Source of the DNA: a virus
Virus record (IMG/VR): IMGVR_UViG_3300042294_001443
Location: 1 to 31,643 of that record
Direction: 5' to 3' (one strand)
Length of the DNA stretch: 31,643 nucleotides
The stretch's first letter is position 1, and every line of letters begins with the position of its first letter. The position numbers and the translations under genes are program-made. The notes below the pieces were generated by a model that saw only the letters and a list, made by a program, of their open reading frames with translations, was not told the DNA's origin and did not search any database. This document shows, piece after piece, positions 1 to 31,643 of the stretch.

Positions 1-410
1 CCGACCGGGGTCATGTCCACCCGCCGAAGAACGTCAGCCGTGTCGTTGGAGCACAGCTTCATCGCAGCGAACGGGTAGATGAGCGCCAGTCTCAGGGCGT
101 CCTCAATCTCGCGCCGTGTGTTGAGGAGCCAGTTGTTAGCGACCTCCTCTGTCAGTTCAGGGTCGCCTTTCCCGCGCAGGTCGGGCTTGACCACAACGGA
201 CGGGTCGCGGACAAAGAGAGAGGCGACGTAGCTCTCGATCAGCTCATACGCGCGCGATGTCTCGATCAGCAGCGAGTCATCGTAGCTGCGGCTGCGCTGC
301 CAGTAGCGCATGAGGTAGGCGTTGCGCAGCCTGCGCATCTCTGGTCGCCGCTCATCCCAGTAGCGGTTGTGGGCCTCGTAGATGGTACGGGCGGTCTTTG
401 GTGTAATCAT
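1..410 (-). CDS. Portal protein, N-terminal part (cut by window edge)
   Basis: This is the first 136 codons of a portal protein, the dodecameric ring at the capsid vertex through which DNA is packaged and ejected. The ATG at 410 overlaps the TGA of the large terminase gene as ATGA, the standard translational coupling in this operon. The visible protein begins MITPKTARTIYEAHNRYW and contains an Arg/Tyr-rich helix followed by AYELIESYVASLFVRDP, which resembles the N-terminal region of podovirus portals. The frame runs off the left edge after Met-Thr-Pro-Val. The window's right end carries the remaining portal body on the same strand, so the two pieces are most likely one gene. Direct joining of the two ends is out of frame (two bases are left over here), so at least some sequence is missing between them. 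The call rests on residue pattern and on the position next to the terminase. Confidence 0.8.
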   Translation of the reverse strand, partial: MITPKTARTIYEAHNRYWDERRPEMRRLRNAYLMRYWQRSRSYDDSLLIETSRAYELIESYVASLFVRDPSVVVKPDLRGKGDPELTEEVANNWLLNTRREIEDALRLALIYPFAAMKLCSNDTADVLRRVDMTPV

Positions 411-1945
411 AAAGCACGGCTCCAGGGGAGTGCGTTGCGGCGGATGCGGTCTATGCGGCGCCGTTTGATGAAGTCATCCATGTGCCCGCGCTGTGCTTCT
501 CTGCGCTGTGAAGCGGGGGCTGACCTGACCGCACGGTACGCGAGCGCCATTGCCATCGCAAGGTCGTCGTGTAGTCCTGACGGTGCTTCGGGTGTGACCT
601 TGCGGACTTCGAGCGCTCGTAGTTCTTGGAGTGTGGACTGGTCAAGACTGAAGATGATGCCAGCTTTAATGTGCTCGCGTAATGTTTCATACGCTTCCAG
701 CTTTGACTTGACTGTAGTAGTCCAGGGCTTGCCATCATGGTCGAGCCATACCTTCCTGTAGTGCAGCGCGTGTAACTCGCGCAGTACAACGTGACCGTGG
801 TTGTTTGACTCGCAAAGAACCAGGGCATCGTTGTACCGCTGTGCGACCGTGACTACCCGTGCAGCCCAGTCCACGGGGGACAAAGAGTTTGAGCGCTCAA
901 TGTATGCGGGCTGAAGGGTTTGCAGATTTACAACGCAAAGAGCGCTGTAGTCCCCGCCTGTTCCTCCCGCTACGTCCACGCCTATGACGTAGTGGGCTTC
1001 ATCGTCGGGCTCTTCGAACTCGCGCTTGGCTGAGTCGAACCAGACCTGCTCGATGTTGTCGAGGTCAGCCGGGTCGAAGTAGGTGTTGTCTCTCGAGAGG
1101 AAGGCGTCATCGAGACAGGCTGGGTACTCCCTGCGAAACTTGGCGACGCCCAGTGTCGCGATCTGCTTTCGCCGCCAGTTGAGCTGTGCATCATCCAGCC
1201 CGTAGCGGACGGCTAAGTCCTCCTCCTCCTGGGTACGGGTGAAGCCGGGAGGGATGTTGTCATCACGGTATGGCTCGTGCTCAAACCACCAGTAGGTGAA
1301 GACCTGCCAGCCGTTTTCCGGTGCGCCCTCGATCAACCTGTGGAACGCATCGCCCGGTGCGTTGACTGTGCTTTCGATGACCAGCGGTCCATCGCCCACG
1401 GTGCTGAGCGCCTGAGCTAAGACCTCATCGGGGTCGGTGTAGAAGGCGAACTCTGAGAGGTGGGCACCGCTGAACTCAAAGGAGCGTGTACCGCCACGGC
1501 CTCCTGTAGTGAACCCGCTGAAGCCAGCCTTGGTGTCAGCGAAGATGGTGTCGTCCGCGCTGTCCACATACAGGTCGCGCTGAAGTAGACGAGGCAACTC
1601 GCTTAGCCATCGACGGTCCATCTTGCGCAGGTTCTTGGCGGAGCGGTCGTGGAAGCTGAGGACTGCATACGTCGTAGGGTCGGCAGAAATAAATGCCTTG
1701 TGGAATTGCCACGCCCGAACCGAGGTGGAGATACCGACCTGTCGGGCCTTGATGACGATGACCCTGTTGTGGTTGTCCATCAACGCCCACAGCTTTTTCT
1801 GTGCAGCGTTTGGCGTGAACTCCTCGAATCTACCTGTCTGTTTGTTCTTAATCTTTAACAGTTTGCAGAACGTCAGCCGGTCCCGCAGCATCTGACGTAC
1901 AGCCGAGTGCATGTGGCCCGGGATGCTGGAGGGGACGTAGGTCAT
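407..1945 (-). CDS. terL: Terminase large subunit (packaging ATPase/nuclease)
   Basis: This is the DNA-packaging motor: an N-terminal ATPase pumps DNA through the portal and a C-terminal RNase H-like nuclease cuts it into headfuls or unit lengths. The 512-residue length is normal for the family. Walker A is KARQVGIST at about residues 66-74, with the classic Arg-Gln form. Walker B ends at Glu165 (AHLSEFAFY). The nuclease acidic residues are Asp324 (GVDVAGGTGGDYSA), Glu379 (LVLCESNNHG) and Asp460/461 (GLHDDLAMAMA). The start at 1945 overlaps the exonuclease stop as ATGA, and the stop overlaps the portal start in the same way, so the order exonuclease, terL, portal is translationally coupled. 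All catalytic residues appear intact, and the call is secure from motifs alone. Confidence 0.97.
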   Translation of the reverse strand: MTYVPSSIPGHMHSAVRQMLRDRLTFCKLLKIKNKQTGRFEEFTPNAAQKKLWALMDNHNRVIVIKARQVGISTSVRAWQFHKAFISADPTTYAVLSFHDRSAKNLRKMDRRWLSELPRLLQRDLYVDSADDTIFADTKAGFSGFTTGGRGGTRSFEFSGAHLSEFAFYTDPDEVLAQALSTVGDGPLVIESTVNAPGDAFHRLIEGAPENGWQVFTYWWFEHEPYRDDNIPPGFTRTQEEEDLAVRYGLDDAQLNWRRKQIATLGVAKFRREYPACLDDAFLSRDNTYFDPADLDNIEQVWFDSAKREFEEPDDEAHYVIGVDVAGGTGGDYSALCVVNLQTLQPAYIERSNSLSPVDWAARVVTVAQRYNDALVLCESNNHGHVVLRELHALHYRKVWLDHDGKPWTTTVKSKLEAYETLREHIKAGIIFSLDQSTLQELRALEVRKVTPEAPSGLHDDLAMAMALAYRAVRSAPASQRREAQRGHMDDFIKRRRIDRIRRNALPWSRAL

Positions 1946-2463
1946 GCAAACAGACCGAGCGCGTGTGCTACACGCCCAGCGAGGCGCGCGTCTTCCAGCG
2001 CGTGATGGTGGCTGCCGCTTCTGCCGGGGACCTGAAGATGACGGGCTGCGCTGTCGAGTGAGACGCGGCCTGTAGTCCTGCCCACGCGCTCAGCCGCAGC
2101 GCGCATGATGCACGGCCCGAAGTACCCCTTGGGCGCGAAGCCCATACGCCGCAGCATCTCCTCATCGAAGGAGAGGTTGTAGGCGTAGAGCATGGGGCGG
2201 TCGTGCCCGATCCACCATGCCCGCAGCCGCTCCGCAGCGGTCGCTGCCGGTGTGCCCTCTTTTACAAGCTGAAGGAGGCTGATGCCGTGGATGCGCTCAG
2301 CGTGGTGGTAGGTCGTGGTGTCGATGATGTTCGGCAATACCGTAAGATTAAAGGAGTCAAACTCGGTGCCATCTTTACTGAATAAAGCCACTGCCACCTG
2401 CACAGGCTCGGCGTATTTATTATCAGGTAAACCAGTTGTCTCAGTGTCGATGACGGCAAACAT
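1942..2463 (-). CDS. DEDDh-type 3'-5' exonuclease (DnaQ-like)
   Basis: This 173-residue protein is a stand-alone DnaQ-fold exonuclease. Exo I is DTETTG with Asp6 and Glu8. Exo II is NLSFDEEML with Asp100. Exo III is HHHALEDA with His153 and Asp158, giving the DEDDh set. Such enzymes remove 3' nucleotides and often proofread for a polymerase. It lies between the small and large terminase genes: 2 nt after the small subunit stop (AAGGA ribosome site upstream) and overlapping terL by ATGA. The genome's only visible polymerase is on the other strand and has no exonuclease domain, so this could be its trans-acting proofreader. A role in trimming DNA at packaging or degrading host DNA is also possible. 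The enzyme class is clear; the role is inferred. Confidence 0.93.
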   Translation of the reverse strand: MFAVIDTETTGLPDNKYAEPVQVAVALFSKDGTEFDSFNLTVLPNIIDTTTYHHAERIHGISLLQLVKEGTPAATAAERLRAWWIGHDRPMLYAYNLSFDEEMLRRMGFAPKGYFGPCIMRAAAERVGRTTGRVSLDSAARHLQVPGRSGSHHHALEDARLAGRVAHALGLFA

Positions 2464-2465
2464 GT

Positions 2466-2924
2466 TTAGTCCTTTACAAGAGTGAGAACCTTAGCCAGCT
2501 CAAGCTCCCCTTCATCAGCTACCCCGCCATCGCGCTTCCCTTCCTTAGCGGTTCGCACATCGCAAAGGTCAATGGCCTTGGTCAGTACCCACTGGGCGGT
2601 ACGCACCTTCAGCGCGGGATGGCTGTCTCCCCCTGGTGTCACGGTGTCCCGGATGATGTCGAGGGCGGGCGGCACTAGCCGGTGTAGGTCCTCGACTACC
2701 TGCACCTTCACTTCATCGGGGTCTGGATGCGCCTCATTGTAGAGCGCTACCCATGCGCGCACGTTCCTCGGTCCCCAGCGCGTGATGATGGTCGGCCCGC
2801 AAAGTCCCTCGCGCGAAGCGTCATACGGCTCCTTCTTCCACTTTGCGCACCAGCACACTACTTCCAGCTGAAGCCGCGTCAGGGTCTTCTCAAGGGATGA
2901 CCATCTCTGCATCGCGTCCGTCAT
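2466..2924 (-). CDS. terS: Probable terminase small subunit
   Basis: This encodes 152 residues from the ATG at 2924, which follows a strong AGGAGGGG ribosome site. A longer frame from a TTG at 3008 lacks such a site and would run into the control-region inverted repeats, so I reject it. Small terminases bind the genome's packaging site and hand DNA to the large subunit. The family call is by position (two genes before terL in a coupled operon), by size, and by a helical pattern: an N-terminal SLEKTLTRLQLE helix, a middle PPALDIIRDTVTPGG segment, and KVRTAQWVLTKAIDLCD followed by a charged tail. No HTH can be asserted by eye. It is the first gene of the leftward unit, and its 5' leader holds a hairpin at 2958-2983. 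Confidence 0.65.
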   Translation of the reverse strand: MTDAMQRWSSLEKTLTRLQLEVVCWCAKWKKEPYDASREGLCGPTIITRWGPRNVRAWVALYNEAHPDPDEVKVQVVEDLHRLVPPALDIIRDTVTPGGDSHPALKVRTAQWVLTKAIDLCDVRTAKEGKRDGGVADEGELELAKVLTLVKD

Positions 2925-2957
2925 ACAGCCCCTCCTACGCGCGTTTGCCTGCCGCGG

Positions 2958-2983
2958 ATGCTGTCGTTGATCTAACACAGCAT
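2958..2983 (-). promoter_or_regulatory. Hairpin in terS leader
   Basis: ATGCTGT at 2958-2964 pairs exactly with ACAGCAT at 2977-2983, and GTT/AAC extends the stem inside past one bulged C, leaving a 5-nt loop. It lies 34 nt upstream of the terS start. It could affect translation or terminate stray transcription; no T-run follows in either direction. Confidence 0.5.
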
Positions 2984-2985
2984 AG

Positions 2986-3032
2986 CCACCTGCTAACACG
3001 GTCGTCAACTGAGGTTGACGATCTACAGGTGG
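2986..3032. repeat. Nested inverted repeats, operator-like
   Basis: The outer arms are CCACCTG (2986-2992) and CAGGTGG (3026-3032). The inner arms are TCGTCAAC (3002-3009) and GTTGACGA (3014-3021), separated by TGAG. The inner palindrome has the size and spacing of a dimeric regulator site. A 17/18 match to 3004-3021 occurs at 17642-17659 inside the giant ejection gene. Confidence 0.6.
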
Positions 3033-3060
3033 GCCGCTGGGCGGGGGCCCTGGGCGGCCC
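3031..3060. repeat. GC-rich inverted repeat
   Basis: GGGCCGC (3031-3037) pairs with GCGGCCC (3054-3060) across a 16-nt GC-rich spacer that itself contains GGGCCC. It directly abuts the nested repeats on its left and the first GTTAC pentamer on its right. It may be a transcription barrier between the divergent units. Confidence 0.45.
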
Positions 3061-3063
3061 GCC

Positions 3064-3310
3064 GTTACAGCCGGTACAGCTCCGTTACAGCCAGCGAATT
3101 TTTGGAGTTCTCGAGAAGGCCGATCCCTACTATGTCCTATGATACATATAACCCCTAAAGTGTGTGTGTAACGTCTGTAACACTAGTAACATGTAGGAGA
3201 GAGGGTTCGCCTCCCTATACCTATATCTCTGGCCAGCGGCCCCTGGACCTATAATGAACTCCGGTCTCCGAGATCTGGTAGGCTACCCGTTACGCGACGT
3301 TACACGTTAC
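3064..3310. repeat. GTTAC/GTAAC iteron cluster
   Basis: Eight pentamers occur in 247 bp. GTTAC starts at 3064, 3084, 3289, 3299 and 3306. GTAAC, the reverse complement, starts at 3168, 3177 and 3186 at an exact 9-nt period. A variant GGTACAG sits at 3073. Random expectation for either orientation is about one per 512 bp, so the cluster is clearly enriched. Short directly repeated sites near AT-rich DNA are typical of plasmid and phage origins or of arrays bound by one regulator. Confidence 0.6.
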
Positions 3311-3384
3311 GCCCTCGAGAACATCGATGAACAGCACGCTCTCAAGAAATCTTCATCACGGCTCAACTTTCTTGGGCGTGACGC

Positions 3385-3413
3385 TTGCCAGGGGAGTAGG
3401 CTTCGTATAGATT
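3385..3413 (+). promoter_or_regulatory. Sigma70-like early promoter
   Basis: TTGCCA at 3385-3390 and TAGATT at 3408-3413 are 17 bp apart, close to the bacterial consensus. TATAGA at 3406-3411 with a 15-bp spacer is an alternative -10. It points to the first early gene, about 50 nt downstream. The segment from 3402 resembles the sequence from 6382 upstream of the homing endonuclease gene, which suggests a shared early signal. Host polymerase would be needed, since no phage RNA polymerase is seen. Confidence 0.55.
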
Positions 3414-3464
3414 AGAACCATCAGCGGGCGACACCACAACACCCCGCCTGCTGAGGAGCCAGAG

Positions 3465-3926
3465 ATGACCAACAACACCGTCCCCTACCGCGCCGCTCTC
3501 AAGCTCGTTCGCGAGGCCAGCGTCGGCCTCTCCGACTGGGACGCTGAGACCCTGGAGATGTACATCGACGACCTCTACACGCGAGGACGGGAGGTTGGCG
3601 AGTACGCGCTGGAGCAGGCGTTCGATGTCTTCTTCACCTGCTACTACCGCGCCGGCTGGACCCTCATGGGTCGCGCCGTCAACCCGCCCGCCACTGAGGT
3701 CGAGGCTGAGGTGGACACCATCATTGAGCACGGTACTGACTGGAAGGAGTGCGACGACTTCGACTCCCTATTTCCCGCGACTGAGGAGTTCGTTCCTGGG
3801 GACGCCACTGTCTACGGTCCTGTAGACGAGGAGGAGGTCAACAGCTACATCTCTTGGCTGGAAGAGAGGTCATGGGAGTACACCGAGCCCAAGGTCAACT
3901 CCATCCACTCCGGCGCGAACGCTTGA
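3465..3926 (+). CDS. Very acidic early protein, unknown function
   Basis: This encodes 153 residues and is the first gene of the rightward block, with a GAGGAG ribosome site 6 nt before the ATG. I do not recognise a family. The protein is rich in Asp and Glu (about 32 acidic against about 10 basic residues by my count) and in Trp, Tyr and Phe, with acidic runs such as VEAEVDTIIE, ECDDFD and VDEEEV. High negative charge in a first-expressed phage protein recalls DNA-mimic anti-restriction proteins such as T7 Ocr, but there is no sequence match I can point to, so this is speculation. It is followed by a strong GC hairpin at 3941-3969, which may limit read-through into the polymerase gene or process the message. 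Confidence 0.75.
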   Translation: MTNNTVPYRAALKLVREASVGLSDWDAETLEMYIDDLYTRGREVGEYALEQAFDVFFTCYYRAGWTLMGRAVNPPATEVEAEVDTIIEHGTDWKECDDFDSLFPATEEFVPGDATVYGPVDEEEVNSYISWLEERSWEYTEPKVNSIHSGANA

Positions 3927-3940
3927 TCCCGACAAACGAC

Positions 3941-3969
3941 GAGCCCCCGGGGGAGCAACCCGGGGGCTC
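3941..3969 (+). terminator. GC-rich hairpin after first early gene
   Basis: GAGCCCCCGGG (3941-3951) and CCCGGGGGCTC (3959-3969) form a perfect 11-bp stem with a 7-nt loop, 14 nt after the stop codon. There is no T-run after it, so it may be an attenuator or message-stabilising element rather than a full terminator. No separate promoter is obvious between it and the next gene. Confidence 0.6.
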
Positions 3970-4005
3970 TGAGACCTCAGCCCCACACCACACAGGACGA
4001 AGGCC

Positions 4006-6336
4006 ATGACCACTCATAACATCTTCTCAGAGCTGATGCTAGGCATCAACGTTCTTTCCTTCGCGCGGCTGCTCAAAGATGCCGAGGCCAAGGCGGATGA
4101 CGCACAGCGGTTGGCGCTCCATGACCAGGGCGTCCGGCACTGGCCCATCATCGCAGCGATGAACGGCGGCACCATCAAGCTACACACGCGCGGCAAGCCG
4201 GATGGCGATGACCGGACGTACACCACAAAGCCGTTCCCGCTTCAGTCCCTCTCCAAAGACCTTGGCCTGCGCGCTGCGTTTACCAGCCCGCATGAGGGCG
4301 AGGTGCTGGTCTACGCGGACTGGCGAGCGAGCCACTGGCAGCTCCTCGCTTTCTACTCTGGCGACACCCAGCTTCAGGCGGACCTCCGCTCCGGTGACCT
4401 GTACAACAACCTCTTCCCCGGCCGCGACCGTAAGGCTGTAAAGGCTGGGCTCGCTACGCTCCTCAATGGAGGCGGTATGAACGCGCTGAAAAAGATGTTT
4501 GCTGAACCAGAAGCACGGCAGTTCTTGGCCGACGCCACCCAGTTGCTCGAGACACGCTGGGCCAAGGCGAACGCTTACCGCCTCCAGCTTCAGGCTGACG
4601 CGCTCGCAAACGGCTGGGCCGACGCTGACAAGGCCTACTCCGGGGCTGGCGTCGCGCTCATGCGCGTCGAAGCCAAGGCCCTACGCACGGCTCTGGAAGA
4701 GGTGCTTAGCGTAGGACTGGGCGTGCGCGTCCTACTCCCGATGCACGACGGCGTGCTTGTCTCCGCTCCGGCGGACAAGGCGGGTGAGGTGGCCGAGTGC
4801 CTGGGCTACTGCATGACCCTGGCAAGCACACTGTCTGACGATGAGGCTACGAACCACGCCGATGTTTGGGTAGACGTAAAGGTACAGGACTCCTGGGAAG
4901 GGCAGGAGTCCCAGCTACTCGGCAACCAGCTTCGCGCCGTCGCGCTGTCCTGTGTACAGGCGGACGATGCGGACAGGCTCGCTGTAGCTGCGGCCCTCAT
5001 GCCTAATGCCCTGGAGGGCCGGCTTCAGTCCCTCGCCCCCGCATCTGCGGAGGCACGGGCCATCAAGCTCGCGCTGCTGCGGCGGAAGGAGGCGGTCTCT
5101 TGGCTGCGCGCGGCCACGGTTAGCCAGGAGGCCTCGCTCATAGAGCTACCCCGGCCGGTCGCCAACTACTCCAACCTGTGCCGGCTTCTGCGGGAGGACT
5201 CCACGCTACCCCGGCTGCGCTTCAACCTGCGCTCGCTGTCGGCTGAGGTGGGAGGCGAACGGCTGGATGACAACGCCATCGGCCCAAAGTTTGTAGAACC
5301 GATCGAGAACCGCTACGGTTTCACCGGCATCTCGTTTGAGACCATCGGCCGGGCCGTGATGGATGTCGCACGGGAAGACAGCTATGACCCCATCAAGGAC
5401 TACTTCGACGGGCTGACCTGGGATGGAGTCAAGCGGCTGGACACTTGGCTTACCGCCTACACCGACGCCCGCGCGGGTACGTCGTCCGAGCCGGTGAAGA
5501 TGGCCGACATCTACGGGCGGAAGTGGTTCCTCTCCCTCGTGGCCCGCGCCTACTCGCCCGGCTGCAAGGTGGACTCTGTGCTCGTGCTACAGGGCCAGCA
5601 AAACATCGGCAAGTCCACGCTCTTCCGCGTCATCGCTCCGATGGGCTCATTCGCCGCCGTCGCCATCGACCCGGCGGACAAGGACATCGTGCGCCGCGCT
5701 TCGGCCTACGCTGTAGTCGAGTGGCCGGAGGCGACTGGCATGAGCAAGCGGGAACAGGAGGCGCTGAAGCAGTACTTCAGCGAGGGGATCGACCGCCTTC
5801 GCCTGCCCTACGGCAAGGCGGACATCGAGATCCCGCGGCGCGTCGTCTTCGGGATGACCTCAAACAGCAGCGACTTCCTGCGCGACCCTACAGGTTCCCG
5901 CCGCTACTGGCCTGTGACCGTAGAGGGCGTGGACATCGACGGGCTGAAACAGGTGGTAGACCAGCTGTGGGCCGAAGCCGTAGAGGTCTACCGCTCCAAC
6001 CCGGGACAGGACTACCTGTGGTGGCTCTCCCCTGAAGAGGAGGAGCTGCGGGAGGAGGGCGCTGCTGCGTACACCGAGGAGGACCCGTACTCCGAGGCCG
6101 TGCTGGCGGTGAGCGCGCGCAACAGGGGTGAGTTCAGCATGATTGAGTTGTTGAACTACCTCGACATCCCGCACAACCAGCGGATCCAGATGGGCCGCAC
6201 GCTCGGTGCATCCTGCCGGCGACTGGGCTTTGTCTCCGTACAGAAGCGCGTGCCCGCGCAGAAGAACGCTGTGCGCGTGTGGGTGTCAGCGTCGGCGGAA
6301 GAGGCAGAGCAGTCTGAGCCTAAGTTCTACCCGTAG
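4006..6336 (+). CDS. Family A polymerase palm fused to VirE-type helicase (candidate primase-polymerase-helicase)
   Basis: This 776-residue protein is probably the phage replicase. Residues about 45-295 hold a reduced family A polymerase core: a template-entry region ending PFPLQSLSKDLGLRAAF; motif A LVYADWRASHW with Asp105; motif B with Arg142, Lys146 and Asn154-Gly155; and motif C MHDG with His247-Asp248. Residues about 380-660 match the VirE P-loop ATPase family: a WDGVKRLDTWL lead-in (472-482), Walker A GQQNIGKST (530-538), the acidic VVEWPEA (571-577), and TSNSSDFLRDPTGSRRYWPV (618-637), which carries the sensor Asn and Arg pair. The C-terminus looks like a small winged-helix region. There is no exonuclease or full thumb domain. 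VirE helicases are normally attached to primases, so a polymerase palm in that place suggests self-priming replication. An AAGG precedes the ATG closely. A hairpin at 6347-6377 follows. Confidence 0.88.
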   Translation: MTTHNIFSELMLGINVLSFARLLKDAEAKADDAQRLALHDQGVRHWPIIAAMNGGTIKLHTRGKPDGDDRTYTTKPFPLQSLSKDLGLRAAFTSPHEGEVLVYADWRASHWQLLAFYSGDTQLQADLRSGDLYNNLFPGRDRKAVKAGLATLLNGGGMNALKKMFAEPEARQFLADATQLLETRWAKANAYRLQLQADALANGWADADKAYSGAGVALMRVEAKALRTALEEVLSVGLGVRVLLPMHDGVLVSAPADKAGEVAECLGYCMTLASTLSDDEATNHADVWVDVKVQDSWEGQESQLLGNQLRAVALSCVQADDADRLAVAAALMPNALEGRLQSLAPASAEARAIKLALLRRKEAVSWLRAATVSQEASLIELPRPVANYSNLCRLLREDSTLPRLRFNLRSLSAEVGGERLDDNAIGPKFVEPIENRYGFTGISFETIGRAVMDVAREDSYDPIKDYFDGLTWDGVKRLDTWLTAYTDARAGTSSEPVKMADIYGRKWFLSLVARAYSPGCKVDSVLVLQGQQNIGKSTLFRVIAPMGSFAAVAIDPADKDIVRRASAYAVVEWPEATGMSKREQEALKQYFSEGIDRLRLPYGKADIEIPRRVVFGMTSNSSDFLRDPTGSRRYWPVTVEGVDIDGLKQVVDQLWAEAVEVYRSNPGQDYLWWLSPEEEELREEGAAAYTEEDPYSEAVLAVSARNRGEFSMIELLNYLDIPHNQRIQMGRTLGASCRRLGFVSVQKRVPAQKNAVRVWVSASAEEAEQSEPKFYP

Positions 6337-6346
6337 TAGAAACTTC

Positions 6347-6377
6347 GGGTGCGCAGGCAACTAATGCTTGCGCACCC
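6347..6377 (+). terminator. Stem-loop after replicase gene
   Basis: GGGTGCGCA (6347-6355) pairs perfectly with TGCGCACCC (6369-6377). A G-T wobble and GCA/TGC extend the stem to 13 bp around the loop ACTAA. It begins 10 nt after the replicase stop and ends 4 nt before promoter-like sequence. No T-run follows, so termination strength is uncertain. Confidence 0.6.
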
Positions 6378-6381
6378 TCGA

Positions 6382-6441
6382 TTCGTATGGTACATCAGAA
6401 TCATGAGCGGACACCCACTCCAACCCGCTCAAGGAGCCGCG
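6382..6441 (+). promoter_or_regulatory. Second early promoter/leader, similar to the one at 3402
   Basis: TTCGTAT followed by AGAA, CAT, AGCGG and an ACACC-type C/A-rich leader repeats the plan seen at 3402-3440. TATGGT at 6386-6391 is a plausible -10, but no good -35 is seen at 17 bp. It ends with AAGGAG at 6431-6436, 5 nt before the endonuclease ATG. Confidence 0.4.
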
Positions 6442-6996
6442 ATGAAGATCAACAAACTCCCTCCGCTACCCCTCCTCCGCGAACTGTTCGTCGCAGACCC
6501 GGAGGCTGGCACCCTCGCCCGCAAGTCCAACGGCCGCACCTTCGGCCCGCTCTCAGGCGCGACTATTAAGGGGCGCATCTACAGCGTCTCGCGCATCCTG
6601 TACGCGATGTACACAGGCCGCGACCCGGGGCCTAATTTCGTAGACCACATCAACCGCGACCGCACCGACAACCGGCGCTGCAACCTTCGCGCGCTGACAG
6701 CCGCCGAGAACTCGCAGAACAAGCGGTCGTACAGCAACACTGGCTACCGAGGGGTGCATATGCGTCCCCTCAAGGACGGCACGCCGGTGTACAGGGTACA
6801 GCTCCACCGCAAAGTGCCCCAGATTGACGGCTCTCTGAAGCCTACGACGTACCACGGCGGTAATTACCGCGACCTAGAAGATGCCATCCGTGCGGCGGAA
6901 GAGCTGTACGTCCGGTTTGGGACAGACCTGTTCGTGCCTGTTTGCGAGTTCCACGCACCTGAAGTAACTCCTGAACTCCCCCGTGAGGCTTGCTAA
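6442..6996 (+). CDS. HNH-AP2 homing endonuclease
   Basis: This is a free-standing HNH homing endonuclease of 184 residues. The HNH core is DHINRDRTDNRRCNLR at residues 68-83, with His69, Asn77 and Asn81. It is followed by an AP2-type DNA-binding domain from about 98 to 160 (NTGYRGVHMRP to the AAEELY helix). The start at 6442 is chosen because AAGGAG lies 5 nt upstream and the protein then begins MKINKLPPLPLLRELF, the usual N-terminus of this family; a start at 6349 would fall inside the replicase terminator hairpin. Such enzymes nick or cut DNA lacking the gene and spread it, and often sit next to replication genes, as here. The stop overlaps the next start as TAATG. Confidence 0.92.
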   Translation: MKINKLPPLPLLRELFVADPEAGTLARKSNGRTFGPLSGATIKGRIYSVSRILYAMYTGRDPGPNFVDHINRDRTDNRRCNLRALTAAENSQNKRSYSNTGYRGVHMRPLKDGTPVYRVQLHRKVPQIDGSLKPTTYHGGNYRDLEDAIRAAEELYVRFGTDLFVPVCEFHAPEVTPELPREAC

Positions 6997-7346
6997 TGGC
7001 TTACCATCGTACACCTGTACAGAACATGTGCAAGGCTGGGGGGCATCAGTGGATGTTCTTCGCCGTCATCGACAAGGCCAACGTCATAGACCACCTGTAC
7101 CTGCGCGATGCGTCTAAGGCGTGGTGGTTGATCGACCGCGAGATGCCCTTCGTCACAAGCCGCTGTGGCTCTCCCTTCACCAAGTACCCGGATGGCGTCC
7201 TCGCCATCTCTGGACCCGTACAGTCGTTCCCGTCCGAGCTAACGCCGGTAGACGGGAAGCCCGCACTAGCCGAGGCTATGGCAGGGTGCCTTCGCCTCTC
7301 CAGTCCCCAAGTGCCGCTCGTGTTCAGCGCGCACTATGACCGCTGA
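6996..7346 (+). CDS. Hypothetical early protein, 116 aa
   Basis: The ATG at 6996 overlaps the endonuclease stop by one base (TAATG), with GAGG about 8 nt upstream; this is better than a TTG two codons earlier. The protein begins MAYHRTPVQNMCKAGGHQWMFF and is rich in aromatic residues, with WWLIDREMPF in the middle. I do not recognise the family and see no transmembrane segment or catalytic motif. C12, H18 and later Cys residues could bind a metal, but the spacing is not that of a standard zinc finger. It is translated with the endonuclease and may be an early takeover protein. Confidence 0.7.
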   Translation: MAYHRTPVQNMCKAGGHQWMFFAVIDKANVIDHLYLRDASKAWWLIDREMPFVTSRCGSPFTKYPDGVLAISGPVQSFPSELTPVDGKPALAEAMAGCLRLSSPQVPLVFSAHYDR

Positions 7347-7354
7347 GGTATGAG

Positions 7355-7456
7355 ATGTCCTTCTACCTGTGGCTCGCCGCCGTGTGTCTCGGAATCATGA
7401 TTGGCATGAGCATGGTAGGTGTCGCGGTATACGCGATGACCAGAACCCTACAGTAA
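7355..7456 (+). CDS. Small single-span membrane protein, 33 aa
   Basis: A 33-codon gene sits between two early genes. It begins at an ATG with GAGG 6 nt upstream, 8 nt after the previous stop, and ends 13 nt before the next ATG. Almost the whole peptide (SFYLWLAAVCLGIMIGM then VGVAVYAM) is one hydrophobic helix, with a short TRTLQ tail. Good spacing and a clear ribosome site support it, but nothing in the sequence names a function. An early membrane peptide could act in superinfection exclusion or lysis control; this is a guess. Confidence 0.6.
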   Translation: MSFYLWLAAVCLGIMIGMSMVGVAVYAMTRTLQ

Positions 7457-7469
7457 AAAGGAAGAGAAC

Positions 7470-8066
7470 ATGTCTAAGACCACCAAGTTCATCACTGGCT
7501 TCGTAGTTGACCTCTCCCCGACCGAGATCGCGGTTGTGGAGAATTACGACCAAGACGGCATTGTGAACCGCCTCCCCATCCCCACGCAGGTAGCAGAAGA
7601 GCTGCGGATGTGGGACTTAGTGGCGCTAAAGGTGAATGGGGTTGAGATGAAGGGCCGGCGCGGTGATCCCCCTCAGTCGGTGCAGTGGGCGGAGGAGACG
7701 GATGTCCAGCTGATTGCCCCTCCTCAGCGCGCCCCACAGGGCATGGAGTCCATGCTTTGTTCGCCATCCAAGAGGCGTGAGTTACAGAACTACTTCCGCG
7801 GAATTCGCCTCGTCTATGACAAGGACATCACGGTGGAGCCCCACAGCTCCTTCCCCCTCGCGGTCATGACAGTAATGGCAACTGAGAGCTACTGCCTTCC
7901 CCATCCCCTTAAGGAGTGCTTGTATTTCTTTTCGCTCCCAGCCATGAGCGACCCGCTGGATGCAGCCAAGAAAGCCAAGAGTAAGTTCTTCAAAGAGAAG
8001 AACCTCCTGCTCATAGAGGATGACAAGAGCATCGCAGAAAAATTAGAGAAAGGTTCCAAGTGGTAG
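7470..8066 (+). CDS. Hypothetical early protein, 198 aa
   Basis: This is the last gene of the rightward block, with AAGGAAGAG just upstream of its ATG. It starts MSKTTKFITGFVVDLSPTEIAVVENY, which looks like a small beta-barrel segment (VALKVNG follows). A middle region is rich in Pro and Gln, and the C-terminal helix is lysine-rich (DAAKKAKSKFFKEKNLLLIEDDKSIAEKLEKGSKW). I do not recognise a family. A nucleic-acid-binding role such as single-stranded DNA binding would suit the context but is not shown by any motif. A bidirectional terminator follows within 35 nt. Confidence 0.75.
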   Translation: MSKTTKFITGFVVDLSPTEIAVVENYDQDGIVNRLPIPTQVAEELRMWDLVALKVNGVEMKGRRGDPPQSVQWAEETDVQLIAPPQRAPQGMESMLCSPSKRRELQNYFRGIRLVYDKDITVEPHSSFPLAVMTVMATESYCLPHPLKECLYFFSLPAMSDPLDAAKKAKSKFFKEKNLLLIEDDKSIAEKLEKGSKW

Positions 8067-8100
8067 AGGAGTAAGCTACTTCGGTTCGAATAGACGAAGA

Positions 8101-8123
8101 ACCCCCGCCATGTAGGCGGGGGT
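8101..8123. terminator. Bidirectional terminator between early and late units
   Basis: ACCCCCGCC (8101-8109) and GGCGGGGGT (8115-8123) form a perfect 9-bp stem with loop ATGTA. Adjacent AAG/CTT extends it past one bulge. It is followed on the plus strand by CTTGCTTTTA and on the minus strand by a T-rich stretch. It lies exactly where the rightward early block and the leftward late operon converge. Confidence 0.85.
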
Positions 8124-8138
8124 CTTGCTTTTACAGAC

Positions 8139-8276
8139 TTACTTGCCGCGCTTCTTCTTCGAGATCTCGACTGCGGCCATCTGCTTCATCGCAGCCTTCT
8201 TGGTCTTTGGCTTCTTGCTCAGCGGACGGCCGGAAGAAGAGGCGGCCTTGTAACCGCCCTTTACTTTCTTAAGCAT
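8139..8276 (-). CDS. Very basic small protein, 45 aa
   Basis: This is the last gene of the late operon. Its ATG overlaps the preceding stop as TGATG and GGGGAG lies upstream. The 45 residues are highly basic: LKKVKGGYKAASSSGRPLSKK, then KTKKAAMKQMAAVEISKKKRGK. The pattern G-Y-K, S-x-x-G-R-x-L-S and K-K-A-A-x-x-Q-x-A resembles short basic proteins I know from aquatic phages, but I cannot name a family. It may bind DNA in the capsid or be a minor virion component. Coupling to its neighbour and the terminator just beyond it support a real gene. Confidence 0.7.
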   Translation of the reverse strand: MLKKVKGGYKAASSSGRPLSKKPKTKKAAMKQMAAVEISKKKRGK

Positions 8277-8401
8277 CAGAAGCTCCCCGAGTTTGTGGAC
8301 TGAACGATGGTCTCGCGCACTACGCGCACAACCTGTTTCACCACAGTACGGATGGGGCGAAGCAGGCTGCGGCTGTTGCCTTTGACGGTTTGTTTGATCA
8401 C
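8276..8401 (-). CDS. Small basic amphipathic protein, 41 aa (GTG start)
   Basis: This 41-codon gene exactly fills the space between its neighbours. Its GTG at 8401 overlaps the upstream stop as GTGA, and its TGA overlaps the downstream ATG as TGATG. The peptide (IKQTVKGNSRSLLRPIRTVV, then KQVVRVVRETIV) would form a long amphipathic helix with Arg and Lys on one face and Val and Leu on the other. The perfect junctions are the main evidence, since there is no independent homology. It could touch membrane or DNA; the function is unknown. Confidence 0.6.
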   Translation of the reverse strand: MIKQTVKGNSRSLLRPIRTVVKQVVRVVRETIVQSTNSGSF

Positions 8402-8736
8402 TTCTTCTGCCTGAATGTGGGCGCCCGTTTACCCGCGCGCTTTGCCGCGGTCGCCTTACTGACCTGGGACGACGACAACTCGCTGCGCGTCTTCGGGGTA
8501 GACGGGCTGACCTTACGCGAAGGGCGGCAGTACGGGCCAGATGTACCTGACCCGCACGGTTTGCCCTTCTGGTCAGTCCACTTCTCCGCCTGCCAACGCT
8601 TTAGGTTCGAGCCCTCCTCGGTCTTGCGGACCTGTCCCTTCTCTTTGCGGCACTTGGCAATCGCCTGAGATGCACGCGCGGAAGGGAACTTCTCGTAGGA
8701 AGCCTTGACCTTTTTGTAGCAGGCGTCTTTAGGCAT
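8398..8736 (-). CDS. Small basic Cys-containing protein of the aquatic-virus type
   Basis: This encodes 112 residues, starting at an ATG that overlaps the upstream stop as TGATG. It begins MPKDACYKKVKASYEKFPSA with ASQAIAKCRK, then has LKRWQAEKWTDQKGKPCG and GPYCRPSRKVSPSTPKTRSEL. The combination KRWxxEKW, PCG, YCRPSxRVS and TPKT is one I remember from small conserved proteins of marine phages and large DNA viruses (DUF5872-like); I give this as a memory, not a search result. The paired Cys residues could bind zinc. Its place at the end of the late operon suggests a virion or packaging-associated role. Confidence 0.75.
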   Translation of the reverse strand: MPKDACYKKVKASYEKFPSARASQAIAKCRKEKGQVRKTEEGSNLKRWQAEKWTDQKGKPCGSGTSGPYCRPSRKVSPSTPKTRSELSSSQVSKATAAKRAGKRAPTFRQKK

Positions 8737-9023
8737 CAGACCGTGCTCGGCTGCCAGAGCACAAGCAGGCTGTCGCCCGTCGTGTTCGTGGTCGAGAGCT
8801 GGATGTTGCCGTTGGAGGTGATGCTCGCCTCGCTGAGAACACTGCTGATATCGATGTTCGCAGCGGTCGCATCACGGTTCAGGCGGACGACAGCAGCCAG
8901 CGCGTCGCTGGTCAGGATGCCCGTGACGGCGATGTTGGTAGCCGACGTAGTGCCTGCCACAACAGCAGACTTGAGGACGGTGGCACCGGCGGTGACGAGG
9001 TTGCGGGGACGGATGTACTTCAT
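8736..9023 (-). CDS. Small beta-rich late protein, 95 aa
   Basis: This encodes 95 residues with CAGGAG upstream of the ATG. The sequence is low in charge and rich in Ala, Thr, Ser and Val with alternating patterns (GATVLKSAVVAGTTSATNIAV), and ends in QLSTTNTTGDSLLVLWQP. This suits a compact beta-structured virion protein such as a decoration or fibre-tip element. I recognise no family. It overlaps the next gene by TGATG. Confidence 0.65.
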   Translation of the reverse strand: MKYIRPRNLVTAGATVLKSAVVAGTTSATNIAVTGILTSDALAAVVRLNRDATAANIDISSVLSEASITSNGNIQLSTTNTTGDSLLVLWQPSTV

Positions 9024-9044
9024 CTCAGACTCCTGTGGGGTGGA

Positions 9045-9299
9045 CTACCAAGCCTTACAGCTCCAGTAGCGAGCGGTGAACTTGTCCTTCGCGGACGCCT
9101 CATCGCAGCTATGGCGGCTGCGGAAGTTCTTTCGACGGGCGGGGTTGTCTTTCTTAATCTCCATGTTTGGGTCGCCAAACATGATGGTCTTCTTCTCCCC
9201 GCCCTTACAGGCGGTGACTACGCTCTTCTTCCGCCCGTACCCGAGTTCGCCTTTGCCGATGCGGCGCGGCTTGTTGCAGGCTGTGCGGTCCTTCTTCAT
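9045..9299 (-). CDS. Small basic protein with FGDPNM...RRKxFRxRHxC...ARYWSCKxW motif
   Basis: This encodes 84 residues and is strongly basic. The C-terminal half runs from KKTIMFGDPNMEIKKDNPARR to FRSRHSCDEA and FTARYWSCKAW. I recall this core (TIxFG, RRxxFxxRH, K/T-A-x-YWxxKxW) from short virion-associated proteins of many marine phages, where it is sometimes a domain of larger structural proteins. The conserved Cys and His residues may form a metal site. It follows the holin-like gene after 3 nt. Function is not known to me. Confidence 0.75.
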   Translation of the reverse strand: MKKDRTACNKPRRIGKGELGYGRKKSVVTACKGGEKKTIMFGDPNMEIKKDNPARRKNFRSRHSCDEASAKDKFTARYWSCKAW

Positions 9300-9302
9300 C
9301 GC

Positions 9303-9620
9303 TCACCCCGCCAGGGAGTCGGGTCGCAGGGCACCCGCGTTGACGTTCAAGCCTGCCCCATCAGTAAGCCCTTCCAGTACCGCGAGGCGGCGGTCGATAG
9401 ATGCCAGGGTCTTAGTGATGGCCTTGCTCTCCTCTTTCTGAGTCGCGATGAGGGCGTCGATTTGGTCAAGGTGACGCTTTCCCAGGCTCGCCAGAAGTGG
9501 AAGTAGATGCCGTACTGCAAGCCCATACAGCCCGCCGAGAACGAGAAGGAGTGCGATGACGGCTGCACCCGGACCTGCGAGGTAGGGCGCTAACTCCGGC
9601 GAAACCTGACCGATGATCAT
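9303..9620 (-). CDS. Holin-like membrane protein
   Basis: This encodes 105 residues. One long hydrophobic span (GPGAAVIALLLVLGGLYGLAV, about residues 17-37) is followed by a second weaker stretch (LLPLLASLG), a charged coiled-coil-like segment (QIDALIATQKEESKAITKTLASIDRRLAVLEGL) and a short polar tail. A short N-terminus, one membrane helix and a charged tail at the end of the late operon fit a T7 gp17.5-like holin, which sets the time of lysis. A spanin or other membrane protein is possible. No partner endolysin is recognised nearby. The start overlaps the upstream stop as ATGA. Confidence 0.6.
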   Translation of the reverse strand: MIIGQVSPELAPYLAGPGAAVIALLLVLGGLYGLAVRHLLPLLASLGKRHLDQIDALIATQKEESKAITKTLASIDRRLAVLEGLTDGAGLNVNAGALRPDSLAG

Positions 9621-9823
9621 GGCTGCTCCAGAATGGCGTTGAGGATGGGTCGCGCCATAGTCCGCGCGTCAGTCACGCCGGGCGATGTACCGGAGGCGGG
9701 GTCATAGCGGCTGAGAAGGTCATTGGCCTCCCCGTCCGTCAGGGTGACCACCTGCTCCCAGCCCTCGTGGTACACGCCGTCCTCGTCAAAGACGCCGGCC
9801 CTACGGGTAGAGATGACGATCAT
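9617..9823 (-). CDS. Hypothetical small late protein, 68 aa
   Basis: This encodes 68 residues with AAGGAG 6 nt upstream of the ATG. It begins MIVISTRRAGVFDEDGVYHEGWEQV and continues VTLTDGEANDLLSRYDPASG. The pattern suggests a short beta strand pair followed by a helix. No family is recognised. It is coupled to the holin-like gene by an ATGA overlap, so it may act with it in lysis, or be a minor virion part. Confidence 0.65.
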   Translation of the reverse strand: MIVISTRRAGVFDEDGVYHEGWEQVVTLTDGEANDLLSRYDPASGTSPGVTDARTMARPILNAILEQP

Positions 9824-9833
9824 TGGCGGCTCC

Positions 9834-10577
9834 TTAGCTCAGCTTGTCGGCAGCGAAGTACAGTTTGAACTGCACTGTGCCGCCAGTCGTGGTCACGGTG
9901 CCGAGGGTGCCGACGGCGATGATGGCGTACATCTGCGCATTGTCGGCGACCGTGAGCGCGTTGGCATCGAGGCCGTTGGTCGGCGCCGCAGCTGAGGCCG
10001 ACTGAAGGAGCGCACTGGCAGCTACCTTAGCCTTACCGGGAAGTCCACCGAATAGGGACTGCCCGTAGACCGTGACTCCGCCTGCGAGACTGGTGGTCCC
10101 GACCACGTTCCTCCGCCAAGTCCCACAGAGGGGAGTGCCGACGCCGGTAGTACCGAAGGTGCATCCCAGCGCGTCCATCGTCGTGAGCACCGTGCTGGTC
10201 GGGTTCTGGACGCCTGCGAAGGCGATGTTGTAATTTCGCGCGGCCCCGACGGTGAAGTCAGTCACCTTCGAGTGCAGCGTGAAGGTGTCACCCGCCACAA
10301 CGGGAGAACCGTCCTGGTAGGTCAGCGGGAAGGTCCATCTCCCGCCGGTGAAGTTCGCGCCGCTGCCGTAGTTATAGTCTACATTTGACGCGCCTAAAGT
10401 TGCCAGCGTCAAGCTGTGCAGGCCCGCGGCGGCGCTGTAGCTAGTGACGAGGGAGTTAGGGTCGCTGAAAGTCAGCGTGTTGAGGTCGGTGATCTGGCGC
10501 CACTCGAAGCCGACAGCACCCGCAGGCGCGCCGCCGCTTGCACCGGTCGCGGGGTCGAAGGCTGGGATGATGGGCAT
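9834..10577 (-). CDS. Beta-rich virion protein, probably tail fibre or appendage
   Basis: This encodes 247 residues, 1 nt after the upstream stop. The sequence is rich in Gly, Thr, Ser and Val, with few charged residues and repeated patterns such as FTGGRWTFPLTYQDGSPVVAGDTFTL and GTVTTTGGTVQFKLYF that suggest beta-sandwich or jelly-roll folding. It lies after the giant ejection gene, where T7 keeps its fibre gene 17. No enzymatic motif is visible. A fibre or receptor-binding role is inferred only from position and composition. Confidence 0.6.
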   Translation of the reverse strand: MPIIPAFDPATGASGGAPAGAVGFEWRQITDLNTLTFSDPNSLVTSYSAAAGLHSLTLATLGASNVDYNYGSGANFTGGRWTFPLTYQDGSPVVAGDTFTLHSKVTDFTVGAARNYNIAFAGVQNPTSTVLTTMDALGCTFGTTGVGTPLCGTWRRNVVGTTSLAGGVTVYGQSLFGGLPGKAKVAASALLQSASAAAPTNGLDANALTVADNAQMYAIIAVGTLGTVTTTGGTVQFKLYFAADKLS

Positions 10578-10578
10578 C

Positions 10579-11013
10579 TCAGGTCTCCGACCAAGTGACG
10601 CAGCTCTGCGCGAAGTCCGCGGTGCCAGCGTCTAAGTGGGCGAACAAATAGAAGGTGCCCCCACCGAAGATCTGAAACACGGGGATACCGACCTTGATGG
10701 CCGCGCACGCGCTGTCGTTTGTGGTCAGCCCAGGGTCCAGGGGCGCTGTAGTCGCGGGAACAAGCGCGAAGTCCCCGGCTGCATCAGCGCACAGCTTGAC
10801 CGTGATGGTCGTAGGCGTGCCGGTGATGTTCTCCACCCGCAGGTGGAAGCTCTCCACCCGAGCCTGGAACGGACCCGCGGCGAGGTAGTCAACCGCGCCC
10901 TCAAGCAAGTTGTGCTCGTGAACGTCCGGCAGCGCGAAGGCGTTGCTAAGCGACGGTGCCGGGCTCGGAGCCGCGATGTGGTCGTGGAAGAATGTACGAA
11001 GTCTAGCTGGCAT
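10579..11013 (-). CDS. Hypothetical beta-rich virion protein, 144 aa
   Basis: This encodes 144 residues with an AAGGGAGGGG ribosome site, 39 nt after the giant ejection gene. After a basic N-terminus (MPARLRTFFHDHIAAP) come alternating segments such as RVESFHLRVENITGTPTTITVKLCADAAG and FQIFGGGTFYLFAHLDAG, which look like a small beta-sandwich. It may pair with the next gene as part of a fibre or appendage. I recognise no family. Confidence 0.6.
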   Translation of the reverse strand: MPARLRTFFHDHIAAPSPAPSLSNAFALPDVHEHNLLEGAVDYLAAGPFQARVESFHLRVENITGTPTTITVKLCADAAGDFALVPATTAPLDPGLTTNDSACAAIKVGIPVFQIFGGGTFYLFAHLDAGTADFAQSCVTWSET

Positions 11014-11052
11014 GTAGCCCCTCCCTTCTGGACGGCTGGCGTGGTCACTGTA

Positions 11053-14000
11053 TCACCGAGAAGGCTGCTTAGCTCTAAGCGCGCGCTCCTGCTCACCCAG
11101 CGCCCGCATGACCGCGGCCTCCGGGGACTGCTCACCCATCGGGGTCTCGAGACCTGTGGCGAACCCGAAGGTACTGGGCAGCCCACGCTTCTTAGGGTCA
11201 ACGAAATCCTCAACACCGTAGGTCAGCCCGAGCTTGGTGTAGTCCGTGGTCGTGCGCTGGAAGCCAAGGAGCTGTAGCGTGGACAGGAAGCGGAGGAACC
11301 GCGCCTGATCGGCCGCGCTCTCAAAGCGGTACTCAGTCTTCTGGCTACCAGGGACGGTAGGGTCCGCCGCGGTCAAGCGACCGGGCGTCATCTTCTCAGG
11401 CTCAGTGACAGCCTTGATGTTGAACTCACCCTTCATCCAGGGCCACAGCTTGTCCGGGCTGCTCTGGACCGCGTAGGCAACCCACTCGTCCGGCAGCTTG
11501 CCCCCTCGCCCGCCGCCCTGTGCCTCGAAGTCGGCCATCACCATAGAGATGAGCGGGGACAGGTTCTCGTCTGCGATGGCCCTTGCCACCTCACCCGGCG
11601 GCGCGTCTGCTGCCCCGGCGCGCAGCGCCCAGGCCGCGAACTGCACGGCGTCCGAGTACATCTCGACCGACGGCGTGACCGGGCCGTAGACGCGCGCGGA
11701 GGCGCTGTTGTCGAAGATAAAGGAGCTTGGGAAGGGGATGCGAACCCGCTGGTAGTCGGCCTGCATCTCCTCATCCATCGCCTTCGACAAGTCTCTGTGG
11801 GCCAGGAGGAGGCGGTTGAAGCTGGCAGGGTCGCGGGTCAGCGCCTCCAGTGTCTCGCGCATCATGGCTTCGCGGAAGGCGAGGAACATGATGTACTTGT
11901 TTAAGTTAAACGCAGGGTTGCTCGTGACACGAGACTTCCCGTAGTCAAGCATAGAAGCCCGCGCGAGTTGCCCCGCTTGGTCCTCTGTCATCCCCGCCTT
12001 CAGCGCGCTGGCAAACACGTTTTGCCGGATGGCCTTGTCGGTAGCGTTTGCCGCGTACTGGAAGATGCCCGTCCTACCGGGGTCGAGGTTGCGGAGGAGG
12101 TACTGTCGGAGCGCAGGTGACTTGACTCCTTCAGCGGTGAGGCGTGCATCCCGAAGAAGTTCTTGCGCGTACTGCTGGGAGAACTCAACTCCACCCGCGC
12201 TGATGTTGATGGAGTTGCGCTCCACGGCCTCAAGGAACTCAGCCCGGGCCCACTGCCTGCCTGTCTGCGAAGTGAACAGCACCTCGTCAGCACGGCCCGG
12301 AGTGATGGTGTCCAGTAGCGGGCGTCGCAGGAAGTCAGGCACCTGCGCGGCCACCTGCCTGCCCACCTCGGCGGTCTGCGTCATAGGGCCGAGGGTGCCG
12401 GGAGCGAGCCGGATGGCACCCGCTGCGCCCAGCGTCGTAGCGAGGATGAACGGCGCGGTGGCGAGGTTCATGCCGAGGTAGCGAGTGTTAGGCGCGGGAA
12501 GAGGAATGGGCGTCCCGTCTTCCGTCGTGTACAGGTAGTACCCGCCGGCCAGCATCCCTCCCGCGGCCACGGTGCGCGGGTAGGCGAGGAGCTGCGAGAG
12601 GTTCAGAAGGGCGTACTCAGCGCCAGCCTTGGCATCGCCCCCAAGTGCGCGCTGTAGCTTCTCAGCCTTCATCAGCGCGTCAAGGTTCTCGCCCAGCTTC
12701 CCATCTCGAGAAGCCGCTTGGAGCTTAGACAGGCTGTCCACAAAGTCCTGACCAGCCACAAGGAAGCGAGGGTCGCGCGGGTTTAGTCCCTCGACGGAGA
12801 CAACGATGTCCTGCCGCGAAGCCCGTAGGTCTGGAGCCCAGCCGTAAGCGCGGGCGTTCTGCTGCATCTCATCAACCGCCGGGAGCACAAAGGACTCCAT
12901 CGCGTTCTGGAGCAGCGCACGGCGCATGACCTCGACGACTTCACCCTTACGCGCCGACATCTCGCCCTCGGTCATAGGCCGTAGGGCGACCGGCTCTTCT
13001 GGCGCGCGAGGCACGGGCCCCATCTCGGTAGCCGGAAGCTCCATCGCACGCGGCTGGTACACAGGCCCGAGTCGTGGCTCCTCTGCGGGAAGCAGAGACT
13101 TCTGTGCGCGACGTATGGCGTCGTAAAGAGCCTGGTCATCAAGGTTCTCGAACACCCCCTTGTTGCGTGCGCCAGCTGTGGTGATGCCCTCGTAGAGCCT
13201 CAGCAGGGCCTCAGTCGTCGCCTTCTTCTCGAAGAACAGAAGGTTTAGCTGCGGGTTGTCTAGAGCATCTGCGGTACTAAACAGGAGTTCAGGGTTCTGC
13301 GTGCTCTCCGCAAGCATCTGCCCATAGACGTGCTTCACCAGTTCAGCGCGCGCCTTCGGGTTGAGGTTGCGGTACGAGCGCACGGTGATGTTGTCGAGCT
13401 GGCGCGTGAACGGACCCGGCTGCGGCGGGTTGCGGAGAGCGCGTGCCAGCTTCTCATCAAGCTCCCGCACACGCGGACCCATACGCGCGGCCTGCTCCAG
13501 TAGCGCGGGCTCCTGCTCGGCTCTCTTACCGGCACGCTCCAGCCTCCAAAGGAGTTCTTGCAACGGCAGCACGGTGTCGTTGTAGTAGTCCAGCGCGGCA
13601 GTAACAGCGTCGTTGTACGCCTTCTCTGCCTTAGTCAGCCGATCGTAGAACCTGTTGGCTTCGTTCTGAATCATGCGGATGCGGCTACGCAGCATCTCAA
13701 CTGCCTTCTCCGCCTCCTTCAAGTCAGACTTAAGCTGCTTGTCCTTGGGCTTAGACGCGAGCTTAGCCGCCCGTCTGTCCCGCTCACGGATGGCCTGTCC
13801 GAGCCGCGCCTGTGCGTCTTCAATTTTATCTCTGAAGGTCTTACCGGGGAACTCAGACAGCTTCGCCTCAGCCTGCTCAACCTCTTTGCGGAGGCGCACC
13901 TGCTCCTTCTCGGTCTGCTTGATGGCCTTTGTCTGCTCAGCGATGTCTTCCTTAATCTTCTTTATGCGAGGAAGAACACGGGTCTTGACCTCTTCCGAGA

Positions 14001-17000
14001 CGGTCGCCTTAGCGAACCCGCGCTCTATCTCTTCCAGCCGGGCGGCCTGCTCTTCCACGCTGTACGACGGCACCCTGAACGGAGTCCCAGGGATACGCGC
14101 TCGGACCTGCTCCAGAGTCGGAGTACCAACAGGCGGGGCGCCCGCGCCGATGAACTCAGGCCTTCCCCCGAAGTACGGGTCAACAAGGAAGGTGCCGTAA
14201 GTGGACTGCGCGCGACGGATGGCCGCGAGCGTGTCGGGCGGTAACGCTTCTCGAGCCGTGCCCGGTTGCGCTCCGATGCCAGCCAGCCCGTTGACTACGG
14301 CTGCACGGGCGCTGACCACCGCGTCAATCTCCCTGACCGCGCGGAAGCCACCCTCGGCTGCGGTGAGCGAGGGTGCGAGGTCAGTCACCATCCACGGGTT
14401 GTCGTTGATCAGCGTGTCCACCGCCTGTGCGAGTGCGGCCTGTCTGTCCTTGCCCATCGCCCACGCGGCGAGGGTCTGGAACACAGCGTCGTCAGTGCCT
14501 TTAAACTGGCCCTTGGTCAGCGCTGTAAGGATCTCGCCCCCGGGGAACTTGGCCTGCTGTGCCCCGCGGAGTTCGAGCGTCGGGTTGTCATCGCGGATGA
14601 GGCGAAGAACTTCTCTCACCTCTCCAGCCGCGATGGGGCGGAAGTTGTCCCCGACCTTTACATACTTAAAGAAGGCCGTGCTCCCAGGAGGGTTGATGAG
14701 GGTAGCGTAAACTTCTTTGCCGAAGAACGACTCAAGGATAGTCGCCCAGTTGTTCTCAAGCACGGGGTCGAGGAAGGACTGTAGCGCGAGGTCTTCAGCC
14801 CCTTCAAGCGCCGCTCCCTTTGCGATGAGTTCGCCCAGCGCCTCCTGGCTGGTGCCCGCGCGCGCTTGGTAGGCGAGGAGGGACATCGCCTCTTCGCGCG
14901 GTACGCCCTGTGCGATGAGCGCGTCTACCTGCGTGGTCAGGCTCTCACGCGCGGCCTTGAGGTCGCGGGCGGTACGCCTGTTTAGTACCGTGTTGAACGC
15001 TATCTCCGGGTTCGGGATGCGCGCGGCAGCGTCCCGCACCTCCCGCTGGAAGTTGTCGGGGATGCTGGAGATGGTGTTCTCAGCGGTACGGAGCGCGGTC
15101 TCCAGACCCACCGGCGTCTGCGAGAAGGCCACGCGGTCAAGCTCTTTGCCGAACTCAATGAGCTTGTCGGACTTGAACTGCTTGCCTGCCTTCACCGTCG
15201 CGGAACCAACGAGGTTGCGCCCGATGGCACCGGCCTGGAACGGGAGCGAGAGGAAGGACGGTTCCCGCGCCTCTGCCAGCGCCCGTGACTGCCGCGGTGC
15301 AACCTCGCCCGTAGTCTCCAGCGCAGTCTCAAACAGGCCGAGGGAAGCGCTGGGTACACGCGCCTGCTCTGTCTGTCTGCCAGCGAAGACCGCCTCCATC
15401 GCGCGGTCGCCAAGGACACGACGGTAAGCCTGCGTGAGAAGCGCGTCCTCAAGCGCCTGATGCTGCGCCGGAGCCAGTGCCTCGCCCCGGCTCAAAGCGC
15501 CCACGATGGACTGCTTCAGCGTAGAGCGGCGAACAGCCTCAGCCCCGCCCAGCGCCTCGATGGCCTTGTCCGGCGCAAGCTCCCACTGGTACAGCACGAC
15601 GCGCTTGCCATCAACCGGCGGGCCGATGATGGGACGCCGCTCGTACTGCCGCATCTCTTCACCGACGCTGGCGATGTCAGCGCGGGAGAGCTTCTGGCGA
15701 GGGGTCATGAGCGTGCTGGTGACGAACACCAAGTCGCTCGGGATGACGTTCTCCAGAGTAGCCTGCACACCTCGAGAAGCTGCACCAATGGCTGCTTCCC
15801 GGTAAACCTCCGGGGCCCTCTTGATGTCCGCTGGTGTGGGGACAGTCCCTCCCACACGCCGGAGGTAGCTGCCAGCGAACGGGCCGCGGAAGATGCGCTG
15901 CTGTACCGTGCCTCGCGGAAGCTCCCCGGGAACCTCGACGGCCTCCACTACACGCCGGCCGCTGTCAGCCAGCGTCTCCCCGAACTCGTGCATGGACTTG
16001 TAGATGGGCGCGCCTGCCCGCACGGGCATGTAAGGCAGTACGTCTACATCGCCGTACTGAGAGAAGATGTCGGCAAAGCCCAGGTCCTTTACGGACTCTT
16101 CGCCCATCGCCTTGCGGGCCAGTGCGACCAGAGGTGCATTAGGTCTAGCTCTACCGCTAAGCTGTTCAGAGATGAGAATAGAGTCGTAGTACGGCTTGGC
16201 TTGAGGGCCGTACTTCGGCGTGCCAAGCGCGAACGGGTCGGCCAGGAGGGCGAAGATGCGGGCTGCCTTGACCTCATCTGGTATGTCGGTCTTACCGATG
16301 ATGGCGTCAATCTCAGGCTTATGCACCCTGTAGCGGAAGCGCTGAAGGGCCTCCTGCATCTCCGGCACGCGGACGAACGGCGCGTTGTCGGGCTGCGCCG
16401 CGATGCCCATGTCTGCGAGGAACGCCCGGCCAGAGGTGCTGTCACCCGCGATGCGCCGGAGGTCGCCCACAGTGTCGATGGCTCCAGACTGAACAGCCTG
16501 AACCATCGTGTAAGGGGTCATTACGTCTTTGGCGATGGCGTCGCTAACCGCGCGCTGTGCGGTGCTGATGTCCGTCAGCAGGTCGATGTCCGGCTTGTCC
16601 GGCATGCCGTCCATCAAGTCCTGCACGATACGCAGGTGACGGACTCTCTTGCTCATCTCGACCGGGTGCTGGATAGCCTCACCCGCCAGTTCCCCAACCC
16701 GCGCGGCGTCATCAATCAGGCCTACGAGTTTAGCGCTGGGCACCTTCCCGGCCTGTGCCGCCACCGCGTTTGCCGCGCCTACGAAGCGGGAAGTGGTCGC
16801 CACACCCTTACCTGTACCGCGCGCGACCTTGGCCGCTGCGGACAGCGGGCCTACGCCGTAGACCATCTCCAGCCCGGCGCCGAAGGCAATGGGGGCGTAG
16901 CGCGCCGCGGTTGTCAGCGCCGTCTCCTCCATATAGGGCCAAGTGCCCTGCTCATTGTTCTGGATGGAGTAGTCAACAAGGTCTTCTGTGTACCCGTCAA

Positions 17001-18354
17001 TGGAGTAAAGCTCGTCTCCGAGGAACCTGCCCTTTGCCAGAGAGACGGCCACGTCGCCCAGGTACGTCTCAGTCTCCGAGGCCCCGCGAACGGCGGTCGG
17101 GTCAATGGGCGTGGCCTTCTGCCGGTTCATGCCCGAGAAGGGGACGGGGATAGCGGTGGGGCCTACCGTTCCGGTCAACGCCTTCTCAGCCGCGGCCCGG
17201 TCTACGCCTGTTGCCTCTGCCGCGTCTACAAGGAACTTGTGCGCCTTGTAGGCGAACTGGTTCTCATCAACAGGGCGGCCCTGGTCATCGGTATCGTAGA
17301 ACAGCGGGAGGCCAAGGACTGCCTCGTTTACCAGCGTGGAGACAAGCCCCGTGCTGCGAAGAACAGCGGTAAGCGGTGTCTCGAGAACAGCGCCAGTGCC
17401 GGGGTCAATGTCGGTCAGGATGTCTTCGAAGAACGAGTCCGCCCGTTCCGCGATCTCCCTTCGTACCTCATCCTCGTACTCGGGCCGGTACATGAGGACT
17501 TCGGGAATCTCTTGAGCCGCAAGCTCACGCTCTACCGACCGGACCTTCCGCCGCTCAAGCGCCTCCTCTGGCGTCATTACTACCTGACGCGCAAGTGACT
17601 CCCGCATCAGCTCGTAGTCGCTGGGCTTCCGTCCCTCGATGGTCAACTCAGGTTGACGAAAGTCAATCCGCGACTCGCGGAAGAACGGCGGTACAGGCAG
17701 GTACTCCCCGAGTCCGCCCACACCGCGGGAGGTGGGCTGCCCTTCTACGTCCACGCGCCGCTGAAGCACGGCACTAACGTCGGCGTCGGCTTTGTCTGCG
17801 GCTTCAGAAATAGAGAAGCCCTCACGAATATACTCAAGCTCTTTTTCTTTACGGAGATTAGCCAGCCGGTCACGGAGGGAGAAGGTCTCAGTGGGTAGGT
17901 CGAACTGTCTACCCGTGACAGGCGCGCCCTCTTGGAAGGCGACCTCCGCCTCCGGGTACTCGGTGAAGGACGGGAAGACGGGCTCGCGCGGTGCGCGCTC
18001 CTCAAGCTGAACATTGAAGAGCGGGACAGTACCCGTGCCCGGGGCGAACTGGATGTCCTCACCGGGGCTCTCGCCCAGGTCAATGTCCGCCGTGGACATA
18101 CCGATGAAGCGGGATGAAGCCGGCCTGAACCCAGGCTCCCCGGGCCCCGGCATACCCGGAGGCGGGCCGGGTTTCGGGGAGACGTAGGGCTCAGGTAGCG
18201 GGCCTACAAGGCCGCGCTGTTGAAGCAGGTCGAGAACCTGCGGGCCGCTGGTCGGCTTGATGATCCCCTGCTGGCGTAGAATCTCGACAACATACTCGTC
18301 GGTAAAGTTGTCAGGAAAGACGTAGGCTTGACCATCAACGATGTAGCGGCCCAT
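11053..18354 (-). CDS. Giant internal virion/ejection protein, 2433 aa
   Basis: This is the largest gene, filling 23% of the window. It begins MGRYIVDGQAYVFPDNFTDEYVVEILRQQG, a short N-terminal unit like those of other phage ejection proteins, then a Pro-rich linker (about residues 58-80). Hydrophobic stretches lie at about 475-505, 1924-1943 and 1960-1985. A long charged coiled coil runs from about 1455 to 1640. Order and size make it the counterpart of T7 gp16, which enters the cell with DNA and spans the envelope, but it is almost twice as long and I see no lytic transglycosylase motif. GAGGTGG precedes the ATG, 9 nt after the previous stop. A long open frame on the opposite strand within it is a shadow. 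Confidence 0.85.
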   Translation of the reverse strand: MGRYIVDGQAYVFPDNFTDEYVVEILRQQGIIKPTSGPQVLDLLQQRGLVGPLPEPYVSPKPGPPPGMPGPGEPGFRPASSRFIGMSTADIDLGESPGEDIQFAPGTGTVPLFNVQLEERAPREPVFPSFTEYPEAEVAFQEGAPVTGRQFDLPTETFSLRDRLANLRKEKELEYIREGFSISEAADKADADVSAVLQRRVDVEGQPTSRGVGGLGEYLPVPPFFRESRIDFRQPELTIEGRKPSDYELMRESLARQVVMTPEEALERRKVRSVERELAAQEIPEVLMYRPEYEDEVRREIAERADSFFEDILTDIDPGTGAVLETPLTAVLRSTGLVSTLVNEAVLGLPLFYDTDDQGRPVDENQFAYKAHKFLVDAAEATGVDRAAAEKALTGTVGPTAIPVPFSGMNRQKATPIDPTAVRGASETETYLGDVAVSLAKGRFLGDELYSIDGYTEDLVDYSIQNNEQGTWPYMEETALTTAARYAPIAFGAGLEMVYGVGPLSAAAKVARGTGKGVATTSRFVGAANAVAAQAGKVPSAKLVGLIDDAARVGELAGEAIQHPVEMSKRVRHLRIVQDLMDGMPDKPDIDLLTDISTAQRAVSDAIAKDVMTPYTMVQAVQSGAIDTVGDLRRIAGDSTSGRAFLADMGIAAQPDNAPFVRVPEMQEALQRFRYRVHKPEIDAIIGKTDIPDEVKAARIFALLADPFALGTPKYGPQAKPYYDSILISEQLSGRARPNAPLVALARKAMGEESVKDLGFADIFSQYGDVDVLPYMPVRAGAPIYKSMHEFGETLADSGRRVVEAVEVPGELPRGTVQQRIFRGPFAGSYLRRVGGTVPTPADIKRAPEVYREAAIGAASRGVQATLENVIPSDLVFVTSTLMTPRQKLSRADIASVGEEMRQYERRPIIGPPVDGKRVVLYQWELAPDKAIEALGGAEAVRRSTLKQSIVGALSRGEALAPAQHQALEDALLTQAYRRVLGDRAMEAVFAGRQTEQARVPSASLGLFETALETTGEVAPRQSRALAEAREPSFLSLPFQAGAIGRNLVGSATVKAGKQFKSDKLIEFGKELDRVAFSQTPVGLETALRTAENTISSIPDNFQREVRDAAARIPNPEIAFNTVLNRRTARDLKAARESLTTQVDALIAQGVPREEAMSLLAYQARAGTSQEALGELIAKGAALEGAEDLALQSFLDPVLENNWATILESFFGKEVYATLINPPGSTAFFKYVKVGDNFRPIAAGEVREVLRLIRDDNPTLELRGAQQAKFPGGEILTALTKGQFKGTDDAVFQTLAAWAMGKDRQAALAQAVDTLINDNPWMVTDLAPSLTAAEGGFRAVREIDAVVSARAAVVNGLAGIGAQPGTAREALPPDTLAAIRRAQSTYGTFLVDPYFGGRPEFIGAGAPPVGTPTLEQVRARIPGTPFRVPSYSVEEQAARLEEIERGFAKATVSEEVKTRVLPRIKKIKEDIAEQTKAIKQTEKEQVRLRKEVEQAEAKLSEFPGKTFRDKIEDAQARLGQAIRERDRRAAKLASKPKDKQLKSDLKEAEKAVEMLRSRIRMIQNEANRFYDRLTKAEKAYNDAVTAALDYYNDTVLPLQELLWRLERAGKRAEQEPALLEQAARMGPRVRELDEKLARALRNPPQPGPFTRQLDNITVRSYRNLNPKARAELVKHVYGQMLAESTQNPELLFSTADALDNPQLNLLFFEKKATTEALLRLYEGITTAGARNKGVFENLDDQALYDAIRRAQKSLLPAEEPRLGPVYQPRAMELPATEMGPVPRAPEEPVALRPMTEGEMSARKGEVVEVMRRALLQNAMESFVLPAVDEMQQNARAYGWAPDLRASRQDIVVSVEGLNPRDPRFLVAGQDFVDSLSKLQAASRDGKLGENLDALMKAEKLQRALGGDAKAGAEYALLNLSQLLAYPRTVAAGGMLAGGYYLYTTEDGTPIPLPAPNTRYLGMNLATAPFILATTLGAAGAIRLAPGTLGPMTQTAEVGRQVAAQVPDFLRRPLLDTITPGRADEVLFTSQTGRQWARAEFLEAVERNSINISAGGVEFSQQYAQELLRDARLTAEGVKSPALRQYLLRNLDPGRTGIFQYAANATDKAIRQNVFASALKAGMTEDQAGQLARASMLDYGKSRVTSNPAFNLNKYIMFLAFREAMMRETLEALTRDPASFNRLLLAHRDLSKAMDEEMQADYQRVRIPFPSSFIFDNSASARVYGPVTPSVEMYSDAVQFAAWALRAGAADAPPGEVARAIADENLSPLISMVMADFEAQGGGRGGKLPDEWVAYAVQSSPDKLWPWMKGEFNIKAVTEPEKMTPGRLTAADPTVPGSQKTEYRFESAADQARFLRFLSTLQLLGFQRTTTDYTKLGLTYGVEDFVDPKKRGLPSTFGFATGLETPMGEQSPEAAVMRALGEQERALRAKQPSR
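17642..17659. repeat. Copy of control-region palindrome inside giant gene
   Basis: GTCAACTCAGGTTGACGA differs at one base from 3004-3021 (GTCAACTGAGGTTGACGA). Its arms GTCAAC and GTTGAC are intact with a 4-bp centre. Here it encodes Arg-Gln-Pro-Glu-Leu-Thr on the minus strand. It may be a second binding site for the same regulator. Confidence 0.4.
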
Positions 18355-18363
18355 CAGTCCACC

Positions 18364-20439
18364 TCACTCAAACTTGCCGGTAACCGGGTTGAACACCTTA
18401 TCCCCAGTTCCGCCTGGGGGTTTGGGCCCCCGGGGCCCCCGGGGTAACGGCTTCCCGCCATCGAGAACCTGCTCGATGGACTGGAAGGCCCGGGAGCCTG
18501 GAGCAGCTTCGCCAGTGTAGCGCCCGTCTTGGAAGATGAGGTAGCCGTTAGCCACCTTCTTGTATGCGTAACGCGGGTCTGACGGGTCAACCTGTGCGCC
18601 AAGGCGAGGGTCCAGGGATCCCCCGGTCAGCGTTACGTCCGGCTCAGGTGCCGGTGTAACGGGTAACGGCGGTACAGCAGGAGGTGCCGGAGGAGGCGGG
18701 ACTATATCCTTGGCCGGCTCCTCCTTCATATATGTAACCCCTACTTCTTCTTCTTCTACTTTAGGGGTTACAGCCGTTACAGGGGGAGGCCTACCTGTCA
18801 GCCGGCTCTCATCCAGCGTGGACTCCTTCATGCGCTGCGCGTGGAAGTATGCGCCGTAATACTCCAGGGCCTCGCGCCGCTTGATGGGGTCGTTCTCGTA
18901 CCGCTTGGTGACCTGCTGCGCGAACTGCTGGAACTGAGGGTAGCGCATCACGTCAGCTTCGATGAGCTGCTGCGCGAACTTCTCAACGGGCGACTCAGGC
19001 TCAACACGCCCGTCAACGCGCACGAACCGCTTCATCGCGCCCGGTAGTGCGTCTGCGGCCAGAGGACCACCAGCCATAGTGGCGGCATCCAGAGCTTCCT
19101 GCGTGACCTCCGGCATCGCGATGTCCTGAAGTGCCCGACGGGCCGCAACCTGCGCGGGGCTCTCGACGCGACCCTCAATGCCTTCGACCTTCTGTCTGAC
19201 ACCGGCACGCTCCTCAAGTAGCTGAAGGTAGGTGGTGTCGTAGAACGGCGCGGCACCGCGGGGCAGGTTCTCTACCCGTGCGCCCTTGTCATAGGCGGCC
19301 TTGGCCTTGGAGAACTCCTCTTCACCGGCGAACTCGTCTACGGTCGCTCTGCCGTCATCAGCTAAAGCGGTTGTGTAACGCTGTAAAAACAGTGCTTCTT
19401 CTTCGGTCAAAGGCTCTGCGATGCCCAGTTCTTTGCGGGCCATCTCCATCGCCTTCTTCTTTGCCGCGGTCTCCTCAGAAGCAGAGACCTTACCGTCCCC
19501 GTCAGCGTCCTTCTGAGAGAGGCTGAGCCCGCCAAGAATCTCCCGGCCACGCTCCTCAAACGGCTGCACCCCAACCCCGGCTTGTCCGAGGTAGGCGCGC
19601 CGCTGCTCGTTGCGCTCGTTCTCTACGACGGTCAGTGGCTCAACACCGGCAACAGCCGCCGAAGTTAGGAACCCGTCGGTGTCGTAGGTATTGTCAATAG
19701 CGGCCATAATCTCAGCGCCCTGTGTGCTGAGCTGACCCGCCTCGGTCTGGAAGCTGGAAGGGAACCGACGCCGAAGCTGGTAGAACAGGTCAGTCGCCGC
19801 CCGCTTCCGCTGGTACAGCGTAGAGGCGTCCTGCAAACCAGCCAGCTGGCGCTGGTTTTCGAAGAACGCCTGCTCAAGCTCAAGAGCGAGGTTGGTGGGT
19901 GCGCCTCTCCCAGCACCGTATAGGCGGTCCATCTTGGACACGAAGTCCGCTTCAAACAGCCCGTACTGGCGCGGCTTACGGTCGGCCTCCGCCATCAGGT
20001 CTTCGACAATACCGAGACCCTTCTGACCTGCCTCGGCACGGTTGATCTCATTCGCCGTCATCCCGCGAATAAAGTCTAGAGAATCCCCAGCGCCACCGCC
20101 CCCAGCACCGCCACGACCGCGACCACCAGCAAGTCCACCGCGGCCAGTACCAGACGTTGCCAGCTTCGTGCTTCCACTTGGGCCTGCTCCAGTCTCGCGG
20201 TAACGCGCGAGAAGGCTGTCTAAGTTCTCAAGTCTGCGCTCAAGCATCTCCTGCTTCTGCGCCGCTTCAGCCGCCTTGTACTTCTCGTCAGCAAGAAGTT
20301 CGTTGAACATCTCGCGCTGAAGAACAGACGGGTGGTAGCGGTAGAAGAGCTGCTGAGCGTAGCTGTAGTTCTGCTGCTCCCCCGGCGAGAGGAAGGACTG
20401 GTTGACGAAGGAGGGAAGCTGGGAGCGCGGAAGAGGCAT
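18364..20439 (-). CDS. Middle ejection protein with EF-hand loop, 691 aa
   Basis: This is the second of three consecutive internal virion genes and the positional counterpart of T7 gp15 (747 aa). It begins MPLPRSQLPSFVNQSFLSPG and has a charged helix at about 45-80, a Gly/Arg-rich linker at about 97-118, mostly helical sequence to 580, a Pro-rich stretch near 580-625, and a collagen-like RGPRGPKPPGG near the end. Residues 311-322 (DADGDGKVSASE) are a perfect EF-hand calcium loop, with Asp at 1, 3 and 5, Gly6 and Glu12. A degenerate second loop (ALADDGRATVDEF, 358-370) follows, as in an EF-hand pair. Calcium could control its shape inside and outside the cell. GAGGG lies upstream of the ATG. 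Confidence 0.8.
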   Translation of the reverse strand: MPLPRSQLPSFVNQSFLSPGEQQNYSYAQQLFYRYHPSVLQREMFNELLADEKYKAAEAAQKQEMLERRLENLDSLLARYRETGAGPSGSTKLATSGTGRGGLAGGRGRGGAGGGGAGDSLDFIRGMTANEINRAEAGQKGLGIVEDLMAEADRKPRQYGLFEADFVSKMDRLYGAGRGAPTNLALELEQAFFENQRQLAGLQDASTLYQRKRAATDLFYQLRRRFPSSFQTEAGQLSTQGAEIMAAIDNTYDTDGFLTSAAVAGVEPLTVVENERNEQRRAYLGQAGVGVQPFEERGREILGGLSLSQKDADGDGKVSASEETAAKKKAMEMARKELGIAEPLTEEEALFLQRYTTALADDGRATVDEFAGEEEFSKAKAAYDKGARVENLPRGAAPFYDTTYLQLLEERAGVRQKVEGIEGRVESPAQVAARRALQDIAMPEVTQEALDAATMAGGPLAADALPGAMKRFVRVDGRVEPESPVEKFAQQLIEADVMRYPQFQQFAQQVTKRYENDPIKRREALEYYGAYFHAQRMKESTLDESRLTGRPPPVTAVTPKVEEEEVGVTYMKEEPAKDIVPPPPAPPAVPPLPVTPAPEPDVTLTGGSLDPRLGAQVDPSDPRYAYKKVANGYLIFQDGRYTGEAAPGSRAFQSIEQVLDGGKPLPRGPRGPKPPGGTGDKVFNPVTGKFE
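18632..18782. repeat. Second GTTAC/GTAAC cluster, in coding sequence
   Basis: Six pentamers start at 18632, 18656, 18663, 18734, 18767 and 18776, the last two 9 nt apart. GTTACAGCCGTTACAG at 18767-18782 matches 3064-3079 at 15 of 16 bases. ACTTTAGGGGTTA at 18758-18770 is the exact reverse complement of 3149-3161. The cluster encodes a Pro/Glu-rich, poorly constrained part of the ejection protein. Confidence 0.45.
18733..18772 (-). repeat. 11-bp perfect inverted repeat in ejection gene
   Basis: TGTAACCCCTA (18733-18743) and TAGGGGTTACA (18762-18772) are perfect inverted arms around an 18-nt CTT-rich spacer. On the minus strand the loop is a GAA run encoding Glu. It could form an RNA hairpin within the late message or act as a paired protein site. 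Confidence 0.5.
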
Positions 20440-20451
20440 GTGTCCCTCGCG

Positions 20452-21315
20452 TCAGTAAGAACTAAAGATGGGAGCGCCCGTAACCGGGTCGTAGCCAACG
20501 AGGGTCGGCGTCGCGCCTCCCATAACACCCGCTGACCCGGCGCTTTGGAACGCCCTGACAGGGCCGAGCGCGGCCGATGGTGGCGTAAACGGCATCCCTT
20601 GGGGCACCGTGCGCTGTTGTGCAGGCATCCCAGGTCCACCGAAAGAACCTTGAGGAACAGCCCCGGGACCGCTAAACGCCCCGGCCATGCTCGTTGCCAT
20701 CTGTCCGTAGAACGCTTGGTTGCGGGCAGCGGTGTCTCCACGGGCCAGTGCGGCGAGGAGGTCCTTCTGCTGCTTAGCCATCTGCGCGGAAGTGAACGCC
20801 TGTCCAGCCGTTGATGCTGCGACGCCGAAGAGGTCCGCTGCCAACTGGCGAGGGATGGACCTGCGCGCTGCCTCCGCATCAGCCTCACGCTGCTGTAGCT
20901 CGAGAAGCTGTTGCTCTTGCTCAAGCCGTGCGCGCTCGTTCGCCGCATCAATCTGCTGTGCGGTCTGGCTCATCATCTGCGCCTGCGTCTGCTGGCTGGC
21001 GAGGTCGGCCAGGAACATGTCCCGACCGGCGAAGCCTGCACTCTGAGACTGCGCGCGCTGTAGCTGCTGGGCTCGGGCATCGGCCGCCACAGCCGCGCGT
21101 GCCGCTGCGCCCTCGGACTCAATGAGGCCCTGCTGTGCTTCAGTCAGGCCGAGAGTACCTGCGCGCTGTCGAGCCTGAAGCTCCTCAAGTCGGCGCTGGT
21201 ACGCATCCGGCATCATAGCTTCCGCCTGTTGCCGGGCAGCAGACGCGCGAGAGATGGCGCCGCCGGCTGCGGCTACGCCCATGCCGATCGGGATGGCGAG
21301 TGCGGGAAGAGCCAA
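20452..21315 (-). CDS. Small ejection (internal core) protein, 287 aa, TTG start
   Basis: This is the first of the three internal virion genes, the counterpart of T7 gp14 by order. The start is a TTG at 21315, supported by GAGGTGA just upstream and by continuation into a hydrophobic N-terminus (ALPALAIPIGMGVAAAGGAIS), which is expected for a protein that forms an outer-membrane pore. Residues about 25-160 are Ala/Gln-rich helices with coiled-coil character (ERARLEQEQQLLELQQREADAEAARR). The C-terminal third is Gly/Pro-rich (GPGAVPQGSFGGPGMPAQQ). T7 gp14 is shorter (196 aa). The assignment rests on order and composition. Confidence 0.7.
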   Translation of the reverse strand: MALPALAIPIGMGVAAAGGAISRASAARQQAEAMMPDAYQRRLEELQARQRAGTLGLTEAQQGLIESEGAAARAAVAADARAQQLQRAQSQSAGFAGRDMFLADLASQQTQAQMMSQTAQQIDAANERARLEQEQQLLELQQREADAEAARRSIPRQLAADLFGVAASTAGQAFTSAQMAKQQKDLLAALARGDTAARNQAFYGQMATSMAGAFSGPGAVPQGSFGGPGMPAQQRTVPQGMPFTPPSAALGPVRAFQSAGSAGVMGGATPTLVGYDPVTGAPIFSSY

Positions 21316-21323
21316 GGGTCACC

Positions 21324-22043
21324 TCAGAGGTAGTACACTTCGAGGGCGATGCCCCAGTTGATGATGGCGCTGCGCTCGATGGTGGAGATGTGCGCCAGTC
21401 CGACGGTCAGGTTGTTGGTGGCGGTGAACACCTTCGTTCCTTGTAGGTTCCCATAACCGACAACAGTATACGGGCGGAGTGCTCCACTCGGGGGTGACGT
21501 AGACTTGAAGCCGCCGTAGTTATTGACCACTTCGCTCTGGTACGCAGGCACGACGACTTTGTTCGCGGTCGCCGCCGGGGTTCCAGTGACAAGGTAGTCC
21601 GCGACGTAGAGGTACGCATCAGTAGGTGTGAGTCGCGCGCTGTTATCGTCGGGACCGTTAAAGCTCTCCATCCACCAGTGGAACACGACGGTCGCTGTTC
21701 GCCTAAGATCGAGCGTGAACGCGGTCTGAGGGATGACCTCCCAGGTCGCGGTAGTCACGCCTGCTGCACCGCCAGTCAGGAAGGACGAGGCGAACTGGCA
21801 GCGAACCAGCGTGCCTCCGTCCCACTGCGCGCCTTGGTAGCCCGTGATGCCGTGCTGTACACCGGCGTAAGCATCGAGGATGGGTGCCTGTACATGGCGG
21901 GTCTGAACCCACGCGCTGCTGAGAAGGTCACTATTGATGATACCTTCATGGAGGTAAATCTTCAGAGCATCATCGTTGCCCTTGAGGTCTGAGGCGTCAA
22001 GCGGGTTGCCGTTTACAAAGTTGTTTGGTGCGGCGTAGGCCAT
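21324..22043 (-). CDS. Tail fibre/appendage-like protein 3, 239 aa
   Basis: This is the last of three adjacent genes with a shared plan. It begins MAYAAPNNFVNGNPLDASDLKGNDDALKIYLHEGIINSDLLSS, the N-terminal pattern (G-x-x-L-x-A-x-x-L-x-x-N, then G-I-I-N-S-x-L) found in many phage tail proteins that sit on the nozzle or fibre base. The rest is beta-rich with Trp/Tyr (TVVFHWWMESFNG, VVGYGNLQGTKVF). It overlaps the previous stop by one base (TGATG). It may be a fibre, spike or wing protein; no enzymatic residues are recognised. Confidence 0.65.
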   Translation of the reverse strand: MAYAAPNNFVNGNPLDASDLKGNDDALKIYLHEGIINSDLLSSAWVQTRHVQAPILDAYAGVQHGITGYQGAQWDGGTLVRCQFASSFLTGGAAGVTTATWEVIPQTAFTLDLRRTATVVFHWWMESFNGPDDNSARLTPTDAYLYVADYLVTGTPAATANKVVVPAYQSEVVNNYGGFKSTSPPSGALRPYTVVGYGNLQGTKVFTATNNLTVGLAHISTIERSAIINWGIALEVYYL

Positions 22044-22966
22044 CAGTACATCCGCTGTTGGAGGGCACTCAGGCGGCCAGAAGAGTACGTCATCTGCACG
22101 AGAGCGTCGGCGGCGGTGTAGTCATAGATGAGCACATTGCGGCCAGACCCCGCGAAGTGCGCGGGATGGAGGATGCCGGTCAGGACGATGCGGATGCCGT
22201 AGACCGTTACCTGCTGAGAAGGGGCATGAACATACATGCTGTGCGCCCCATACCAGCCGTGCTCAATGTCCGTGCCGTTGTTCGGTATCGTCCCGTTCTC
22301 GGGATCGCCGCTCCCGTCCAGCATCCACGGGCTAAGGACTGTCGCCCCGTTCATGCTGTTTAAGAAGAAGCCGTCATACCCCGAGCCACCAAGGTTAACC
22401 GACGGGTCTTGCTGCCCAGGAACAGCGACCCAGTTCGTGAGCGCAGCGGAGGTGATGTCCCACTGGAGGTAGGCGAGCCAGCAGTGCATCCCGTCTGTGA
22501 TGGTCTGGAAGCCGCCACTTCCGTTCGAGAGTTGGTAACGGCCGAGTGCATTTACACGATTAAAGGGCAGCGGCACAAGCGACGGAATCTCGAAGTAGAC
22601 GGACAAGTCCCACCATACGCGGAGGCACTGCCCGACCGGGATGACCCAGGGCGACGCGCTGAAGTCCAGCCGGGTTTCTGTACCGGCCGGGGTCTGTACC
22701 GGCGTAACGGTCGGAGGCGAGGCGAGGTTGGAGTTGACTACAAGGAATGGGGCAAGATGGAGCATCTGGCTGTTGCCGAGAGTGACCGGCCCAGCGCGAT
22801 TCTCTATTATCTTGACGTTAGTAAAATGTGGTAGATCAAACGCCTGATCGCGTGTGTTCTCCGCATTGAGCGCCCCTGCTTGGCTGTAGTCAGCGTAGGT
22901 GTTGTTGAGGGTCGTAGCGCTTGTGACCTGCCCAGGCTCGACTGGGGGTCTGGAGATGCGGCTCAT
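22043..22966 (-). CDS. Tail fibre/appendage-like protein 2, 307 aa
   Basis: This encodes 307 residues, overlapping the upstream gene as ATGA. The N-terminus has PPVEPGQVTSATTLNNTYADY then AGALNAENTRDQAF, the same kind of leader as its two neighbours. The remainder is beta-rich and aromatic (LRVWWDLSVYFEIPSLVPLP, HCWLAYLQWDI, HSMYVHAPSQQVTVYGIRIVLTG), consistent with a jelly-roll virion protein. It ends SSGRLSALQQRMY. No catalytic site is seen. Three coupled genes suggest a hetero-oligomeric tail structure in fixed ratio. Confidence 0.65.
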   Translation of the reverse strand: MSRISRPPVEPGQVTSATTLNNTYADYSQAGALNAENTRDQAFDLPHFTNVKIIENRAGPVTLGNSQMLHLAPFLVVNSNLASPPTVTPVQTPAGTETRLDFSASPWVIPVGQCLRVWWDLSVYFEIPSLVPLPFNRVNALGRYQLSNGSGGFQTITDGMHCWLAYLQWDITSAALTNWVAVPGQQDPSVNLGGSGYDGFFLNSMNGATVLSPWMLDGSGDPENGTIPNNGTDIEHGWYGAHSMYVHAPSQQVTVYGIRIVLTGILHPAHFAGSGRNVLIYDYTAADALVQMTYSSGRLSALQQRMY

Positions 22967-23664
22967 CTAAACCTCCCGATGGCGAAGACCCGGTTGCCGA
23001 AGACATGCGCTTGGCAAAGGTGGTCCCCACCTGTGTCCGTGTACGGGTCATCCGGTCCCGCTGAAGGAGGCTTGAACTGGAGGGTCATCACTACAGGACC
23101 AGAAGGCATCTGCTGCGCGCCGACGATGCTGAAGAAGTCCATGCCCTTTGCCGGACCCAGGCGCTCTGCCACGACTACGCCGTTGAACAGGATGCGGACT
23201 CCTACCCAGTGGTAGTTGTGTGTACCGAACTTGTTGGAAGAGGCGAGGTACTGCGCGTTGTCTGTCCACTGAAACATGGTCTGGGTACAGCTGTTGCCAT
23301 ACCATTCCACTAAGAGGTTACCGCCCTTGAACGGGGACAGCGTGGTCTCGAAGACTGTGCGCCAGCCTGAGCCATAGTTGAAGTAGTTGACCGCGCGGAA
23401 CTGCTCTGGAAGCGTGTTGGCAGAGTCCGCGCGAAGAACAGTCTGCTCTCCTTCCGCGTTCGCTACTCCGGTGTCCCAGGGACTAAAGACCCAGGTGTGA
23501 TGCAGCGCGGACTGTGTGACCCGACCCTGTGTGAGACAGGAAGCAGGGTACTGACTGCGGTCCAGGCCCGTCATCTGCGAGCGGAAGGACTTGTGCTGCT
23601 CGTTAAACTGCCCCGCTTCTACAAGCTGGTCAGCCCGCGCATCGTGTTGAGTCCACTGCTTCAT
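22963..23664 (-). CDS. Tail fibre/appendage-like protein 1, 233 aa
   Basis: This is the first of the three tail-appendage genes, overlapping the nozzle gene as ATGA. The leader WTQHDARADQLVEAGQFNEQHKSFRSQM has the same A/G-x-x-x-N shape as the other two. The body is aromatic and beta-rich (WRTVFETTLSPFKGGNLLVEWYG, HNYHWVGVRILFNGVVVAERLG, GPVVMTLQFKPP). The recurring order (leader, strand, G-x-R-I-L/V-F/L-N/T-G) across the three hints at common descent, although overall identity looks low by eye. Confidence 0.65.
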   Translation of the reverse strand: MKQWTQHDARADQLVEAGQFNEQHKSFRSQMTGLDRSQYPASCLTQGRVTQSALHHTWVFSPWDTGVANAEGEQTVLRADSANTLPEQFRAVNYFNYGSGWRTVFETTLSPFKGGNLLVEWYGNSCTQTMFQWTDNAQYLASSNKFGTHNYHWVGVRILFNGVVVAERLGPAKGMDFFSIVGAQQMPSGPVVMTLQFKPPSAGPDDPYTDTGGDHLCQAHVFGNRVFAIGRFR

Positions 23665-25781
23665 GAGGTCTTCCCTGCGACGATGGTTGTACCGCGTGCT
23701 GCAAACTCAATTTCGTGGCCCACAAGCATGATGTCGTCGCTGGTCTCCAGCCGGAACTTGAACCAGCTGCAAGACTGTAACGCCACGGGGATGCGGATGG
23801 GGACCAGTCGCGGGTCTTGCCATTGAGCCGTGCCAACGAGCGCGGTGTCGTAGACGGGCTGGCTCTCGCGGTCAGGAGACTGAGACAGGAACCTACTGTC
23901 GCTCCCGACCGCTGTGTACTCGAAGTCCTTGAAGTAGCTCAGGTTCAGCGAGACATCGCCCGTGGTCATTATCCACAGAGTTACATACTGAACCTGCTTC
24001 TTTATCTGCGCGTCTCCGAAGTCCTGCCACGCGCATTCATAGACCGAGGTAGGCGGCGGCCCAGGAGCGTAGGCATCCTCGACAAGAGTGCCGCCCATCG
24101 CGCGAGTTGCGCTGATGACAAAGAGCCCGGCCTCTACGTTCTGGTTCGACGGGTTGCCCGTGTGATGCCCGAAGATGAGCGTGCCGTTGTGAAGGCGGTC
24201 AATGCAGCCGACGGGGAAGCCGGACCTGATGCTCCAGCCCTGCTTCTCGAGATGGTAGACGAAGCCCAGGTTCGGACGGTCGTTACCGTTTGCGGGGATG
24301 TAGAGGTGGTACTCCTGCAAGGTCGGGCTGAACTTACCCACCGCGCGGGGCGCGCACTCCGGGGTCAGGCGCTCGACCTCCGAACGGATGTCCGCGCCGA
24401 TCTCCTCCAGCCGCACTACAGAGCCGCCGTCCGTACCGCCTGAGATGAGGAAGATGCCAGTCAGAGACAGGAACACAACGCCCAGTCCTGGCACCGCGTC
24501 TACCGAGGAAGGCGACCTGCACGCGACTTGGCGCGAGAGTGTCTGCACTTGGAAGTTGGGGTAGCGGCCGGAGAGGATGTCTACCGAACTCTCGCGGAAG
24601 ACGATGAGGTTGTTGTAGTAGGCATACAGCCCGGTGACTGCCCCGCCTCCGGTGCTGAGCGAGATGTAGTCGGCAGCACCAAACTGGTCGATCAGCGTCG
24701 GCTTTGAGAAGTAAAGGCGGTTGCCGTCATCCACACCTCCGTCGAGGAAGAGGCAGTCATTGAAGATGGCACAACACCTCGCCCGCGTTGCCGGGAAGAT
24801 GCTGCTGTCCTGCGCGAGAGGGGCGGGAATAGTAAAGGTGCTTGACCGCCTGAAGCAGTGGAACAAATCCTCTACGTTATTGCGAACTTCTCCTGAGAAG
24901 TAGAAGTCAGTCTGGTCATCGAACGTGCTGTAGATGCGTCGCGCCACAGTGCCCGGGGGCCCCGTCGGGATGCGGATGGTGGGCGCGTAACGGTAACCAC
25001 TGTGCCCGGGTCTGATGCGCCAGCTAATAATGGCGGCCTCTGACAGCGGGGACTCTGAGCCGGTGTCGCTAATAAAGCTGACTTTAAACTGGTAGTCATT
25101 GTCGATGCCCCCGTCCGTGGCATCCGCAAAGCCCATGCCGAAGATGTTCCCGAAGCCGCTTGTCTGCGGGGAGGTCGGGAAGTAGTTGCGGGTGCTGTCC
25201 CCGGTAAAGAACTGGGTAGACGCTCCGCCATTCGAAGCATCCAGCGGTGCCACCTTTAGCGGGTCGGGCTGCGGCGGGTTGCCATACCAGCCCACGGGTC
25301 GGGAGAGCTGGGCAAGCTGCGTGGATGTGATGGACCCCGAGATGTCCAGCGGCCACGGCCGCACAACGATGGGCGCGTCGTAGCCGTTGGTGATGACCAC
25401 GCGGTCGCCGTACTCGGCGTAAACCGAGGCCGTGTCTGTCGAAGTAGGCTCCGTCCTTGAGCGGAGGTTGAGCAAGACGTTGGCCTGCCCTACCTCGTAG
25501 TACAGGTACAGCGTGCCTCCGCTTTCGAACAAGATGCTTTGCCGAGCGCCCGCTGTGGACTGCTGAAGAACGTAGAGGCTGTCAATGCGCCCCAGCGCGG
25601 AGAAGGGTGACCAAGCATCGGCTGGGTCCGGGCGGTACTTCTCGTAGCCGATGCGCGAGACAAGCGCGTCAGTGTCGTGGTCCACCGTCCAGTTCTCAAT
25701 GAGGTTGGCCTTCTCAGGGTCTTGGGGAAGCGTAAGCTGCATCCCCGCGACAACGCGCGTCTGGAGCGTTTGAGCCTTCAT
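23661..25781 (-). CDS. Tail nozzle protein (T7 gp12-like)
   Basis: This encodes 706 residues directly after the adaptor, with an ATGA overlap. Nozzle proteins form the hexameric tube below the portal-adaptor and bear a beta-propeller. The sequence fits: IDSLYVLQQSTAGARQSILFESGGTLYLYYE near the N-terminus, repeated strand-turn units of the form LYFSKPTLIDQFGAADYISL and VTGLYAYYNNLIVFRESSVDIL, and a late VVFLSLTGIFLISGGTDGG blade. Length compares well with T7 gp12 (794 aa). Assignment is by order, size and propeller-like repeats rather than a unique motif. Confidence 0.8.
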   Translation of the reverse strand: MKAQTLQTRVVAGMQLTLPQDPEKANLIENWTVDHDTDALVSRIGYEKYRPDPADAWSPFSALGRIDSLYVLQQSTAGARQSILFESGGTLYLYYEVGQANVLLNLRSRTEPTSTDTASVYAEYGDRVVITNGYDAPIVVRPWPLDISGSITSTQLAQLSRPVGWYGNPPQPDPLKVAPLDASNGGASTQFFTGDSTRNYFPTSPQTSGFGNIFGMGFADATDGGIDNDYQFKVSFISDTGSESPLSEAAIISWRIRPGHSGYRYAPTIRIPTGPPGTVARRIYSTFDDQTDFYFSGEVRNNVEDLFHCFRRSSTFTIPAPLAQDSSIFPATRARCCAIFNDCLFLDGGVDDGNRLYFSKPTLIDQFGAADYISLSTGGGAVTGLYAYYNNLIVFRESSVDILSGRYPNFQVQTLSRQVACRSPSSVDAVPGLGVVFLSLTGIFLISGGTDGGSVVRLEEIGADIRSEVERLTPECAPRAVGKFSPTLQEYHLYIPANGNDRPNLGFVYHLEKQGWSIRSGFPVGCIDRLHNGTLIFGHHTGNPSNQNVEAGLFVISATRAMGGTLVEDAYAPGPPPTSVYECAWQDFGDAQIKKQVQYVTLWIMTTGDVSLNLSYFKDFEYTAVGSDSRFLSQSPDRESQPVYDTALVGTAQWQDPRLVPIRIPVALQSCSWFKFRLETSDDIMLVGHEIEFAARGTTIVAGKTS

Positions 25782-27094
25782 GTATGCACCAGCGTAGTAA
25801 AGCGGTTGAAGGAGTTGGGCTCCATGTTGCTGAGCCAGTTGCCCTTCACGATGCGTCTGCTTGTCGTGATGAGGTAACGCTTCTCGAGCTGTAGAAGCTC
25901 TGCCTCAAACCGGCGCCGGTAAAGCTCGGACTGAGATGGGTTGTCGTGTTTGACCAGCACGTCTGCCAGCGCTTTGTAGGCAACAATCATCCGATGGGCA
26001 GGAGGGATGAGGGATACATCATTGTCTTCCTGCATCGTCTGATGCCGCACCATGTACCGGACTTGGAAGATGTAGTCCTTGTCCTGGCGCGGGTACAGCC
26101 TCACGCGATGCGTAAACCCGTCCGGGTTCGCCATGCGCGGGTCATTGAACAGCGCCTCGGAGTTGGCGAGAGATGCGACATCCAGAACGAGGGTACGCGC
26201 AGCTACGTCAGTGGGCGCGAGCGTCATGTACTGACCCGGGTTCACGGGGTCAGCCAGAAGCCGCCATGCGTTGTACCCGAACTGTGTGCTGCGCCAGTAG
26301 TAGCGCTTGTACAGTCCGCTGTTCGTGGTCTGCGCGAAGGGCGTCAGTACGATGTCCTGAGTGTCTGTGGCTGTGATGGCGACCACTTCACCGTGCGCGC
26401 TCTCCCGGTTGTTGGCGAAGACGAGCGTGCTTGTGAACTCAATGGTCCGCACCCCGCGACCGACAGCCGGCGTAGTGCCGAGGTTGAAGCCTCTGCGGGG
26501 ACCGCGCAGATGGTACGGGTCATACCAGACCCAGTAGACCGGGAGGTTGATCTCCCCCAGCGGGAGGTTCCACCACTCATCCTCGTAGCGGGCGAGGTTG
26601 TCGAGGAGGCCGGGGTCATCAGGCGTGCGGGTCTGAGAACGACGCGCGATGCCGAGGACCGTTGTACAGTCCTGGGGCAAGTCGATGTAGCGGTTGATGA
26701 CGGTCGCAGCGTAAGAGCCTGTGGTATCGGTCCAGTCGCGGTCGATGCGGAGGTCAGTGTCGGAGACGACGTTGTTGATGAGGTAGACCTGCTTCGCTCC
26801 AGTGGAGTCGATGACCTCAATCTCCTGTCCTGCCATCCAGGCGAGGAAGGAACCCGCTGGGCCTGTGACTACCTGCGTGCCGTTCGTCAGCGTTAACGCT
26901 GTAAAAGCGACATCCTTGTATACGGGAACATCAACAACTTTGTTGATGAAGGTAAACGGCTTCTCCTGGCAGATGGTCCGGTCTGCTTGGTTGAGCAGGT
27001 CATCTACCTGACGCGCGTAGTTCGGGTTGTCCGGGTTGTAGTCAAGGACGTTGGCTACAAACTCGCGCAGTTCTTTGAGGTCAGACGCCGGCAT
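25778..27094 (-). CDS. Head-tail adaptor protein (T7 gp11-like)
   Basis: This encodes 438 residues. Adaptors ring the bottom of the portal and connect it to the nozzle. The protein begins with a helical LKELREFVANVLDYNPDNPNY and DDLLNQADRTICQE, and ends with the helical bundle HRMIVAYKALADVLVKHDN then ELYRRRFEAELLQLEKRYL, typical of phage adaptors. A beta-rich insertion fills the middle. It is longer than T7 gp11 (196 aa), so extra domains are present, as in other marine podoviruses. The ATG at 27094 follows TAGGAGC and a pair of hairpins. Confidence 0.82.
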   Translation of the reverse strand: MPASDLKELREFVANVLDYNPDNPNYARQVDDLLNQADRTICQEKPFTFINKVVDVPVYKDVAFTALTLTNGTQVVTGPAGSFLAWMAGQEIEVIDSTGAKQVYLINNVVSDTDLRIDRDWTDTTGSYAATVINRYIDLPQDCTTVLGIARRSQTRTPDDPGLLDNLARYEDEWWNLPLGEINLPVYWVWYDPYHLRGPRRGFNLGTTPAVGRGVRTIEFTSTLVFANNRESAHGEVVAITATDTQDIVLTPFAQTTNSGLYKRYYWRSTQFGYNAWRLLADPVNPGQYMTLAPTDVAARTLVLDVASLANSEALFNDPRMANPDGFTHRVRLYPRQDKDYIFQVRYMVRHQTMQEDNDVSLIPPAHRMIVAYKALADVLVKHDNPSQSELYRRRFEAELLQLEKRYLITTSRRIVKGNWLSNMEPNSFNRFTTLVHT

Positions 27095-27114
27095 GGGAAG
27101 CTCCTAAGACAAGA

Positions 27115-27167
27115 GGCCCCGCCCGCTTGGGGCGGACGGGGCCGGAGTGCCCGTTGGGAAGCGGGCA
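27115..27167 (-). terminator. Double hairpin between capsid and tail genes
   Basis: In the minus direction the first stem is TGCCCG/CGGGCA (27148-27153 with 27162-27167). The second is GGCCCCG/CGGGGCC with a further CCGC/GCGG past one mismatch (27115-27143). A T-rich stretch (TCTTGTCTT) follows. It probably works as a partial terminator, lowering tail expression relative to capsid, or as a message 3' stabiliser. Confidence 0.65.
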
Positions 27168-27174
27168 GCGGAGG

Positions 27175-27693
27175 TCAGAACTGCTTCAACACCCAAACGT
27201 CCGCAGCGTTGCTAGTGGCATCTTCGAGGGCAACCCCGCAGATGTTCACGTTGGCTGCGTCCGCGATGGTAGCCCGACCGGAGGTCGTGGTGTCCAGCGC
27301 AAGCGCGAGCCCGCTGGTGGAGCCGGTCGCCACCGAGGCGCCCTCGGCGTAGCCGCCGACAACAACCCGGATGTTGACCTCAACCGACTGCCCCGAGACG
27401 CTGGGCTCAGCGACGCTCACAGTGTCGAGAGCAACACCGACCACGGGCACACCGATGGCGACGGCGCCACCGGAGGTATCGATGACGCGCACACAGCGAA
27501 CGCGGTCGGCGCCCGTCTGAGTCGTGTCGAAAGACACCCACTGACCCGCCGTCACGGCCCTGGTGGCGCCAGAGCCGTTGGTGTTGCGGACCACAAAGGT
27601 CTCAATCTGCGACCGGTTCGAGGTGCGAGCAGTGCTCACGCCGCCGAAGTCGGCGTCAGTGTTGAGGGACTGGAGGAGAGTGGAAGTTGCCAT
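27175..27693 (-). CDS. Probable capsid decoration protein, 172 aa
   Basis: This encodes 172 residues, 2 nt after the major capsid stop, with GGAGACC as ribosome site. The sequence is almost free of Lys and rich in Ala, Val, Thr and Gly in alternating strands (AVTAGQWVSFDTTQTGADRV, GGAVAIGVPVVGVALDTVSV, ATSNAADVWVLKQF). This resembles DUF2190-type small beta-barrel head proteins. Tight coupling to the capsid gene and a terminator just after suggest equally high expression. A head fibre is an alternative. Confidence 0.65.
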   Translation of the reverse strand: MATSTLLQSLNTDADFGGVSTARTSNRSQIETFVVRNTNGSGATRAVTAGQWVSFDTTQTGADRVRCVRVIDTSGGAVAIGVPVVGVALDTVSVAEPSVSGQSVEVNIRVVVGGYAEGASVATGSTSGLALALDTTTSGRATIADAANVNICGVALEDATSNAADVWVLKQF

Positions 27694-27695
27694 GA

Positions 27696-28712
27696 TCAGG
27701 TCTCCGCATTGGTGAGGATGCCATGACCAGACAGGTTCTGCGTGGTGACCTGCATCCGAAGAGCAATCTGCGCGGACATCGCCGCGTAGCCGCTGATCGT
27801 CTCCATGTCCCCAAGCTCGAACTTGGCGTCCTTGTCGAAGTAGATGTTGAACAGCTTAGTGTTCAAGAAGTACATCGACATCTTGTTGGTGCCACCAGAA
27901 CCCGTGAAGCCGAGGTTGGGCTCGATGTACATCGCCGCGCCGTTGAACTGGAGAGCCAGACGGCCCGCCATGTTGCGCTCTTCGGTAGCGGAGACGTAGC
28001 GCTCAAGCTGCTGAAGCTCGTCCTTGTACAGCCCGTAGCTGAGCGGGCTGGCAAGGATGAGGTCCACATCGCCCTCGGGCGCGTACTGCTGACAGTCAAT
28101 GAGCAGCTGCTGCATCTTCTTCAGGCCGTTGGCCGCGAAGCTGCCGTTCTGCACTTGGTTCTGCCAGGAGGTCGGGAACGCGGTCTTCGAGATGCCGCCG
28201 ACCGTGTTGGTCTGCGAGCCGAAGGCAAGCTCCTCGAACCAGCCAGTCGCAGCATCCAGACCGTTGAGCGTCTGGAGGTCGGTCAGGATGGTGGACGAAC
28301 CAGCGATGATCTGCTTCTCGACCTCGCGCTTGAACATGCCCATCGTCTGCTTGAGGCGCGCCTCGGCAATACGGATGATGGCACGCTCACCCTTGTTGGA
28401 CAGCTCCTCCTTGCGGGTGATGACGATGGGCGCAGCCGCATCGCACCACGAGTAGGAGGCAGTCCGCAGCGGGTCTTTGACTGCCAGAGAGACAGCCTCG
28501 TAGCCCGTTGTGAGCTGGGTGATGGTGGAGTGGTCGGTCAGGATGACCGGGGCGTCGATGTAGCTACCGCCATCGACTTCCTCGACATTCCCCAGCGTCT
28601 GCACTGCGCTCAGCAGCGGGATGATGCGGAAGGTGTTGTCAACCTCCCGGTCCCGAAGGATGCGCAGTGTACTGGCAAGAATGTCGTTCTGAACACCAGT
28701 GGTGACCGGCAT
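27696..28712 (-). CDS. Major capsid protein (HK97-type fold)
   Basis: This encodes 338 residues and is the main shell protein, expected to take the HK97 fold. Evidence is its place after the scaffold gene and a pattern familiar from podovirus capsids: an N-terminal helix (NDILASTLRILRDREVDNTF), an E-loop-like GGSYIDAPVIL, SYSWCDAAAPIVITRKEELSNKGERAIIRI, the spine helix LKQTMGMFKREVEKQIIAGS, and a P-domain with VDLILASPLSYGLYKDEL. A C-terminal strand (ISGYAAMSAQIALRMQ) closes the A domain. The ATG follows AAGAAGAGAG, 112 nt after the scaffold stop. Confidence 0.9.
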   Translation of the reverse strand: MPVTTGVQNDILASTLRILRDREVDNTFRIIPLLSAVQTLGNVEEVDGGSYIDAPVILTDHSTITQLTTGYEAVSLAVKDPLRTASYSWCDAAAPIVITRKEELSNKGERAIIRIAEARLKQTMGMFKREVEKQIIAGSSTILTDLQTLNGLDAATGWFEELAFGSQTNTVGGISKTAFPTSWQNQVQNGSFAANGLKKMQQLLIDCQQYAPEGDVDLILASPLSYGLYKDELQQLERYVSATEERNMAGRLALQFNGAAMYIEPNLGFTGSGGTNKMSMYFLNTKLFNIYFDKDAKFELGDMETISGYAAMSAQIALRMQVTTQNLSGHGILTNAET

Positions 28713-28824
28713 TGTACGACTCTCTTCTTGTGGGAAGTGAACGAAGCAGGCGTGTCCGCTACAACGGGGCCAACCGGCCGCGGCGTATCCCGAAGGGTCC
28801 GCGAGTGGTCAGCCACACTGTAGC
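28713..28824 (-). other. Leader of the major capsid gene
   Basis: This 112-nt gap is the longest inside the late operon. It contains short inverted repeats (GTGG/CCAC and GGCC/GGCC around 4-nt loops) and a purine-rich ribosome site. I see no clear -35/-10 pair on the minus strand. It may carry a processing or translation-enhancing element for high capsid expression. Confidence 0.4.
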
Positions 28825-29676
28825 TTAGCCGCGTGCAGCCTTCAAGGTGTTGTAGATGTCTACAGCCGACATTGACCGTAGATCGGGGGAGTTGATGACG
28901 GGAGTGCCGGGCTTGACCCCGCGGTCTACGACACCGGCTGCCCTTCTCGCGGCACGACGCTCAAGGTCTTTGCGCTCCGTTGCCGCCTGCTTCTCCGCGT
29001 AAAGCAGTTTGCCCTTCACCTGCCAGTACGCCGCCTCAAGGGAGATGTTCTGGTCGGCTTTGAGAGCTGCGCTCACGCCGGCCTTTACAGCCGGGTCGGT
29101 CAGCAGGTCGGGGTGCTCAGACTTGAAGTTCTCGTACTTAGCCACGCGCTCGGTGTGCTCGTGCTGCTGGGACAACGGCTCGAGAACTTCCTTGAGGCGC
29201 TTGGCTACCTTCGCCTCAATGGCAGCGGCAACGTGCTCGGGGTTGAACGGGTCAAAGTCCGCTGGTGCCTTGTCTGCCTCGGCAGCCAGTTGCTCAATGA
29301 GCCCGCTCTTGATGAGCGCGTTGTTCTGTGCCTCAAGCCGCTTGCGCTCCTGAGACAGCTCTTGCGTTTTCTTTGTAAACGCCTTCCGCATCTCAGCCAT
29401 CGCACGCTGAACTTCGGCAGGCTGGGAAGCATAGATGCTGTCCCAGGACTCACCTTCGAGAAGGCCCTGCTCTTCCTGCTTGGGCTGCTTGGCCTTCTCA
29501 GCGGCGATGCGCGCCTGCTTCTTCTCGTAGGCGTCGAGGAGGTTGTTGACCTCCGCCTTGTACTTGTCCCCGCTCGGAGGGTTGCGGTGGCCCGCGTTCT
29601 CGGGAGTAGCCGCAGCTACCTCGTCGCGAACCGCCGTGTCCGTGTGTGTGAGCACGGGTGCGGTGTTGTCAGACAT
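28825..29676 (-). CDS. Scaffolding protein
   Basis: This encodes 283 residues between the portal-side genes and the capsid gene, the usual scaffold position. It is highly charged and almost wholly helical, with coiled-coil runs such as YEKKQARIAAEKAKQPKQEEQ (about 50-70) and FTKKTQELSQERKRLEAQNN, a Lys/Arg-rich EKQAATERKDLERRAARR and a conserved-looking C-terminus SPDLRSMSAVDIYNTLKAARG. Scaffolds guide capsid assembly and leave before or during DNA entry. The start overlaps the upstream stop as TGATG. No protease domain is seen. Confidence 0.82.
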   Translation of the reverse strand: MSDNTAPVLTHTDTAVRDEVAAATPENAGHRNPPSGDKYKAEVNNLLDAYEKKQARIAAEKAKQPKQEEQGLLEGESWDSIYASQPAEVQRAMAEMRKAFTKKTQELSQERKRLEAQNNALIKSGLIEQLAAEADKAPADFDPFNPEHVAAAIEAKVAKRLKEVLEPLSQQHEHTERVAKYENFKSEHPDLLTDPAVKAGVSAALKADQNISLEAAYWQVKGKLLYAEKQAATERKDLERRAARRAAGVVDRGVKPGTPVINSPDLRSMSAVDIYNTLKAARG

Positions 29677-30125
29677 CAGGCACGCTCCATGAACATCTGT
29701 TCCTCTGTGGGTTTAGCGGTCATCTCTACCTCTACCTCCATACCCTGTGGCTCCATCATCGCCTTCTTAAAGGCATCTGACTTTGCCAGGGCATCGAGCT
29801 TACCGGCGAGAAGAGCGAGGCCCCTGTCGTCGGTAACACCGTCCAGCGTGATGCTTACGCCAGCGCCAGTCTCCTCAGCGGCGTCGGCCATCATCGCCAG
29901 CCCGCGAACGAAGTCAACCGGGAGGGTCGTCTGGTCCCCGTCGAACATCGGGTAGTCGCCCGGGAAGCCTGCGACCTCAAGGGACTTGTTGAAGCTCTTC
30001 ACCAGCCCGTTCAGTGCGGACTTGCTGAAGCGGCCCTTTACGGTCGGGAGCATGTCATCAGCGGACTCCTGAAGCATGTCCGCGCTCTCGCCGTAGTCTT
30101 CCATGATGTCCATCTCTTCGGCCAT
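29676..30125 (-). CDS. Acidic head-assembly-linked protein, 149 aa
   Basis: This encodes 149 residues starting 1 nt after the zinc-ribbon gene stop, with GGAGG upstream. It is acidic at the start (AEEMDIMEDYGESADMLQESADDM), then has KGRFSKSALNGLVKSFNKSLEV and a compact segment GAGVSITLDGVTDDRGLALLAGKLDALAKS, and ends Met/Glu-rich. No family is recognised. Its place just before the scaffold, and translational coupling to it, suggest a role in procapsid assembly, perhaps as an accessory scaffold or portal partner. Confidence 0.7.
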   Translation of the reverse strand: MAEEMDIMEDYGESADMLQESADDMLPTVKGRFSKSALNGLVKSFNKSLEVAGFPGDYPMFDGDQTTLPVDFVRGLAMMADAAEETGAGVSITLDGVTDDRGLALLAGKLDALAKSDAFKKAMMEPQGMEVEVEMTAKPTEEQMFMERA

Positions 30126-30126
30126 C

Positions 30127-30531
30127 TCAAACCTCCGGGTTGGGGAATGTCTCTGCCATCGCCATCGCGGTAGAGCCAGTGTCGTTGAGGACGCGCTGGA
30201 ACTTGCTCATGTTCTTGTCGTGCTGCTCTTGCTCACGGGTTGCGCGAGAGACTTCAGCCTCGACTTCACCGTCTTGCAGTTCGCGCAGGCCCTTGGCTTT
30301 CATTACCCGCTCGCGATGGTTCTTGTCGCGCAGCGTCATGTTCAGCCCGCGGTCATGGTAACCGTCCCACTTGGTATCACCCCAGGACCACGCTGTCTTA
30401 GCCGGCATGGAGACAACGATACCCGCGTGCTGTCCGCACTTGCCGCAGACGACTGTTTCGAGCCGGCTCTCGTACTTGCGAAGCTCAGTGATGAGGTGAC
30501 CGGAGCGGCACTTGTACTCGTAGATGGGCAT
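30127..30531 (-). CDS. FmdB-type zinc-ribbon protein
   Basis: This encodes 134 residues. The N-terminus MPIYEYKCRSGH and a following CGKCG (Cys29, Cys32) are the signature of the FmdB putative regulatory zinc-ribbon family. The usual CxxCGH first knuckle is changed to C8-R-S-G-H12, so His12 probably replaces a Cys ligand. The rest is charged and helical (REQEQHDKNMSKFQRVLNDTG). It lies between portal and scaffold and overlaps the portal stop as TGATG. Zinc ribbons of this type appear in many phage head operons, but their role there is not known to me. Confidence 0.8.
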   Translation of the reverse strand: MPIYEYKCRSGHLITELRKYESRLETVVCGKCGQHAGIVVSMPAKTAWSWGDTKWDGYHDRGLNMTLRDKNHRERVMKAKGLRELQDGEVEAEVSRATREQEQHDKNMSKFQRVLNDTGSTAMAMAETFPNPEV

Positions 30532-31643
30532 CAGACGACTCCTCCGGGCGGAAGAAGAGGTGCGATGTTGGCGGGGTTAGGTGCCGCCATCGCCGCCATC
30601 GGGTTCGGGGGCTGGGCTCCTCCCGGTGTCGGTGCTCCTGTGGGAGCGACGGGCGGCATGGGCGGCGCTGCTTCAGGGAGGAAGTCCTCCGGCAAATCAT
30701 AAGCACGGACAAGGGACTTGAGAATGGTGTCGTTGCTCACACCTAAACTCTGTAACAGCGGGACAAGGTTCGTTAGCTCCTGCTTCTTTACGCTGTCAGA
30801 CATCGGGGTCGATCCGCTGTCCTGCGCGAAGAAGCTGAAGTCACCTCGTAGGTCATCGGGCGTGACCACCTGCGACTTCCCGCCCAGCCGCACAACTACG
30901 TCGCCATCGTCCATCAGCGTTGACAGCATGACCACATAAGTCTGTGCTGCCTGAGCGATGGCCGCATCCCGCTCCCGCGCCTGTCGCCCAATCTCGGACG
31001 CGGAGTAGGCTGCCAGTGCGGTGACCTCGGTGGCCGTGGCCTTGGTGGCCTGACCTCTGGTGAACGGCGCCATGACTGAGCCGCGGCTGAAGTCTGACTC
31101 CACCTGTTGCTCATAAGTCTGTAACTCTGGAGGCGTGGGGCTGTGCGGTACAGGCGCGATGGCTGAGCGGAGGTCTTGACCGGGTGACAGCTCTACTTGG
31201 ATGAACTCACCGTCCTGGCCCTGTGCGATCTTCGCCATGCTCTCAGGGTCGAGAAGGCCAGAGACTACCATCCACTGTCGCGCTGCTTTACGGATGCCGT
31301 TGGCCTGGAAGGTACGGATGGTGTTTATCTCTACGATTTGGTCATAGACCCTGCGCAGCGCGCTGTACCCGCGCAGCGGTTCGTCTGGCTCCCGGCTCAT
31401 GTAGATGGGGACGATGGGGACTACCGGCTTGCCCGATGCAGTCTGGAACGGGATGCCGTCAAACTTCTCCTGCTCTGGCTCCTCGCCATCCTCGACTACA
31501 CCGACATCCAGCACAACGCCGTCATACAGGAACTTCTCGCCGTTCTTGTAGTCGGGGCTCCAGATAAACATCTTTTCTTTAACGAGGTCATAGAACTCAA
31601 CAACCATGATGAAGTCAGCGACGGGCTCGGTGATGCTGTCCTC
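30531..31643 (-). CDS. Portal protein, C-terminal part (cut by window edge)
   Basis: These 370 codons are open to the right edge and form the body of the portal protein. Visible hallmarks are VVEFYDLVKEKMFIW near the edge, GYSALRRVYDQIVEINTIRTFQ followed by RKAARQWMV, RGQATKATATEVTALAAYSAS with the helix EIGRQARERDAAIAQAAQTYVVMLS, and a Pro/Gly/Ala-rich tail. The frame continues 12 codons beyond the Met at 31607, so that Met is internal. With the 136 N-terminal codons at 1-410, about 506 residues are seen, short of the roughly 600 or more I would expect, so a part appears missing. The downstream zinc-ribbon gene overlaps its stop. Confidence 0.88.
   Translation of the reverse strand, partial: EDSITEPVADFIMVVEFYDLVKEKMFIWSPDYKNGEKFLYDGVVLDVGVVEDGEEPEQEKFDGIPFQTASGKPVVPIVPIYMSREPDEPLRGYSALRRVYDQIVEINTIRTFQANGIRKAARQWMVVSGLLDPESMAKIAQGQDGEFIQVELSPGQDLRSAIAPVPHSPTPPELQTYEQQVESDFSRGSVMAPFTRGQATKATATEVTALAAYSASEIGRQARERDAAIAQAAQTYVVMLSTLMDDGDVVVRLGGKSQVVTPDDLRGDFSFFAQDSGSTPMSDSVKKQELTNLVPLLQSLGVSNDTILKSLVRAYDLPEDFLPEAAPPMPPVAPTGAPTPGGAQPPNPMAAMAAPNPANIAPLLPPGGVV

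Follow-up and report, generated by a model that had tools for sequence, protein, structure and literature searches.

A single open reading frame in the window, which is a whole IMG/VR virus record of 31,643 bases, encodes a family A DNA polymerase palm joined to a VapE/VirE-type helicase, and in this nearly complete genome we recognised no other polymerase or primase. We favor the possibility that a Pol I-derived palm stands in for the primase module of a VapE primase-helicase and synthesises primers, with the host polymerase doing most of the elongation, and give this explanation an even chance of being correct. The first-pass annotation of this DNA had observed a palm and a VirE helicase in one frame, and profile matches, motifs and relatives all confirm it. 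Its overall interpretation survives in part: the family A palm, the VirE helicase, the primase position and the lack of another recognisable replicase stand, and kinship with TV-Pol and a one-protein replisome lack support in the form proposed. The coordinates of the features discussed below are collected in Table 1.

Table 1. Features of the fusion gene and its surroundings, with the basis for each assignment.
Feature	Position	Strand	Basis
776-aa fusion, family A polymerase palm/fingers and VapE helicase	4006..6336	+	Open frame, 776 codons without a stop
Family A palm/fingers domain, residues about 36-300	4111..4905	+	tblastn to actinophage Pol I; hhalign 1.9e-13, 5e-13; alignment
Motif DDRTYT, R70	4207..4224	+	By-eye alignment with the template-contacting Arg (E. 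coli R668) of the beta-hairpin
Motif A DWRASHWQ	4318..4341	+	Catalytic D105; H110 at the E710 steric-gate position, Q112 at R712
Motif B / O helix GRDRKAVKAGLATLLNGGG	4420..4476	+	R142, K146 kept; A150 at F762, N154 at Y766
Motif C PMHDGV	4738..4755	+	H247-D248 kept; G249 at the Pol I E883 position
VapE/VirE P-loop helicase, residues about 390-700	5173..6105	+	PF05272 E 2.1e-60; motif positions
DnaQ-like DEDDh 3'-5' exonuclease, own gene	1942..2463	-	phrog_192 1.5e-22; RNase_T above cut-off
Intergenic region between divergent gene blocks	3009..3464	.	8 GTTAC/GTAAC motifs
Small conserved ORF just upstream of the fusion gene	3465..3926	+	No family match
Perfect 11-bp RNA hairpin, about 37 nt before the start codon	3941..3969	+	Kept in three genomes; z -2.9 to -3.5

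The fusion is also found outside the window. L007, an IMG/VR contig from another metagenome, carries it complete and in one frame at 75% identity, and a second IMG/VR contig, L006, carries the palm end, with 89% identity over the palm, up to residue 342, where the contig itself ends. The same fusion in the independent contig L007 rules out chimeric assembly as its source. The palm evolves under purifying selection, with Nei-Gojobori dN/dS values of 0.11 (L006) and 0.21 (L007); the value for the helicase part was 0.19 and that for the whole protein against L007 was 0.25. A search of IMG/VR for more fusions with other palm or helicase parts returned just these two contigs and distant helicases, no fusion was found in the genome collection and no record among the deposited phages and plasmids matched 80% of the fusion protein, all of these scans relying on exact peptides or BLAST, which distant fusions would escape.

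With regard to the helicase half, Pfam placed the PF05272 VapE-like domain at residues 469-689 with an E-value of 2.1e-60, far over the cut-off, and the match covers profile positions 3-215 of 217, which is nearly full length and takes in Walker A, Walker B and the arginine finger. This part also matched PHROG DNA helicases (E 3e-62) and the VapE structure PDB 7pds (E 1.5e-27). All of the motifs could be located: Walker A at residues 530-538 (GQQNIGKST), Walker B at 569-575 (AVVEWPE), the sensor TSN at 618-620 and the Arg finger at 629-635 (TGSRRYW). Judged by its sequence, then, the helicase half is a complete, canonical VapE/VirE P-loop helicase, for which unwinding and ring assembly are predicted. 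The first-pass annotation had described it as complete and had proposed the comparison with PF05272 as a check.

Pfam DNA_pol_A matched the whole protein below threshold (E 3.3e-4; 20 bits, cut-off 34) and the palm domain alone likewise (E 1.9e-5). A tblastn search of 50,697 phage records with residues 1-303 gave matches almost exclusively to actinophage DNA polymerases (best E 3e-4), collinear over residues about 34-271. When a three-member alignment of the palm was compared by hhalign with four actinophage Pol I that had been aligned without the window protein, the E-value was 1.9e-13, and 5e-13 after realignment; with the reversed palm it was about 0.1, and with unrelated proteins of the same genome 0.36-0.47. 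One further hhalign match was discarded as circular because the alignment that it hit had included the window protein. Given the strength of these matches against the weak controls, the homology of the palm to family A Pol I is real and, on profile evidence, its nearest kin are the actinophage DNA polymerases I. In Thermobifida P318, Arthrobacter Atuin, Microbacterium Mabodamaca and Mycobacterium Jabiru the homologous palm and fingers cover residues 33-271 of the window protein, and the catalytic Asp pair and RxxxK are common to both. The actinophage enzymes differ in having 587-621 aa, an exonuclease-type N-terminus plus thumb, and no helicase fusion. In the fusion protein the aligned palm begins after about 35 residues, the thumb being reduced to this N-terminal stretch, and the N-terminal 3'-5' exonuclease domain is absent. 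The protein thus lacks most of the thumb and the exonuclease-like domain expected of family A; forms reduced in this way, such as CCPol and TV-Pol, continue to be classed with the superfamily. AlphaFold2, run from the three-sequence alignment, gave a pLDDT of about 38 each for the palm (345 aa) and the whole protein, too low for the models to serve the first-pass check that D105 and D248 lie side by side.

Motifs A, B and C lie where the first-pass annotation had placed them, at D105, R142/K146 and H247-D248. The metal-binding aspartates of motifs A and C and the RxxxK of motif B that mark family A are therefore present, and D105, D248, H247, R142, K146 and R70 are invariant in all three genomes (window, L006 and L007) despite a dS of 0.6-0.9, with the equivalence of R70 taken from a manual alignment that has one residue of gap uncertainty. 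Other positions have changed. In the E. coli Pol I numbering, residues E710, R712, F762, Y766, N845, Q849 and E883 correspond to H110, Q112, A150, N154, G215, M219 and G249, respectively, where the equivalences outside motifs A and C come from alignments at about 25-29% identity. Each of these replacements is identical in the three genomes, among which the codons of H110, A150, N154 and others vary synonymously. The family A signature of E710, F/Y/L at 762 and Y766 is accordingly lost from all three, whereas the actinophage Pol I fit it, carrying Glu at 710, Phe or Tyr at 762 and Tyr at 766. This signature is typical and not strictly defining, as T7-type enzymes of the superfamily differ from it too. 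At position 762, viral enzymes commonly carry Tyr, Phe or Leu (PMC6302109). E. coli Pol I excludes ribonucleotides through E710 and F762 (PMC7581432) and, since His110 and Ala150 have replaced both of these residues, it is possible that the palm accepts NTPs.

The first-pass annotation considered the genome nearly complete, and this is borne out by the portal gene, which is split by the contig ends (1-418 and 30531-31643, minus strand), its N-terminal part lying on the left and its C-terminal part on the right. The portal gene of L006 is unbroken, and comparison with it puts the part absent from the window record at 63 codons (about 189 nt). The simplest view of the record is thus a genome of ~31.8 kb that is circularly permuted and nearly complete. 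The earlier concern that the missing portion might encode a conventional polymerase and primase is largely settled, as only ~189 nt are absent and these fall inside the portal gene; a conventional replicase in the missing part was rejected on these grounds and a hidden one is unlikely. A PHROG scan of the 30 main ORFs revealed no second polymerase, primase, replicative helicase or SSB, and no family match for an OB-fold/SSB partner. To this extent the first-pass statement that no other such protein is recognisable holds, but a DnaQ-like exonuclease gene is present. As many of the ORFs have no match at all, a replication factor may have escaped recognition.

The usual classification sorts primases into two unrelated families, DnaG and AEP. 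A third source, recognised only recently, is the family A polymerases, among which CCPol-MP is the single case with biochemical proof (PMC7581432). Four features argue that the palm may act as a primase: (i) its position in the protein; (ii) the lack of any other recognised primase; (iii) a reduced thumb, as in CCPol and (iv) the altered gate residues. With regard to position, the VapE/VirE primase-helicases of phages and SaPIs (PF05272) resemble the fusion protein in their helicase half, in their similar size and in having an N-terminal catalytic domain, which is a Toprim or AEP primase there and a Pol I palm here. Among VapE proteins of like length, that of Pseudomonas phage U5 (737 aa) has a Toprim_3 front end; L009 (792 aa) has DUF3854 at the same N-terminal place, which we read as Toprim-like, and the front ends of L010 and L011 appear AEP-like by eye, with no Pfam match there. 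The statement in the first-pass annotation that VirE helicases are usually fused to primases agrees with these primase-type domains at the position of the palm. Following the argument made in PMC2579912, a swap at the same protein position suggests a like function for the swapped front ends. The protein also shows that VapE primase-helicases exchange their catalytic front end.

There is also precedent for the partnership itself. The genomes of Corynebacterium phage Stiles and phage NatCom_19828 each have a Pol I gene and a distinct VapE gene that lie one gene apart, and as near neighbours the two are already partners elsewhere. CCPol-MP is a proven DNA primase in which a shortened-thumb family A polymerase works with a D5-type helicase (PMC7581432; short thumb PMC10061031), and by analogy the palm plausibly works like CCPol or TV-Pol. 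A plausible scenario begins with unwinding of the phage DNA by the VapE ring, which probably assembles at an origin. The palm, tethered to the helicase and nearly without a thumb, would then initiate short primers on the strand thus exposed, at a two-metal site formed by D105 and D248, with K146 and R142 holding the triphosphate during priming. The palm might accept NTPs, or NTPs and dNTPs alike. The host replicase would then take over most of the elongation, leaving the palm possibly some limited synthesis, and the separate DEDDh exonuclease might trim or proofread.

Not everything in the comparison with CCPol points towards priming. CCPol-MP and Cch2 of SCCmec likewise combine a thumb-reduced family A polymerase with a helicase, but they are separate proteins, and CCPol retains both E710 and F762, works with dNTPs alone and depends for priming on MP, an OB-fold partner that binds ssDNA (PMC7581432). 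In PolA-SSB primases the OB-fold partner is encoded between polymerase and helicase, which here share one chain. Furthermore, the changes at the Y766, N845 and Q849 positions could mean that catalysis is weak or lost. We also put forward, tentatively and as a somewhat unlikely outcome, a narrower proposal in which a palm that lost the ribonucleotide gate and most of its thumb became an NTP-using RNA or mixed primase in a single chain with its helicase, with an origin separate from those of TV-Pol and CCPol. The fusion suggests a repair-type polymerase remodelled into a starter enzyme for the copying of a viral genome, in a phage of about 31.8 kb with an apparently very small replication kit. 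As a one-chain version with altered sugar-gate residues, it would offer a direct test of how few changes make a repair or replication polymerase a primer-starter.

The first-pass annotation went further in asking whether the fusion is a one-protein replisome. This overreaches, as the thumb is almost absent, no processivity factor or SSB was recognised, the DEDDh exonuclease is a separate protein and the substitutions suit a replicase no better than they suit an enzyme that makes primers. Such a replisome, in which the palm is the main DNA polymerase and the fusion, together with the exonuclease gene, replicates the genome alone, is unlikely. It would account for the lack of another polymerase in a nearly complete genome, for the homology of the palm to replicative phage Pol I and for the conservation of a proofreading-type exonuclease gene in all three genomes. 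Precedent for a Pol A-helicase fusion comes from the Pol polyprotein of TOSV (3173), in which Pol A and a P-loop helicase also share one phage polypeptide (PMC7689252); this 1606-aa protein has the reversed order, with a DUF927 helicase at the N-terminus, and differs further in its full exonuclease and active thermostable polymerase. Against a replicase, besides the near absence of the thumb and of a recognised clamp or SSB, are the altered gate and O-helix residues, the location of the exonuclease gene in the opposite (terminase) gene block and the fact that the host replicase serves many phages of similar size.

It is distinctly unlikely that the palm is dead or nearly dead and is kept for binding DNA or primer-template, guiding the helicase to origins or forks. 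The replaced Pol I positions, from E710 through E883, could be taken in this way, and palm-like relatives that lack one or both Asp have been described (Rice 2023; PMC10061031). However, the residues that are invariant despite synonymous divergence include both Asp, His247, R142, K146 and R70, and retention of the metal ligands is unexpected if catalysis has been lost.

The first-pass annotation also suggested that the protein may be a phage relative of TV-Pol, and membership at first looked likely from shared residues. The palm shares two features with the TV-Pols of Microcystis phage Ma-LMM01 and a Polaromonas plasmid, HDG in motif C and, in motif A, a His at D+5; with the Ma-LMM01 protein it also shares NG in motif B. 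The residues of the TV-Pol minimal core are present (R70 of the beta-hairpin, D105, D248, fingers D131 and R142/K146). The TV-Pol family, including Sputnik V13, similarly has a minimal family A core without a fused nuclease and a viral-type helicase, which in Sputnik V13 is fused as here (PMC2579912). TV-Pols are associated with a D5-like helicase and have no nuclease linkage; the palm is fused to a VapE helicase, and the DEDDh gene lies 1.5 kb away in the other gene block. Profile comparison gave membership no support: hhalign E-values between the palm and the two TV-Pols were 0.08-0.37, against 1.7e-7 between the TV-Pols themselves and 5e-13 between the palm and actinophage Pol I. We have taken Ma-LMM01 gp030 to be the TV-Pol meant in PMC2579912, as it adjoins a transposase and has the motifs. 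A genome scan with the Polaromonas TV-Pol, made to widen the sample, returned no matches. We therefore regard it as very unlikely that the palm is a diverged true TV-Pol (Iyer 2008) related by common descent, with a VirE in place of a D5 helicase; with a sample of two proteins such kinship is unsupported rather than excluded.

The Gln at D+7 of motif A (Q112 in the palm) is also found in T7-type RNA polymerases, a lead for an RNA polymerase-like enzyme that serves transcription and not replication. Loss of the ribonucleotide gate and the suggestion that divPolA2 may be an RNA polymerase (PMC11348598) would fit such an enzyme, but the palm is fused to a replicative helicase, its closest kin are DNA polymerases and no promoter-recognition domain was recognised, making this highly improbable. 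The divPolA1 and divPolA2 proteins resemble the palm as diverged phage Pol A whose thumb is shortened or absent and which have no active exonuclease, and differ in that they coexist with a regular polymerase and that a helicase fusion is not described for them (PMC11348598). Membership of the palm in divPolA2 was tested by hhalign and gave no match.

To return to the proposed primase-helicase, the neighbouring genes offer some candidate partners. The exonuclease gene, which overlaps the terminase gene by 4 nt, has complete active-site motifs in all three genomes, and its product is a possible proofreading or primer-processing partner. The 153-aa product of the small upstream ORF is a candidate accessory protein: this ORF is separate from the polymerase-helicase in the window and in L006, and in L007 (3549-6176) its N-terminal domain is joined in frame, through the hairpin, to the polymerase-helicase. 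The hairpin shows two compensated pair changes in L007 and, as it has no T-run, it is not an ordinary terminator. The intergenic region is a candidate origin or operator. The matching regions of the relatives hold 9 of 12 GTTAC/GTAAC motifs in L006 (4133-4570) and 11 of 15 in L007 (2979-3548). This reading is a lead, since the motif was chosen after looking and a second cluster of 9 copies (18380-18776) lies inside the gene at 18364-20439 on the minus strand. Elsewhere in the genome, a 2433-aa ORF (11053-18354), nearly a quarter of the total length, is without a convincing family match and is probably a virion protein. Directly downstream of the fusion gene (6349-6996) lies an HNH endonuclease gene (HNH_3, phrog_99), which by eye is also present in L007 (6296-6922).
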